From Dysosmobacter sp. (GTDB lineage Bacteria > Bacillota > Clostridia > Oscillospirales > Oscillospiraceae), in contig JAPFEH010000006.1 of assembly GCA_026169195.1 (NCBI GenBank), positions 23,243 through 87,242 on the forward strand: a stretch of 64,000 nt of DNA. The letters run 5' to 3'. The position numbers were made by a program, and so were the translations under genes. The notes under the pieces are model-generated. The model did no database searches, was not told where the DNA came from, and saw nothing but the letters and a program-made list of their open reading frames with translations. This document shows, piece by piece, positions 1-64,000 of the stretch. Every line of letters begins with the position of its first letter. The first letter of the stretch is position 1.

Positions 1-234
1 CGCGTCAGATTCCGTGGGAACGCCGGTGTGGGTGGCGTAGAGCATTTCACCGATTTCGGCGAAGCAGCCTTCCACGCGGCCCTCCAGCGTGGCGATCCGG
101 ATCCGCAGCTTGGCCACAGACAGCAGCTCTCCGGCTTTTTTTCCGACACCGAAGGCCACATCTGCGGCGACGTCTCCCGCCTGTACGGCGGTGCGCTGCA
201 CGGATTCCAGCAGCGCTGCCAGTTTTTCATTCAT
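1..234 (-). CDS. Small coiled-coil/zinc-ribbon-type protein, 3' part truncated by window edge
   Basis: Open minus-strand frame MNEKLAALLESVQRTAVQAGDVAADVAFGVGKKAGELLSVAKLRIRIATLEGRVEGCFAEIGEMLYATHTGVPTESDA... running off the window; layout resembles the zinc-ribbon protein at 45602-45979. Confidence 0.6.
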   Translation of the reverse strand, partial: MNEKLAALLESVQRTAVQAGDVAADVAFGVGKKAGELLSVAKLRIRIATLEGRVEGCFAEIGEMLYATHTGVPTESDA

Positions 235-294
235 AAGATCCTCCAATCTCCCGGCGATCCGCGGGAGGAAACAGTCTGACCCGAAGCGCCGGCG

Positions 295-1770
295 TTACAG
301 TCCCAGCGCTTCATAAAAGCGGGCAAAGGCGGCCTGATTGGCGAGATATTTTTCGGGCCGTTCCGTGTATTCCTTGGGATATTTCAAATTGAAGACCCGC
401 TCAATATGGTTGGTGCCCGGCTCCACCATTTTGGTGGAACCGCCGGCGCCGAAGGAGAGAATCGAGCAAAGCTCTGACATGATCTGCACATTGTACCAGC
501 ATTCTGCTCCGGGCTTGCTCCAGCCTACATTTTCATAGCTGCCGGACATATATTTCTGCCGGTAGAGATAGTAGGGGGCGTAGCCCGCCTGCCGCAGCAC
601 AGGGGCGGCGTAATCCAGCATCTCGCTGACGGCCTCCGGACCGGGGACCCGCAGCCCTTCCAGCAGAATGCGGCTGCCCTTTTTCAAAGCCAGCGTATGG
701 ACGGTGATGTTGTCCGTGCCGAAGGTCAGGCAGCGGTCCAGAGAGCGGCGGAAGCCCTCCGGAGTATCCTCCGGAAGACCTGCGATCAGATCCATGTTCA
801 CGTGCGGGAATCCGTAGGATTCCACCAGACGGCAGGCGTGCTCAATATCACCGGCGCTGTGGCGGCGTCCGATGGCGCGCAGCACATGGTCCTCCATGGT
901 CTGCGGATTCACGGAGACCCGGGTGACGCCGTGGGATTTCATCACTGCCAGCTTTTCTGCCGTGATGGTGTCAGGCCTTCCGGCTTCCACCGTGATCTCC
1001 TGACAGGAAAGCAGGTCAAAGGATTCTTCAAAGGCGGTCAGCACCCTGTCCAGCTGCTGTGCCGTCAGCGTGGTGGGGGTGCCGCCCCCCATGTAGAATG
1101 ACCGGCACCGCAGACCCTGCTGCCGCACCATCTCTCCGCCGGCACGAATCTCCTCCACCAGCGCGTCCACATAGGGCGGCACCAGAGAAAAGCTCCGCTC
1201 CACGGACTGGCTCACAAAGGAACAGTAAACGCAGCGGGTGGGGCAGAAGGGAATGCCCACATAGACGGCAATGTCCCGCGGCTCCAGCGCCCGGGACGCG
1301 GTCAGTGCGGCCTGTGCGGTCTCCACCGCCAGCGCGGCCCGATCCGGCGTGACGAAATAGTCCTCTTCCAGCAGGATCCGGGCCTGTTCCGGCGTTTTTC
1401 CCTGCGCCAGTGCCCAAGTGGCGGGCTTGTCCGGTCGGACGCCGGTCAGCATCCCCCATGGGGGCGTGCTTCCGGTGACGGCGCGCGCTGCCAGAAAAAA
1501 GCAGGCGCCCACAGCGTAGCGCCGCTGTCCTTCCCGCTCAAAGTCCGTGCCGGACAGGACGCGTTCATAGGGACAGGAGGCGGTTCTGCCCTGCCAGCGC
1601 AGTTCGGTGACAACGCGGCAGAGGTCCCCCTGCTCCTCCAGAGATAGAATGGCGCAGGAATCATCTCCGGGTAAAATCGGCTCATAGACCGGCAGTTCGC
1701 CGGGAAAGAGGTTCATCAGGCTCTGTTCCACCACATACCGCTCATCATGGCCTCGAAATTCCAGCTTCAT
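295..1770 (-). CDS. hemZ: Coproporphyrinogen dehydrogenase HemZ-like radical SAM protein
   Basis: Radical SAM motif GIPFCPTRCVYCSF and HemN/HemZ-like GGGTPTTL; full-length 491 aa ORF. Confidence 0.88.
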   Translation of the reverse strand: MKLEFRGHDERYVVEQSLMNLFPGELPVYEPILPGDDSCAILSLEEQGDLCRVVTELRWQGRTASCPYERVLSGTDFEREGQRRYAVGACFFLAARAVTGSTPPWGMLTGVRPDKPATWALAQGKTPEQARILLEEDYFVTPDRAALAVETAQAALTASRALEPRDIAVYVGIPFCPTRCVYCSFVSQSVERSFSLVPPYVDALVEEIRAGGEMVRQQGLRCRSFYMGGGTPTTLTAQQLDRVLTAFEESFDLLSCQEITVEAGRPDTITAEKLAVMKSHGVTRVSVNPQTMEDHVLRAIGRRHSAGDIEHACRLVESYGFPHVNMDLIAGLPEDTPEGFRRSLDRCLTFGTDNITVHTLALKKGSRILLEGLRVPGPEAVSEMLDYAAPVLRQAGYAPYYLYRQKYMSGSYENVGWSKPGAECWYNVQIMSELCSILSFGAGGSTKMVEPGTNHIERVFNLKYPKEYTERPEKYLANQAAFARFYEALGL

Positions 1771-1780
1771 AGGCGGCTCC

Positions 1781-2395
1781 TCATCGGCTCATGGCCTGAT
1801 GGAGGAAGGGATTTTCCCGCCGCTCCCGCTCCAGCGTGCTGGACTCCATGTGGCCGGGATAGACGGCAGGATCGCCTTCCAGCTGTCCCAGCCGTTTCAG
1901 GGAAGCCATGATTTTTTTCATGCTGCCGCCGGGGAAATCCGTCCGCCCGCAGGAGCCTGCAAACAAAGTGTCTCCGCAGAAGAGGGCGTCTCCGCAGCGA
2001 AGGGTGACGCTGCCTTCGGAGTGACCGGGGGTGGAAAGCACCTCCAGCGTCAGACTGCCGACTGGAATCGTATCTCCTTCGCCGTAGTCCAGAGAATCCG
2101 GCACCCGCGGGAAGAGCTGGCGCATATAGCTGTCCCCCTCGCACTGGTCCCGCCGGCTGAGATAGACCGGAACCTCCGGCCACTGCTGCCGCAGACCGGC
2201 GACGCCGCCGGTGTGGTCATAATGACCATGGGTCAGCAAAATGGCGGCGGGGGCGCATCCGCTCTCCGCCACGGCAGCGGCCACCCGTCCGGCGTCCCCG
2301 CCGGGGTCGATGACAGCACAGCGCTGCGTCGTCTCATCGCAGAGGAGGTAGCAGTTGGTCCCGATGGGGCCGACTTGTAAGCATTTGATGTTCAT
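1781..2395 (-). CDS. MBL-fold metallo-hydrolase (glyoxalase II-like)
   Basis: THGHYDHTGG metal-binding motif, TPGHSEGSV, FAGSCGRTDFPGG; start chosen at MNIKCLQVGPIGTNCYLL. Confidence 0.88.
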   Translation of the reverse strand: MNIKCLQVGPIGTNCYLLCDETTQRCAVIDPGGDAGRVAAAVAESGCAPAAILLTHGHYDHTGGVAGLRQQWPEVPVYLSRRDQCEGDSYMRQLFPRVPDSLDYGEGDTIPVGSLTLEVLSTPGHSEGSVTLRCGDALFCGDTLFAGSCGRTDFPGGSMKKIMASLKRLGQLEGDPAVYPGHMESSTLERERRENPFLHQAMSR

Positions 2396-2408
2396 AAGCG
2401 TCTCCTTC

Positions 2409-2852
2409 TCAGGGGCGGTCCGTGTCAAAAAGAATGGTGACAGGGCCGTGATTCAGGGAATCGACCTCCATCTTTGCGCCGAATTCCCCGTGCTCCACGG
2501 TAAAGCCCCGTTCCCGGCAGCGGGCCATAAAGGCCTCGTAAAGAGGAATGGCCAGATCCGGTTTGGCTGCTCCGGAGAAACCGGGACGGCGGGAGGAGGT
2601 GTCTGCAAAGAGTGTGAACTGGGAGACAACCAGAAGGCTCCCGCCTACCTGCTCCAGATTCAGGTTCATTTTTTCGTTTTCATCTTCAAAGATGCGGAGA
2701 TTGCAGATCTTGTCCGCCAGCTTGACGGCGGTGTCATGGGTGTCACTGGGAGCGACGCCCAGCAAAACCAGATAGCCCTCGCCGATTTGTCCGCTGACGC
2801 GGCCTTCAATGGTGACGGAGGCGTGTTTGACGCGGGTGACGACTGCGCGCAT
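2409..2852 (-). CDS. dtd: D-aminoacyl-tRNA deacylase
   Basis: MRAVVTRVKHASVTIEG, SQFTLFADTSSRRPGFSGAAKP and NHGPVTILFDT are DTD hallmarks. Confidence 0.93.
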   Translation of the reverse strand: MRAVVTRVKHASVTIEGRVSGQIGEGYLVLLGVAPSDTHDTAVKLADKICNLRIFEDENEKMNLNLEQVGGSLLVVSQFTLFADTSSRRPGFSGAAKPDLAIPLYEAFMARCRERGFTVEHGEFGAKMEVDSLNHGPVTILFDTDRP

Positions 2853-2897
2853 GGGTACTCCTTTCCGGCGTCCTGCCGGGACGCCGCGGGCGCTGCA

Positions 2898-5108
2898 TCA
2901 GCCTGCCGGTCTTGTGACGTTGAGCACGCCGGAGATCTGATGGAGCTTATTCATCAGTGTGGTCAGCTGCTGCCCGTCCCGAACCCGGACCTCCAGACGG
3001 CAGATGGCGTAGCCATCCTCTGTGGAGCGGGTATTGATGCCAAGCACAAAGGTGTTGGTGGTGGACAGGGCTGCGGAAATATCCAGCAGCAGATTGTGGC
3101 GGTCCTTGCAAAGCGCTTCCAGAATGGTGGGATAGCTTTCGTTGGTGTCGCTGCCCCATGAGACCTTGATCCAGCGGCCTGCCTGATCGGGCGCGGTCCG
3201 CTTTTCCTGAGAGGCGTTGGGACAATCCGCCCGATGGACGGAAACGCCGTACCCCCGGGTGATAAAGCCCACGATCTCATCGCCGGGCACGGGAGTACAG
3301 CATTTGGAGAACTTTACCAGACAGTTGTTCAAGCCCTCCACAATGATGCCCTGCTCGCTCTTGATCTTCTTGGGAGCGGGGGAGCGGGGCTCTTCTCTGG
3401 GGGGCTTTGGTTCGGCTGCTTCCACTGTCTGCTGCTCCAGCTGGTGCTGCTTGGCAAGACGCTGAAGCTCACCCTGCATCCGGCTGACCGCTTTTTGTGC
3501 GGAAAAGCCGCCGTAGCCGATGGCAGCATACATCTCCTCCAGAGAGGGATACGAGACTTTTTTCAAAATGCCCGGAAGGACCTCCGGGTCTGTAATGTCC
3601 CGCATGGCAAGGCCGCAGTGCTTCAGCTCCGCTTCAAAGGAGGCGCGGCCGTTGGCGATGTTTTCCTCCTTGCGCTCTTTTTTGAACCACTGGCGGATCT
3701 TACTGCGGGCTTCACTGGATTTGGCGATTTTCATCCAGTCCCGACTGGGACCTTTGGCGTTTTTGGCGGTCAGGATCTCCACAATGTCGCCGTTTTTCAG
3801 CACATGGTCCAGCGTGACAATGCGGTTGTTGACCTTGGCGCCCACCATCCGGTTGCCAACGGCAGAATGGATGGCATAGGCGAAGTCGATGGGGGTAGCG
3901 CCTGCGGGCAGGTTCTGTACGTCGCCGTTGGGCGTAAAGACGAAGACCTCGTCGGAGAACATATCGATCTTCAAAGAGTGGATATATTCCTCGGCATCGG
4001 CGCCTTCCTGATTTTCCAGCAGGCGGCGGACCCACTCATAGCGGCCCTCCGAGCCGGCGCCCTGACCGCCCTGCTTGTATTTCCAGTGGGCGGCGACGCC
4101 GTATTCAGCGATTTCATGCATCTCCCGGGTGCGGATCTGAACTTCAAACGGGTATCCGTCATTGCCCATGACGGTGGTGTGCAGAGACTGGTAGCCGTTG
4201 GGCTTGGGGGTGCCGATATAATCCTTGAAGCGGCCGAGGATGGGCTTATAGATATCGTGGATCACGCCCAGCACATTGTAGCAGTCGCCTACATTTTCCA
4301 CCACGACCCGGAACGCGAACAGGTCGAAGATCTCATCCAGAGATTTGTTCTGGTTGAACATCTTCCGGTAGATGGAATAGGGGTGCTTCATGCGGCCGTA
4401 AGCCACGTGCTGGATGCCCATTTCGCTCAGCCGCTGGTCGATCTGGATCTGGGTGCGCTTCATGAAGGCCTCGTACTCGGGCTTTTTGGCATCCAGCTTG
4501 GAAACGATCTCCTCATAGCCGATGGGATCCAGATACTTTAAGGACAGATCCTCCAGCTCCCATTTGATCCGCTGCATCCCCAGCCGGTGGGCGATGGGCG
4601 CATAGATCTCCATGGTCTCCAAGGATTTTTGCTTCTGCTTGGGAGGGGACTGGTATTCCATGGTCCGCATATTGTGGAGCCGGTCGGAAATTTTGATCAG
4701 GATGACCCGGATGTCCTTGCTCATGGCAAAGAGCATTTTCCGCAGGTTTTCCATCTGCTCATCCTCTTTGGTGGCATACTGGATCCGGGTCAGCTTGCTG
4801 ACGCCCTCCACCAGATTGGCGATGGTGGGGGAAAACAGTCTGGCAACGTCCTCGTGGGTGGCTGCCGTGTCCTCGATCACGTCGTGAAGCAGGGCGGCGA
4901 TGATGGACTCGGAATCCAGCTTCTGGTCCGCCACGATCTGCGCCACCGCCAGCGGATGAATGATATAAGGCTCGCCGCTTTTCCGCTTCTGCCCCGCATG
5001 GCATTGGTCGGCGTATTGGAACGCGGCGCGGATCTGGGTGAAGTCCGCCGCAGGATTGTAACTGCGGATGGAGTGCTCCAGCTGTTCGTATTGTTCCTGC
5101 AATGTCAT
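2898..5108 (-). CDS. relA: Bifunctional (p)ppGpp synthetase/hydrolase (RelA/SpoT)
   Basis: HD domain (LLHDVIEDT), synthetase domain (GRFKDYIGTPKPNGYQSLHT), TGS and ACT regions; 736 aa. Confidence 0.95.
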   Translation of the reverse strand: MTLQEQYEQLEHSIRSYNPAADFTQIRAAFQYADQCHAGQKRKSGEPYIIHPLAVAQIVADQKLDSESIIAALLHDVIEDTAATHEDVARLFSPTIANLVEGVSKLTRIQYATKEDEQMENLRKMLFAMSKDIRVILIKISDRLHNMRTMEYQSPPKQKQKSLETMEIYAPIAHRLGMQRIKWELEDLSLKYLDPIGYEEIVSKLDAKKPEYEAFMKRTQIQIDQRLSEMGIQHVAYGRMKHPYSIYRKMFNQNKSLDEIFDLFAFRVVVENVGDCYNVLGVIHDIYKPILGRFKDYIGTPKPNGYQSLHTTVMGNDGYPFEVQIRTREMHEIAEYGVAAHWKYKQGGQGAGSEGRYEWVRRLLENQEGADAEEYIHSLKIDMFSDEVFVFTPNGDVQNLPAGATPIDFAYAIHSAVGNRMVGAKVNNRIVTLDHVLKNGDIVEILTAKNAKGPSRDWMKIAKSSEARSKIRQWFKKERKEENIANGRASFEAELKHCGLAMRDITDPEVLPGILKKVSYPSLEEMYAAIGYGGFSAQKAVSRMQGELQRLAKQHQLEQQTVEAAEPKPPREEPRSPAPKKIKSEQGIIVEGLNNCLVKFSKCCTPVPGDEIVGFITRGYGVSVHRADCPNASQEKRTAPDQAGRWIKVSWGSDTNESYPTILEALCKDRHNLLLDISAALSTTNTFVLGINTRSTEDGYAICRLEVRVRDGQQLTTLMNKLHQISGVLNVTRPAG

Positions 5109-7204
5109 GCCATATCACCTCGCTTTTGATCGGCAGGTTCCACCCGCAGGCGGGTAAGATAGGGGCAGGCAAACAGGTCCACCTTGCCCTGTGTGCCATT
5201 GAGAGAAAGGGTGATCCGGTCACTTTGGACGTTCATGGAAATCAGTCCCCGTTCCTGAAAGACCTGAAGCGCCAGAGCGGTGCGGAGGAAGCTTTCGCTG
5301 CCGCCGGACAGTGCAGCCAGATGCCGCAGATAGGGAAGGGTATCCTCCTCGGCTTTTCCGGAGCGAAGATGCCGCTCCAGCACCCGCCAGCATGAACCGA
5401 ATTGATCCCGGGAGGCGCTCAGCCGGGAAGCCTCCTGCGCAGTGACGCTGCCGCCGGAGAGCAGGCGGTGGATCAGCTCCAGATCCGCTGCCTCGTGGCG
5501 GCTGGGGACCAGAGAGGGACGAATGTCGATCAGCTGCAATTGCAGCGTGGTACTGCCCCGGAACGTATTGGCCTGCAGATAGAACGCGGCGTCCACCCGG
5601 CTGCCGGCGCTGATGCCGCACTCCTGCGCCGTTACGGAAAAGAAGATGGCGTCAAACCGGGAAGTGCCCTTGGAAAGACGCAGCTTCAGGTGACGCCCCT
5701 GTCCCACGGACTGGATGGCGTCCACTGTGGCTCCCAGCAGGGCGAAGGAGGGACGGGGATTTCCGGAACCGTAAGGCTCCAGCAGACTCAGCTGCTCCAC
5801 CTGATCCAGCGTGACCTCGCCCGGACAGGTGATGGCAGCGTCTACCTCCAGAGAGGAGACCGGCAGTGCGCCGTCCATGGCGGAACGGACATAGCGGTTC
5901 ATCCGCTGGCGGAAGGCGCCGATGTTGCTCTCAGGGATGGTGAAGCCGGCTGCCAGCTCATGGCCGCCGAAACCGTCCAGCAGATCGGAGCAGGACTCCA
6001 GCGCGGCAAAGAGGTTGAAGCCCCCGTAAGACCGGCAGGAGCCTTTGCCCGTGCCGTCCTTAAGGTGGATCATAAAGCTGGGACAGGAGTATTTTTCACT
6101 GAGGCGGGAGGCAACGATGCCGACCACGCCCTGATGCCAGTCCTCGCTGGAGAGCACCAGCGCGCTGCGCTCCTCGCTGCGCAGCTTGTCGATTTTTTCC
6201 ATGGCGTCGGCGCAGATGGTCTGCTCCACCGCCTGCCGCTCCCGGTTCAGATCGCACAGGGCGCGGGCCAGCTCCTCCGCCAGAGCAGGATCGTCCGTTT
6301 CCAGCAGATCTGCCGCCAGATCGGCGGCGCCCATGCGGCCGGCTGCGTTGATGCGGGGGGAGAGCACGAAGCCGACCTGAATGGAGGTGATGGGCTTGCC
6401 CAGCAGGCCCGCCTCTTTCAAAAGTGCGTGAATGCCCACAAAATCCGTGTGGGGCAGGGCCTCCAGACCGCAGGAGACGATGGTGCGGTTTTCGCCCTCC
6501 ATCCGCATGACGTCGGCAATGGTGCCGATGGCGGCCAGCGTGCAGTATCGGGCAAAAAGCGCGTCTTCCCGGTTCTCGCCGCCCAGCGCCAGCACCAATT
6601 TCAGCGTGACGCCCACGCCTGCCAGATGCTTGAAGGGGTAGGGGCAGTCCGGACGGTGGGGGTCCACCACCGCTGCGGCGTTGGGCAGGGCTTCCTTGCA
6701 TTCGTGGTGGTCTGTTACCACCACGTCCATGCCGAGGGAGTTGGCGAAGTCCACCTCATCGTTTCCGGTAATGCCGCAGTCCACGGTAATCATTAAAGTA
6801 GCTCCCTGACGGTGCAGGTTTTCAATGGCCTCCCTGCTGAGACCGTATCCGTCCTCAATGCGGCGGGGAATATAGCGCAGGCACTTGGCCCCGCAGCTTT
6901 TCAAATAGTCCCGCAGCAGCACGGTTGAAGTGATGCCGTCCACATCGTAATCGCCGAAAACGGCAATGGTCTCTCCCTGAGCAATGGCACGCTGGATGCG
7001 GCTGACGGCCTTATCCATGTCCCGCATCCGCATGGGGGAGATGGTCAGCTGCCGTTCCCGATCCAGAAATTCTGCAGCAGCCTCCGGGGAGGTGATACCG
7101 CGGGCGGCAAGGACCGTGGAAAGCAGATAGGGATATCCGGCGCTGCGCAGAAGGGCCACATCCTGATCCGGCGGTGCCCCGATGTTCCATTTTTTGAACT
7201 TCAC
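5105..7204 (-). CDS. recJ: Single-stranded-DNA-specific exonuclease RecJ
   Basis: FGDYDVDGITST, TVDCGI, VTDHHE and GGHELAAGF DHH/DHHA1 motifs; overlaps relA start by 4 nt. Confidence 0.94.
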   Translation of the reverse strand: MKFKKWNIGAPPDQDVALLRSAGYPYLLSTVLAARGITSPEAAAEFLDRERQLTISPMRMRDMDKAVSRIQRAIAQGETIAVFGDYDVDGITSTVLLRDYLKSCGAKCLRYIPRRIEDGYGLSREAIENLHRQGATLMITVDCGITGNDEVDFANSLGMDVVVTDHHECKEALPNAAAVVDPHRPDCPYPFKHLAGVGVTLKLVLALGGENREDALFARYCTLAAIGTIADVMRMEGENRTIVSCGLEALPHTDFVGIHALLKEAGLLGKPITSIQVGFVLSPRINAAGRMGAADLAADLLETDDPALAEELARALCDLNRERQAVEQTICADAMEKIDKLRSEERSALVLSSEDWHQGVVGIVASRLSEKYSCPSFMIHLKDGTGKGSCRSYGGFNLFAALESCSDLLDGFGGHELAAGFTIPESNIGAFRQRMNRYVRSAMDGALPVSSLEVDAAITCPGEVTLDQVEQLSLLEPYGSGNPRPSFALLGATVDAIQSVGQGRHLKLRLSKGTSRFDAIFFSVTAQECGISAGSRVDAAFYLQANTFRGSTTLQLQLIDIRPSLVPSRHEAADLELIHRLLSGGSVTAQEASRLSASRDQFGSCWRVLERHLRSGKAEEDTLPYLRHLAALSGGSESFLRTALALQVFQERGLISMNVQSDRITLSLNGTQGKVDLFACPYLTRLRVEPADQKRGDMA

Positions 7205-7477
7205 AGGATGTCCCTCCTTTCTCCATGAGAAAAATAATCTAAAATAACTAAATAATTATAGCAGAAAAGAAATGCAAGGTAAAGAATGAATTTCAAAAGT
7301 CTCAAGCACTGCAAGCATCATCTTCAAGTGAAAGTAAACAACCGGCATACGCAGCCTGATGAAAGCCATGTTTCAGCTTCACAGTATCATCATCCTCCGC
7401 TTGATTCAATGCACAGTTCAATTGACGAAGTTATCACCGGTTGACCCAAATGTAAAAAGGGGGGAGGGGGAGTTTGA

Positions 7478-7506
7478 TTGACTGTGTATGAAAATTCTGG
7501 TATAGT
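7478..7506 (+). promoter_or_regulatory. Predicted sigma-A promoter upstream of SLH protein gene
   Basis: TTGACT - 17 nt - TATAGT, ~45 nt upstream of the CDS. Confidence 0.65.
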
Positions 7507-7551
7507 GGGAATAATTTGGCACTGAATTGTGCCAGAAGGAGCGTAAGAAAC

Positions 7552-9054
7552 ATGAAAAAACAATGGAAACGGCTGGCGGCGTGCGCAGTGCTGTGCGCGG
7601 TGCTGACCGGCGGACTGACGGTGCCCGCAGCGGCGGGCTTTGCCGATGTGCCGGCAAACCACTGGGCATCGGAGAGTATCCGGCTTTGTGTGGAGCGGGG
7701 CTTTTTTCAGGGGCAGTCATCCAGCCGCTTTGGCTTGGGCGGACAGATGACCCGCTCCGCCTTTGCGGTGGTTTTGTGCCGCTTTTTCGGTTGGGAGCCG
7801 GCATCCCCTGCGAAAGCGGTTTACGAGGATGTGCCGGCAGAGGCGTGGTATGCCGGGGCGGTGGAGGCTGCCTATCGCCATGGCGCCCTGACGGACCAGC
7901 AGGAGACCTTCCGCCCCGATGCGCCCATTACCCGGGAGGAACTGGCGGTGATGCTGGTGCGGGCCATGGGCTACGGCAGCATTGCAGGTCTTGCGCAGGA
8001 TCTGCCCATGCCCTTCCGAGATGTGACCACCAATACCGGCTATATTACCATGGCCTATGATCTGGGCTTGATGAGCGGCACCTCCGCGGACACATTTTCT
8101 CCGGACCGGGCAGCCACCAGAGAGCAGGTGGCGGTCATTTTGACGCGGCTTTACGATCAGCTCCACAAAAAAGGGATGGGACTGATGACCGTTGCCGCCG
8201 TGCCGGGGGATTTTGCGGGTTTGAAAGCGGTAGCGGTTCCAGCGGGACGGATGATTACAGTGGGGGAACGACCGACCATCAATACGGTCATGCGTCCGGA
8301 GGAGACGGCTCCCGTTCTGGAGGCGGCACGGAAGGCCGGCACGAAAACACTGCTCTACCTTACCGGCGGACCTACCGCACTGAGGGCACCTGCCGCAGCG
8401 GCGGCGCAAACGGTTTCGGAGGCGGTGCGCACAGGCGGGTATGACGGTTTGATGCTGTATATTCCCGCACTGAAAGCCAAGGACGAAGAACGCATGACTG
8501 CGCTGGCACAGGCGCTGGACGCCGCGCTGGGTGCGGAGAAGCTGCTGTATGTGATGGCTGATGCCCCTGCCCGCGGAGAAGAGGAGCCCGGCTATGACTA
8601 TGCGGCGCTTGCCGCTGCTGCGGATCAGCTGGTGCTGCGGGTAGCCGATCACCAGATCTTCCCCGGTGGATTCCCCACAACGCCGGTAGATCCGCTGGAG
8701 GAGCTTTACTATGCGTTGGGAACATTGAAAACGGTGGAAAGCGGAAAGCTGGCGCTCTCTGTGACAGCCGGTGTCTCTGCATGGAACGGCGGAAAGCGCT
8801 GCGCGCTCACGGCAGAGGAGTTTCAAGCCCTGCTGGCGGATCCCGAAACAGAACGGCACTATTCTGACCGGTATGCCTGCGCCTACCTCACCGGAACGCT
8901 GAAAAAAGGCGGAGATGTGGTCGTATGGTATCTGGACCGGCAGGGGGCGGCAGCCCGCGTCCAGCTGGCACGGGCTTTTGGCGTACAGCAGCTGTGTCTG
9001 GATGACTGGTCCTTTGCCGGGGAAGATCTGCTGGCTGGCCTGCGGGAGAGCTGA
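7552..9054 (+). CDS. S-layer homology (SLH) domain protein with GH18-like C-terminal domain
   Basis: Signal peptide MKKQWKRLAACAVLCAVLTGGLTVPAAAG, then three SLH-like repeats (FADVPANHWASESIRLCVERGFFQG; YEDVPAEAWYAGAVEAAYRHGAL; FRDVTTNTGYITMAYDLGLMSG); C-terminus with GYDGLMLYI. Confidence 0.8.
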   Translation: MKKQWKRLAACAVLCAVLTGGLTVPAAAGFADVPANHWASESIRLCVERGFFQGQSSSRFGLGGQMTRSAFAVVLCRFFGWEPASPAKAVYEDVPAEAWYAGAVEAAYRHGALTDQQETFRPDAPITREELAVMLVRAMGYGSIAGLAQDLPMPFRDVTTNTGYITMAYDLGLMSGTSADTFSPDRAATREQVAVILTRLYDQLHKKGMGLMTVAAVPGDFAGLKAVAVPAGRMITVGERPTINTVMRPEETAPVLEAARKAGTKTLLYLTGGPTALRAPAAAAAQTVSEAVRTGGYDGLMLYIPALKAKDEERMTALAQALDAALGAEKLLYVMADAPARGEEEPGYDYAALAAAADQLVLRVADHQIFPGGFPTTPVDPLEELYYALGTLKTVESGKLALSVTAGVSAWNGGKRCALTAEEFQALLADPETERHYSDRYACAYLTGTLKKGGDVVVWYLDRQGAAARVQLARAFGVQQLCLDDWSFAGEDLLAGLRES

Positions 9055-9091
9055 GAAGATTCACGATATTTCTGCAATGCCGATATCCACT

Positions 9092-9130
9092 GCGCCCCGT
9101 CCGGTAAACTGCCGGACGGGGCGCTTTTTT
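9092..9130 (+). terminator. Intrinsic terminator after SLH gene
   Basis: GCGCCCCGTCCGG / CCGGACGGGGCGC followed by TTTTTT. Confidence 0.85.
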
Positions 9131-9145
9131 GCGGGAGCATGCAAA

Positions 9146-9174
9146 CAGCCCCCGTCCGGTTTGGACGGGGGCTG
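9146..9174 (-). terminator. Hairpin, probable terminator for the convergent minus-strand gene
   Basis: CAGCCCCCGTCC GGTTT GGACGGGGGCTG, just downstream of the minus-strand ORF ending at 9186. Confidence 0.55.
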
Positions 9175-9185
9175 CTGAACAGATC

Positions 9186-9596
9186 TTACAGGAATTTCTG
9201 CATACCATCGGTAGCGACGGAGGGGTCTGCGCTGATGGTGGCGGTGAACTTGATGTTGTTCTGCTCGCCGAACACATCCAGCCAGTTCAGGAAATCCTCC
9301 GTTTCCTTGTCCACATCGCGGCCGGTGATCTTACCCAGATTGTCGATGAATACATGGGTGATATCGTAATTGCCGGCATACAGACCGCTGATAAAGCCGC
9401 GCATCAGATCGTAACTGTTCAGGCGATACTCCTGCGCGTCAATGAGACGGATATGATAATGAATATCGTACATCATGTTGCGGTTGGCCTCAATGCAAAC
9501 GACGTTGCCGGGCTCGTCTTTCGCCGCGTTGTTGATCAATTCAATGAGCTGCTTGGTTTTGCCGGAACCCTTCATGCCCATAATCAGTCTGACCAT
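9186..9596 (-). CDS. Small P-loop NTPase-like protein of unknown function
   Basis: Walker A GMKGSGKT at N-terminus, Walker B-like ITHVFIDNLG; 136 aa. Confidence 0.75.
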   Translation of the reverse strand: MVRLIMGMKGSGKTKQLIELINNAAKDEPGNVVCIEANRNMMYDIHYHIRLIDAQEYRLNSYDLMRGFISGLYAGNYDITHVFIDNLGKITGRDVDKETEDFLNWLDVFGEQNNIKFTATISADPSVATDGMQKFL

Positions 9597-9729
9597 AATA
9601 AATCACTCCTGTCCTTTATTTACGGGGGGGAATCTTGCTGGTATTAGCATAGCATAAGAGTACGGAAAATACAATGCAAAAATGAAGCTTTAATCTTTGT
9701 TCATAATGGGGATTGACAATCGAAAACGC

Positions 9730-11064
9730 TTACTTTTTCAGTTTGGCCTCCAGCTGTGCTTTCCGGTCCTCATAGCCGGGCTTGCCCAGAAGGGCGAACA
9801 TGTTCTTTTTATAGGCCTCCACACCGGGCTGGTCAAAGGGGTTCACGTCCAGCAGATAACCGGACAGGCCGCAGGCGTACTCAAAGAAATAAATCAGCTG
9901 ACCCAGCGCAGCGGGGGTTTTGCCGTCGGCCTCCACGATGATGTTGGGCACGCCGCCCTCTGTATGAGCCAGCAGGGTGCCTTCCATGGCCCGGTCGCGG
10001 ATAAAGTCCATGGATTTTCCTGCCAGAAAATTCAGCCCGTCCCCGTCGGTCTCGTCCCGGGGCACGAAGGCCTGACAGTTGGAGGCACCCAGCCGTACCA
10101 CGGTCTCGAACATGAGCCGCTTTCCCTCTTGAATGTATTGCCCCATGGAGTGGAGGTCGGCGGTGAAGTCGACGCTTGCGGGGAAGAGTCCCTTGCCGTC
10201 CTTGCCTTCGCTCTCGCCGTAAAGCTGCTTCCACCACTCGCTCATGAAGCGGAAGGCGGGATCGTAGCAGGCCAGCAGTTCAATGGGTCGGCCGGAGCGG
10301 TAGAGCTGATAACGGATGGCGGCATATTCCCATGCGGGGGACTCATAGGAGGCGGTGCGGCACAGCTCCATCATTTCTGCCGCACCCTGCATGAGCGCCT
10401 CGATGTCCACACCGGCTGCGGCGATGGGCAGCAATCCCACGGCGGTCAGCACCGAATAGCGTCCGCCGATTTCATCGGGGACCACAAAGGTTTCCCACCC
10501 TTCGGCATCGGCAAGGGATTTCAAGGCGCCGCGGGCCTTGTCGGTGGTGGCATAGATCCGCTTTCCGGCGCCTTCCCGGCCGTATTTCTTTTCCAGAGCC
10601 TCCCGGAAAAAGCGGAAGGCGACGGCAGGCTCTGTGGTGGTTCCGGATTTGGAGATCACATTGACAGAAAAGTCTCCGTCTGCCACCAGATCCAAAACCT
10701 CCTGCAAAGCGTCGGAAGAAAGGCCGTTGCCAACGAAATAGATGTTGGGGGTATCTTTCTTTTTCAGATTGTAGTTGGGAGAGCACAGGCAGTCGATGAC
10801 GCCGCGGGCGCCCAGATAGCTGCCGCCGATGCCAATGACCACAAGAGACCGGGAATCGGCTTGGATCCGTGCAGCGGCAGCTTGGATCCGTGCGAATTCC
10901 TCGCGGTCATAGGTGCCGGGAAGATGGACCCAGCCAGTGAATTCACCGCCGGCACCGGAGCCGCTCTGCAGCTTTTCCTGTGCGCGCTTGAGGCGGGGAG
11001 CCAAAGCCTCCTTATAGGGCAGGGGAAGAAAACTCTGCATTTCAAACAGCTTTATGTGTAACAT
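9730..11064 (-). CDS. pgi: Glucose-6-phosphate isomerase
   Basis: [41 protein letters not shown] motifs. Confidence 0.95.
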
Positions 11065-11193
11065 CTGTACGCATCCTTTCTGTTATGCCGGAGCGCAGAG
11101 CGCCGGCTGATCCTGTTTGTGAAAAGTATAGCATTTCCCGCTGCTTCGGGCAAGAGAAATTCGCCGGTTGGACACAGAAAAGCCCGTACACAT

Positions 11194-12318
11194 TCACCGC
11201 TCCGCCAGAAACGCTGTCTTCAAAAGCCGCAGCAGCATCTGCCGGTAGGTGACTTTGGGGATGGACTCCCCTGCCAGCAGAGGAATTTCGGCAAGGATCT
11301 CTTCTCCGGCGGTGACCGTCAGCGTCCCCAGCGGATCGCCGGTCTCCACAGGGGCGTCGATGCTCTCTATGAGTGTCACAGCTTGCCGGAGATCCGCTGC
11401 CTTGCTTTTTTCCAGCAGCAGTGTACTGCCCTCGCCCAGCACCGGCTGAACCGTGGCCTGTGTTCCCAAGACCACCGGAATGGGTGCCAGCGGCGTTTCG
11501 GGGACAGCTTTTTTTAATGTATACGTAGAAAATCCGTGGGTGAGCAGCGTTTTGGCGTCCTCGAACCGCTGGGCGGAGGTGGCGTCCTTCATGATGACGG
11601 CGATCAGCTCCATGCCGTCCCGCTCCGCTGTGGCGGAAAGGCAGTAGAGGGCGCTGTCGGTGGAGCCGGTTTTGAGACCGGTCGCGCCCTCATAAAACCG
11701 GATGAGCTTGTTGGTGTTGACCAGAGAGGAGGCCCCGCCCCGCAGGGTGTCCATCCAGATGGTGGTATATTGACGGATTTCCGGATGCTTCAGAATCAGC
11801 TCCCGACTCATCAGGGCAATGTCATGAGCAGAGGTGACGTGATTTTCCGCGGGCAGGCCGGTGGCGTTTTGAAAGGTGGTATCGGTCATACCCAGCTGAA
11901 CCGCTCGCTCGTTCATGCGTTCCACAAAGGCCTCCTCGCTGCCGGCGATCTGTTCCGCCAGTGCAACGGCGCAGTCGTTGGCGGACACCACGCAGACTGC
12001 CTTGAGCATATCGGAGACCGTCATCTGCTCGTTTTCCTTCAGCCAGATCTGGCTTCCTCCCATGGAGCAGGCGTGGGCGGAAGCGGTGACCGGCGTGTCA
12101 TAGGTCAGCTGTCCGCTGGAAATGGCCTCCATGGTCAGCAGGATGGTCATGATCTTGGTGACACTGGCTGGCTCCAGCTTGGTGTGTTCGTCCTTGGCAT
12201 ACAGTACAGAGCCGGTTTCTTTTTCCATCAGCAGGGCGGATGGCGCCGCCACCTCCAGACCTCTGGCTCCGGTGGTCAGCACCAGAACCGCCCCCAGCAG
12301 GGCAAGCGCTTTTTTCAT
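11194..12318 (-). CDS. dacF: D-alanyl-D-alanine carboxypeptidase (DacF-like PBP)
   Basis: Signal peptide; LEPASVTKIMTILLTMEAI (SxxK), SANDCAVALAE (SxN), GLKTGST (KTG). Confidence 0.92.
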   Translation of the reverse strand: MKKALALLGAVLVLTTGARGLEVAAPSALLMEKETGSVLYAKDEHTKLEPASVTKIMTILLTMEAISSGQLTYDTPVTASAHACSMGGSQIWLKENEQMTVSDMLKAVCVVSANDCAVALAEQIAGSEEAFVERMNERAVQLGMTDTTFQNATGLPAENHVTSAHDIALMSRELILKHPEIRQYTTIWMDTLRGGASSLVNTNKLIRFYEGATGLKTGSTDSALYCLSATAERDGMELIAVIMKDATSAQRFEDAKTLLTHGFSTYTLKKAVPETPLAPIPVVLGTQATVQPVLGEGSTLLLEKSKAADLRQAVTLIESIDAPVETGDPLGTLTVTAGEEILAEIPLLAGESIPKVTYRQMLLRLLKTAFLAER

Positions 12319-12487
12319 GGCAGTTCCTCCTCATATCATTTCTAAACTCTATGACAGAAAGAGGACATTCATGCGGGAAGGGCGGTATTGGGAAGGACGT
12401 GTTGCACGCCACCGTGCAATTCCGGTGGAGCGGGGGACTCTACAAGGGGAGGCTTTCGCGGAAAATTATCATGAAAGGGGGGAGCGT

Positions 12488-12748
12488 GTGAATGAGATCA
12501 TTGCGGTGCTGATTACCGGCGGCCTCACGCTGGCAGGCGTGATTATCAGCAATCAGAGGACGCAGGCTGTCACCGAGGCGAAGCTGGAGGAGCTGACCCG
12601 TGAAGTCCGGGAGCACAACCATTTCGCCCGGCGGATGCCGGTGGTGGAGGAACAGATCAGGGTTCTGAGCCACCGCATCGGAGATTTGGAGTCATATCAT
12701 AAAGGGGCTGCCGGTGCAGCCGGAGACAGAAAGGAGAAGGGACTATGA
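12488..12748 (+). CDS. XhlA/hemolysin-type small membrane-anchored coiled-coil protein of a phage lysis cassette
   Basis: GTG start preceded by AAAGGGGGGA; N-terminal TM (VNEIIAVLITGGLTLAGVIIS) then coiled coil; next to holin-like and lysozyme genes. Confidence 0.6.
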   Translation: MNEIIAVLITGGLTLAGVIISNQRTQAVTEAKLEELTREVREHNHFARRMPVVEEQIRVLSHRIGDLESYHKGAAGAAGDRKEKGL

Positions 12749-13089
12749 AAAAAACCATCACAGAGATCCTGCAGGATTACACCGGAGGTAAAAGCGGACT
12801 GGAAGAGACCAATCAGGCGCTGCGGGAGGCTGAGTCCGGTTTCAGCCTGAAGCCGGGGAAAAACGCGCTGACCGAGGAGGAGATCCGCGCCACCACCATC
12901 GGTTACTATCCCGATATGGCAAACGGGTTCGGCCTGCTGGATACCGGCACCGGCACGCTGGACAAGGTCCGCGTGGAAAGAGGCCGGCTGACGGACTGCG
13001 ACTGCGGCAATATGCCGGCGCTGGTGACGCTGGCAGGACGCACATACGAAGTGCGCGGCAGGGTGCTGGCGGACCGGAGCGCAGGCTGA
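12745..13089 (+). CDS. Conserved hypothetical protein of phage-type lysis cassette
   Basis: 114 aa ORF overlapping the upstream gene (ATGA-type) with RBS-like AAAGGAGAAGGG; function not recognised. Confidence 0.65.
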   Translation: MKKTITEILQDYTGGKSGLEETNQALREAESGFSLKPGKNALTEEEIRATTIGYYPDMANGFGLLDTGTGTLDKVRVERGRLTDCDCGNMPALVTLAGRTYEVRGRVLADRSAG

Positions 13090-13113
13090 GTCTGCCGCGG
13101 GGAGAAGAAAACC

Positions 13114-13311
13114 ATGGAGCTTTTGAAGCGGCGGCTGGCAAATCTGCTGGCAATCAAATCTCTGGTGACCATCACGTTGACGGGAGTGTTTGCGTTCCTG
13201 GCTGTGATGAACCGTGTCACCACCGAACAGTTTCTGACCGTGTTTACCGTGGTGGTGGGCTTTTACTTCGGAACACAGGCGGAAAAACACCGGACAGACG
13301 CAGAAACGTAA
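13114..13311 (+). CDS. Small holin-like membrane protein
   Basis: 65 aa, two hydrophobic segments (ITLTGVFAFLAV; FLTVFTVVVGFYFG), charged tail, next to lysozyme gene. Confidence 0.65.
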   Translation: MELLKRRLANLLAIKSLVTITLTGVFAFLAVMNRVTTEQFLTVFTVVVGFYFGTQAEKHRTDAET

Positions 13312-13323
13312 GGAGGCAGGGAG

Positions 13324-13944
13324 ATGGAACGACCCGTCGGTGCCGCCGGACTGGCGCTGATCAAAAAATTCGAGGGCTGCCGACTGACAGCTTATAAGCC
13401 GCTTCCATCAGAGAATCATTGGACCATCGGCTGGGGTCACTGCGGTCCGGATGTTGAGGAGGGCGACCGGATCACGCAGGCAGAGGCGGATGCGCTGCTG
13501 GCGGCGGATTGCCGCCGGTTTGCCGCGGCTGTGGATGACCCTGCCCTTGTGCCGCTGACAGACCGTCTCAACGATAACCAGCGGGACGCCTTGATCTCCT
13601 TCACCTTCAATTGCGGTGAGGGAAATCTGCGGACTTTGTGCAAGGACCGCAGCCTTTCGGAGATCTGCGGGGCCATGGAGCTGTATTGCCGGGCAGGGGG
13701 ACAGGTACTGCCGGGGCTGGTGCGCCGCCGGTCGGCGGAGCAGGCGCTGTTTCAAACGCCGGTGCCGGAGCAGACGGCGGAGGAACAGCCGGATGCCTAT
13801 GCGGCAGAGGCTGTCCGGTGGGCGCGTGACCGCGGGATTTTGCAGGGGAACGCGGAAGGAAAGCTGGGGCTTCGCCAGCCGTGCACGGTGCAGAAAGCGG
13901 TGGTGCTGCTGTGGCGTTTTGCCAAAATGCTGAATCAGGCGTGA
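13324..13944 (+). CDS. GH24 phage-type lysozyme (endolysin) with C-terminal SLH-like segment
   Basis: GLALIKKFEGCRLTAYK (catalytic E), TIGWGHCG, NDNQRDALISFTFNCGEGNL; C-term AAEAVRWARDRGILQGNAEGKLGLRQPCTVQKAVVLLWRF. Confidence 0.9.
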   Translation: MERPVGAAGLALIKKFEGCRLTAYKPLPSENHWTIGWGHCGPDVEEGDRITQAEADALLAADCRRFAAAVDDPALVPLTDRLNDNQRDALISFTFNCGEGNLRTLCKDRSLSEICGAMELYCRAGGQVLPGLVRRRSAEQALFQTPVPEQTAEEQPDAYAAEAVRWARDRGILQGNAEGKLGLRQPCTVQKAVVLLWRFAKMLNQA

Positions 13945-13973
13945 GTGACAGCGGATTTCCGCTGAGAGAAACA

Positions 13974-14009
13974 GCCAAGAGGGGACAGGCTTGCCTGTCC
14001 CCTCTTGGC
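13974..14009 (+). terminator. Perfect 17-bp inverted repeat, terminator-like, after the lysozyme gene
   Basis: GCCAAGAGGGGACAGGC TT GCCTGTCCCCTCTTGGC; weak T-tract (TTATTTCT). Confidence 0.6.
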
Positions 14010-14095
14010 TTATTTCTAATGAATCCCGCAATGGAATGAACAGCCGGCAGCGAGCGGGCAGATGACGTCTTTTTTTGCCGCGGGCATAAAAAGAC

Positions 14096-14123
14096 GTCGG
14101 AGCAAAGCGGACTTTGCTCCGAC
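14096..14123. repeat. Inverted repeat
   Basis: GTCGGAGCAAAG CGGA CTTTGCTCCGAC; an overlapping second IR GACGTCTTTTT...AAAAGACGTC lies just upstream (about 14064-14098). Confidence 0.7.
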
Positions 14124-14221
14124 TTGGTGCAGTTGAGCAATCCAAATCCGAACCTGTTTTCTGATCGGCCAATGCAGTTTTGAGGTCATCAAAAGTGATG
14201 GTTGCTGTCCCTTCCTTGTAG

Positions 14222-15577
14222 TTGAAGGTTACCATATCAATTTTACAAAAATTATTACAACTTTCACTAACTGGGAACAAGGGACAGCGAGAGTTTAATC
14301 AAAATTATATTAAGCAAAGTGGCATTGCTTTCGAAGATCCTCTAAAGGAAAGTGCTTTACGAAATGTTTTTGTGAGTTCAAAAATCATTTTAATTTATGG
14401 AGCTGCTGGAACCGGCAAAACAACACTCATAAATTATATTTCAAATCTCATGGCAGGACGAAGCAAACTATTTCTTACAAAGACACATACAGCATTACAA
14501 AATCTTCAAAGGCGTATCGATAATCCTGGACCTTCTTCCGACTTTATAAGTATCGATAGCTTTACTAAAAGAGTGAATCTTCCGGATTATGACATTATAT
14601 TTGTAGACGAATGCAGCACCATCGATAACCGCACAATGTCCATCTTTTTAGAAAAGATGAATTCTGGCACTTTTCTAGTGTTGGCTGGTGATATATATCA
14701 AATTGAATCCATTGATTTTGGAAACTGGTTTTTCTACGCAAAAGATATTATTAAAAGCTATGGTGCCAATATTGAGTTGCACAATACTTGGAGAACACAA
14801 AATCAAACACTTATCAACCTTTGGAATGCAGTTCGAAACAAAGAAGATTTGATTACTGAAATATTAGCGATTGATGGCCCATTTTCAGAAGATATCGGTC
14901 CTAAATTATTAGAACGGGAGGATGATGACGAAGTTATTTTGTGCCTCAATTATGATGGAAAGTTTGACTTGAACAACATGAATAACTATTTTCAAAATGC
15001 GAATAAGAAAGGAGAAGCCATTTCGTGGAGAGAATGGACTTATAAAGTCGGAGATCCTATCCTTTTCAATGAAACAAAGCGTTTTCCTTTGTTGTACAAT
15101 AATCTAAAAGGGCGAATTGTTGGCATTGTCAAAGATGCTGAAAGTGTAACCTTTACTATTGATATTGAAGTTATTCTAACCGAAATGGATTGCCAAGGCC
15201 AAGACTTTGAACTTGTTGATGTATTCGACAACTCCTCCCGTATCAGCCTCACGGTATACGCTTACGATGATAATACATCTGATTTGGAAGACTCTTCACG
15301 CATGAATTCCATAGTTCCTTTTCAGCTTGCGTATGCAGTTTCAATTCATAAGGCACAAGGCTTAGAGTATGATTCAGTCAAAGTAATTATTCCGCAGAGC
15401 AACTCTGAAAAAATCACCCATGGGATTTTTTATACAGCCATAACACGTGCAAAGAAAAAATTGAAAATTTACTGGAGTGCCGAAACAATGAAAGAAATTG
15501 TTTCCGGTTTTGCCACCAATGAGTCAAATGGTAAAAGCTTGGAAATCGTTAAAGCTAAACTTGCCGTTACCCAATAA
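14222..15577 (+). CDS. SF1-type (RecD/Pif1/UvrD_C-like) helicase, possibly 5'-truncated
   Basis: Walker A LIYGAAGTGKTTL, Walker B DIIFVDECST, LAGDIYQIESI, C-terminal AVSIHKAQGLEYDSVKVII and YTAITRAKKKLKIY; much lower GC than flanks. Confidence 0.75.
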   Translation: MKVTISILQKLLQLSLTGNKGQREFNQNYIKQSGIAFEDPLKESALRNVFVSSKIILIYGAAGTGKTTLINYISNLMAGRSKLFLTKTHTALQNLQRRIDNPGPSSDFISIDSFTKRVNLPDYDIIFVDECSTIDNRTMSIFLEKMNSGTFLVLAGDIYQIESIDFGNWFFYAKDIIKSYGANIELHNTWRTQNQTLINLWNAVRNKEDLITEILAIDGPFSEDIGPKLLEREDDDEVILCLNYDGKFDLNNMNNYFQNANKKGEAISWREWTYKVGDPILFNETKRFPLLYNNLKGRIVGIVKDAESVTFTIDIEVILTEMDCQGQDFELVDVFDNSSRISLTVYAYDDNTSDLEDSSRMNSIVPFQLAYAVSIHKAQGLEYDSVKVIIPQSNSEKITHGIFYTAITRAKKKLKIYWSAETMKEIVSGFATNESNGKSLEIVKAKLAVTQ

Positions 15578-15599
15578 AGTAAAATCCCGTCTCGCTCAT

Positions 15600-15643
15600 A
15601 AAGAGCAGTAACCAATTTTAAGGTTACTGCTCTTTAATTTTTT
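15600..15643 (+). terminator. Intrinsic terminator after helicase gene
   Basis: AAAGAGCAGTAACC AATTTTAA GGTTACTGCTCTTT AATTTTTT. Confidence 0.85.
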
Positions 15644-15675
15644 GATGACTTTATGATTATTTTCTGTGGTCATAG

Positions 15676-15714
15676 CCCCCCATTTTCGCTGCACCTCCTT
15701 GCGGAAATGGGGGG
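15676..15714. repeat. Inverted repeat
   Basis: CCCCCCATTT...AAATGGGGGG with inner CGC/GCG pairing. Confidence 0.6.
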
Positions 15715-15740
15715 TCCCATAACACCCAAAGAAAACAAAT

Positions 15741-15778
15741 AATCCGAACCCATTTCCTATCGGAAACAAGTTCGGATT
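15741..15778 (-). terminator. Hairpin downstream of tRNA-Leu, probable terminator
   Basis: AATCCGAAC...GTTCGGATT with inner TTTCC/GGAAA; just 3' of the minus-strand tRNA. Confidence 0.6.
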
Positions 15779-15787
15779 ATATTGGTT

Positions 15788-15874
15788 TGGTGCCGGTGGT
15801 GGGACTCGAACCCACACGGTATCGCTACCAACGGATTTTGAGTCCGTCACGTCTACCAATTCCATCACACCGGC
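15788..15874 (-). tRNA. tRNA-Leu (anticodon CAA), CCA encoded
   Basis: Minus strand GCCGGTGTGATGGAATTGGTAGACGTGACGGACTCAAAATCCGTTGGTAGCGATACCGTGTGGGTTCGAGTCCCACCACCGGCACCA: acceptor pairing, T-loop GTTCGAGTC, anticodon loop CTCAAAA and class II variable arm. Confidence 0.95.
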
Positions 15875-16063
15875 TCATGGATACTTGCTTACTATACCAG
15901 ACTTGAAAGGAAAATTCAAGAGGGGATTTTTGTTTCCCGAAAGAAAAATGAACAGACCGTAAAAAGAGATGAAAATCCAAAGAAAAGCTACCCAAAAAAC
16001 GGGGGATGTGCTATGATATTATCTGTTAAAATATGCGCGTTTGCAGCAAAGGGCGGGAAGACT

Positions 16064-17428
16064 GTGAAAAAAGGATGGAAAAGTCTGGCGGCAGCAGGGC
16101 TGCTGCTGGAAATATTGATTCTGCTGTGCGGCTGCTCTGCGCCGCGGATCATTTTCAATCCGCAGGAGCTTTATGCCCTTCCGACCCTGCCGGAAAAATA
16201 TACGGATCTCAACATCCTCCTCAGCGAGATTCTGGACAGCGGAGCAGAGTATGCTGCACCGGCTTCCGGCACCAACACACAGCCGGTGCAGCTGGTGGAT
16301 TTGAATGGGGACGGCCAGGAGGAGGCGGTGGCGTTTTTCCGCAATCCCAATGAGGAGCGTCCCTTGAAGATTCACCTCTTTACCGCCGGAGAGGACAGCT
16401 ATGAGCATCTGGGCGTGATCGAGGGTACCGGAACGGGAATTTACAGTGTCGCCTACGAAGATCTGGACGGGGATGGTTATTTGGAGCTGATGGTGGGCTG
16501 GAAGGTGGCCGTGGACCAGCAGGTGCTGGAGGTATACAGCCTTCGTCCAAGCGGCATGGTAGGCTTGGTGCGGACCGACTATGTAAAGTACATCACGTTG
16601 GATCTGGATCTGGATCAAAGGAAGGAACTGGTGGCGATCCGCGCGGATGCGGAAGGCGGGGGCGTGGCAGATTATTACAGCTGGCAGGCGGATGGAACCC
16701 TCCTGAGCCAGTCCTCGGCCCGAATCTCTGTTTCTATGGCGGAGCTGAGCCAGCAGGGCCGTGTGACCGCAGGGATGCTGAAGGGAGAGATTCCGGCGCT
16801 GTTTGTCACCGGTGTCACGGAGGTCCCTCGGGCGATCACGGATATTCTGGCGGTGCGGAACGGAGAGTTGAGCAACATTGTGCTTTCTGAGGTAACGGGC
16901 GTCTCTTCGCAGATCGCCCCCTTCTGCACGCTCTATCCCGGTGATCTCAATGGTGACGGACTGACAGAGGTGCCGTGGCCCACCCGTCTTTTGTCGCTGG
17001 AAAATGAAGGGCTTTCCTACCAGCGGGTGGATTGGTACACCTATGACGGCGGCGGCAGCGGTGATGTGGTCCTGCGGACCTATCACAATCTGGAGGACCG
17101 GTGGTATTTCCGGCTGCCGGAGGAATGGGTGAACCGGATCTGGATCAGCCGGACCACCGCACCGGACGAGGCGGCTGTGACCTTTTACATTCTGGCGGGA
17201 GAGGGGGAGGAGGCTGCGCCCTTCCTGCGGATCACCGCCATCAGCGGCAGCAACCGGGATTACCGTGCGGTGCGGGGCAACCGGTTTGTGCTGAGCCGGC
17301 AGCCGGAGGTCATTTATACCGCGGAACTGCTGGATGCCAACGATAGCTGGGCGTACGGAGTGACGGCGGATCAGGTGCGGGGGGCGTTCAGCCTGACCGA
17401 CACAGATTGGGTCGCCGGAGACAACTGA
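16064..17428 (+). CDS. Lipoprotein with VCBS/FG-GAP-like repeats
   Basis: GTG start; lipobox LEILILLCGCSAP; repeats LVDLNGDGQEEAV, YEDLDGDGYLELMV, PGDLNGDGLTEV. Confidence 0.75.
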   Translation: MKKGWKSLAAAGLLLEILILLCGCSAPRIIFNPQELYALPTLPEKYTDLNILLSEILDSGAEYAAPASGTNTQPVQLVDLNGDGQEEAVAFFRNPNEERPLKIHLFTAGEDSYEHLGVIEGTGTGIYSVAYEDLDGDGYLELMVGWKVAVDQQVLEVYSLRPSGMVGLVRTDYVKYITLDLDLDQRKELVAIRADAEGGGVADYYSWQADGTLLSQSSARISVSMAELSQQGRVTAGMLKGEIPALFVTGVTEVPRAITDILAVRNGELSNIVLSEVTGVSSQIAPFCTLYPGDLNGDGLTEVPWPTRLLSLENEGLSYQRVDWYTYDGGGSGDVVLRTYHNLEDRWYFRLPEEWVNRIWISRTTAPDEAAVTFYILAGEGEEAAPFLRITAISGSNRDYRAVRGNRFVLSRQPEVIYTAELLDANDSWAYGVTADQVRGAFSLTDTDWVAGDN

Positions 17429-17451
17429 CGGAAAAAGAAAGGATCTAGGCT

Positions 17452-18138
17452 GTGAAAAAAGTTTTGGTTTTGGAAGATGAATCCAGTATCCGCAGCTTTA
17501 TTGTGATCAACCTGCGCCGGGCAGGCTATGATGTCATTGAGGCGGAGACTGGCGAGGAAGCGCTGGAACGGCTCAAAGAGCATCCCAATACCAAGGTGGC
17601 GCTGCTGGACATTATGCTGCCGGGGATCGACGGCTTTGAGGTCTGCCGCCGCATCCGTGCCACCAATACAAAAATCGGCATCATCATGCTGACTGCGCGC
17701 TCGCAGGAGATGGACAAGGTGACGGGACTGATGACCGGCGCCGATGACTATGTGACCAAGCCCTTTTCTCCTGCGGAGCTGACTGCCCGGGTGGACGCGC
17801 TGTTCCGCCGCGCCGGCGGAGAGGATCCGGTTCAGACCGGGGAGATCCGGCAGGATCCCTTCCTGCTGAACACCCGGAACCGGACGCTGGAAAAAGACGG
17901 TCAGCGGATCAAACTGACGCAGGTGGAATACTCCATCATGCGGGTATTTATGGAGAATCCGGGGAAAGCCCTCTCACGGGAGGAAATTCTGGATAGAGTC
18001 TGGGGCAGGGACTACTTCGGGGAACTGAAGATCGTGGATGTCAACATCCGGCGCCTGCGGCTGAAAATCGAGGACAATGTGCAGAATCCGGTATATATCA
18101 CCACGGTTTGGGGATACGGATATAAGTGGGGATTTTGA
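17452..18138 (+). CDS. OmpR/PhoB-family DNA-binding response regulator
   Basis: Receiver domain (LEDESS, LLDIMLPGIDGFE, YVTKPF) plus winged-helix output domain (DRVWGRDYFGELKIVDVNIRRLRLKIE). Confidence 0.93.
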   Translation: MKKVLVLEDESSIRSFIVINLRRAGYDVIEAETGEEALERLKEHPNTKVALLDIMLPGIDGFEVCRRIRATNTKIGIIMLTARSQEMDKVTGLMTGADDYVTKPFSPAELTARVDALFRRAGGEDPVQTGEIRQDPFLLNTRNRTLEKDGQRIKLTQVEYSIMRVFMENPGKALSREEILDRVWGRDYFGELKIVDVNIRRLRLKIEDNVQNPVYITTVWGYGYKWGF

Positions 18139-18911
18139 GAAGACGAACGCCGTGGGAACAGGAATTCCGGGCGGCGTGGAAAGAAGAACAGCGGTTTTTG
18201 AAGCAGTATGAAGTGCAGAAGGAAACGCTGTTGGAGCAGAAAGCAGTGGAACTTGCCCCTGAGAAGCTGACGGAGCTGTTGCATACCGGCTTTGAAAAAG
18301 CCTTCACCATGCTTTATGAAAAGGGAGCAGGTCAGGGCGGACTGGCAAAGCGGCGGGAGACCTACCGGCTCCAGACCTATGCGGCAGAGCTGAGGGAAGA
18401 CCACAGGAATCTGCGGGCTTTCGCAAAAAGTGCCGGGCGGGCTGGCAGAAGGGATGTGCTGGTCTCCGGCGCCGCCGGTATCGGTATGGGATTTTTGGGG
18501 GTGGCGCTGCCGGACATTCCCCTGTTTGCCGCATTGACGCTCCGGAGTGTCTATGGCATCGGAGAGAGCTACGGCTTTTCCTGTCAGGAAGAAGCAGAGC
18601 GGCTTTATGCGCTGCGGATCATTGAGACGGCGCTTTCCTATGGAGCGGAGCTCCGGCAGGGAAACGCCCGGCTGGAGCGGTTTGAGCAGACCGGCGTCTG
18701 GCAGGAGGAGCCGGAGCGGGCGGAACAGCTGCACCGGACGGCACGGAATCTTTCCACGGCGCTGCTGTGCGGCAAGGCGCTTCAAAACATTCCTGTTGCC
18801 GGAGCTGTTGGAGGGGCGGGAGATGCAGTGTGCCTTCGCCGTATCCAGCGGTATGCGTGCATACGATACCGCAAACGATTTTTGCTCCGCCGGAAGCTGG
18901 CGGAGCGGTAG
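18135..18911 (+). CDS. EcsC-family protein
   Basis: GIGMGFLGVALPDIPLFAALTLRSVYGIGESYGF is EcsC-like; start uncertain (18126-18135). Confidence 0.7.
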   Translation: MRRRTPWEQEFRAAWKEEQRFLKQYEVQKETLLEQKAVELAPEKLTELLHTGFEKAFTMLYEKGAGQGGLAKRRETYRLQTYAAELREDHRNLRAFAKSAGRAGRRDVLVSGAAGIGMGFLGVALPDIPLFAALTLRSVYGIGESYGFSCQEEAERLYALRIIETALSYGAELRQGNARLERFEQTGVWQEEPERAEQLHRTARNLSTALLCGKALQNIPVAGAVGGAGDAVCLRRIQRYACIRYRKRFLLRRKLAER

Positions 18912-18926
18912 AAAGGAAGTGGGACC

Positions 18927-20372
18927 GTGGCCGGACAAGAAAAAGGGACGCTGGGGCCTCTGCGGCTGCGGGGACTTCGAAAGCGCTGGGTATTCAATAC
19001 GGTGATGCCGGTGTTTTTCCTGCTGGTGCTGCTGGTGCTGTCCGTATCCGTGGGAATCTCGAATTATTATTACGGTACAATGCTGGAGGGACTGGAGACC
19101 CGTGCCCAGACCATGGCCAGTTCCTTCAATGAGTATTTCATGAGCAACGGCTATGTCAGCTATATTCAAAAAGCGACTCAGACAGCGGAAAATTTTGAGG
19201 AGAAGGGCCGCATTGAACTGCAGTTTATCAACAGCAAGACCGGCCGTATTCAAATTTCCTCTTCCGGATTAACGGCGGGAACCGCTCCCGGAACGGAGGA
19301 TATCCATCAGGCCATTTCCACCAACCAGATGAAGCCCTTCCGCGGGCATGACCCGGAGACAGGGGAAGAGATCATGGCAGTATCCCATCCTCTGCTGTTC
19401 AACGGGCAGGTAGTGGGTGTCATGCGGTTCGTCACCTCTCTGCGGGAAGTGAACTCGCAAGTGATGCTGGTGGTGCTGTGCATCCTGCTGGTGGCATTTT
19501 TGTGTATGCTGCTGGTGGTGGTCACCAATCTGCTGTTCATCAATAATGTGGTGGAGCCGGTAGCCGTGGTGACGGAGGCAGCCAAGCGCATTGCTGCCGG
19601 CGGTTATGGCTTCCGCATTGAAAAGCAGTATACCGACGAGCTTGGAGAACTGGTGGAGAACATCAACGAGATGTCCATGCAGATCAGCCGGAACGAGAAG
19701 ATGAAGTCGGAATTTATCTCTTCGGTGTCCCACGAACTGCGCACGCCCCTGACCGCCATCAATGGATGGGGCGAGACGATTCTGGAGGACCCCACGGGAG
19801 ATCCGGTGCAGCTGCGCCGCGGGATCCGGATCATTCTCAACGAATCGAGGCGGCTTTCCAACATGGTGGAGGAGCTGCTGGACTTTTCCAAAATGGAGGA
19901 CGGCCGGTTCACGCTGCATATTGAAGAGACGGATCTGCAGGCAGAATTGGAGGATGCCATTTTTACCTATCGGGAGCTGTTCCGGCAGGAGGGCATCGAG
20001 CTTTCCTACGAGGCGGGGGACGTGCTCCTGCCGCCCATTCTGGGAGATCCGGAGCGGCTCAAGCAGGTCTTTTGCAATGTGCTGGATAATGCCGCCAAGC
20101 ATGGCGGCGCGGGAAAGCGCATTGTGGTGTCCATCGCAGCGGAGGGGCAGGAGCAGGTGATCCGGGTCCGGGACTACGGCCCCGGCATCCCGGAGGCGGA
20201 GCTGCCTTACGTGAAGCAGAAATTCTATAAAGGAACGTCGAAAGCCCGGGGCAGCGGTATCGGGCTGGCGGTGTGCGACGAGATCATCCGTCTGCATGGC
20301 GGCGTGTTTGAAATCGGAAACGCACAGGGCGGCGGCGCGGAGGTCACCATCCGCCTGCCGGCAGAAAAATAA
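18927..20372 (+). CDS. Sensor histidine kinase
   Basis: Two TM segments, HAMP-like region, H-box SSVSHELRTPLTAINGW, N-box VLDNAAKHGG, G boxes RDYGPGIPEAEL and GSGIGLAVCDEI. Confidence 0.93.
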   Translation: MAGQEKGTLGPLRLRGLRKRWVFNTVMPVFFLLVLLVLSVSVGISNYYYGTMLEGLETRAQTMASSFNEYFMSNGYVSYIQKATQTAENFEEKGRIELQFINSKTGRIQISSSGLTAGTAPGTEDIHQAISTNQMKPFRGHDPETGEEIMAVSHPLLFNGQVVGVMRFVTSLREVNSQVMLVVLCILLVAFLCMLLVVVTNLLFINNVVEPVAVVTEAAKRIAAGGYGFRIEKQYTDELGELVENINEMSMQISRNEKMKSEFISSVSHELRTPLTAINGWGETILEDPTGDPVQLRRGIRIILNESRRLSNMVEELLDFSKMEDGRFTLHIEETDLQAELEDAIFTYRELFRQEGIELSYEAGDVLLPPILGDPERLKQVFCNVLDNAAKHGGAGKRIVVSIAAEGQEQVIRVRDYGPGIPEAELPYVKQKFYKGTSKARGSGIGLAVCDEIIRLHGGVFEIGNAQGGGAEVTIRLPAEK

Positions 20373-20389
20373 AAAATTGGAACAGATGT

Positions 20390-20418
20390 TTGATTTTCAA
20401 AATCCGCTGTGCTATACT
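20390..20418 (+). promoter_or_regulatory. Predicted sigma-A promoter upstream of DUF1385 gene
   Basis: TTGATT - 17 nt - TATACT. Confidence 0.6.
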
Positions 20419-20481
20419 GGAACCGTCTGAAGGGGGCGTGTTCAGTCCGGCGGAAATCGGAGACACAAGAAAGGGATTTTC

Positions 20482-21456
20482 ATGGCAGAAGAACAAAAAT
20501 CCTGCGCCTTCCGCACCAGCATCGGCGGGCAGGCGCTGATCGAAGGCGTGATGATGCGCGGTCCGGAGAAACAGGCCATCGTGGTGAGGGATCAAACGGG
20601 CCAACTGGTGGAGAAGGTAGAGGACTTGAAATTCATCAAGGACCGCTATCCTGTTTTGGGCTGGCCGCTGGTGCGGGGTACGGTCAATTTTCTGGGGGCA
20701 ATGGTCAACGGCGTCAAGGCCTTGATGTATTCCGCGGATTTTTATCCGGAAGAAGAGGCTGCCCGGCCCTCCCGGTTTGAGCAATGGCTGGAGCGGCATC
20801 TTTCCAGCAAAAAGCTGGAGCAGGCAATTGTGGCGTTTGCCGTATTGCTGGGCGTGGGATTGAGCCTGCTGCTCTTTATGGTGCTGCCAACGCTCATTAC
20901 CGGCGGCATTCTGCACTTTTTCCCCGGGTTTCCCATGTGGGGTCGGAATCTGACAGAGGGTATTTTGAAGGTCGCGATTTTCCTGCTGTACCTGATTTTC
21001 TGCTCCCGACAGAAGGATATTTACCGGGTCTTTCAGTATCACGGGGCAGAACACAAGACGATTTTCTGCTACGAGGCGGGACTGCCGCTAACGGTGGAAA
21101 ATGTCCGGATCCAGCCCAGACATCATCCCCGCTGCGGAACCAGCTTTTTGTTTGTGGTGATTTTTGTGTCCATTTTGATCTCCAGCGTGGTGTTTGGCAT
21201 CTGGCCGGTCACCAATGTGTGGCTGCGGACGCTGATCCATTTGCTGCTGCTGCCGCTGATCGTGGGCGTCACCTACGAATTCAACCGCTGGGTGGGCCGC
21301 CATGTGCAGGACAGCCGCCTTGCCAGAATCCTGACGGCTCCCGGCATGTGGATGCAGAATTTTACCACCAACGAACCGGACGATGGCATGATGGAATGCG
21401 CCATCCGGTCTCTGGAGCTGGTACTGCCCAGCGAAAAGGGAAAAGACGCGTGGTGA
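20482..21456 (+). CDS. DUF1385 domain membrane protein
   Basis: GGQALIEGVMMRGPEK, FQYHGAEHKTIFCYEAG, HHPRCGTSFLF; next to prmC as in many Firmicutes. Confidence 0.88.
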   Translation: MAEEQKSCAFRTSIGGQALIEGVMMRGPEKQAIVVRDQTGQLVEKVEDLKFIKDRYPVLGWPLVRGTVNFLGAMVNGVKALMYSADFYPEEEAARPSRFEQWLERHLSSKKLEQAIVAFAVLLGVGLSLLLFMVLPTLITGGILHFFPGFPMWGRNLTEGILKVAIFLLYLIFCSRQKDIYRVFQYHGAEHKTIFCYEAGLPLTVENVRIQPRHHPRCGTSFLFVVIFVSILISSVVFGIWPVTNVWLRTLIHLLLLPLIVGVTYEFNRWVGRHVQDSRLARILTAPGMWMQNFTTNEPDDGMMECAIRSLELVLPSEKGKDAW

Positions 21457-21564
21457 CGGAGGGCGGGCTGCCCTCTCGGGCTGCTGCGCCGGAGGTTCCG
21501 GATTGCCGGAAAAACGGCTTCGGTGAACCGGAAAATCGGAGAAAAATCAATACGGAGCGTATCT

Positions 21565-22431
21565 ATGGCTATTACATATAACGATTTGTATTTAGATATT
21601 CGCCGGCAGCTGCGCCAAAGCGGCATTGAAGCCGCCACGCTGGAGGCGCGGGAGATGGTGTGCAGCGCCGTTGGAAAAAGCAGGGAGGAACTTGCGCGGG
21701 ACGGCAGGCTGTATGCGTCTCCGGAGCTGGAGCGGCGTGCCCGGGAGTTGACGGCGCGGCGTCTGGCGGGAGAACCGGTGGCCTATCTCATTGGAGAATG
21801 GGAGTTTTACGGTCTGCCGCTGGATATTACCCGGGACGTGCTGATCCCCCGTCCGGATACGGAGGTGCTGGTGGAACAGGCTGTGGCCTACTGCGACATT
21901 CTGCCGGAGTGCCGGATTTTGGATCTGTGCGCCGGCAGCGGCTGCATCGGACTGGCTATGGCATCTCAGCTGCCCCGCTGCCGCGTGGTATTGGGGGAGT
22001 ATTCGGACGCTGCACTGCGGGTCTGCCGCCAGAATATCCGCCGCAACAGCCTGTCCGGAAGGGTGATTTCCATACAGGCAGATGCCAGAAACCTGCCGGA
22101 TCAGACGCTGGGGGAATTTGACTGCATCGTTTCGAACCCGCCCTATATTCCGCGGGAGGATATCGGGGGGCTGGATGTGTCCGTGAAGGACTATGAGCCG
22201 CATCTGGCGCTGGACGGCGGAGAGGACGGTTTGGATTTTTACCGCTCGATTTCCGAAAAATGGAAAACAGCCCTGCGTCCGGGCGGACGGCTTTATTTTG
22301 AAGTGGGGATCGGACAGGCCGACAGCGTGCTGCGATTGATGCGCGCGCAAGGCTTTGGGGATATTCAGGTGATCAAAGACCACCATGATATTCCGCGCGT
22401 GGTCTTCGGCACCTTGTATACGGAGATCTAA
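21565..22431 (+). CDS. prmC: Peptide chain release factor N5-glutamine methyltransferase
   Basis: DLCAGSGCIGLAMA SAM motif, SNPPYIP, LALDGGEDGLDFYR. Confidence 0.93.
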   Translation: MAITYNDLYLDIRRQLRQSGIEAATLEAREMVCSAVGKSREELARDGRLYASPELERRARELTARRLAGEPVAYLIGEWEFYGLPLDITRDVLIPRPDTEVLVEQAVAYCDILPECRILDLCAGSGCIGLAMASQLPRCRVVLGEYSDAALRVCRQNIRRNSLSGRVISIQADARNLPDQTLGEFDCIVSNPPYIPREDIGGLDVSVKDYEPHLALDGGEDGLDFYRSISEKWKTALRPGGRLYFEVGIGQADSVLRLMRAQGFGDIQVIKDHHDIPRVVFGTLYTEI

Positions 22432-22499
22432 GAGCGGAGCGTCCTGCCGGTTTTTGAAGAGATCCGGGAAACGAGATCGAGATTTAGGAGGAGAACATT

Positions 22500-23621
22500 A
22501 TGGCAAAAGAGAAAGCACCGGTGCCTGCCGCGGCGCCCGCCAACGATAAAAAGCAGGCCATCAACACGGCGATGGCTCAGATTGAAAAGATGTACGGCAA
22601 AGGCTCCATCATGCGGCTGGGAGACCAGACCGATTTGTCGGTGGACTACATTCCCACCGGCTCTTTGGCGCTGGATGTGGCGCTGGGGATCGGCGGACTG
22701 CCCAAGGGGCGCATCATCGAGATCTATGGGCCGGAATCCTCCGGCAAGACGACGCTGGCGCTCCATGTGGTGGCGGAAGCCCAGAAAAAGGGCGGCGAAG
22801 TCGCCTTTGTGGATGCGGAGCACGCTTTGGATCCCACCTATGCCCGGGCGCTGGGCGTTCGGGTGGAGGATATGCTGATCGCGCAGCCGGATACCGGCGA
22901 GCAGGCGCTGGAGATCACAGAGGCGCTGGTGCGGTCCGGCGCCATTGATGTGATTGTGGTGGACTCCGTAGCGGCGCTGGTTCCCCGGGCAGAGATCGAG
23001 GGCGAGATGGGCGACAGCTATGTGGGCCTGCACGCCCGTCTGATGAGTCAGGCGCTCCGGAAGCTTACCGGCGCCATCGGAAAGACCAACACCATTGTCA
23101 TCTTCATCAACCAGCTGCGGGAAAAGGTGGGCGTCATGTACGGCAATCCGGAGGTCACCACCGGCGGCCGCGCGCTGAAATTTTACGCATCCGTCCGCAT
23201 TGACGTGCGCCGCATCGAGGCGCTGAAAAACGGCAGCGAGGTGGTGGGAAACCGTACCCGTGCCAAAGTGGTGAAAAACAAGGTGGCGCCCCCCTTCCGG
23301 GAGGCGGAGTTCGACATTATGTATGGCGAAGGAATTGCCCATGAGGGGGAGCTGCTGGATCTGGGCGTGAAGCTGGATCTGGTGCAGAAGGCCGGCTCAT
23401 GGTTTTCCATGGGGGAGACCCGCATCGGACAGGGACGGGACGCCGCCAAGCGGTACCTGCAGGAGAACCCTGAGATCGCGGAACAGCTGGAGGCGGACAT
23501 CCGCGCCAATTTTGATAAGCTGATGACCGGTCAGGCGCGCATTGCCGCCGCCAAGGCCGCCGGAAAGACTGCCGGTAAGGCAGTGGATGTCAGCGCTGAC
23601 GATTTTAAGGATGAGGATTGA
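22500..23621 (+). CDS. recA: Recombinase RecA
   Basis: [46 protein letters not shown]. Confidence 0.98.
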
Positions 23622-24231
23622 GCGCATCGAGGCGTCCAAGCACAGGCGGGGGCGGGTGCTGGTCTTTTTGGAGGACGGGACCTGCCTGAAGGTCACGGAG
23701 CAGGAATTGCTGGATTTCGGTCTGCGGGCCGGAGACCGGCTGGACGATGAAGCTTTGGAGCGGCTGCGGGCGGCTTCCGGGGTTTCCAATGTGAAAGCGG
23801 CGGCGGCGGATCTGATCGGCAAGCGGGCCATGAGCCGGCGGACACTGGAGAAAAAGCTGAAGGAGAAAGGCGCCTCCGAAGCGGAGGCGCGCTATGCCGC
23901 GGAATGGCTGGAAGCCATCGGAGCGCTCAATGATGCCGAGTATGCGGCGCTGCTGGTGCGGCATTACAGTGACATGGGCTATGGGCCTGCCCGAGTGCGG
24001 GAAAAGCTCTATGAAAAAGGTGTTCCCCGAGAGCTGTGGGAGGGTGCGCTGGAAACCATGCCGGAAAACGGCGGGCAGATCGACCGGTTTTTACAGGGAA
24101 AGCTGCGGGGCCGGATTCCGGAGGAACGGGAGAAAAAGCGATTGACCGATGCCCTTCTGCGTCGGGGCTATCCTTGGAGCGATGTGAAGGCGGCATGGAG
24201 CCGTCTGGGGACGGAGCTTTCAGAGGAATAG
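23611..24231 (+). CDS. recX: Regulatory protein RecX
   Basis: Overlaps the 3' end of rec[50 protein letters not shown]. Confidence 0.88.
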
Positions 24232-24274
24232 GAATTGCGTCCAAAGGATGTAAGGGGGCGGTTCTACGGAGAAC

Positions 24275-24640
24275 GTGAAGAAGACTCTGCGGGTCGTCAT
24301 TCCGGTTCTGGCCGGAATGGTTCTGGCGCTGCTGCTCTGGAGTCTCAGCCCCGGACCGGAGCGGCTGGCTCAGATTACGGCGGAACGCTATGCGGAGCGG
24401 TATGCCGCTGACTACCGCTACCATGCCCTTGTGATGGAGGGGGAGGTCCACCGCCGGATCGGAGCGTTTTCCCTGCGGCATCCATCATGGACCGTAGGGC
24501 TGTTCCGAGAGGAGGATCCGATGCGTCAGGGCCGTGTCCTCCGGCTGGAGATCTCCGGCGGGAGCTTCCCCGTCAAGGTGACCAAGGCCGGCTGGTGGAC
24601 GGCAGAGGAGGGCTGTGCGGGGGCGCTGCCGTGCCCCTGA
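24275..24640 (+). CDS. Hypothetical secreted/membrane-anchored protein (possibly frameshifted at 3' end)
   Basis: GTG start, N-terminal hydrophobic segment VVIPVLAGMVLALLLWSLSPG; another frame continues downstream (see findings). Confidence 0.55.
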   Translation: MKKTLRVVIPVLAGMVLALLLWSLSPGPERLAQITAERYAERYAADYRYHALVMEGEVHRRIGAFSLRHPSWTVGLFREEDPMRQGRVLRLEISGGSFPVKVTKAGWWTAEEGCAGALPCP

Positions 24641-24755
24641 GCTGCTGGATCACCGTGCGGTCCGCACTGCGGTTTCGGGAGCTGACCGGTCATTGGCCGG
24701 ACCTGCGCCGGTGGGATCCGGACGCTTACCATATCAAAAAAGAGGAGAAAGAGCC

Positions 24756-26078
24756 TTGAGCTATAACGTATCATTTATTTCCTTGGGCTGTGCCAAGAAT
24801 CAGGTGAACTGTGAACAGATGATGGCCGCGGTGCAGGCGGCAGGACACCAGATCCAAGCCGCCCCTGAGGGCAGCGATGTGGTGGTGGTGAATACCTGCG
24901 GATTTCTGGCGTCTGCCTGTGAAGAGGCCATCGACAATATTCTGGAAATGGCAGAGCTGAAAAAGAGCGGTCAGGTGAAGAAGATTCTGGTCACCGGCTG
25001 CATGGCCCAGCGGTACAAGCAGGATGTGCTGGGCGAGCTGCCGGAGGTGGACGGGATCCTTGGAACCGGCAGCTATGGCGAGATCGCCGCCGCCATTGAC
25101 GAGGTGATGGAGCAGGGGCTGCGGCCCTGCCGTCTGGGCAACATCCACACGGCGGAGCAGGGGGGACCGCGGATCCTCTCCACGCCCCCATGGTATGCCT
25201 ATCTCCGCATTGCCGAAGGCTGCGACAATCACTGCGCTTACTGCGTGATCCCCTCTCTGCGGGGAAAATACCGCAGCCGTCCCATGCAGGAGCTGCTGGA
25301 TGAGGCGGCAGAGCTGGCCTCCGCCGGTGTGCGGGAGCTGCTGGTCATCGCTCAGGACATCACCCGGTACGGCACCGATCTCAACGGGGAGCATCAGCTG
25401 GCTGCACTGCTGCGCCAGCTTGCCAAGCTGGATTTCCATTGGATCCGTCTCCACTATCTCTATCCCGATGAGATCACCGAGGAGCTCATCGACACCATTG
25501 CGCAGGAGCCGAAGATCCTGCCGTATCTGGATATCCCCATGCAGCACTGCAATGACGCCATTTTGAAAGCCATGAACCGTCGGGATACCAAGGCATCGCT
25601 GACAGAGATGGTGACCAAGCTGCGGGAGCGGATCCCCGGTCTGGTTCTGCGCACCAGTCTGATTACCGGACTGCCCTATGAGGATGAGGCGGCATTTGAA
25701 GAGCTGTGTGCGTTCTTGAGAGAGGTAAAGATCGAGCGGGCCGGTGTGTTCCCCTTCTCTCCCGAAGAGGGGACCAAAGCGGCTTTGATGGACCATGTGG
25801 ATACAGAAGAGGCCAAACGTCGGGCGGAGCTGGCGGTGGATGTGCAGTCCGATATCATCGACGAGTACAATGAGTCGGTTCTGGGCAGCGAGCGGGAGAT
25901 TCTCTGCGAGGGCTTCGACCCGCAGGCGCAGATGTTCTTCGGACGCAGCTATGCGGAGTCTCCGGATATCGACGGCCGTATTTACTTCACGGCTGATGAG
26001 GAGATCGCGCCCGGTACCTTCCTCACGGTGCGGTTCACCGGCACCATGGATGGGGAACTGACGGGCGAAGCGGTGTGA
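24756..26078 (+). CDS. rimO: Ribosomal protein S12 methylthiotransferase RimO
   Basis: SFISLGCAKNQVNCEQM, radical SAM CDNHCAYCVIP, LDIPMQHCND; probable TTG start after AGAGGAGAAAGAG. Confidence 0.92.
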   Translation: MSYNVSFISLGCAKNQVNCEQMMAAVQAAGHQIQAAPEGSDVVVVNTCGFLASACEEAIDNILEMAELKKSGQVKKILVTGCMAQRYKQDVLGELPEVDGILGTGSYGEIAAAIDEVMEQGLRPCRLGNIHTAEQGGPRILSTPPWYAYLRIAEGCDNHCAYCVIPSLRGKYRSRPMQELLDEAAELASAGVRELLVIAQDITRYGTDLNGEHQLAALLRQLAKLDFHWIRLHYLYPDEITEELIDTIAQEPKILPYLDIPMQHCNDAILKAMNRRDTKASLTEMVTKLRERIPGLVLRTSLITGLPYEDEAAFEELCAFLREVKIERAGVFPFSPEEGTKAALMDHVDTEEAKRRAELAVDVQSDIIDEYNESVLGSEREILCEGFDPQAQMFFGRSYAESPDIDGRIYFTADEEIAPGTFLTVRFTGTMDGELTGEAV

Positions 26079-26182
26079 AGCGGGGGCTTGCCTTGCTTCT
26101 GCGCTGACCCTCTGCCGGACGGAAAACCAAAAGCGATGGATCTCCGCCTCATGGCGGGACCAAGGCGGTCAGGGGGAGAACC

Positions 26183-26482
26183 ATGAAAAGCCCGTTGGAA
26201 GAGATCCCCGGCGTGGGGCCGCGGATTGCCGGAGTTATGGAAGCGCTGGGGTTCCACCAGCCGGCGGACCTGCGGGGACAGGATCCGGAAGAACTGTATC
26301 GCCGGGAATGCTGTCTCAAGGGGTTTCAGGAAGACCGGTGTGCCCTCTATGTCTGGCGTCTGGCGGTTTATTACGCGGACCATCCGGTGCGGGAACCGGA
26401 GAAATGTAAATGGTGGTACTGGAAAGACCGGTCGTATCCAGACCCCGATGAAGGAGAGAAAACACGTGAATCTGCCAAATAA
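26183..26482 (+). CDS. Helix-hairpin-helix protein, Cdd1 (pathogenicity locus)-like
   Basis: LEEIPGVGPRIAGVMEALGFHQPADLRGQDPEELYRRECCLKG, DRCALYVWRLAVYYA. Confidence 0.72.
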   Translation: MKSPLEEIPGVGPRIAGVMEALGFHQPADLRGQDPEELYRRECCLKGFQEDRCALYVWRLAVYYADHPVREPEKCKWWYWKDRSYPDPDEGEKTRESAK

Positions 26483-26987
26483 ATTAACTCTTTTGCGCAT
26501 TATATTGATACCGGTGTTTATGGGAGTGCTGTATTGGGACTTCCCCGGCGCTGCTTGGGTGGCACTGGCGATCTTTATCATTGCCAGCCTGACAGATCTT
26601 CTGGACGGCAAGATCGCCCGGAAATATAATCTGGTGACGGACTTCGGCAAGTTTGCCGATCCGCTGGCAGACAAGATGCTGGTGACGGCTGCCATGCTGT
26701 GGTTTGTGGAAAACGGGCAGATGGCGGCATGGATGCTGCTGATCGTCATTTGCCGCGAATTTGCCGTCAGCGGCCTGCGGATGATTGCCAGCGACAAGGG
26801 CAGGGTGATCGCCGCCGGCTGGTCCGGAAAGGTGAAGACGGCATCCACCATGGTGTGCATCGTCCTGATGTTCCTGCCCATTCCGGAGATCGTGAACACC
26901 GTCTGCGTCTGGGTCATCACGCTGACCACCCTGTACTCCGGCGTGGAGTATTTTGTGAAAAACAAGGACGTGATCACGTCCTTCTGA
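26466..26987 (+). CDS. pgsA: CDP-diacylglycerol--glycerol-3-phosphate 3-phosphatidyltransferase
   Basis: GTG start VNLPNKLTLLRIILIPVF; CDP-alcohol phosphotransferase motif DLLDGKIARKYNLVTDFGKFADPLADK. Confidence 0.93.
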   Translation: MNLPNKLTLLRIILIPVFMGVLYWDFPGAAWVALAIFIIASLTDLLDGKIARKYNLVTDFGKFADPLADKMLVTAAMLWFVENGQMAAWMLLIVICREFAVSGLRMIASDKGRVIAAGWSGKVKTASTMVCIVLMFLPIPEIVNTVCVWVITLTTLYSGVEYFVKNKDVITSF

Positions 26988-27088
26988 CCCTCGGCGGTGA
27001 CCTGCGCGAACGTGTCCTGCACAATCAGAAAACGGGCCGGAAAGCCTGCTTTTCCAGAAGAATCCGGAAAAACGGCGGCGGGCTGCGC

Positions 27089-27117
27089 TTGACAACGGGA
27101 AACAGCGGTGCTATCAT
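27089..27117 (+). promoter_or_regulatory. Predicted sigma-A promoter for T-box/thrS
   Basis: TTGACA - 17 nt - TATCAT. Confidence 0.7.
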
Positions 27118-27375
27118 ACATCCTGATAAGAAAAGGCATGGAAGAGGACGCCGTCCGGAACGCACAGCAGAGAGAAGCCGCCGCAGGCTGAAAGCGGCTT
27201 CGGTGAAAGACCGGAACCGGCCACCGCCTTGGAGCCGCCCACCGATATGTAGGCTGGGACGGGACCTCCCGTTACAGAGGACACGAGCGGCGCTTTTGGG
27301 GCGCAAGCAGGGTGGAACCGTGGAATACGTTTTCGTATCTCACCCCTGAGGAAGATCAGGGGTGGGATTTTTTAT
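27118..27375 (+). ncRNA. T-box riboswitch (threonine) upstream of thrS
   Basis: Antiterminator box AGGGTGGAACCGTG; terminator CACCCCTGA GGAAGA TCAGGGGTG GGATTTTTT at 27341-27374; directly upstream of thrS. Specifier ACC is a guess. Confidence 0.88.
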
Positions 27376-27407
27376 GCGTCACCCCTCAGAACAAGGAGGA
27401 AATCGAA

Positions 27408-29174
27408 ATGTCCGAAGAAGTCAAGAACGAATTTGCCTTTGAAAATGAAGCGTACCGCAAGACCTACTGGCATACCTGCTCCCATGTGCTGGCGCAGGCT
27501 GTCAAGCGGCTGTATCCTGAAGTGAAGCTGGCCATTGGCCCCTCTATCGAGGAAGGCTTCTATTATGACATGGACTCTCCCTTCCCCTTCACTCCGGAGA
27601 TCATGGAGAAGATCGAGGGCGAGATGCGGAAGATCTGCAAGGAGAAGCTGAAGCTGGAGCGGTTCGAGCTGCCCCGTGCGGAGGCTGTGAAGTTCATGGA
27701 GGAAAAGGGTGAGCCTTACAAGGTGGAGCTGATCAACGATCTTCCTGAGGATGCGGTCATCAGCTTCTACCGGCAGGGAGAGTTCACCGACCTGTGCGCC
27801 GGCCCCCATCTGGATTCCACCGGCCGCATCAAGGGCAACGCCATCAAGCTGACCGCCTGCAACGCCGCTTACTGGCGGGGTGACTCCAACCGCGAGACCC
27901 TTCAGCGCATTTACGGCATTGCGTTCCCCAAAAAGGACGAGCTGGATGCCTATCTCCAGCGCATTGAAGAGGCTAAGAAGCGGGATCACCGGAAGTTGGG
28001 CAAGGAGCTGGGACTTTATATGCTGCGGGATGAAGGCCCCGGATTCCCCTTCTTCCTGCCCAAGGGCATGGTGCTGCGCAACACCCTGATCGACTATTGG
28101 CGTCAGGTCCACAAGAAGTACGGCTATGTGGAGATCTCCACCCCCATGATGATGAACCGTCAGCTGTGGGAGCGCTCCGGCCATTGGGATCACTATAAGG
28201 ACAATATGTATACCACCGTCATCGACGATGTGGACTTTGCCATCAAGCCCATGAACTGCCCCGGCGGTATGCTGGTGTACTCCAGCGAGCCCCACTCCTA
28301 TCGGGATCTGCCCCTGCGGGTGGGCGAGCTGGGACTGGTGCACCGCCATGAGCTTTCCGGCGCGCTCCATGGCCTGTTCCGTGTCCGCTGCTTCACGCAG
28401 GACGACGCTCACGTCTTTATGACCCGTGACCAGATGAAGGATGTGATTCAGGAGACGGTCCGCCTCTTTGACGAGGTTTACTCCGTGTTCGGCCTCAGCT
28501 ATACCATTGAGCTTTCCACCATGCCCGAGGACCACATCGGCACGGTGGAGGAGTGGGAGCAGAATCAGGACATTCTGAAAAACGCCATTCTCGACATGGG
28601 CAAGGACTTTGTCATCAATGAGGGCGACGGCGCGTTCTACGGTCCCAAGCTGGACTTCCATCTGGCGGACTCTCTGGGCCGCACTTGGCAGTGTGGTACC
28701 ATTCAGCTGGACAGCCAGCTGCCGGAGCGGTTTGAACTGGAGTATACCGGCGAGGACGGCGCCAAGCACCGCCCGGTCATGATCCACCGGGTCGTTCTCG
28801 GCTCCATTGAGCGGTTCATCGGTGTCATCACGGAGCATTTTGCCGGCGCATTCCCTGTCTGGCTCAGCCCCGTTCAGGTGAAGATCCTGCCGGTCACCGA
28901 CCGGGCTGCCGACTATGCCAAGGAGCTGGCGTCCCGTCTGGATGCCATGAACTTCCGTGTGGAAGTGGATGGCCGCAACGAGAAGATCGGCAAGAAGATC
29001 CGGGAAGCGACCATGGAAAAGATCCCCTATATGCTGGTAGTGGGCGACCGGGACATGGAAAACGGCACGGTTTCCGTCCGCCTGCGCTCCGGCGAGGATC
29101 TGGGCGCCATGTCTCTGGAGGAGTTTGCCGCCAAGCTCAAAGAGGCTGTGGATACCAAGGCGATCCAGCAGTAA
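27408..29174 (+). CDS. thrS: Threonine--tRNA ligase
   Basis: THTCSHVLAQAVKRLYP, CAGPHLDSTG, MNCPGGMLVY, GALHGLFRVRCFTQDDAHVF. Confidence 0.95.
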   Translation: MSEEVKNEFAFENEAYRKTYWHTCSHVLAQAVKRLYPEVKLAIGPSIEEGFYYDMDSPFPFTPEIMEKIEGEMRKICKEKLKLERFELPRAEAVKFMEEKGEPYKVELINDLPEDAVISFYRQGEFTDLCAGPHLDSTGRIKGNAIKLTACNAAYWRGDSNRETLQRIYGIAFPKKDELDAYLQRIEEAKKRDHRKLGKELGLYMLRDEGPGFPFFLPKGMVLRNTLIDYWRQVHKKYGYVEISTPMMMNRQLWERSGHWDHYKDNMYTTVIDDVDFAIKPMNCPGGMLVYSSEPHSYRDLPLRVGELGLVHRHELSGALHGLFRVRCFTQDDAHVFMTRDQMKDVIQETVRLFDEVYSVFGLSYTIELSTMPEDHIGTVEEWEQNQDILKNAILDMGKDFVINEGDGAFYGPKLDFHLADSLGRTWQCGTIQLDSQLPERFELEYTGEDGAKHRPVMIHRVVLGSIERFIGVITEHFAGAFPVWLSPVQVKILPVTDRAADYAKELASRLDAMNFRVEVDGRNEKIGKKIREATMEKIPYMLVVGDRDMENGTVSVRLRSGEDLGAMSLEEFAAKLKEAVDTKAIQQ

Positions 29175-29193
29175 CCATCTGTTTTTTCAGAAA

Positions 29194-29230
29194 CCCAGCG
29201 GTTCGGACAACCTCCGGACCGCTGGTTTTT
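29194..29230 (+). terminator. Intrinsic terminator after thrS
   Basis: CCAGCGGTTCGGA...TCCGGACCGCTGG followed by TTTTTTT. Confidence 0.8.
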
Positions 29231-29370
29231 TTCGATGCAGGGAAAAAGCAGTCAAATGTGTGAACGCTGACAGTGGACAGAAGTCCTGCTGAAATAGACA
29301 AATGGCCTTTTGCGGAGCACTGGAAAATCTGGAATCTTTTCTGAAATTGTTTGGAAACAGCGCAAAACCA

Positions 29371-29400
29371 TTGCAACCGACGGGCCGGAAAGAGTATACT
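29371..29400 (+). promoter_or_regulatory. Predicted promoter for pyruvate carboxylase
   Basis: TTGCAA - 18 nt - TATACT. Confidence 0.55.
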
Positions 29401-29458
29401 GAGTCACAAATCAAATGCCCTCGCATTCAAAATTCATCAGAAGGAGTCAAGTACAGCC

Positions 29459-32400
29459 ATGAGCAGAACATTCAAAAAAGTGCTGGTCGCCAATCGGGGC
29501 GAGATCGCCATGCGGATTTTCCGCGCCTGTCATGATCTGGGGCTGCAGACCATAGCCATCTATTCCAACGAGGATATGTACAGCATCTTCCGGACTGCCG
29601 CCGATGAATCCTATCTGATCGGCGAAAATGAAAGCCCGCTGGGGGCTTATCTGAATATCCCGCGCATCATTGAGCTGGCAAAAAAACACGGAGCAGACGC
29701 CATTCACCCGGGATACGGCTTCCTCAGCGAAAACGGCGACTTTGCCCGGGCCTGCGAGGAAGCGGGCATCAAGTTCATCGGGCCCAGCTCCCGGATTCTG
29801 GATATGATGGGCGACAAGCTCTCCGCCAAGCAGATGGCGGTGGCCTGCGGCGTTCCCACCACCCCCGGCACCACGGAGCCGCTCCAGAGTCGGGAGGCGG
29901 CTCAGAAGCTGGCGATGGAGTTCGGTTTTCCTGTTATTTTGAAAGCCGCTGCCGGCGGCGGCGGCCGCGGTATGCGCCGCTGCAACACCGTGGAGGAAGT
30001 GGGTCTCAATTTCGACTTGGTAAAGGCGGAAGCAAAAAAAGCATTCGGAAACGACGATATTTTCATGGAGAAGTTTCTGGTGGAGCCCAAGCACATTGAG
30101 GTTCAGGTGCTGGGCGATGAGCAGGGGAATGTCGTCCATCTCTTTGAGCGGGACTGCTCCCTCCAGAGACGCTATCAGAAGGTGGTGGAGTTCACGCCGG
30201 CATTCTCGGTGGCGCCTGAGATCAGGCAGGCACTGTATGAAGATGCGGTGAAGATCGCCAAGTACGTGGGCTATACCAATGCCGGCACGCTGGAATTTCT
30301 GGTGGATCAAGAGGGACATCACTATTTCATTGAGATGAATCCCCGGATTCAGGTGGAGCACACGGTCACGGAGATGGTCACGGGCATTGATCTGGTGCGC
30401 TCTCAGATTTTGATTGCGGAGGGCCGGTCTCTCAGCGATCCGGAAATCGGGATTCCTTCACAGGAGGCGCTGCATCTCAACGGCTACGCGGTCCAGTGCC
30501 GCGTGACTACGGAGGATCCCGCCAACAACTTTGCTCCGGATACCGGTAAGATCACCGCCTACCGCTCTGCCGGCGGCTTCGGTATCCGGCTGGATGGCGG
30601 CAACGCCTATACCGGCGCGGTGATCTCTCCGTATTATGACTCTCTGCTGGTGAAGATCACCACGTGGGACAACACCTTTGCGGGGGTGTGCCGCAAGGCG
30701 GTCCGCGCCATCAATGAGATCCACATTCGGGGCGTCAAAACCAACATCGCCTTCATTACGAATATTCTGAAGAATCCGACCTTTCTGGCCGGTAAGTGCC
30801 ACACCAAGTTTATTGACGAGACTCCGGAGCTGTTCCAGATCGACGAGAGTCTGGACCGGGCCACCAAAATGCTCAAGTACATCGGCAATATCGCGGTGAA
30901 GGAGCAAGGGGGGCACAAGTTTTATGACACGCCCCGATTCCCGCCGGTGACCGGTGACCGGCCTGACGGGCTGAAGCAGCTGCTGGATGCCAAAGGGCCG
31001 AAAGCCGTGGCGGACTGGGTGCTGGCGCAGAAAAAACTGCTGGTTTGCGACACCACCTGCCGGGATGCCCACCAATCTCTGCTGGCGACCCGGGTGCGTA
31101 CCCGGGATATCGTGAAGGGAATGGAGGCAACCAGTGAGATTCTGGCAGACGCCTTCTCTCTGGAATGCTGGGGCGGCGCTACGTTCGATGTGGCGTACCG
31201 CTTCCTCCATGAATCTCCATGGGAGCGGCTGGATCTGATTCGCCAAAAGGCGCCCAACCTGCTTTTGCAGATGCTGCTGCGGGGCGCCAACGCTGTGGGC
31301 TATACCAACTATCCCGATAATGTCATTCGGGAATTTATCAAGGAGGCTGCCCGCTCCGGTATCGATGTGTTCCGTGTGTTTGACTCCCTGAACTGGATCC
31401 CCGGAATGGAAGTGGCCATGGACGAGGTGCTCAAGCAGGATAAGATCTGTCAGGCGACGATCTGCTATACGGGCGATATTCTGGACCCCAAGCGGGATAA
31501 ATATCCGCTGGAATATTATGTGAATCTCGCCAAAGAGCTGGAGCATCGGGGCGCTCATATGCTGGCCATCAAGGATATGTCCGGCGTACTGAAGCCCTAC
31601 GCCGCGAAAAAGCTGGTTTCCGCGCTCAAGCAGGAGATCGGCATTCCCATCCAGCTCCATACCCACGATACCTCCGGCAATCAGGTGGCGGCCTGCCTGC
31701 TGGCGGCGGAGGCCGGCGTAGACGTGGTGGATCTGGCCATCAGTTCTATGGCAGGCATGACCAGCCAGCCCTCGCTGAATGCTGTGGCGGCGGCCTTGCA
31801 GGGCACCGAGCGGGATACCGGACTGGATCTGGATCGCTTGCAGACCCTCACCGATTATTGGGAAGATGTGCGTAAGCGTTATGATTCCTTTGAAGGCGGC
31901 ATTCAGTGCAACAGCACAGACATCTACCGCTATGAAATTCCCGGCGGTCAGTATACGAATCTGAAGCCGCAGGTGGAATCTCTGGGGCTTGGCAGCCGCT
32001 TCACGGAGGTCAAGGAGAACTATCGGGTGGTCAATGAAATGCTGGGCGACATTGTCAAGGTGACCCCCTCCTCCAAGATGGTGGGCGATCTGGCAATTTT
32101 TATGACGCAAAACAATCTCACGTCGGAGACCATTGTGGAAAAGGGGGAGGGGCTGGCGTTCCCGGACAGTGCTGTCAGCTATTTCTCCGGTATGATGGGC
32201 CAGCCTGCCGGCGGATTCCCCGAGGAGCTGCAGCGGGTGGTCCTTAAGGGGAAGGCCCCCATTACCTGCCGCCCCGGCGAACTGCTGCCTCCGGTGGACT
32301 TTGAGGAAAAGCGGCGGGAGATGCAGTCCTTTGCCCCGGATCCCAGCTGGCGGGCGGTCCTGAGCTACTGCCTGTACCCCAAGGTGGTGGAGGACTTCGT

Positions 32401-32875
32401 CAAGAGCCAGAAGGAGTATGGCTATATCATGCGCCTTGGCAGCCATGTGTTCTTCCACGGGCTTGCGGTTGGCGAGACCAATAAGGTCAATATTGCCGAC
32501 GGAAAGACGCTGGTCATCAAGTATCTGGGACTTGGCGAGGTAGACAAGGAAGGAATGCGCACCGTCAGCTTTGAGCTCAACGGCATCCGGCGGGATGTGC
32601 AGGTGCCCGATGAGGCTGCGCAGAAGAATATCGTGAAGGTGCCTATGGCAGATCCGGAGGACAAGAGTCAGGTGGGAGCGTCCATTCCCGGTGCGGTCAG
32701 CAAGATTGCCGTGAAGGCCGGAGATACCGTGGAAAAGAATCAGACGCTGGTGACCATTGAGGCCATGAAGATGGAGACCGCCGTTACTGCCCGCATGAGC
32801 GGTGTGGTAGAGTCTGTGGAAGTCCGGGAGGGCGATACCGTCAAGGGCGGACAGCTGCTGCTGACCATTCGGTAA
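29459..32875 (+). CDS. pyc: Pyruvate carboxylase
   Basis: N-terminal biotin carboxylase (VLVANRGEIAMRIFRAC), carboxyltransferase (CDTTCRDAHQSLLATRVRT), C-terminal biotinyl site EAMKMETAV. Confidence 0.96.
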   Translation: MSRTFKKVLVANRGEIAMRIFRACHDLGLQTIAIYSNEDMYSIFRTAADESYLIGENESPLGAYLNIPRIIELAKKHGADAIHPGYGFLSENGDFARACEEAGIKFIGPSSRILDMMGDKLSAKQMAVACGVPTTPGTTEPLQSREAAQKLAMEFGFPVILKAAAGGGGRGMRRCNTVEEVGLNFDLVKAEAKKAFGNDDIFMEKFLVEPKHIEVQVLGDEQGNVVHLFERDCSLQRRYQKVVEFTPAFSVAPEIRQALYEDAVKIAKYVGYTNAGTLEFLVDQEGHHYFIEMNPRIQVEHTVTEMVTGIDLVRSQILIAEGRSLSDPEIGIPSQEALHLNGYAVQCRVTTEDPANNFAPDTGKITAYRSAGGFGIRLDGGNAYTGAVISPYYDSLLVKITTWDNTFAGVCRKAVRAINEIHIRGVKTNIAFITNILKNPTFLAGKCHTKFIDETPELFQIDESLDRATKMLKYIGNIAVKEQGGHKFYDTPRFPPVTGDRPDGLKQLLDAKGPKAVADWVLAQKKLLVCDTTCRDAHQSLLATRVRTRDIVKGMEATSEILADAFSLECWGGATFDVAYRFLHESPWERLDLIRQKAPNLLLQMLLRGANAVGYTNYPDNVIREFIKEAARSGIDVFRVFDSLNWIPGMEVAMDEVLKQDKICQATICYTGDILDPKRDKYPLEYYVNLAKELEHRGAHMLAIKDMSGVLKPYAAKKLVSALKQEIGIPIQLHTHDTSGNQVAACLLAAEAGVDVVDLAISSMAGMTSQPSLNAVAAALQGTERDTGLDLDRLQTLTDYWEDVRKRYDSFEGGIQCNSTDIYRYEIPGGQYTNLKPQVESLGLGSRFTEVKENYRVVNEMLGDIVKVTPSSKMVGDLAIFMTQNNLTSETIVEKGEGLAFPDSAVSYFSGMMGQPAGGFPEELQRVVLKGKAPITCRPGELLPPVDFEEKRREMQSFAPDPSWRAVLSYCLYPKVVEDFVKSQKEYGYIMRLGSHVFFHGLAVGETNKVNIADGKTLVIKYLGLGEVDKEGMRTVSFELNGIRRDVQVPDEAAQKNIVKVPMADPEDKSQVGASIPGAVSKIAVKAGDTVEKNQTLVTIEAMKMETAVTARMSGVVESVEVREGDTVKGGQLLLTIR

Positions 32876-33038
32876 ATAAAATCATCAGATTGACAGAATG
32901 TATACGTTTAAGCTGTGAAAAATTGTGCAAAAACTTGGTTTTCCCGCGATTTGGGACTTTAAATCCCTATTCAGTTAAAGAAAATGCAAGAGATTGCGCA
33001 TGGGCTTGCAGAAAAACTCCGGAAAACAGAAAAAAGAC

Positions 33039-33067
33039 TTGAAAAATGAATGGACTTGCGGTATGAT
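33039..33067 (+). promoter_or_regulatory. Predicted promoter for TRAP/TAXI operon
   Basis: TTGAAA - 17 nt - TATGAT. Confidence 0.6.
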
Positions 33068-33116
33068 ATGCAGGTAACACAATGCACCGTATCAAAAAGG
33101 AAAAGAGGATGCTACT

Positions 33117-34064
33117 ATGAAGAAGTTTTTTGCACTGACGCTGGCAGTCCTGACCATGGCCGTGACACTGGCCGGCTGCGGAGGCAAGAGCGAGCTGACC
33201 TTCATCACCGGCGGTGATCAGGGTACTTACTACGGATTCGGCAGCGTGCTGGCCGGACAGATCAGCGACAGCACCGAGACTGCTGTGACCGCTATCGTGG
33301 GTAAGGGCTCCAAGGGCAACATCGAGGCCATGTCTGTGGGCGATGCCCAGTTGGGCTTTGTTCAGTCCGACGTCATGGCGTATGCCTATGACGGCACCAA
33401 CCTGTTCGAAGAGAGCGGAAAGATCGACAGCTTCTCCACTGTGGCCGCCCTGTATATGGAGCAGGTCCAGATCATCACGCTGGACCCCGCCATCAAGACG
33501 GTTGCCGACCTGAAGGGGAAGAACGTCTCCGTGGGCGATTCCGGCTCCGGTGTGTATTTCAACGCACTGGATGTGCTGGGCGCTTATGACCTGACGCTGG
33601 ATGACATCAAGCCTACCTACCAGTCCTTCGGCGACAGCGCTGAGGCTCTGCAGGACGGCAAGATCGACGCAGCCTTCATCGTGGCCGGCGCTCCCACCAC
33701 CGCGGTTACCTCTCTGGCGGCCACCCGTGATGTGTACGTTGTGGAGCTGGATGACGCCCACATTGAAAAGCTGATTGCTACGTCTCCTTATTACAGCAAG
33801 AGCGTGATTCCGGCTGCATCTTATGGTCTGGAGCATGATGCCACCACCGTGGCGGTAGGCGCCGTGATCGTTGCCAATGACGATGTGGCAGAGGATGACA
33901 TTTACAATGTGGTCTCCGGCATTTTCGAGAGCATTGATACACTGGCTCATGACAAGAAGAATGAGCTGGATCTGGACTTTGCCTCTTCTGTGACTGCCGT
34001 GCCCTATCATCCCGGCGCTGCAAAGTATTTCAGCGAGAAGGGGATCACCGTTCCCACCAAGTAA
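33117..34064 (+). CDS. TAXI-family TRAP transporter solute-binding protein (lipoprotein)
   Basis: Lipobox AVTLAGCGG; LTFITGGDQGTYYGFGSVLAGQI; GKNVSVGDSGSGVYFNALDVL. Confidence 0.92.
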   Translation: MKKFFALTLAVLTMAVTLAGCGGKSELTFITGGDQGTYYGFGSVLAGQISDSTETAVTAIVGKGSKGNIEAMSVGDAQLGFVQSDVMAYAYDGTNLFEESGKIDSFSTVAALYMEQVQIITLDPAIKTVADLKGKNVSVGDSGSGVYFNALDVLGAYDLTLDDIKPTYQSFGDSAEALQDGKIDAAFIVAGAPTTAVTSLAATRDVYVVELDDAHIEKLIATSPYYSKSVIPAASYGLEHDATTVAVGAVIVANDDVAEDDIYNVVSGIFESIDTLAHDKKNELDLDFASSVTAVPYHPGAAKYFSEKGITVPTK

Positions 34065-34157
34065 GGAACGCATCCATCAGCGGACTGCGGCGGATCTCCG
34101 CCGCAGTCCCTTGTGCTGTCAACGGATGTTAAAAAAGTGTTAAAAGGAGAGCGATCT

Positions 34158-36215
34158 ATGAGCTTTTTGAAGAAAAAGCGGGACACGGCGCCGGAGGTTT
34201 CCGCAGCGCCGGCTGACGCTGCGGAGGTTGGTTCCGCGGCAGATGTGGAAGCGGTCATGAAAAAATATGACCGGGAATCCAATGTGCGGGTCTGGGAGGG
34301 AGTCCCCGGGATCATTGTCAAGGCGCTGATGGCGTCCTTCTCCCTGTACTGCCTGTATCTTACCCTGTTTGATACCAGCCTGCCGGAGTTCCGGCTGACC
34401 ATTTTTCTGGCGCTGATTATCATCATCGGCTACCTGAACTATCCGGCCAGACGGGGACATGTGCGGGCCAACTATATGCCATGGTATGACATCGCCATCA
34501 TGGTGATCGGCTGCCTGCCCTTTTTCTATTTCGCCTTCAATGCCAGCACCATTGTCAACACCAGCTATACGGTGCTGTCCAAGGACCCGCTGATGCTGGG
34601 AATGGCGGTGGTCGGTATTCTGGCGCTGGTGGAGCTTTGCCGCCGCAGCGTGGGACTGCCTATTTTGTGCGTGGTGGGCGTGCTTCTGGTGTATACCTTT
34701 GCCAATGTCCGCTTCGGCAAGGTACTTTATGACCTGTTCTTTACCACCAACGGCGTGATGGGCACGCCCATCAATGTCTGCCAGAAGTACATCGTGGTGT
34801 TCATCATTTTCGGTGCGTTTCTGGAACGCACCGGCATTTCCAACTTCTTCATCAATCTGGCCAACTGTGTGGCAGGCGCTGCCGCCGGCGGTCCGGCCAA
34901 GGTGGCCGTGATCTCCTCCGCTCTGTGCGGCATGGTCTCCGGATCTTCTGTTGGCAATACCGTTACCACGGGCTCCGTGACCATTCCCATGATGAAAAAG
35001 ACCGGCTACCGGGGTGAATTTGCCGGCGCTGTGGAGGCTGCGGCTTCCACCGGCGGTCAGATTATGCCTCCGATCATGGGCGCCGCTGCCTTTTTGATGG
35101 CGGAATATACCGGCATTCCTTACGGAAGGATCGCTGTGCTGGCGATTCTGCCTGCCGTGCTGTATTTCACCGGAATTTTCATGGCAGTCCATCTGGAGGC
35201 CAAAAAGCTTGGCCTGAAGGGTATTCCCAGAGAAGAGCTGCCCCGCTTTGGCTCTCTGGTGAAGCGGATCTATCTGCTTGCGCCGCTGGTGGTGCTGGTG
35301 GTGCTGGTGACCAAGGGTACCCGCACGATGCAGTCCTCCGCGGCTCTGGCGATTCTTGTCACCATTGTTGTGGGACTGATCGGAAACGTGATCAACGCTG
35401 CATCCGCCGCGCGGAAGGGCGAGAGTTTTGCCCGGCATCTGGGCCGTTCTCTGGTATTCCGGAGCGAGGAAGCTGAGAGCATTTCCCTTATGAAGATCGT
35501 GGATGCGCTGGAAGCCGGCGGAAAGGGGACCATCACTGTGGCTGCTGCCTGCGCCATGGCAGGCATTGTGGCAGGCTGCATTACCTCCACCGGTCTTGCC
35601 AACACCATCCTGCGCGGCATCGTGTCCCTCTCCGGCGGCACGGTGATCGTGGCGCTGTTCCTGACCATGCTGTGCTGCATTGTGCTGGGCATGGGCGTAC
35701 CTACCACTGCCAATTACTGTATCATGGCCTCCACCTGCGCGCCCATCCTCATGAGTACAGAGATCGGCGTCCCCATGCTGGCAGCCCATTTCTTTGTGTT
35801 CTACTTCGGCATTGTGGCGGATATCACGCCGCCCGTGGCTCTGGCGGCATACGCCGGCAGCGCCATTGCCAAGGCACCTCCCATGAAGACTGCGATGAAC
35901 GCCACCAAGCTGGCCATTGCGGCGTTTATCGTGCCCTATATTTTCGCGCTGAATCCAGCCATGCTTTTTATCAACGTGACCAGCGTTTTTCAGGTGGTGC
36001 AGATTGTCGTCACCTCGCTGTTCGGCTTGTTTGGCGTGGCGGCGGCTTTGAACGGATTCCTCTATAAGCAGATGAACCCTCTGCTGCGGATTGTGCTGGC
36101 GGCCGGCGGTCTGTGTATGATGATCCCCGGCACCCTGACCGACGTGATCGGTTTGGCGGTTGTGGTGGGAATCATTCTCTTCCAGCGCGCTTCTGCGAAG
36201 CGCACTGCTGCCTGA
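34158..36215 (+). CDS. TRAP transporter fused permease subunit
   Basis: Polytopic membrane protein; GMVSGSSVGNTVTTGSVTIPMMKKTGY, STGGQIMPPIMGAAAFLMAE, GMGVPTTANYCI. Confidence 0.93.
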   Translation: MSFLKKKRDTAPEVSAAPADAAEVGSAADVEAVMKKYDRESNVRVWEGVPGIIVKALMASFSLYCLYLTLFDTSLPEFRLTIFLALIIIIGYLNYPARRGHVRANYMPWYDIAIMVIGCLPFFYFAFNASTIVNTSYTVLSKDPLMLGMAVVGILALVELCRRSVGLPILCVVGVLLVYTFANVRFGKVLYDLFFTTNGVMGTPINVCQKYIVVFIIFGAFLERTGISNFFINLANCVAGAAAGGPAKVAVISSALCGMVSGSSVGNTVTTGSVTIPMMKKTGYRGEFAGAVEAAASTGGQIMPPIMGAAAFLMAEYTGIPYGRIAVLAILPAVLYFTGIFMAVHLEAKKLGLKGIPREELPRFGSLVKRIYLLAPLVVLVVLVTKGTRTMQSSAALAILVTIVVGLIGNVINAASAARKGESFARHLGRSLVFRSEEAESISLMKIVDALEAGGKGTITVAAACAMAGIVAGCITSTGLANTILRGIVSLSGGTVIVALFLTMLCCIVLGMGVPTTANYCIMASTCAPILMSTEIGVPMLAAHFFVFYFGIVADITPPVALAAYAGSAIAKAPPMKTAMNATKLAIAAFIVPYIFALNPAMLFINVTSVFQVVQIVVTSLFGLFGVAAALNGFLYKQMNPLLRIVLAAGGLCMMIPGTLTDVIGLAVVVGIILFQRASAKRTAA

Positions 36216-36230
36216 TTGTCAGTTCTCAAC

Positions 36231-36264
36231 AAAAAATCGTCTCCATTTTTGGGGACGATTTTTT
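36231..36264 (+). terminator. Intrinsic terminator after TRAP permease
   Basis: AAAAAATCGTCTCC...GGGGACGATTTTTT. Confidence 0.8.
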
Positions 36265-36400
36265 GCAACCAATTGCAGGGCGCTTTCGTCTATATCATGA
36301 AAGAGTCAGCGCAAAACTGTAACCGTTTTGTTGTTGTATTCAAACCGGAGCTGTACTAGCATACATGGTACAGAACAGTCAGTGAAGGAGAAGTGTTGAT

Positions 36401-38080
36401 ATGTCTGAATTGATGGAAAAGGAGCAGCAGATCCAGACAGTGCCGGAAACCGGCGCGCAGGATGCGGCGCCTGCCGGAGAGGGAAAAAAGAAGCTTTCCC
36501 GCAAGACTCGCCGCCGTATCATCCGCTGGGTGGTGATTCTGGCAGTCCTGATTGCCCTTGCGGTGATTTTGGCAAAAACGCTGGGCGGAAAAGGCGAAGG
36601 AGAAAGCGAAATCATCACGGATATGGTGCAGTATGGAGCCATTACCTCTACCGTGGAGGGCAGCGGTCTGCCGAAGGCGAAAAAGAGCGAGACCATCACC
36701 CTGACCACGGCCGGCACCGTGCAGGAGGTTCTTGTGACGGAGGGCCAGCAGGTTACTGCGGGGACCCCGCTGTTTGTGGTGGATTCCGAGGCTGCCCGTA
36801 CTGCGGTGGAAAAGGCCCGCGAGGACGTAGAGGGTCGAGAAAAGCAACTGAGTGTCCTGCAAAAAGACCTTGCCGGCCTGAACCTGACGGCGCCCCATGG
36901 CGGAAAGATCATGCTGGGAGAGGATGCCCCACGGCTGCAGCCCGGCGAAGAGGTCACCAAGGGAACGGTGGTTGCGGAACTGAACGATGATACCAAAATG
37001 CGTCTGGAGCAGTATTACAGTTATGCCTATGCCGGAGATCTGCACGCCGGACAGAAGGTGGAGGTCTCCATTCCTGCGCTGATGTCCACAGTGACGGGGA
37101 CCGTGGAGGCGGTCCACATGGTCAGCCGCATCACACCGGAAGGCTCCAAGCTGTTTGCTGCGGAGATTGTGCTGGAGAATGAGGGTGTGCTGGCCAAGGA
37201 TATGGCGGCGTCTGCTGTGGTGAATGTGGATGGCGAAATGGTCTATCCCTATGAGCCGGGCAAGCTGGAGTATTACCGCACCACGACCTTGAAAACCACG
37301 GTCAACGGCACGGTTCTGGCAAATCATCTGGTGAATTACCTGCAGGTGTCTGCCGGACAGCTGCTGATGCAGATCGACGGCGAGGACAGTGAAAGCGAAA
37401 TCTTCACCGTGCAGCAGAGTCTGGAGGAGGCCCGCAAGGCGCTGGAGACGGCTCAGAAGAATCTGGACAACTGCAACGCGGTAGCGCCCATTGACGGAAC
37501 GGTCATGAGTCTGGCGATCCAGAACGGGCAGGAGGTGGAAGCCAATACGGCTGTCATCACCATTGCCGACACCTCGGTGATTTTGGTGGAGGCGACTGTG
37601 GACGAGCGGAATATCAGTTATGTCAAGCCCGGAATGCCGGTGGAGATCGACCAATGGGGCAACAAATTCACCGGCATCGTAGAATCGGTGAGTTTGAACT
37701 CCAAGGCGGAAAACGGCGTTGCCAGCTATCCCTTTGTCATTGCCGTGGACAATCCGGACGGATCCATGATGACCGGCAGCTACATCAGCTACTCCATGGT
37801 GGCAAGTGAGAATGACAACTGTCTGGTGGTTCCCATCCAGTGTGTCAAGTCGGTGCCGCTGGAGGACGGATCCGCTGCCGATGTGGTATACGTAAAGGCA
37901 GATGACCGTCCGGAAAATGCCATTGAGGTCACCACACCGGTAGATGGCGTGCCGGAGAAGGGCTTCTGGCCTGTTCCTGTGGAGATTGGCTTGTCTGACC
38001 AGTATAACGTGGAGATCAAGTCCGGTCTGGAGGAAGGAATGGAGGTCTTTACCACTGCACAGACCACCGCAATGTGGTAA
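36401..38080 (+). CDS. Efflux periplasmic adaptor-type (HlyD/MacA-like) protein
   Basis: One N-terminal TM, biotinyl-lipoyl-like halves (TAGTVQEVLVTEGQQVTAGTPLFVVDS; APIDGTVMSLAIQNGQEVEANTAVITIAD). Confidence 0.85.
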   Translation: MSELMEKEQQIQTVPETGAQDAAPAGEGKKKLSRKTRRRIIRWVVILAVLIALAVILAKTLGGKGEGESEIITDMVQYGAITSTVEGSGLPKAKKSETITLTTAGTVQEVLVTEGQQVTAGTPLFVVDSEAARTAVEKAREDVEGREKQLSVLQKDLAGLNLTAPHGGKIMLGEDAPRLQPGEEVTKGTVVAELNDDTKMRLEQYYSYAYAGDLHAGQKVEVSIPALMSTVTGTVEAVHMVSRITPEGSKLFAAEIVLENEGVLAKDMAASAVVNVDGEMVYPYEPGKLEYYRTTTLKTTVNGTVLANHLVNYLQVSAGQLLMQIDGEDSESEIFTVQQSLEEARKALETAQKNLDNCNAVAPIDGTVMSLAIQNGQEVEANTAVITIADTSVILVEATVDERNISYVKPGMPVEIDQWGNKFTGIVESVSLNSKAENGVASYPFVIAVDNPDGSMMTGSYISYSMVASENDNCLVVPIQCVKSVPLEDGSAADVVYVKADDRPENAIEVTTPVDGVPEKGFWPVPVEIGLSDQYNVEIKSGLEEGMEVFTTAQTTAMW

Positions 38081-38089
38081 GGTGGCGCT

Positions 38090-38785
38090 ATGCTGATTGA
38101 AATTAGAAATGTATATAAAATCTATGGCGAGGGTCTTGAGAGCGAGGTTCGGGCGCTGGACGGTGTGAGCCTTGCCATTGACCGGGGAGAGTTCGTGGCG
38201 ATCGTGGGGCAGTCCGGTTCCGGTAAGTCCACCATGATGAACGTGCTGGGATGTCTGGATATTCCCACCCGCGGTGACTATTTTCTGGACGGAACCGATG
38301 TTCGGGAACTGACGGATAAGGAACTTTCCCGCATCCGCAATAAGCAGATCGGATTTATTTTTCAGCAGTATAATCTGATCCAGAGTCTGACGGTTTTGGA
38401 AAATGTGGAGCTGCCCCTGATCTATCAGGGAATCGGCGCCGACCGCCGCAGGGAGCTGGCGCTGCAGGCGCTGGATCGGGTGGGGCTTTCGGAACGGATC
38501 AAGCATAAGCCGGTGGAGATGTCCGGCGGCCAGCAGCAGCGGGTGGCCATTGCACGGGCCATTGCCACCAGTCCGCCCATCATCATGGCGGATGAGCCCA
38601 CCGGCGCGCTGGACTCCCACACCGGTCAGGAGGTGCTGCGGTTTTTGCAGCAGCTCAACCGAGAGGGAAGCACCGTGATTCTCATTACCCATGATAACGG
38701 CATTGCCGCCACCGCCCGCCGGTGTGTCCGGCTGCAGGACGGGAAGATCGTGGAGGACCGGCAGCAGGAGGTGGATTGGCTGTGA
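38090..38785 (+). CDS. ABC transporter ATP-binding protein (MacB/LolD type)
   Basis: Walker [13 protein letters not shown], signature [15 protein letters not shown], Walker [14 protein letters not shown]. Confidence 0.94.
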
Positions 38786-40032
38786 ATATTCGGCAGGCCA
38801 TGAAGATGGCGTGGAAGTCCATTCTGGGAAAAAAGGGCAGGTCTTTTCTCACCATGCTGGGCATCATCATCGGCATCGCCTCGGTCATGACCATCGTCTC
38901 TGTTGTGAACGGGCAGAATGAACAGTCCCTGAAGCAGTTTGAGGCCATGGGCACCAACCGGGTGCAGGTCTCTTTGTCGCTTTATAATGGGCAAGACGCC
39001 TTTGACGAGCTTTATAATTACTGCAACAGTCTGGGCAGCGATCTGGTGCTGGGTGTGACACCGCAGGGGTATGCCAACGCCACGGTGGTTTACGGCACAA
39101 AAAACAGTATGGCCATGCAGAAAAATGAGGAGCAGATGTGGAGTGATGACGGCGGCGGGGTCCGCACGGATCTGGAGCTTCCGCCTCAGATGTTCTACGG
39201 CAGCGATCAGTACGGCATCTGCAACAATTTTCAAATCTCCAAGGGGCGGGAATTGAGCTTTCTGGATATCCGCAATTATAATCAGGTCTGCGTGATGGGA
39301 GCGCGGGCTGCCAGAAACTTTTTCGGATATGCGGATCCCGTCGGCAAGGATCTCTCTGTAAACGGCTATCCGTTCAAGGTGGTGGGCGTCTATGCGGAAA
39401 AGGATCCGGACAGCCCCTATTCGCAGGATAATATCATCGTGTTTCCCTATACGGCCAGCCGTCTGCTGGGTGGCAGCGGAATCAGCGAGTTTGTGGTGAA
39501 GGCGGCTTCCAGCGAGGCAACTGCGGAAGCCACGGCCAGACTCAACAGCTTTCTCAGCGGACTGACCGCCAACGGGGAAAAGGGTTGGGGCAATGCGTAC
39601 AGCGACAACCAGTGGCAGGACTCCATGAACGAGCAGGCTGCCATGATGAGTCTGGTGCTGGGCGGTATTGCGGCCATCTCCCTGCTGGTGGGCGGCATCG
39701 GCATCATGAATATCATGCTGGTAACGGTGACGGAGCGGACAAGAGAAATCGGCATCCGCCGCGCCATCGGCGCCCAGCGCAGCAGCATTGTTACGCAGTT
39801 TTTGATCGAGGCAGCCATGCTTTGCGGAATAGGCGGCGTGATTGGAATTATGCTTGGTACCGGCGCGACCCATTTGGCCGGAAAATTCTTGGTAAAGCTG
39901 AATATCTGGCCCTCGCCGGGAATTACGCTGGGGGCATTTTTGCTGTCGGTGGCGCTGGGGATCCTGTTTGGCATCTATCCGGCAGCCAAGGCATCGAAGC
40001 TCCAGCCTGTGGAAGCTCTGCGGGCGGAATGA
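38782..40032 (+). CDS. ABC transporter permease (MacB type)
   Basis: GTG start overlapping ATPase stop; N-term [25 protein letters not shown]-term [29 protein letters not shown]. Confidence 0.92.
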
Positions 40033-40045
40033 GGAGGAAGATCGT

Positions 40046-42070
40046 ATGAAAAAAAGATTGTTGACGGCGCTGCTGGCGGCGGTCATGTTCTGCACCACGC
40101 TGGCAGCTCCGGCGGGCGCTGCGGGAAGCACCCGCTTTTCGGATTTGACGGACAGCGGCGTTACCACAGCGGTGGAAAGCCTGCGGCTGATGGGGGTGCT
40201 GGACGGTTACGGGGACGGCACCTTTCGCCCCGACGGAAAGCTGAATCGGGCACAGTTTTGCAAAATGCTGACCTATGTCATGGACGGCGGCAGCGAATTG
40301 GGCCGCTACCGGACCGTGACCATTTTTCCGGATGTGAAGCCCTCTCACTGGGCTGCCGGTTATATCAATCTGGCAGCCAAGGGCAAGGGCGTGATCTCCG
40401 GCTTTGCCGACGGGCGGTTTTATCCGGAGCGAACCGTGACCATCGGGCAGGCTGTGACCATTCTGGTGCGCCTGCTGGGCTATAAGGATGAGGATGTAGG
40501 CGGCGTGTGGCCGGACAGCTTCATGGCTGTGGGCGCCACCATCGGTCTGACTGACGGAATCGGCGCTGCCGGAAATGCCCCGCTGACACGGGCGCAGGCG
40601 GCAAAGCTCTTTATGAACCTGCTGGTGGCGCAGAAAAAGGATGGCGGGACTCTCTATGAGCTGAGCGAGGAAACGGAGCTGTTGTCCGTAGACGGCGGCA
40701 GCGGGGTCCTTAAAACCTCGGACGGAAAGAGCTATCCCATGGCACATCCTACGGCATCCACGACGCTGACCGGCGCGCGGGGACGGGTGGTGCTGAACAA
40801 GGGAAAAGCACTGACCTTCCTGCCCCAGTCTGCCGGAAGCACCGGCAATGCGGATGCGGCGGTCATTGTCTACGAGGATCGTTCCGCCGCGGGCTTCCAG
40901 ACGCTGGCGGGCAACAGTGATTACCGGATCTATAAGAACGGAACGCTTGCCACTGCAGGCGATCTGCGGAAAAATGACGTTGCAACCTACTATCCCGCCA
41001 CCAATTCTATTCTGGTGTGTGATACGCGGGTAACGGTGTACTATGAATCCTGCGAACCGAATCCTGCGGCGCCCAGCAAGATCAAGGTCTTGAACGGCAC
41101 GGAGCTGCATGTGCTGTCTACGGCCAGAGATTCTCTGGCGGAGTTCAAACCCGGAGACCAGATGACGCTGCTGCTGACAGCGGACGGTCAGGTGGCCGGC
41201 GCGGCGAAACCCAGCGGAAACGCGGGACGCGGCAACGCCATGGGCGTGGTCACGCAGGAAGGCAAGATCCAGCTGCTGTGCGGCACAAGCACCATTGAGC
41301 TGGCTGCCGCAGCGGAGGAGAAGTACCTGGGTCAGGTGGTTCGGGTCTCTTCCGGTGATAAGGGCAAGATCAGCCTGAATATCCAGAGCGGCAACGTCCG
41401 GGGCGATCTGGACGTGAGCAAGCGGGAGCTGGGCGGCAAGCCTCTGACGGAGAATGCCATGGTCTTTGACGGCGGCAAGCTGATCGCACTGAGCCAGCTG
41501 AACGCCGGACTGATTCCCAGCAGTCAGATCCAGTATGCCCGCACCAACTGGGCAGGTCAGGTGGATCTGGTCGTGCTCAACCGCAAGACCGGAGAGATCT
41601 ACGGTCGGGTGTTCTGGGAGACGACGTCCACAGACGAGCTGGTAGAGGATGCAAACGGCAAGAAGCCCGGAGACGATGGGTATGTTGAAACCACGGAAAC
41701 GAAATACACGGAGAAGATCGGCGTCCGCTTCGGCAACGGTGCTGACGACAAGGTCGGTCCCTTCAAGATGCGGTACAACGTCCAGAACGGAGACTATGTG
41801 GCGGTTACGCTGAACCGCGGCAATACCGGCTTCTCCAGTCTCATAGAACTGACCAAGCTGGATGATGTTTCCAAGAGCTCTTGGATCGGCCAGAGCGCCG
41901 TGACCTTCGGCGGCAGAACCTACGAGGTTCCGGAGGATGTCCTGTGCTACAATGTGGACAGTCAGGAATGGACGACGCTGGAAAAGGCGCTGGCTTATGC
42001 GGAAACCGCTGACCTCTTTGCAAAGGACGGCGTGATCCGTGTGGTGGAAGTCCGGCACAGCAGCAAATAA
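40046..42070 (+). CDS. SLH-domain surface protein
   Basis: Signal peptide MKKRLLTALLAAVMFCTTLAAPAGA; SLH repeats VTTAVESLRLMGVLDGYGDGTFRPDGKLNRAQFCKML, DVKPSHWAAGYINLAAKGKGVISGFADGRFYPERTVTIGQAVTILVRLLGY. Confidence 0.87.
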   Translation: MKKRLLTALLAAVMFCTTLAAPAGAAGSTRFSDLTDSGVTTAVESLRLMGVLDGYGDGTFRPDGKLNRAQFCKMLTYVMDGGSELGRYRTVTIFPDVKPSHWAAGYINLAAKGKGVISGFADGRFYPERTVTIGQAVTILVRLLGYKDEDVGGVWPDSFMAVGATIGLTDGIGAAGNAPLTRAQAAKLFMNLLVAQKKDGGTLYELSEETELLSVDGGSGVLKTSDGKSYPMAHPTASTTLTGARGRVVLNKGKALTFLPQSAGSTGNADAAVIVYEDRSAAGFQTLAGNSDYRIYKNGTLATAGDLRKNDVATYYPATNSILVCDTRVTVYYESCEPNPAAPSKIKVLNGTELHVLSTARDSLAEFKPGDQMTLLLTADGQVAGAAKPSGNAGRGNAMGVVTQEGKIQLLCGTSTIELAAAAEEKYLGQVVRVSSGDKGKISLNIQSGNVRGDLDVSKRELGGKPLTENAMVFDGGKLIALSQLNAGLIPSSQIQYARTNWAGQVDLVVLNRKTGEIYGRVFWETTSTDELVEDANGKKPGDDGYVETTETKYTEKIGVRFGNGADDKVGPFKMRYNVQNGDYVAVTLNRGNTGFSSLIELTKLDDVSKSSWIGQSAVTFGGRTYEVPEDVLCYNVDSQEWTTLEKALAYAETADLFAKDGVIRVVEVRHSSK

Positions 42071-42084
42071 AGCAGAGAAACGAG

Positions 42085-42119
42085 AAAATTCCGGAGCACG
42101 CAAGTGCTCCGGAATTTTT
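42085..42119 (+). terminator. Intrinsic terminator after SLH gene
   Basis: AAAATTCCGGAGCAC GCAA GTGCTCCGGAATTTTT. Confidence 0.85.
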
Positions 42120-42153
42120 CTTTGCAGGGAGAGAAGCGATCAGGAGGTGCCAG

Positions 42154-42948
42154 TCAGTGTCGGGGGTGTGCGTCGGAAATCCGGCTGTCTGACAGGGTAA
42201 AGACCGCCTTTGTGATCCAGAGAAAGACCAGCAGCACCAGAAGCGGGAGCACACAGTTGACGATCAGCAGCACGGCGACTGCGTCGATGAAGTTGCTCAG
42301 CGCGGTTTCCATGGCGCTGACTGCGCCGGAGACGCCGTTTGCGATGTGCTGGCCGATCTGGGACAACCAGTTGGAGGAGCTGCTGCCGTCTGCGGTTTCC
42401 TGCTGATCGGGCGTGCCTTTCAGCTCGCTGGCAGAACGTTCTGCTTCTTCCAGCGTCTTTTGCACTTCAAAGGTTTCTTCCACCAGTGCGCCCACCTGAA
42501 GGCTCACGGGAACGACCAGACAGATCATGACCCCGAAAACAGCCAGACGGATGGCGAGCCGCTTGAGAAACGGTCGGGGGAGAAACTGGTAAAGAATGCC
42601 CAGAAGACAGGCGGCGGGAATGAGAACGGTAAAGGTCAGGCTGCCGGTCAGCGTCAGAAGAAACTTTTCCAGCAGAATGGCGCCAACAGCCAGCAGCAGG
42701 TAGGAGCTGAGGTCCATGATCTCGTTGGCGATGGGGGTGGTGGCATCTCCGGGAACTGCGGAAATGGCGGCGGAGGCGGCGGCTGTGGCGGCTGTCAGCT
42801 CCACTACGGTGACCTTTTTTTCGTCCAGCGCCGCAATGGAGCGGGCATGGAAGGTCGGGGAGGAAGCGATGCCGGAAAGCCAGCCGACAGACAGCAGCAG
42901 GATCCCTGCAAGGCACAGGCTGATGAAGCCCTCTTTTTTGCGTTCCAT
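42154..42948 (-). CDS. Multi-TM membrane protein of unknown function
   Basis: MERKKEGFISLCLAGILLLSVGW... with several hydrophobic segments; 264 aa from this start. Confidence 0.65.
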   Translation of the reverse strand: MERKKEGFISLCLAGILLLSVGWLSGIASSPTFHARSIAALDEKKVTVVELTAATAAASAAISAVPGDATTPIANEIMDLSSYLLLAVGAILLEKFLLTLTGSLTFTVLIPAACLLGILYQFLPRPFLKRLAIRLAVFGVMICLVVPVSLQVGALVEETFEVQKTLEEAERSASELKGTPDQQETADGSSSSNWLSQIGQHIANGVSGAVSAMETALSNFIDAVAVLLIVNCVLPLLVLLVFLWITKAVFTLSDSRISDAHPRH

Positions 42949-42952
42949 CGGG

Positions 42953-43915
42953 TCATCCCTCCTCTGCGAGCGCGGCGGCATCCTGACCGCGGAGCGTTTC
43001 TGTCATCCAGTTCAGAAGATCTTCGTATACGGTTTCCCGACAGTCCTCGTTCAGAATCTCATGGCGCAGTTCCGGATACAGCTTCGTGGATACATCCCGC
43101 ACACCGGCGCGGCGGAAGCTGCGGCAGACCCGTGCGACCCCTTTGCCGCAGTCTCCGACCGGATCCATCGCGCCCGAGATCAGCAGGATGGGGGTGTTCA
43201 GGTTCATTTTTTTCAGATTCTGCGGCTTGGTGATGAAGTCCAGCCCCCGCAGCATCTCCCGGAACAGGCCGGCAGAGGCGGGGATGCCGCAGAGGGGATC
43301 GGCGATATAACGATCCACGTTGTCTTGACTGAGGGAGAGCCAGTCAAAGCCGGTGCGGTTGGGAGCAAATTGACGGTTGTATGCGCCGAATACCACCTGT
43401 TCTACCAGCGGGCTGGGCTGATCCTGTCCCACACGGCGCGCTTCTTCGGCGGCGAGGAGCCTGCCCGCAGCAATGACGGGCGGAGCCATCTGGCCGGTGC
43501 CCATGAGAATGGCGCCGTCGATTCCGCCGGGATAGCGGATGAGATAGGTGCGGACCACAAAGGACCCCATGGAATGGCCCAGCAGAACATATGGGACGTG
43601 GGGGAACCGGGCTTTTGCCAGTGCCCGCCGGCGGTCAATGTCATCCACCACATGGTTCCAGCTGCCTTTTGGCCCGAAGTACATCGGGGCGGCGCCGGCG
43701 GACACGGAGCTTCCGTGTCCGAGATGGTCGTGACCCACAACGGCAAAGCCGTGTTCTGTCAACCATGCCGCAAAGGGTTCGTAGCGCAGAATGTATTCAG
43801 CCACTCCGTGGGAGATTTGCAGGACTGCCCGGACTTCTCCCTCCGGAAGCCACTCCACGGCGTGGATCGGCGTCCTGCCGTCAGAAGAGAGAAACGTAAA
43901 TTCATTTCGTATCAT
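42953..43915 (-). CDS. Alpha/beta hydrolase, monoacylglycerol-lipase-like
   Basis: [37 protein letters not shown]; nucleophile elbow [20 protein letters not shown]. Confidence 0.85.
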
Positions 43916-43933
43916 GGAAAATGCCGCCTCCTT

Positions 43934-43962
43934 GTGGTATCATGATTGCATCATCATACCAC
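43934..43962. promoter_or_regulatory. Near-perfect palindrome in divergent hydrolase/glpK intergenic region (candidate operator)
   Basis: GTGGTATCATGATTGCATCATCATACCAC: 12 of 14 paired positions complementary around a central base. Confidence 0.6.
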
Positions 43963-43994
43963 ACCTTATTACCAAACACCAGAGGAGGCTGTCT

Positions 43995-45506
43995 ATGGAG
44001 ACTTACATTGCAGCTTTGGATCAGGGAACGACCAGCTCCAGAGCGATCTTATTCAACCGGGAGGGTGCGATTGTCGCCCGGGCGCAGCACCCCTTCCGTC
44101 AGATCTATCCCCAGCCCGGCTGGGTGGAGCATGACCCCATGGAGATCTGGGCAACAGAAAAGCGCGCGCTGGCTGAGGCGGTGGATGCCGCCCATATCGA
44201 TCCGAAGCAGATCGCGGCGCTTGGGATTACCAACCAGCGCGAGACTGCAATTTTATGGGAGCGGGCAACAGGGCGTCCGGTATGCAATGCCATTGTCTGG
44301 CAGTGCCGCCGCACGGCGGCCATCTGTGACCGGTTGAAGGCAGAGGGGCTGGCAGCAACGGTGGAGGAAAAAACAGGCCTGCTGATCGACGCGTATTTCT
44401 CCGGCACCAAGATCCAGTGGATGCTGGACCATATTCCGGGCGCCCGGGAGCGGGCGGAGCGGGGAGAACTGTGCGCCGGTACGGTGGACTCGTGGCTCAT
44501 TTGGAACCTGACCGGCGGGAAGGCGCATGTAACCGATGTTTCCAACGCTTCCCGCACAATGCTTTTCAATATTCATACGCTGCAATGGGATGAGGAACTG
44601 TGCAGGGCGATGAGAATTCCCATGGCGCTGCTGCCGCAGCCGCGGTCCAGCAGTGAAGTATACGGCACGGTGGCGCCGGAGATTCCCGGATTGGAGGATC
44701 TGGCGGGAATTCCCATCTGCGGCAGCGCCGGAGACCAGCCGGCGGCGTTGTTCGGGCAGGGCTGCTTTGCGCAGGGACAGGCCAAAAATACATATGGCAC
44801 GGGATGCTTCACCCTGATGAACGTGGGAGGGGAGGCGGTCCGCTCCCGGTCCGGACTGGTAACGTCTGTTGGATGGATGCTGAATGGTCAGGTCACGTAT
44901 GCGCTGGAGGGCAGCGTTTTTAATGCCGGCAGTACCATCCAGTGGCTGCGGGACGAGCTGGGCCTGATTGAGACCGCGCCGGACTGTGACCGTCTGGCAG
45001 AAAGTGTACCGTCCTCCGGCGGTGTGTATATCGTACCGGCTTTTACGGGGCTGGGAGCGCCTTACTGGGATATGTATGCCCGCGGGACCATCGTGGGCTT
45101 GACCAGAGGAACGACCCGCGCTCATTTGGCGCGGGCGGTGCTGGACTCCATCGCCTTTCAGGTGACGGATCTGGTGCGTGCCATGAATGAAGACGCGCCT
45201 TGCCCCATCACCACTCTGCGGGTAGACGGCGGCGCATCGGTCAGTGATATTCTGATGCAGACGCAGGCGGATCTTCTCCGCCTGCCGGTGGACCGGCCTG
45301 CGCAGGTGGAGACGACCGCCTTCGGTGCGGCGGCCTTGGCGGGTCTTGCCGCAGGCGTCTGGAGCGGCTTCGGGGAGCTGGAGAATCTGCGCCGCAGCCA
45401 GCACGTTTTTCTTCCTCAGCGGGAGGAAGCAGCCTGCCGGACAGAGTACCGCCAGTGGCGGCGGGCGGTGGACCGCGCCCGGAACTGGATTGAAAACGAT
45501 GTGTAA
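43995..45506 (+). CDS. glpK: Glycerol kinase
   Basis: [63 protein letters not shown]. Confidence 0.96.
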
Positions 45507-45522
45507 ACAAATGGAAAAGCGG

Positions 45523-45551
45523 TTGCGTTTTTCAGGAAACTCAGCTATACT
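45523..45551 (+). promoter_or_regulatory. Predicted promoter for zinc-ribbon protein
   Basis: TTGCGT - 17 nt - TATACT. Confidence 0.55.
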
Positions 45552-45601
45552 TGGGCTATCAAAATCGGCCTGAGGCCAAAGGATAGAAAGGGGATTTTCA
45601 A

Positions 45602-45979
45602 ATGGCTTTTTTCGATGAACTGACCAAGAAGGCAAAAGGTGTGGCCGCGGTTGCCGCGGATAAGGCGAAAGACGCTGCCGAGCAGACCAAGCTCTCTGTT
45701 GCCATTGCAGGCGAGCAGCGGGAGATCGATAAGAATTGCCGCATCATCGGCGAGTGGTTTGTCAATGAGTATGAAGGGGAGATCCCCGATGCCGTCCGTG
45801 ATGTGGTGGAAGCGGTCAACGCGTCCAAGGCCAAGATCGCGGAGCTGGAGGCTGCCAAAGAGGCCGTCAAGGACGAGCCCGTGGTGGAGATCGTAACGGC
45901 AGAGAAGGCTTGCCCCATCTGCGGAGCAAAGTCTGACAGCAAGTTCTGCCCCCAGTGCGGCGCTCCGATGGGGGAGTGA
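45602..45979 (+). CDS. Coiled-coil protein with C-terminal zinc ribbon
   Basis: N-term MAFFDELTKKAKGVAAVAADKAKDAAEQTK; C-term CPICGAKSDSKFCPQCGAPMGE. Confidence 0.8.
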   Translation: MAFFDELTKKAKGVAAVAADKAKDAAEQTKLSVAIAGEQREIDKNCRIIGEWFVNEYEGEIPDAVRDVVEAVNASKAKIAELEAAKEAVKDEPVVEIVTAEKACPICGAKSDSKFCPQCGAPMGE

Positions 45980-46038
45980 CCTGATGTCCGCTTTGCGGAC
46001 AGAGGTCGGTTTCTGTCGGACAAATTTACGAATGGATC

Positions 46039-46072
46039 AGAGGACCTCTTGCGGAGGTCCTCTTCCTTTTTT
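46039..46072 (+). terminator. Intrinsic terminator
   Basis: AGAGGACCTC TTGCG GAGGTCCTCT TCCTTTTTT. Confidence 0.8.
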
Positions 46073-46208
46073 GCTTACTGGTGCAAACGCTGAAGATGCG
46101 GTCAACAGGTTGATTTGACAGCAGGAAATGGCTGGAAAGGTGGCATTTGTCATAGACAGGGGAAAAGAAACCGCCTATGCTTAAAAAAACAGGAATGGAG
46201 GCGGTTTG

Positions 46209-46583
46209 ATGGCACTATTTACCCTGAAGTCTCAAGCGCAGAGCCACGCACTGGAGGACGCGGCCCGGGACCGCAAATCCTCCGAACGGGCAGAACAGTT
46301 CCGCGTCAGCCGACGGGCGATCTATTTTCCGGCCTTTCCCGGAGACCGGTATCTGCCGTTTGAGGCACTGGACGCGGTGAAGGTGCGCAGCACCGCCCTC
46401 AGCATCACCGGAAGCTGCGGCAAACAGCTGCCGATGATCTGTCTGCGGGCTGTGTATGACGGAACGGATTATAAGGATTTTCTCTTTGAAAAGGCCGCTT
46501 CGGCGGAGAAAGTCCTCCGCCGGATCCGGGATGCCCGGCCGGAGCTGCCGATGGATCTGTGCGAGCCCTTCTGCGGGCGTTAG
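46209..46583 (+). CDS. Hypothetical protein
   Basis: 125 aa ORF with RBS-like GGAATGGAGG and downstream terminator; no family recognised. Confidence 0.6.
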   Translation: MALFTLKSQAQSHALEDAARDRKSSERAEQFRVSRRAIYFPAFPGDRYLPFEALDAVKVRSTALSITGSCGKQLPMICLRAVYDGTDYKDFLFEKAASAEKVLRRIRDARPELPMDLCEPFCGR

Positions 46584-46592
46584 AGCAATCAA

Positions 46593-46630
46593 AACAGGAC
46601 ACCGCTCACAAAGAGCGGTGTCCTGTTTTT
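46593..46630. terminator. Bidirectional terminator between convergent genes
   Basis: AACAGGACACCGCTC ACAAA GAGCGGTGTCCTGTT TTTT. Confidence 0.85.
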
Positions 46631-46649
46631 TCCATGGAATAAGGGGGAA

Positions 46650-47354
46650 TCAGAATTTATTGCGGATCACCTGATGGGCATCGCCGGTTGCAAGATCTGT
46701 ATAGCGCACAAAGAGAGAGACCTTGTTGTCGGGATTCAAGGCATCCCACAGCTGGTTTGCCAGCGTTTCGGCGTCAGGGGCATCCAGAGCGACCCGCCGG
46801 GGCTCACCTTCAAAGGAGGGGAGGGGAGTGCCGTCGCCCAGATACGTGTGGATGAACCGACCCTCTCCTGCCAGCGGGTGGTCATAGGTGAAGAAGAACC
46901 GGTGGCAGCAGCTGGGGTCGCCGTCGGCGGATTTCAGAATGGACAGGCGGAAACTGCCGTTTTTGCAGAGGATTCCGGAGATGCGGGGGGTGTAGTTGGG
47001 GCTGTCCGGTTCAAATTCACGGGTATGCAGAGCCTGACCGAAGCTGCGGCCCTCCAGAAGACCATCACGGATGGTATCCGTCTGGTCGCCGTTGGTGACA
47101 ATGAGGTCGCCGCCCACCTGACGGACGGGATGATAGATGATGAGGCTGGGATCCGTCATTTTGGAGGGATCGTGGGCCTCGGTGCGGATGCCGTCTTCCG
47201 TGACGGTGAAGACCCGATTCCGGGAATTTTCGCTGCGGCCCATAATGAAGTAGGCTGCCACAGCATACCGGTTGTCGGCGCTGCGGCCCAGAAGGATGCC
47301 GCGGCCGGGGTAGGCGTTGTGTTTGAGCATTTCGGTGAGATTCAGCTTTTCCAT
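46650..47354 (-). CDS. IMP cyclohydrolase-like (PurO-type) protein
   Basis: MLKHNAYPGRGILLGRSADNRYAVAAYFIMGRSENSRNRVF, PNYTPRISGIL resemble the archaeal PurO/IMP_cyclohyd family. Confidence 0.72.
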   Translation of the reverse strand: MEKLNLTEMLKHNAYPGRGILLGRSADNRYAVAAYFIMGRSENSRNRVFTVTEDGIRTEAHDPSKMTDPSLIIYHPVRQVGGDLIVTNGDQTDTIRDGLLEGRSFGQALHTREFEPDSPNYTPRISGILCKNGSFRLSILKSADGDPSCCHRFFFTYDHPLAGEGRFIHTYLGDGTPLPSFEGEPRRVALDAPDAETLANQLWDALNPDNKVSLFVRYTDLATGDAHQVIRNKF

Positions 47355-47369
47355 TGGGATTCTCCTTCT

Positions 47370-47885
47370 TTATTTTAAGAGTTTTTTTCGCGTTTTCCAG
47401 TCAGGCAGGGTTTGTTCCAGCAGCGCATAGAAGCGGGGACCGTGATTTTTTTCGCGGATGTGGCACAGTTCATGGACGACCACCAGATCAATGGCTGCTT
47501 CCGGCTGTTCCATGAGGAAACAGGAGAAGCAAAGACTGTTTTTTCCGCTGCAGCTGCCGTACCGCTTTCTGGCGGCGGTGATTTTCAGTCCGGTGGGGAC
47601 CAGCCCCGTTTTCTGACTCCACTGGGCGACCTTTTGCGGAAGGATGGCGCGTGCCTTGGCTTTTAAGGCTTCGATATCCTCGGGTGTGGGGGGAGGTGGG
47701 GCGGCGGCCATGCGCTGGCGCTGCCGCTCCAGATGGGTGCGGAGCCAGACTTCGTGGGTGGCGACAAAGGCGCAGATGCTGGCTTGCGAGGCGTTTATGG
47801 GAGCCCGGATCAGAACGCGGCAGTCAGGTGTGATCTCCAGAGCCAGCGTTCTCCGGCGGGAGCGGATCAGTTCATACGTTTCCAT
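47370..47885 (-). CDS. YgjP-like M48-type metallopeptidase (DUF45)
   Basis: VVHELCHIREKNHGPRFYALLEQTLPDWK HExxH motif; KRYGSCSGKNSLCFS. Start could be 47897. Confidence 0.85.
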   Translation of the reverse strand: METYELIRSRRRTLALEITPDCRVLIRAPINASQASICAFVATHEVWLRTHLERQRQRMAAAPPPPTPEDIEALKAKARAILPQKVAQWSQKTGLVPTGLKITAARKRYGSCSGKNSLCFSCFLMEQPEAAIDLVVVHELCHIREKNHGPRFYALLEQTLPDWKTRKKLLK

Positions 47886-48116
47886 GGAAGAGAGCATAAC
47901 ACACCTGCTGAAAAATGTAAATAGAAAGGTAATACCATAATTGCCGCGGGCAGTTGAGGCTGCCTGCGGCAATTTGCTCAATCCGCCTCACGAAACAGAA
48001 TGCGGAGGAAGGGGCGGCTCTCGTTTCGCAGCAGCTGGCCGTTTTCCGCAGTGTAGGTCTGTGCCAGCGGGGTAAGAGTCAGGGTGACCAGCACATCCCT
48101 GCCTTCCTGCCGGACA

Positions 48117-48896
48117 TCAGCGGCGGAGAGAAAGAGATTGGAGTCCCCCAAGTGTTCCGGCGGGAAAGGAGGTGGGCAGGCCGCAGGTCGCATTGGACGT
48201 TGGGTCTGCTGTGCCGCTTTCCAGAACCGTGTCACGAAAGGTCAGAATACAGGCGTCACCGGCAAAGGTGATTTCCGTTACGGGGATAGAACTGGCGGCA
48301 TCAAAAAAGCCGTCTGCATTCTCCGCTGTGGGCCCGAATACTGCCTCGACCCCTTCGATGGTCACCCGCAGATCGACCAGTGCCTCGGAACCGTGGGGGC
48401 AACCAATGGTATAGCATTCTCCGCGGGGAGCCCAGTAAGGGCTGTCGGTTTCGATGCCATACTGTTGATGCGTGGGAAGCGGCTGTCCGGTTTCATCCAG
48501 TCGAAGTGCGGCGTAAGCGGTGCGGAGGGAGGGAAAGGACCGGCCGGCGTTGATGGGGTTGCCGGTTCCCTGCAGGATTTGAACCTGTCCCGCGCCTGTG
48601 ATTTTGTAAGAGAGGATATCGTGGGTACAAAAGGTCAGGGGGCAGCACTGACCTGTCTTGCCATAGATCCAGTCAAACTGTCCGTTATTTGGGTCATTGC
48701 TGCTGTATACCAGAAAATCACATCCGTAGGGTGTGATTTTGCTTTCCTCCCCGTAGACCTCCCGGATGGAATCCTCCGTTACCGGCAGGGGCAGGACGCC
48801 TTCGGGGGAGTCGCTTTTGCCATCAGACGGATGTGACGGAGATCCGCAGCCGGACAGCAGTGCCAGGACCAATAAAATCGGGAGCATTCGCCGCAT
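48117..48896 (-). CDS. Hypothetical lipoprotein, probably frameshifted near 3' end
   Basis: MRRMLPILLVLALLSGCGSPSHPSDG lipobox; reading frame appears to continue in another frame to 47978 (see findings). Confidence 0.65.
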   Translation of the reverse strand: MRRMLPILLVLALLSGCGSPSHPSDGKSDSPEGVLPLPVTEDSIREVYGEESKITPYGCDFLVYSSNDPNNGQFDWIYGKTGQCCPLTFCTHDILSYKITGAGQVQILQGTGNPINAGRSFPSLRTAYAALRLDETGQPLPTHQQYGIETDSPYWAPRGECYTIGCPHGSEALVDLRVTIEGVEAVFGPTAENADGFFDAASSIPVTEITFAGDACILTFRDTVLESGTADPTSNATCGLPTSFPAGTLGGLQSLSLRR

Positions 48897-48974
48897 AAAA
48901 ATCGCCTCCTTTTCTTTAAGTATATTGGGGATGTCCGGAAAAGTCGTTACAGGGCGGTGACAGAGCGGTAACAG

Positions 48975-49003
48975 TTGACAATGTTCCTCGAAATCGGTAC
49001 AAT
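48975..49003 (+). promoter_or_regulatory. Predicted sigma-A promoter for proS
   Basis: TTGACA - 17 nt - TACAAT. Confidence 0.65.
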
Positions 49004-49063
49004 AGAAATCCAGTGAAAACCGCACTTGCGAGATATGATATATAAAGGTAAAGGAAGAGGATT

Positions 49064-50503
49064 ATGGCACAGGATAAAAGACAAGTGGACGCCATTACCG
49101 CCCGGGATGTGGATTTTGCCCAGTGGTATACGGACGTCTGCAAAAAAGCGGAGTTGATCGACTATACGTCTGTAAAGGGAATGTTCATTTACCGCCCTTA
49201 TGGCTATGCGATCTGGGAAAATATCCAGCAGGAGCTGGACCGGCGCTTCAAGGAGACCGGACATGAGAATGTATATCTGCCCGTTCTGATCCCCGAGTCT
49301 CTGCTGCAGAAGGAGAAGGATCATGTGGAGGGCTTTGCGCCGGAGTGCGCCTGGGTCACCATGGGCGGCAGCGAAAAGCTGGAGGACCGCCTGTGCGTCC
49401 GTCCCACCTCTGAGACCCTGTTTTGTGAGCATTATGCAAACATCATCCACTCTTGGCGGGACCTGCCCAAGCTTTATAACCAGTGGTGCTCTGTGCTGCG
49501 GTGGGAGAAGACCTCCCGTCCCTTCCTGCGCCATCGGGAATTTTTGTGGCAGGAAGGCCACACCATGCACGCTACGGAGGAAGAGGCCCGCGCCGAAACC
49601 ATGCAGATGCTGAACATCTATGCGGACTTTATGGAAAACTATCTGGCGATGCCGGTGATCCGGGGCCGTAAAACGGAAAAGGAGAAGTTCAAGGGCGCTG
49701 AGGAGACCTATACGGTGGAGTGCATGATGCATGACCACAAGGCGCTGCAGGCCGGTACCAGCCACTATTTCGGCGACGGATTTGCCAAGGCCTTTGACAT
49801 TACCTTTGCCGGCAAGGATAATCAACCTCATTACCCCCACCAGACTTCCTGGGGTGTATCCACCCGCATGATCGGCGGTATCATCATGACCCACGGTGAT
49901 GACAACGGTCTGGTGCTGCCGCCCCGGGTGGCGCCTGTTCAGGCGGTAGTGATCCCTGTGGCACAGCACAAGCCCGGCGTGCTGGAGGCTGCCTCCGGCC
50001 TCAAGGAGCGGCTGCTGGCTGCCGGAATCCGCTGCAAGCTGGACGATTCCGACAACTCTCCCGGCTGGAAGTTTGCCGAGTATGAGATGAAGGGCGTGCC
50101 TCTGCGGGTGGAGATCGGTCCCAAGGACATGGAGAAGGAGCAGTGCGTCATCGCCCGCCGGGATACCGGAGAGAAGGTGCCGGTGGCGCTGGCGGAGCTG
50201 GAGACCAGAGTGAAGGAACTGCTGGACGCCGTTCATGACAATATGTATGCCATGGCTCTGGCCAACCGTGAGGAGAATACCTTTGATATCAAGACGCCGG
50301 AGGAGGCAAAGGCCATCGTGGATGGCAAGGGCGGATTCCTGCGGTCCAAGTGGTGCGGTTCTCTGGAGTGCGAGATGGCAATGAAGGAGCGGGCAGGTGT
50401 CTCTTCCCGCTGTATGCCGCTCAAGCAGTCCGGCGTTGAGGGTGTCTGCCCTGTGTGCGGAAAAGCGTGTGCCACCGATATTTATTGGGGTGTGGCATAT
50501 TAA
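49064..50503 (+). CDS. proS: Proline--tRNA ligase (archaeal/eukaryote-like ProS type)
   Basis: [84 protein letters not shown]. Confidence 0.94.
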
Positions 50504-50695
50504 CAGGAAACGGAGCTGAATCCCGCAGCGCGGCGGGAATGGATGGAAGAGTTCTTTTCGCTTCAGGAGGTGGATGAACTTCCGGAAGAAGAAAAACGGA
50601 ATCTGAAGATCCTAGACGATGGATTCCCGGAGAAGCCGTTCTGTTGACCCTGCCGAAAAAAATTCAAAATTTTATAAAAAACAGAGAAAACCCTC

Positions 50696-50724
50696 TTGAC
50701 ATCGGGAGGGTTTTCTTTTATTAT
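50696..50724 (+). promoter_or_regulatory. Predicted strong sigma-A promoter for S10 operon
   Basis: TTGACA - 17 nt - TATTAT; -35 lies in the loop of an AAAACCCTC/GAGGGTTTT hairpin (50687-50714). Confidence 0.7.
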
Positions 50725-50879
50725 AAATGGGTCCGCGCGGAAAGCTGTCGGCTTTCGCTGTGGACACTGCGATGAACCGGGAGATTGCTCCGAAAGGAGG
50801 TAACTTCCGGGGAGTATGTCCGATCATCGGGCGGCTGAGAGGATCTGTACGTTGCGTATATCGCCACGCCATGATCTGT

Positions 50880-50916
50880 TACCGGCCGGAGGAGCATTCC
50901 TTATGCCGGTATTTTT
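50880..50916 (+). promoter_or_regulatory. Candidate attenuator hairpin in S10 operon leader
   Basis: TACCGGC ... GCCGGTA followed by TTTTT, between the predicted promoter and rpsJ. Confidence 0.5.
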
Positions 50917-51019
50917 CATGAGCAGGAATGATACGCACGGATAAGCGTATAGAAAAACGCTCTCGCCGTAGGTCGTCGAGACTTCGTAAAACTACCTACG
51001 AAATCAGGAGGAAACAACC

Positions 51020-51331
51020 ATGGCACAGAAAGAAATGATCCGCATTCGTCTGAAGGCCTATGACCATCAGGTCATCGACCAGAGCGCAGAGAAGATCGTG
51101 GAGACTGCCAAGCGCACCGGCGCTGAGGTGTCCGGCCCCATCCCTCTGCCCACCAAGAAGGAAGTCGTCACCATCCTGCGCGCTGTGCACAAGTACAAGG
51201 ACAGCCGTGAGCAGTTCGAGCGCCGTACGCATAAGCGGCTCATCGACATCACCAAGTCCACGCCTAAGACCGTAGAGGCTCTGATGGCTCTGGAGCTGCC
51301 CGCCGGTGTGGAGATCGAGATCAAGCTGTAA
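51020..51331 (+). CDS. rpsJ: 30S ribosomal protein S10
   Basis: [29 protein letters not shown]...GPIPLPTKK. Confidence 0.97.
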
Positions 51332-51476
51332 TCGGCAGCGCTTCCTAATTTACAACATTGTTTGCTGTCCATGTCCGCCGACTTGCGAGGCGGACGGGTC
51401 ATGTCGGCAGAGCAATGCGGCGGCACCCAAGCCGGACGTATCTAAGCCGACCAATAACCTTTAAGGAGGAACATAC

Positions 51477-52196
51477 ATGAAAGCAATCATCGGCAAAAAA
51501 GTGGGCATGTCCCAGATTTTTGACGAGAACGGCCATGTGATCCCCGTCACCGTGATCGAGGCGGGTCCCTGTGTGGTCGTTCAGAAGAAGACTTCCGAAA
51601 AGGAAGGCTACGAGGCTGTTCAGCTGGGCTACGAGGATGTCCCCGAGCGGAAGCTGACCAAGCCCGAGATGGGTCACTTGAACAAGGCTGGCGCCGCTCC
51701 CAAGAAGCACCTGCGGGAGTTCAATCTGGACAACGCTGCCGAGCTGAATATCGGCGACATCGTCAAGGCTGACACCTTCAAGGTTGGCGACTTCGTGGAC
51801 GTCACCGGTATTTCCAAGGGCCACGGCTTCGCCGGCGTTGTCAAGCGTCACGGCGCTGCCATCAAGCGCATGACCCACGGCGGCGGCCCCGTCCACCGTC
51901 ATCAGGGCGCTCTGGCTGCCGGTACCGATCCCGCCCGTATCTTCAAGGGCCGCGACGGCGCCGGCCACATGGGTGTGGATCAGGTCACGGTCCAGAACCT
52001 GTCCGTTGTGAAGGTTGATCCTGAGCTGAATATGCTGGTCGTCTGCGGCGCCATCCCCGGCCCCAAGGGCGGTCTGGTGACCATTAAGTCCACTGTCAAG
52101 GTCCACAAGGTCAAGCAGGCCGGCGCTGACATCAGCAAGAACCCGCAGAAGGCTTCCGGCCGCAACCCGCAGAAGGCTTCCGCCAGAAACAAATAA
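51477..52196 (+). CDS. rplC: 50S ribosomal protein L3
   Basis: MKAIIGKKVGMSQIFDENG, GHGFAGVVKRHG, GHMGVDQVTVQNL. Confidence 0.97.
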   Translation: MKAIIGKKVGMSQIFDENGHVIPVTVIEAGPCVVVQKKTSEKEGYEAVQLGYEDVPERKLTKPEMGHLNKAGAAPKKHLREFNLDNAAELNIGDIVKADTFKVGDFVDVTGISKGHGFAGVVKRHGAAIKRMTHGGGPVHRHQGALAAGTDPARIFKGRDGAGHMGVDQVTVQNLSVVKVDPELNMLVVCGAIPGPKGGLVTIKSTVKVHKVKQAGADISKNPQKASGRNPQKASARNK

Positions 52197-52214
52197 GAAA
52201 GGGGTGCGTGAGTA

Positions 52215-52838
52215 ATGTCTACGATCAAAGTTTTGAACATGGCCGGCGCAGAAGTCGGTACCGTGGAACTCAACGACGCGGTCTTTGGCATCGAGCCCAA
52301 TACCGTTGTTGTGCATGAGGTTGTGAAGAACCACCTCGCCAATTGCAGACAGGGCACCCAGAGCGCCCTGACCCGCGCCGAGGTTTCCGGCGGCGGCAGA
52401 AAGCCCTGGCGTCAGAAGGGTACCGGCCATGCCCGTCAGGGCAGCACCCGTGCTCCCCAGTGGACTCACGGCGGCATCGTGTTTGCCCCGAAGCCCCGGG
52501 ATTACAGCTATGTGCTGAATAAGAAGGTCAAGCGTCTGGCGCTGAAGTCCGTCCTGTCCGCCAAGGCTGCCGAGGGCAAGCTGGTGGTCATCGACTCCAT
52601 CAAGATGGACGCCATCAAGACCGCTGCTTTCCGCAAGTTTCTGGACGCTGTTCAGGTCAACGGCAAGGCTGTGGTTGTGACTCCCGCCGTTGACACCGTC
52701 ATCGTCAAGAGCGCCCGCAACATCCCCGGCGTACTGACCACCGCTGCCAACATGCTGAACGTTTATGACATCATCAACGCCCAGTATCTGGTGGTGGATC
52801 AGGCTGCCCTCGCTACCATCGAGGAGGTGTACGCATAA
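52215..52838 (+). CDS. rplD: 50S ribosomal protein L4
   Basis: EVSGGGRKPWRQKGTGHARQGSTRAPQW. Confidence 0.97.
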   Translation: MSTIKVLNMAGAEVGTVELNDAVFGIEPNTVVVHEVVKNHLANCRQGTQSALTRAEVSGGGRKPWRQKGTGHARQGSTRAPQWTHGGIVFAPKPRDYSYVLNKKVKRLALKSVLSAKAAEGKLVVIDSIKMDAIKTAAFRKFLDAVQVNGKAVVVTPAVDTVIVKSARNIPGVLTTAANMLNVYDIINAQYLVVDQAALATIEEVYA

Positions 52839-53131
52839 TGACTGCTTACGATATCATTATCCGTCCTATCATCACCGAGCGTGCTATGGCCGGCGCTGCC
52901 GACAAGAAGTACGTGTTCGAAGTTGCCAAGAACGCAGGCAAGGTTGAGATCAAGAAGGCCGTTGAAGAGATCTTCGGCGTGAAGGTCGCTTCCGTCAACA
53001 CCCTGAATGTTCTCGGCAAGGAAAAGCGCATGGGCGCTGCCCGCCCCGGCATGACCCGGAGCTGGAAGAAGGCCTATGTCCAGCTGACCGCTGATTCCAA
53101 GACCATCGAATTCTTCGAAGGCATGGTCTGA
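52838..53131 (+). CDS. rplW: 50S ribosomal protein L23
   Basis: YDIIIRPIITERAMAGAADKKYVFEVAKNAGKVEIKKAVEEIFGVKV. Confidence 0.96.
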   Translation: MTAYDIIIRPIITERAMAGAADKKYVFEVAKNAGKVEIKKAVEEIFGVKVASVNTLNVLGKEKRMGAARPGMTRSWKKAYVQLTADSKTIEFFEGMV

Positions 53132-53154
53132 TAACGGAAGGAGAGTAAAGCGAT

Positions 53155-53988
53155 ATGTCTATCAAAACCTTTAAGCCGACGACTCCCTCCCGCCGTCAGA
53201 TGACGGTCTCCGGTTTCGACGGCATTGATAAGAAGGCCAAGCCCGAGCCCAGCCTGACCGAGCCTCTGAAGAAGAGCTCCGGCCGCAACAGCTATGGCCG
53301 CATCACCGTCCGCCATCGCGGCGGCGGCAACAAGCGCAAGTACCGCATCATCGACTTCAAGCGCGACAAGATCGGCTCTGCCACCGTGCTGCGTCTGGAG
53401 TATGACCCCAACCGCAGCGCCAACATTGCCCTGATCCAGTATGAGGACGGCGAGAAGCGCTACATTCTGGCTCCCGTGGGCCTGAAGGCCGGCCACAAGA
53501 TCATGACCGGTCCCGACGCCGACATCCTGCCCGGCAACGCGCTGCCCATCTCCAACATCCCTCTGGGCACCGTGATCCACAACATCGAGCTGCATCCCGG
53601 CAACGGCGCTCAGCTGGTTCGTGCCGCCGGCACCTCTGCTCAGCTGATGGCCAAGGAGGGCAACGACGCCCAGATCCGGATGCCGTCCGGCGAGGTCCGC
53701 ATTGTGCGTACCAACTGCTATGCCACCATCGGTCAGGTCGGCAACATCGAGCATGAGAACATCAACATCGGCAAGGCCGGCCGGAAGCGTCACATGGGTT
53801 GGCGTCCTACCGTCCGCGGCTCTGTCATGAACCCCAATGACCACCCCCACGGCGGCGGCGAGGGCCGTGCCCCTGTCGGCCGGTCCGGGCCTGTCACTCC
53901 TTGGGGCAAGCCCGCTCTGGGTTACAAGACCCGCAAGGGTAAGAACCCCACCAATAAGTTCATTGTGAAGCGTCGCAATGAGAAGTAA
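53155..53988 (+). CDS. rplB: 50S ribosomal protein L2
   Basis: [66 protein letters not shown]. Confidence 0.98.
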
Positions 53989-54002
53989 GGAGGCAAGGTA
54001 AT

Positions 54003-54263
54003 ATGAGCAGATCTGTTAAAAAAGGCCCCTATGTTGCCCCTGAGCTTCTGAAGCGGGTCGAGGAAATGAACGAGAAGAACGAAAAGAAGGTTCTGAAGAC
54101 CTGGAGCCGCAGCTCCACCATCTTCCCTGCCTTCGTCGGTCACACCATTGCTGTTCACGATGGCCGCAAGCACGTGCCCGTCTATGTTCAGGAGGACATG
54201 GTCGGTCACAAGCTGGGTGAGTTCGCTCCCACCCGCACGTTCCGCGGTCATCGCAAAGACTGA
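54003..54263 (+). CDS. rpsS: 30S ribosomal protein S19
   Basis: [50 protein letters not shown]. Confidence 0.97.
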
Positions 54264-54281
54264 TAAAGGAGGATGCTGAAC

Positions 54282-54626
54282 ATGGAAAACAAGATCGCTA
54301 AAGCCCATCTGCGCTATGTCCGCATTTCTCCCCGCAAGATCCAGATCGTCTGCGATCTGATCCGCGGCAAGGATGCCGGCACTGCCATGGCCATCCTGAT
54401 GCAGACCAACAAGGCCGCTTCCGAGCCTCTGATGAAGCTCCTGAAGAGCGCCTGCGCCAACGCTGAGAACAACTTCAGCATGGACCCCGCGAAGCTCGTG
54501 GTGTCCGAGGTGTTCGCCACTCCCGGTCCCATCCTGAAGCGGATGATGCCCCGGGCTCAGGGCCGCGCCTATCGTATCAATAAGCGCACTTCTCACGTCA
54601 CCCTGACTGTGGCGGAAAAGGCATAA
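54282..54626 (+). CDS. rplV: 50S ribosomal protein L22
   Basis: [44 protein letters not shown]. Confidence 0.97.
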
Positions 54627-54644
54627 GAGAGAGGAGAACAGTTT

Positions 54645-55517
54645 ATGGGACAGAAAGTGAATCCCCACGGCCTGCGCGTGGGCGTCATCAAAGACTGGGA
54701 TTCCCGTTGGTATGCCAGTGATGAGAAGGTCGGCGACCTGATCGTGGAGGATCAGAAGATCCGGAAGTACCTGAAGAAGACCCTGTACGGCGCCGGCGTG
54801 CCCAAGATCGAAATTGAGCGCAGCGCTGACGTTGTGACCATCTACCTGCACTGCGCCCGTCCCGGTGTTGTCATCGGCAAGGGCGGCGAGCAGATCGAGC
54901 AGTATCGTCTGGCTGTGGAGAAGATGATCGGCAAGAAGGTCAAGCTGAACATCGTTGAGGTCCGCAACCCTGATATGAACGCACAGCTGGTGGCTGAGAA
55001 CATTGCTCAGCAGCTGGAAAAGCGTATTTCCCACCGCCGCGCCATGAAGAACTCCATGGCCCGCGCCATGCGCGCCGGTGCCAAGGGCATCAAGGTCTGC
55101 TGCTCCGGCCGTCTGGGCGGACGCGAGATCGCCGGCGTGGAGCACTATCACGAGGGCACCATCCCTCTGCAGACCATCCGTGCCGACATTGAGTACGGTT
55201 TCGCAGAGGCTGCCACTACGTTCGGCCGCATCGGCGTGAAGGTGTGGATCTACAAGGGCGAGGTTCTCTCTCAGACCCTGCGCACCACTCCCCGTACCAT
55301 GGACACCTCCAAGCCCTATCAGGAGCGTCGTGAGCGTCGTCCCCGTCGTGACGGCGATCGTCGCGGCGGCTTCAACCGCGGCGGTCAGGGCGGCTTCAAC
55401 CGCGATCGTCAGAACGGCGGCTTCAACCGCAACGGTCAGGGCCGTCCTCAGGGCGGGTTCAACCGCAATGGTCAGGGCCGTCCCGCAGCCCCTGTTAAGG
55501 AAGGAGGAGCCCAGTAA
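54645..55517 (+). CDS. rpsC: 30S ribosomal protein S3 with repetitive Gly/Arg/Asn-rich C-terminal tail
   Basis: [26 protein letters not shown] domain [20 protein letters not shown]-term [40 protein letters not shown]. Confidence 0.97.
55368..55493 (+). repeat. In-gene tandem repeat encoding GGFNR(N/G)GQGRP units in rpsC
   Basis: Four copies of (g)GGC(T/G)TTCAACCGC units visible in sequence. Confidence 0.8.
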
Positions 55518-55939
55518 TGTTAATGCCCAAGAGAGTCAAATACCGCCGCATGCAGCGCGGCCGTATGACCGGCAAGGCCACCCGCGGCAACACCGTCGCT
55601 TACGGCGAGTGGGGTCTGGTGGCTGAGGAGCCCGGCTGGATCAAGAGCAACCAGATCGAGGCTGCCCGTATTGCCATGACCCGTTACACCAAGCGTGGCG
55701 GTCAGGTCTGGATCAAGATTTTCCCCGATAAGTCCGTTACCATGAGAGCTGCCGACTCCCGTATGGGTTCCGGTAAGGGCAACCCCGAGTACTGGGTTGC
55801 TGTTGTGAAGCCCGGCCGTGTCATGTTTGAGATCGCCGGTGTGCCCGAAGAAGTTGCCCGCGAGGCGCTGCGTCTGGCCAGCCACAAGCTGCCCATCAAG
55901 ACAAAGGTGATCGCCCGCACTGAGGAAGCAGGTGAGTAA
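55517..55939 (+). CDS. rplP: 50S ribosomal protein L16
   Basis: [49 protein letters not shown]. Confidence 0.97.
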
Positions 55940-55940
55940 G

Positions 55941-56141
55941 ATGAAGGCAAGTGAAATCCGTAAGATGACCCCTGAGCAGCTGAATGAGAAGCTGGCTGGC
56001 CTGAAGAAGGACCTGTTCTATCTGCGTATGCAGCATGCTACCAATCAGCTGGATAACCCCGTGAAGATCCGCGAGACCAAGCACGACATTGCCCGAGTCA
56101 AGACCGTGCTGGCGGAACTCGCCGCTTCCGACAAGCAGTAA
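55941..56141 (+). CDS. rpmC: 50S ribosomal protein L29
   Basis: MKASEIRKMTPEQLNEKLAGLKKDLFYLRMQHATNQLDNPVKIRETKHDIARVKT; a GTG start at 55932 is also possible. Confidence 0.95.
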   Translation: MKASEIRKMTPEQLNEKLAGLKKDLFYLRMQHATNQLDNPVKIRETKHDIARVKTVLAELAASDKQ

Positions 56142-56158
56142 GAAGGAGGTAAGCGAAC

Positions 56159-56425
56159 ATGAACGAAGAAATCAGAACTTCCTCCCGGAAGACCCGCGTT
56201 GGCAAGGTCGTTTCCGACAAGATGGACAAGACCGTGGTCGTCGCCATCGAAGACCGCGTTGCCCATCCCCTGTATAAGAAGATCGTTGGCCGCACCTACA
56301 AGCTGAAGGCTCATGACGAGCAGAACGCCTGCGGCATCGGCGATACCGTGAAGGTGATGGAGACCCGCCCCCTGTCCAAGGACAAGCGCTGGCGCGTGGT
56401 TGAGATCATTGAAAAAGCGAAGTAA
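56159..56425 (+). CDS. rpsQ: 30S ribosomal protein S17
   Basis: [45 protein letters not shown]. Confidence 0.97.
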
Positions 56426-56439
56426 GGAGGTGCCGAAGT

Positions 56440-56808
56440 ATGATTCAGCAGGAGTCTTTTCTGAAAGTCGCCGATAATACCGGCGCCAAAGAGATCAAGT
56501 GCATCCGCGTTCTGGGCGGCTCCGGCCGGAAGTTCGGCAACATCGGTGATGTGATCGTGGCTTCCGTCCGCAAGTCCACTCCCGGCGGCACCGTGAAAAA
56601 GGGCGAGGTCGTGAAGGCTGTCATCGTCCGCAGCGCCAAGGGCGTCCGTCGTGCTGACGGCACCTATGTCCGCTTTGATGACAATGCCGCCGTCCTGATC
56701 AAGGATGACCACAACCCCAGAGGTACCCGTATCTTTGGGCCTGTGGCTCGCGAGCTGCGTGACAAGGATTACATGAAGATCCTGTCTCTCGCCCCCGAAG
56801 TGATTTGA
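56440..56808 (+). CDS. rplN: 50S ribosomal protein L14
   Basis: [58 protein letters not shown]. Confidence 0.98.
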
Positions 56809-56822
56809 GGAGGGCAGCGAAA

Positions 56823-57134
56823 ATGGCTATGAACGTAAAGAAGGGCGATACCGTTATCGTCCTGTCCGGTAAGGACAAGGGTAAGCAGGGCAAGGTGCTG
56901 GGCACCGTTCCCGGCTCCCTGAAGGTGGTTGTGGAAGGCATCAACATGGTGACCTGCCACGTGAAGCCTCGCCGTCAGGGCGAGGAGGGCGGCATCGTCA
57001 AGCGCGAGGCTGCCATCGCCGCCTGCAAGGTGCAGGTGGTCTGCCCCAAGTGCTCTAAGGCCACCCGCGTGGCCCATAAGGTTGAGGGCGGCAAGAAGAC
57101 CCGCGTGTGCAAGCACTGCGGCGCTGAGCTGTAA
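56823..57134 (+). CDS. rplX: 50S ribosomal protein L24 with zinc-ribbon-like C-terminus
   Basis: VKKGDTVIVLSGKDKGKQGKVLGT; VVCPKCSKATRVAHKVEGGKKTRVCKHCGAEL (two CxxC). Confidence 0.96.
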   Translation: MAMNVKKGDTVIVLSGKDKGKQGKVLGTVPGSLKVVVEGINMVTCHVKPRRQGEEGGIVKREAAIAACKVQVVCPKCSKATRVAHKVEGGKKTRVCKHCGAEL

Positions 57135-57153
57135 GAAAGGAGCGTAAGGCAAA

Positions 57154-57693
57154 ATGGCTAGAATGAAAGAACTGTACACTGCCGAAGTCGCACCCGCTCT
57201 GATGAAGCAGTTCGGCTACAAGAGCGTGATGCAGATCCCCAAGATCGACAAGGTGGTCGTGAACGTGGGCTGCGGCGAAGCTCGTGAAAATGCGAAGGTT
57301 CTGGAGAATGTTGTGGGCGACCTCGGTAAGATCACCGGTCAGAAGCCCGTCATCACCAAGGCCCGCAAGTCCATCGCCAACTTTAAGCTGCGTGAGGATA
57401 TGCCCATCGGCGCAAAAGTGACTCTGCGCGGCGACAAGATGTGGGAGTTCCTGGACCGTCTGTTCAACGTGGCTCTGCCCCGTGTCCGTGACTTTCAGGG
57501 CATCAACCCCAACTCCTTTGACGGCCGCGGCAACTATGCTCTGGGCATCAAGGAGCAGCTGATCTTCCCCGAGATCGAGTACGATAAGATCGACAAGATC
57601 CGCGGCATGGATGTGGTCATCTGCACCACTGCTGAAACCGATGAAGAGGCCCGCGAGCTGCTCAAGCTGGTCGGCGCTCCCTTCGCCCGCTAA
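57154..57693 (+). CDS. rplE: 50S ribosomal protein L5
   Basis: [57 protein letters not shown]. Confidence 0.98.
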
Positions 57694-57707
57694 GGAGGAA
57701 GAGTCAA

Positions 57708-57893
57708 ATGGCTAAGAAATCTATGATCCTGAAGCAGCAGGCTCCTGCGAAGTTCTCTACTCGCAAGTACAACCGCTGCAAGCTGTGCGGCCGCCCTCAC
57801 GCCTACCTGCGTGATTACGGCGTGTGCCGTATCTGCTTCCGGGAGCTGGCCTATAAGGGCGAGATCCCCGGTGTCCGCAAGGCTTCTTTCTAA
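57708..57893 (+). CDS. rpsN: 30S ribosomal protein S14, zinc-binding (type Z)
   Basis: [61 protein letters not shown]. Confidence 0.97.
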
Positions 57894-57904
57894 AAAAATA
57901 ACAT

Positions 57905-57993
57905 TGGCACAGCGAAAAATACTTGACGAACGGCAGTTCATCTGGTACGCTAGTAAAGTGGGACATTTCTGTGGAAATGTTCCCACTGTGCCA
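57905..57993 (+). other. Candidate structured RNA element between rpsN and rpsH
   Basis: Outer TGGCACA (57905-57911)/TGTGCCA (57987-57993) abutting inner GTGGGACATTTC/GAAATGTTCCCAC (57958-57986). Confidence 0.4.
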
Positions 57994-58199
57994 TGTTCAG
58001 AAGTCCGTTTTGCGGAAAAAGATCTGGCGAATTTCATTTTTGTAACCAAAGCCTTTGATATGGGGCTTTCGGTGATTCGGATGGCGAAAGGTCACGACCA
58101 ATTGGGCACACATGCGCGAGCAGACTACTCCATTGGCCATGATACCTCGCTGCCGCAGCGGTCCGCTGGACCGCAACTCTAAAATAGGAGGATTTAACC

Positions 58200-58598
58200 A
58201 TGCATATCACCGATCCTGTTGCGGATATGCTGACCCGCATCCGCAACGCAAACAGTGCCAAGCACGACACCGTGGATGTTCCCGCTTCCAACATGAAGAA
58301 GAGCATTGCTCAGATTCTGCTGGACGAGGGCTACATCAAGAACTTCACCGTGGTGGAGGACGGCCTTCAGGGCATGATCCACATCACTTTGAAGTACAAC
58401 GCCGGCAAAGAGAAGGTCATCACCGGCCTGCGCCGCGTTTCCAAGCCCGGTCTGCGCGTTTATGTGGGCGCCGATGAGCTGCCCCGTGTGCTCCGCGGTC
58501 TGGGTATCGCCATCATTTCTACGTCCAAGGGCGTCATGACCGACAAGAAGGCTCGCGAGCTGCATGTCGGCGGCGAGGTCCTGGCATTCGTCTGGTAA
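58200..58598 (+). CDS. rpsH: 30S ribosomal protein S8
   Basis: [64 protein letters not shown]. Confidence 0.98.
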
Positions 58599-58613
58599 GG
58601 AGGGTATTTAACA

Positions 58614-59159
58614 ATGTCTAGAATTGGCAGAATGCCCATTACCGTTCCCGCCGGCGTGACCGTGAATGTTGCCGACGGCAACGTGGTCACCGTAAAGGGA
58701 CCGAAGGGCGAACTGACTCGTGCTCTGCGCACGGAAATGATCATTAATCAGGAAGGTAATACGATCACCGTGAGCCGTCCTTCCGATGACAAGCTGCACC
58801 GCAGCCTGCACGGCCTGACCCGCACGCTGCTCCAGAACATGATCGTCGGTGTGACCGACGGCTTCAAGAAGGAGCTGGATGTGAACGGTGTCGGTTACCG
58901 TGTCGCCAAGGAGGGGAAGAATCTGGTCATGAACCTGGGCTATTCTCATCAGGTGATCGTTCCGGAGATCGAGGGTATCACCATTGATGTCCCCGCTCCC
59001 AATAAAATCGTGGTCAGTGGCTGCGACAAGCAGACAGTTGGTCAGTTTGCCGCTGAGATCCGCGAGAAGCGTCCTCCCGAGCCTTATAAGGGTAAGGGCA
59101 TCAAGTATGTTGACGAAGTGATCCGCCGCAAGGTGGGTAAGACCGGCGCTAAGAAGTAA
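58614..59159 (+). CDS. rplF: 50S ribosomal protein L6
   Basis: [64 protein letters not shown]. Confidence 0.98.
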
Positions 59160-59173
59160 GGAGGTGTGCCGAT

Positions 59174-59533
59174 ATGATTAAGAGACCCAATACCAACGCT
59201 CAGCGCATGAAGCGCCATAAGCGCGTTCGTGCCAAGATTTCCGGCACTGCCGCTACGCCGCGCCTGAACGTGTTCCGCAGCGAGGCCAACATTTATGCTC
59301 AGGTCATTGACGATGTCAACGGCGTGACGCTGGCTTCCGCTTCTTCTTTGGATAAGGCCATCGAAGGTTACGGCGGCAACGTTGCCGCTGCTGCCGCAGT
59401 TGGCAAGCTGGTGGCCGAGCGCGCCAAGGCCAAGGGAATCGAGAATGTGGTCTTTGACCGCGGCGGTTACCTGTATCACGGCCGCGTGAAGGCTCTGGCT
59501 GAGGGCGCCCGTGAAGGCGGCCTGCATTTCTAA
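59174..59533 (+). CDS. rplR: 50S ribosomal protein L18
   Basis: [61 protein letters not shown]. Confidence 0.97.
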
Positions 59534-59551
59534 GGAAGGAGGAACGATACA

Positions 59552-60052
59552 ATGGCAAGATTTGAAAGAGAGCAGAGCGAGTATATCGAGAAGGTTGTAT
59601 ACCTGAACCGTGTTTCCAAGACGGTGAAGGGCGGCCGTGTTATGAAGTTCTCCGCCCTGGTCGTCGTCGGCGACGGTAAGGGCAAGGTCGGCTACGGCCT
59701 GGGTAAGGCTGCCGAAGTTCCCGAGGCAATCCGCAAGGGCATCGAGGCTGCCAAGAAGAATATGATCACCGTGACTCTGTCCGGAACCACCGTTCCTCAT
59801 GAGACCATCGGTGAGGCCGGCGCCGGCCGCGTGCTGATGAAGCCCGCCGCTCCCGGTACCGGTGTGATCGCCGGCGGCGCTGTGCGTGCCGTCGTCGAGG
59901 CCGCGGGCATTAAGGACATTCGTACCAAGTGCCTGCGTTCCAACAACCCCAACAATGTTGTCGCCGCTGCTTTCCAGGGCCTGAAGAACATGCGTGGTCC
60001 CGAGGAGATCGCCCGCATCCGCGGCAAGAGCGTCGAAGAGATCGTGGGTTAA
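59552..60052 (+). CDS. rpsE: 30S ribosomal protein S5
   Basis: [53 protein letters not shown]. Confidence 0.98.
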
Positions 60053-60065
60053 GGAGGCGCTGAAC

Positions 60066-60248
60066 ATGGCAAACTTAAATATTAAGCTCGTTAAGAGCCT
60101 GAATGGCCGCCTGGAGAAGCAGGTTGCCACCGCACATTCCCTGGGCCTGCGCAAAATCGGTGATATCACCGTGCAGCCCGACAACGACCAGACCCGCGGC
60201 AAGATCGCCAAGATCGGCTATATGCTGCAGGTTACTGAAGTGAAGTAA
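60066..60248 (+). CDS. rpmD: 50S ribosomal protein L30
   Basis: [53 protein letters not shown]. Confidence 0.96.
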
Positions 60249-60262
60249 GGAGGCACGGAATT

Positions 60263-60703
60263 ATGAAACTGAGCGAACTGTCTCCCGCCGAGGGCTCTGT
60301 CCGCGAGGCTTACCGGAAGGGCCGGGGTGCCGGCTCCGGCAACGGCAAGACCGGCGGCCGCGGTCATAAGGGTCAGAAGGCCCGTTCCGGCGGCAAAGTC
60401 CGCATTGGCTTTGAGGGCGGTCAGATGCCTCTGGCCCGCCGGATCCCCAAGCGCGGCTTCAACAACATTTTCGCAAAGCCCCTGGAGATCATCAACCTCA
60501 ATGCTCTGAATGCATTTGAGGATGGCGAGACCGTCAACGCCGAGGCTCTGCTGGCCAAGGGCATTCTCTCCAAGTGTGAGTATGGCTTCAAGGTTCTGGG
60601 CAACGGCAAGGTCACCAAGAAGGTCAACGTGGAGGCTTCTGCTTTCTCCGCTTCTGCCAAGGAGGCTATCGAGGCAGCAGGCGGAAAGGCAGAGGTGAAG
60701 TAA
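60263..60703 (+). CDS. rplO: 50S ribosomal protein L15
   Basis: [43 protein letters not shown]. Confidence 0.97.
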
Positions 60704-60704
60704 C

Positions 60705-62111
60705 GTGATCCAGACGATTCGCAAGGCGTGGGGGCTCCCCGAGCTGCGGAAGAAGATCATCTTTACACTCCTCATTCTGCTGATCTTCCGGATCGGCAAC
60801 GCCATCACAGTTCCTTATATTGACAAGGGTGCCTTGGCTTTGCAACTGCAGTCCATGGGCAGCACCTATTTCGGACTGCTGAATACCATCAGCGGCGGCG
60901 CGTTTGCTATGGCAACCGTCTTTGCTTTGAGTATTCAGCCCTATATCAACAGTTCCATTATCATTCAGCTGCTGACCGTTGCCATTCCCTCCTTGGAGCG
61001 TCTGGCCCGGGAGGGCGGCGAAGAAGGCAAGAAGAAGATCCAGTCCATCACCCGCTATACCACGGTGGCAATCGCCATTCTGCAGGCTGTGGGCTACTAC
61101 TTCATGATCAAGCGTTACAACCTGCTGGCTGACGGTGCCGAGGGCATCTGGCCCGCACTGGTGATTGTGGTCACCTTGATCGCCGGTTCTTCTTTCGTGA
61201 TGTGGATGGGCGAGCAGGTCAACGAATTCGGCGTGGGCAATGGCATTTCCATCATCCTGTTTGCCGGCATCGTGGCTCGTGTGCCCAGCATGATCGGCAG
61301 CATGGTGGAGGGTGTCCGGACATGGTCCAGCATCAATTCCGGCGCGCTGACCGCAGCAGGTCTGACGGAATCCTATCAGGCAATGTACAGCGGCTATTCC
61401 GCCGATCAGATTCAGGCCATGGTGGATTCCACCATGAACAGCGCCATTGCTCCTTGGGGCATCCTGCTGATTCTGGTGGGTATTCTGGCACTGATCGTAT
61501 TCATCGTCTTTATCAATGACGCCGAGCGCCGCATTCCCGTGCAGTATGCCAAGCGTCAGGTGGGCCGCAAGATGTACGGCGGCCAGAGCAGCAACCTGCC
61601 CATGAAGGTGAGCATGGCCGGCGTTCTGCCTGTCATCTTTGCCCAGAGCATTGCTTCTCTGCCCATCACTGTCTGGAGTTTCATCGGTGTTCCTGAGCAG
61701 GGCACGGTGTCCTACTCCATCTATCATGCCATCGACACCCAGTCTCCCATCTATATGCTGGTGTACTTCGTGTTGATCATTGGTTTCAGCTATTTCTATT
61801 CCAGCATCCAGTTCAACCCCGTTGAGATCGCCAACAACCTGAAAAAGCAGGGAGGCTTTATCCCCGGCTTCCGTCCGGGCAAGCCCACTGTGGACTTCAT
61901 CAAGAAGGTGCTCAATAAGATCACGCTGTTCGGCGCCATCTATCTGGGCATTGTTGCCATCTGCCCCCTCATCGCGGGCAAGCTGATCGGCAATGACAGC
62001 GTGGCGATCGGCGGTACGTCCGTCATCATCGTGGTCGGTGTGGCGCTGGAGACCGTTAAGGCTCTGGAATCTCAGATGCTGATGCGTCAGTACAAGGGAT
62101 TCCTGGAATAA
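60705..62111 (+). CDS. secY: Protein translocase subunit SecY
   Basis: GTG start; multi-TM; PYINSSIIIQLLTVAIPSLERLAREGGEEGKKKI, ERRIPVQYAKRQVG, GGFIPGFRPGKPT. Confidence 0.97.
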   Translation: MIQTIRKAWGLPELRKKIIFTLLILLIFRIGNAITVPYIDKGALALQLQSMGSTYFGLLNTISGGAFAMATVFALSIQPYINSSIIIQLLTVAIPSLERLAREGGEEGKKKIQSITRYTTVAIAILQAVGYYFMIKRYNLLADGAEGIWPALVIVVTLIAGSSFVMWMGEQVNEFGVGNGISIILFAGIVARVPSMIGSMVEGVRTWSSINSGALTAAGLTESYQAMYSGYSADQIQAMVDSTMNSAIAPWGILLILVGILALIVFIVFINDAERRIPVQYAKRQVGRKMYGGQSSNLPMKVSMAGVLPVIFAQSIASLPITVWSFIGVPEQGTVSYSIYHAIDTQSPIYMLVYFVLIIGFSYFYSSIQFNPVEIANNLKKQGGFIPGFRPGKPTVDFIKKVLNKITLFGAIYLGIVAICPLIAGKLIGNDSVAIGGTSVIIVVGVALETVKALESQMLMRQYKGFLE

Positions 62112-62127
62112 GAAAGAGGGCAGTTTT

Positions 62128-62760
62128 ATGAAACTGATCCTGCTCGGCGCCCCCGGCGCCGGCAAGGGTACACAGGCTGATATCCTGTGTAAAGAGCTGG
62201 ATATTCCCACCATCTCCACGGGTAATATGCTCCGTGCCGCCATCAAGGCCGGCACGGAGACCGGCAAGCAGGCTGAAAGTTATATGAAAGCCGGCAAGCT
62301 GGTGCCCGACGAAGTTATCATCGGCATCATCCATGATCGGGTGGCTGAGGATGACTGCAAGAATGGCTATATTCTGGACGGTGTACCTCGTACCATCGCT
62401 CAGGCAGAGTCATTGGAGAATGCCGGCATCGAATTTGATGATGTGGTTTCCATTGAGATCTCTGATGAGGTCATTATGGAGCGCATGGCCGGCAGACGTG
62501 TCTGTGAGCATTGCGGAGCCAGTTATCATCTGGTTGCCGTGCCTCCGAAGCAGGAGGGTGTTTGCGATAAGTGCGGCGGTAAGCTGATCCAGCGTCATGA
62601 CGATGAACCCGAGACGGTCAAACACCGTCTTGAGGTATATCACTTGGAGACCGAACCCTTGAAGGACTTCTATGCGAAGCGCGGTCTCCTCAGATCCGTA
62701 GAGAACCAGCCGACTGTGGCGGAGACCTCTGAGGCCATCCTCCGCGCGTTGGGGAGATGA
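62128..62760 (+). CDS. adk: Adenylate kinase (zinc-finger LID type)
   Basis: MKLILLGAPGAGKGTQADILCKEL, ISTGNMLRAAI, CEHCGASYH...CDKCGGKLIQRHDDEPETVKHRLEVY. Confidence 0.97.
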   Translation: MKLILLGAPGAGKGTQADILCKELDIPTISTGNMLRAAIKAGTETGKQAESYMKAGKLVPDEVIIGIIHDRVAEDDCKNGYILDGVPRTIAQAESLENAGIEFDDVVSIEISDEVIMERMAGRRVCEHCGASYHLVAVPPKQEGVCDKCGGKLIQRHDDEPETVKHRLEVYHLETEPLKDFYAKRGLLRSVENQPTVAETSEAILRALGR

Positions 62761-62764
62761 AGCG

Positions 62765-63517
62765 ATGATTACGCTGAAATCTGCTCATGAGATCGACTTG
62801 ATGCGCCGGGCCGGAAAAATTACCGCGGCTGCCCGTGCTTTGGCAGGGGAAATGGTAAGACCCGGCGTAACAACCCAGGAGATCGACCGTGCGGTGGAGC
62901 ATTTCATCCGCAAACAGGGAGCGGTTCCCTCCTTCCTCCACTATCAGGGCTATCCGGCCAGCGCCTGCATCAGCGTCAATGATGAGGTCATTCACGGGAT
63001 TCCGGGAAAACGGGTCCTGCAGGATGGCGATATCGTCAGCGTCGATGTGGGAGCTTACATTGGAGGATTTCACGGGGACTGCGCGGCAACCTTTGCCTGC
63101 GGACAGATTTCCGAAGAAGCACAGAATCTGATCGATGTGACCAGACAGAGCTTTTTTGAGGGGATCCGGTTTGCAAAGGAAGGATGCCGTCTGCAGGATA
63201 TCTCTGCGGCAATTCAATCTTATGCGGAGAGCCACGGCTGCTCCATCGTCCGGGAATACGTCGGCCACGGAGTCGGCGCCGAGATGCATGAAGCGCCGGA
63301 GATCCCCAACTACGGCCATCCCGGCCGGGGACCGCGGCTTCTGCGGGGCATGACTCTTGCAATCGAACCCATGGTGAACGCAGGCTCTGCGGCCATTCGC
63401 CTGATGCCGGATGGCTGGACCGTCCGGACGTTGGATGGTAAATGGGCGGCACACTATGAAAATACGGTCCTGATTACCGATGGGGAGCCTGAGATTCTCA
63501 CGGCCCCCGCCATCTGA
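62765..63517 (+). CDS. map: Methionine aminopeptidase type I
   Basis: MITLKSAHEIDLMRRAGKI, NDEVIHGIPGKRVLQDGDIVSVDVGAYIGGFHGDCAATF, EYVGHGVGAEMHEAPEIPNYG. Confidence 0.97.
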   Translation: MITLKSAHEIDLMRRAGKITAAARALAGEMVRPGVTTQEIDRAVEHFIRKQGAVPSFLHYQGYPASACISVNDEVIHGIPGKRVLQDGDIVSVDVGAYIGGFHGDCAATFACGQISEEAQNLIDVTRQSFFEGIRFAKEGCRLQDISAAIQSYAESHGCSIVREYVGHGVGAEMHEAPEIPNYGHPGRGPRLLRGMTLAIEPMVNAGSAAIRLMPDGWTVRTLDGKWAAHYENTVLITDGEPEILTAPAI

Positions 63518-63533
63518 ATGTAAGAAGAAGCGT

Positions 63534-63818
63534 ATGGAAATTGCAAAATCACATATTGTCCGATCCGCTGCAGGCAGAGATAAGGGCAAGCTCTTCGTGG
63601 TGCTGTCTGTAGAGGGAGAGTTCCTTCTGCTGGCGGATGGTAAATCCAGAAGGGTGGAGAGTCCCAAGCGCAAAAAGCGCAGACATGTGCTGTTTGTGTC
63701 GGCGGAGGAGACCAGACTTTCTGAAAAGATCAAAGGCAATGAGAAGATCACAAACAGTGAACTTCGAAGGACCCTCGCAGCCTGCCGCGAGGAAGTCCAA
63801 CCGGACCAGGAGGGATAA
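63534..63818 (+). CDS. KOW-domain RNA-binding protein (L14e-like)
   Basis: MEIAKSHIVRSAAGRDKGKLFVVLSVEGEFLLLADGKSRRVESPKRKKRRHVLFV between map and infA. Confidence 0.85.
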   Translation: MEIAKSHIVRSAAGRDKGKLFVVLSVEGEFLLLADGKSRRVESPKRKKRRHVLFVSAEETRLSEKIKGNEKITNSELRRTLAACREEVQPDQEG

Positions 63819-63821
63819 CGT

Positions 63822-64000
63822 TTGGCAAAATCCGATATGATCGAAGTGGAAGGTGTTGTGGTGGAAGCCCTGCCCAACACGACGTTCCAGGTTGACATTG
63901 GAAATGGACACACGATTCTGGCGCATATTTCCGGAAAACTCAGAATGAATTTCATCAGGATTCTGCCCGGCGATAAGGTCACGGTGGAGCTGTCCCCGTA
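63822..64000 (+). CDS. infA: Translation initiation factor IF-1 (3' truncated by window end)
   Basis: TTG start, (M)[58 protein letters not shown]. Confidence 0.95.

Follow-up and report, generated by a model that had tools for sequence, protein, structure and literature searches.

Results

The spacer between rpsN and rpsH consists of two parts

The window, which is the whole 64,000-nucleotide stretch of DNA that was analysed, contains the spc operon with rpsN, encoding S14 (57708..57893, + strand), immediately upstream of rpsH, encoding S8 (58200..58598, + strand). Both genes were read as ORFs; rpsN served as a tblastn query, and the rpsH product was analysed with phmmer. The gap of 306 nt and the lower GC content that the original prediction had described were confirmed, as the last nucleotide of rpsN is 57893 and the first of rpsH is 58200, and the GC content of the spacer is 0.48 versus 0.58 for the operon. 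The neighbouring gaps are short, with 14 nt between rplE and rpsN and 15 nt between rpsH and rplF. The helices that had been named were all found in the predicted fold, namely TGGCACA (57905-57911) paired with TGTGCCA (57987-57993), the inner hairpin at 57958-57986, and GCGGTCC-GCT-GGACCGC (58158-58174). The fold of the spacer has an MFE of -106.2 kcal/mol (z = -4.8), and none of 100 shuffled sequences was equally stable. An ORF of 123 aa crosses into the spacer (57811-58182). Since the spacer part of this ORF has no Pfam match and spacer length is highly variable among relatives, ranging from 89 to 1241 nt, the ORF is not considered to be a gene, and a hidden gene in the spacer was ruled out. 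An inserted repeat or mobile element was also ruled out, because only one copy of the spacer exists in its genome. The Rfam search that had been proposed as a check was run and identified no Rfam 15 family above the gathering score in the spacer, and no intrinsic terminator was found on the + strand within it. Comparison with the spacers of congeners demonstrated that the spacer has a clade-limited upstream part (57894 to ~58000) and a family-wide downstream part (58048-58199).

The upstream part, together with the hairpin that it carries, is present only in a few close relatives. The clade-specific hairpin (57905..57993, + strand), identified in the fold and composed of the outer TGGCACA/TGTGCCA helix and the inner hairpin at 57958-57986, keeps its pairs in seven relatives, in which the helices are 91% paired and four pairs show double changes. 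Sequence reading and alignment A5 additionally revealed a promoter-like site (57923..57951, + strand) composed of TTGACG (57923-57928), a 17-nt spacing, and an extended -10 TGG-TACGCT (57943-57951). We slightly favour the possibility that this upstream half, and this half only, is a clade-specific rpsH promoter with a 5'-terminal hairpin that would protect the transcript, which is compatible with an S8 leader downstream. The whole TTGACG-17-extended -10 arrangement is kept in seven sequences of one clade (extended -10 TGGTACGCT), and the inner hairpin begins at the expected +1. On the other hand, the -10 match is weak (3 of 6), and the site lies below the threshold of the consensus scan and was not reported by it. 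Moreover, one arm of the outer helix lies upstream of the promoter, so that this helix would form only in read-through RNA. Promoter-like sites were also observed upstream of the leader described below in other genera, at L165 (TTGACA-18-TATAAT), L153, L167, L074, and L297, the last of which was noted by eye. Separately, a palindromic repeat-like sequence (around ATACTTCGTTG ... GTAC ... CTCGTCT.GCGAAAAAATC) lies directly after the rpsN stop codon in many genera (L060, L062, L063, L065, L068, L070, L308, L025, L026, and L028); in this window it was not found beyond chance.

The downstream part is a covarying RNA found across Oscillospiraceae

The downstream part of the spacer (58048-58199) is kept in nearly the whole genus, and the same RNA occurs across Oscillospiraceae. 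It begins with the P1 hairpin (58048..58069, + strand), an AAAGCC/GGCTTT stem with a GATATG loop, which is kept in most of the genus according to alignments A1 and A2 and RNAalifold. P2 (58078..58155, + strand), a long stem supported by the alignments and by covariation, is the most conserved structure and had not been named in the original prediction. After a separation of 2 nt it is followed by the P3 hairpin GCGGTCC/GGACCGC (58158..58174, + strand), which is 98.4% paired in 101 sequences, with double changes in four of five pairs. Further downstream (58177..58191, + strand), CUCU (58177-58180) pairs with GGAG (58187-58190) of the Shine-Dalgarno sequence AGGAGG (58186-58191), and this pairing is 99.2% kept. 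The Shine-Dalgarno helix has only 4 bp, with a 3' strand that is under constraint in any case; its 5' strand alternates between CUCU and CUUC with pairing kept. No U-tract was found 3' of P3.

In the plain MAFFT alignment of 20 congeners, which supports P2, P3, and the pairing of CUCU with the Shine-Dalgarno sequence, 95.6% of cells were paired, and double-change cells numbered 40 versus 13.8 after shuffling and at most 8 in slid controls. In the 101-row alignment, which was fitted to the covariance model and is biased towards it, 94.9% of cells were paired, double changes occurred in 29 of 34 pairs, and double-change cells numbered 450 versus 133 after shuffling and at most 84 when slid. The covariation that had been asked for is therefore strong, and the element, far from being absent or unconserved in relatives, is found across the family. 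Of the structures stressed in the original prediction, the hairpin at 58158-58174 proved to be part of this family-wide element, whereas the outer and inner hairpins are confined to a small clade.

Of 401 family genomes, 142 were matched by covariance model R1, with essentially a single site in each, and they represent 51 of 106 genera. The model E-values are approximate, and most sequences come from MAGs. Both flanks were readable in 118 of the 123 R1 loci examined, and all 118 lie between rpsN and rpsH. The broader model R2 detected, at E below 0.001, 16 of 19 spacers from genomes that R1 had missed or that had been excluded from it. Furthermore, a location-blind 20-base pattern run on 84,980 species genomes returned 110 stretches, 102 of which lie in sense 89-128 nt upstream of the rpsH start; among the other eight, four have rpsN on a piece in which rpsH was not found, and four have neither gene. 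Alignment A4 includes one antisense artefact, a row from L057. Outside Oscillospiraceae, in the order, class, and phylum samples, R1 gave no match except a weak and unproven one (E = 0.006) before rpsH in G055 (L316), which belongs to another family of the order and was found on inspection to be without the A-C core. A P3-like hairpin and AACUGCAAAUAGGAGG precede rpsH in L316, which may be a distant relative.

S8-recognition nucleotides are kept in P2

The core that S8 recognizes in helix 21 of 16S rRNA contains a (G597-C643)-U641 triple, an invariant bulged A642, and an A595-(A596-U644) triple (PMC4176348). In P2, the predicted S8 site, the corresponding strands are A58089-G-G-U-C-A58094 (595-600) and U58140-G-A-U-A-C-C-U58147 (638-645), with numbering checked on E. 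coli 16S (rrsH), so that the core in the window comprises A58089, G58090-C58146, G58091-C58145, U58143, and A58144. In the window copy, positions 601-637 form a C-A mismatch immediately above the core and outside it. Among the 101 rows, A595 is kept in 100, G597-C643 and A642 in 99 each, and G-C at 596-644 in 98, and these nucleotides rank among the least variable of the leader. The 598-640 pair switches from U-A (68) to C-G (32), with 641 mostly U when this pair is U-A and A when it is C-G. The leader thus has the G597-C643 pair with N641 and the bulged A642, and also A595 next to a 596-644 pair, which is A-U in L296 and L293; an A595-(596-644) base triple would be expected to form from these letters. 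The 596-644 pair is mostly G-C in leaders versus A-U in E. coli, and exchange at this pair is known, since it is C-G in Thermus (PMC4176348). In the variant L296, AAGUCAG...CUGAUACU, the core letters are identical to those of E. coli 16S.

A model-free core pattern matched 19 of the 20 spacers of congeners, 10 of the 19 from R1-negative family genomes, and none of the 16 from other families; its background was 16 occurrences in 924 kb of flanking sequence. A clear core was not found in the family genomes L301 and L306, and in G030 (L037) the pattern scan indicated a core that is shortened, not lost. Because the host MAG gave no 16S match, helix 21 was read from congeners. Their 16S sequence, AAGUCAG...UUGAAACU, has the ARGYC / GANACY core in common with the leader, in the same strand order, whereas the flanking helices and the apical part of the leader differ. 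The S8 encoded in the window is ordinary and was aligned by phmmer to the S8 chains of E. coli (1s03) and B. anthracis (4pdb), which were solved with RNA. It has the STSKG loop, which corresponds to the loop that contacts A642 in known complexes (PMC4176348).

The conserved RNA as a candidate autogenous leader for S8

The RNA in the rpsN-rpsH spacer is conserved and covarying, precedes rpsH, and retains the nucleotides that S8 recognizes in 16S rRNA. Covarying structure and a consistent position upstream of r-protein genes, seen here in every readable R1 locus and in 102/110 pattern matches, are the features by which r-protein leaders are recognized. We consider it highly probable that the conserved segment at 58048-58191 acts as an autogenous S8 leader, in which P2 imitates helix 21 of 16S rRNA and lowers rpsH translation. 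The idea of a lineage-specific S8 RNA next to rpsH is upheld by covariation, strict location, and the S8 core, but the predicted site is the long stem at 58078-58155, not the TGGCACA/TGTGCCA hairpin. With S8 as the putative ligand, S8 in excess of free 16S rRNA would bind P2, and bound S8 would stabilize the P2-P3 stack by the ribosome-binding site together with the short helix over the Shine-Dalgarno sequence. Since P3 begins 2 nt after P2 and the CUCU/GGAG pairing covers the Shine-Dalgarno sequence, S8 binding should block rpsH initiation. Translation of rpsH would then fall, and coupling would extend the effect to rplF, rplR, rpsE, rpmD, rplO, and secY. We infer repression as the effect and, because no U-run follows P3, translation as a likelier level than transcription. 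The cell probably uses surplus S8 in this way to shut off rpsH and the genes after it.

A conserved RNA at this position could instead be a site of RNase processing or mRNA stability that sets unequal levels of the two halves of the spc operon without sensing S8. The element is indeed intercistronic, and the spacers of several clades also contain promoter-like sites (in 16 spacers versus 8.2 expected), suggesting that the downstream genes may form a separate unit. However, we regard this explanation as improbable, since it accounts neither for the identity of the invariant internal-loop nucleotides with those that S8 reads nor for the coupling of 598 with 640/641. Still further down the scale is a leader for another r-protein of the operon, such as S5, L6, or L18. 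The genes for these proteins lie just downstream, but the match is to helix 21, where S8 binds, and the S8 gene is the first after the element in every readable case.

Comparison with known systems

In E. coli, S8 autorepression acts at a spc mRNA site that overlaps the rplE start (PDB 1s03; PMC4176348), in which the GAAACU strand with U+11 comes first and the AAGUC strand (A+80, A+81) second (PMC4176348). The candidate S8 leader has in common with this site the S8-type core (A-(A-U) triple, G-C pair, and bulged adenine) and the location in the spc operon, whereas it differs in lying upstream of rpsH, in having the rRNA strand order, and in the addition of P3 and the Shine-Dalgarno helix. The E. 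coli-type location at the rplE start was not found in the window, where rplX and rplE are 19 nt apart and the element lies at rpsH, nor was the E. coli-type strand order, since the ARGYC strand precedes the other one, as it does in 16S. The 16S strand order and the choice of rpsH as the gene point to a different solution, not to the E. coli site moved. The leader would thus be a second natural solution to S8 recognition, with strands reversed relative to E. coli, and it offers, within this large gut Firmicutes family, a concrete candidate target for S8.

Eckert and Weinberg 2020 (PMC7247131) listed 20 r-leaders with similar evidence and the same presumed logic, and no S8 leader is in their table. 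According to a 2024 review, spc regulation outside gammaproteobacteria is unknown. No description of an S8 switch outside the E. coli group was found in Rfam 15 or in the literature, in which earlier surveys were covered in part; priority of the present description is likely but not proven. Judging from sequence comparison, there is a good chance that the leader represents a new class of S8 autoregulatory RNA, independent of the E. coli one, that would control rpsH to secY across Oscillospiraceae. The S10-Clostridia leader (RF03136) is an r-protein leader of the same gene cluster, with another structure and another gene (S10). It is present in the window at 50764-50834, upstream of the S10 gene, and also in O. 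ruminantium (L256). In addition, the window contains a tRNA gene at 15791-15874 on the - strand.
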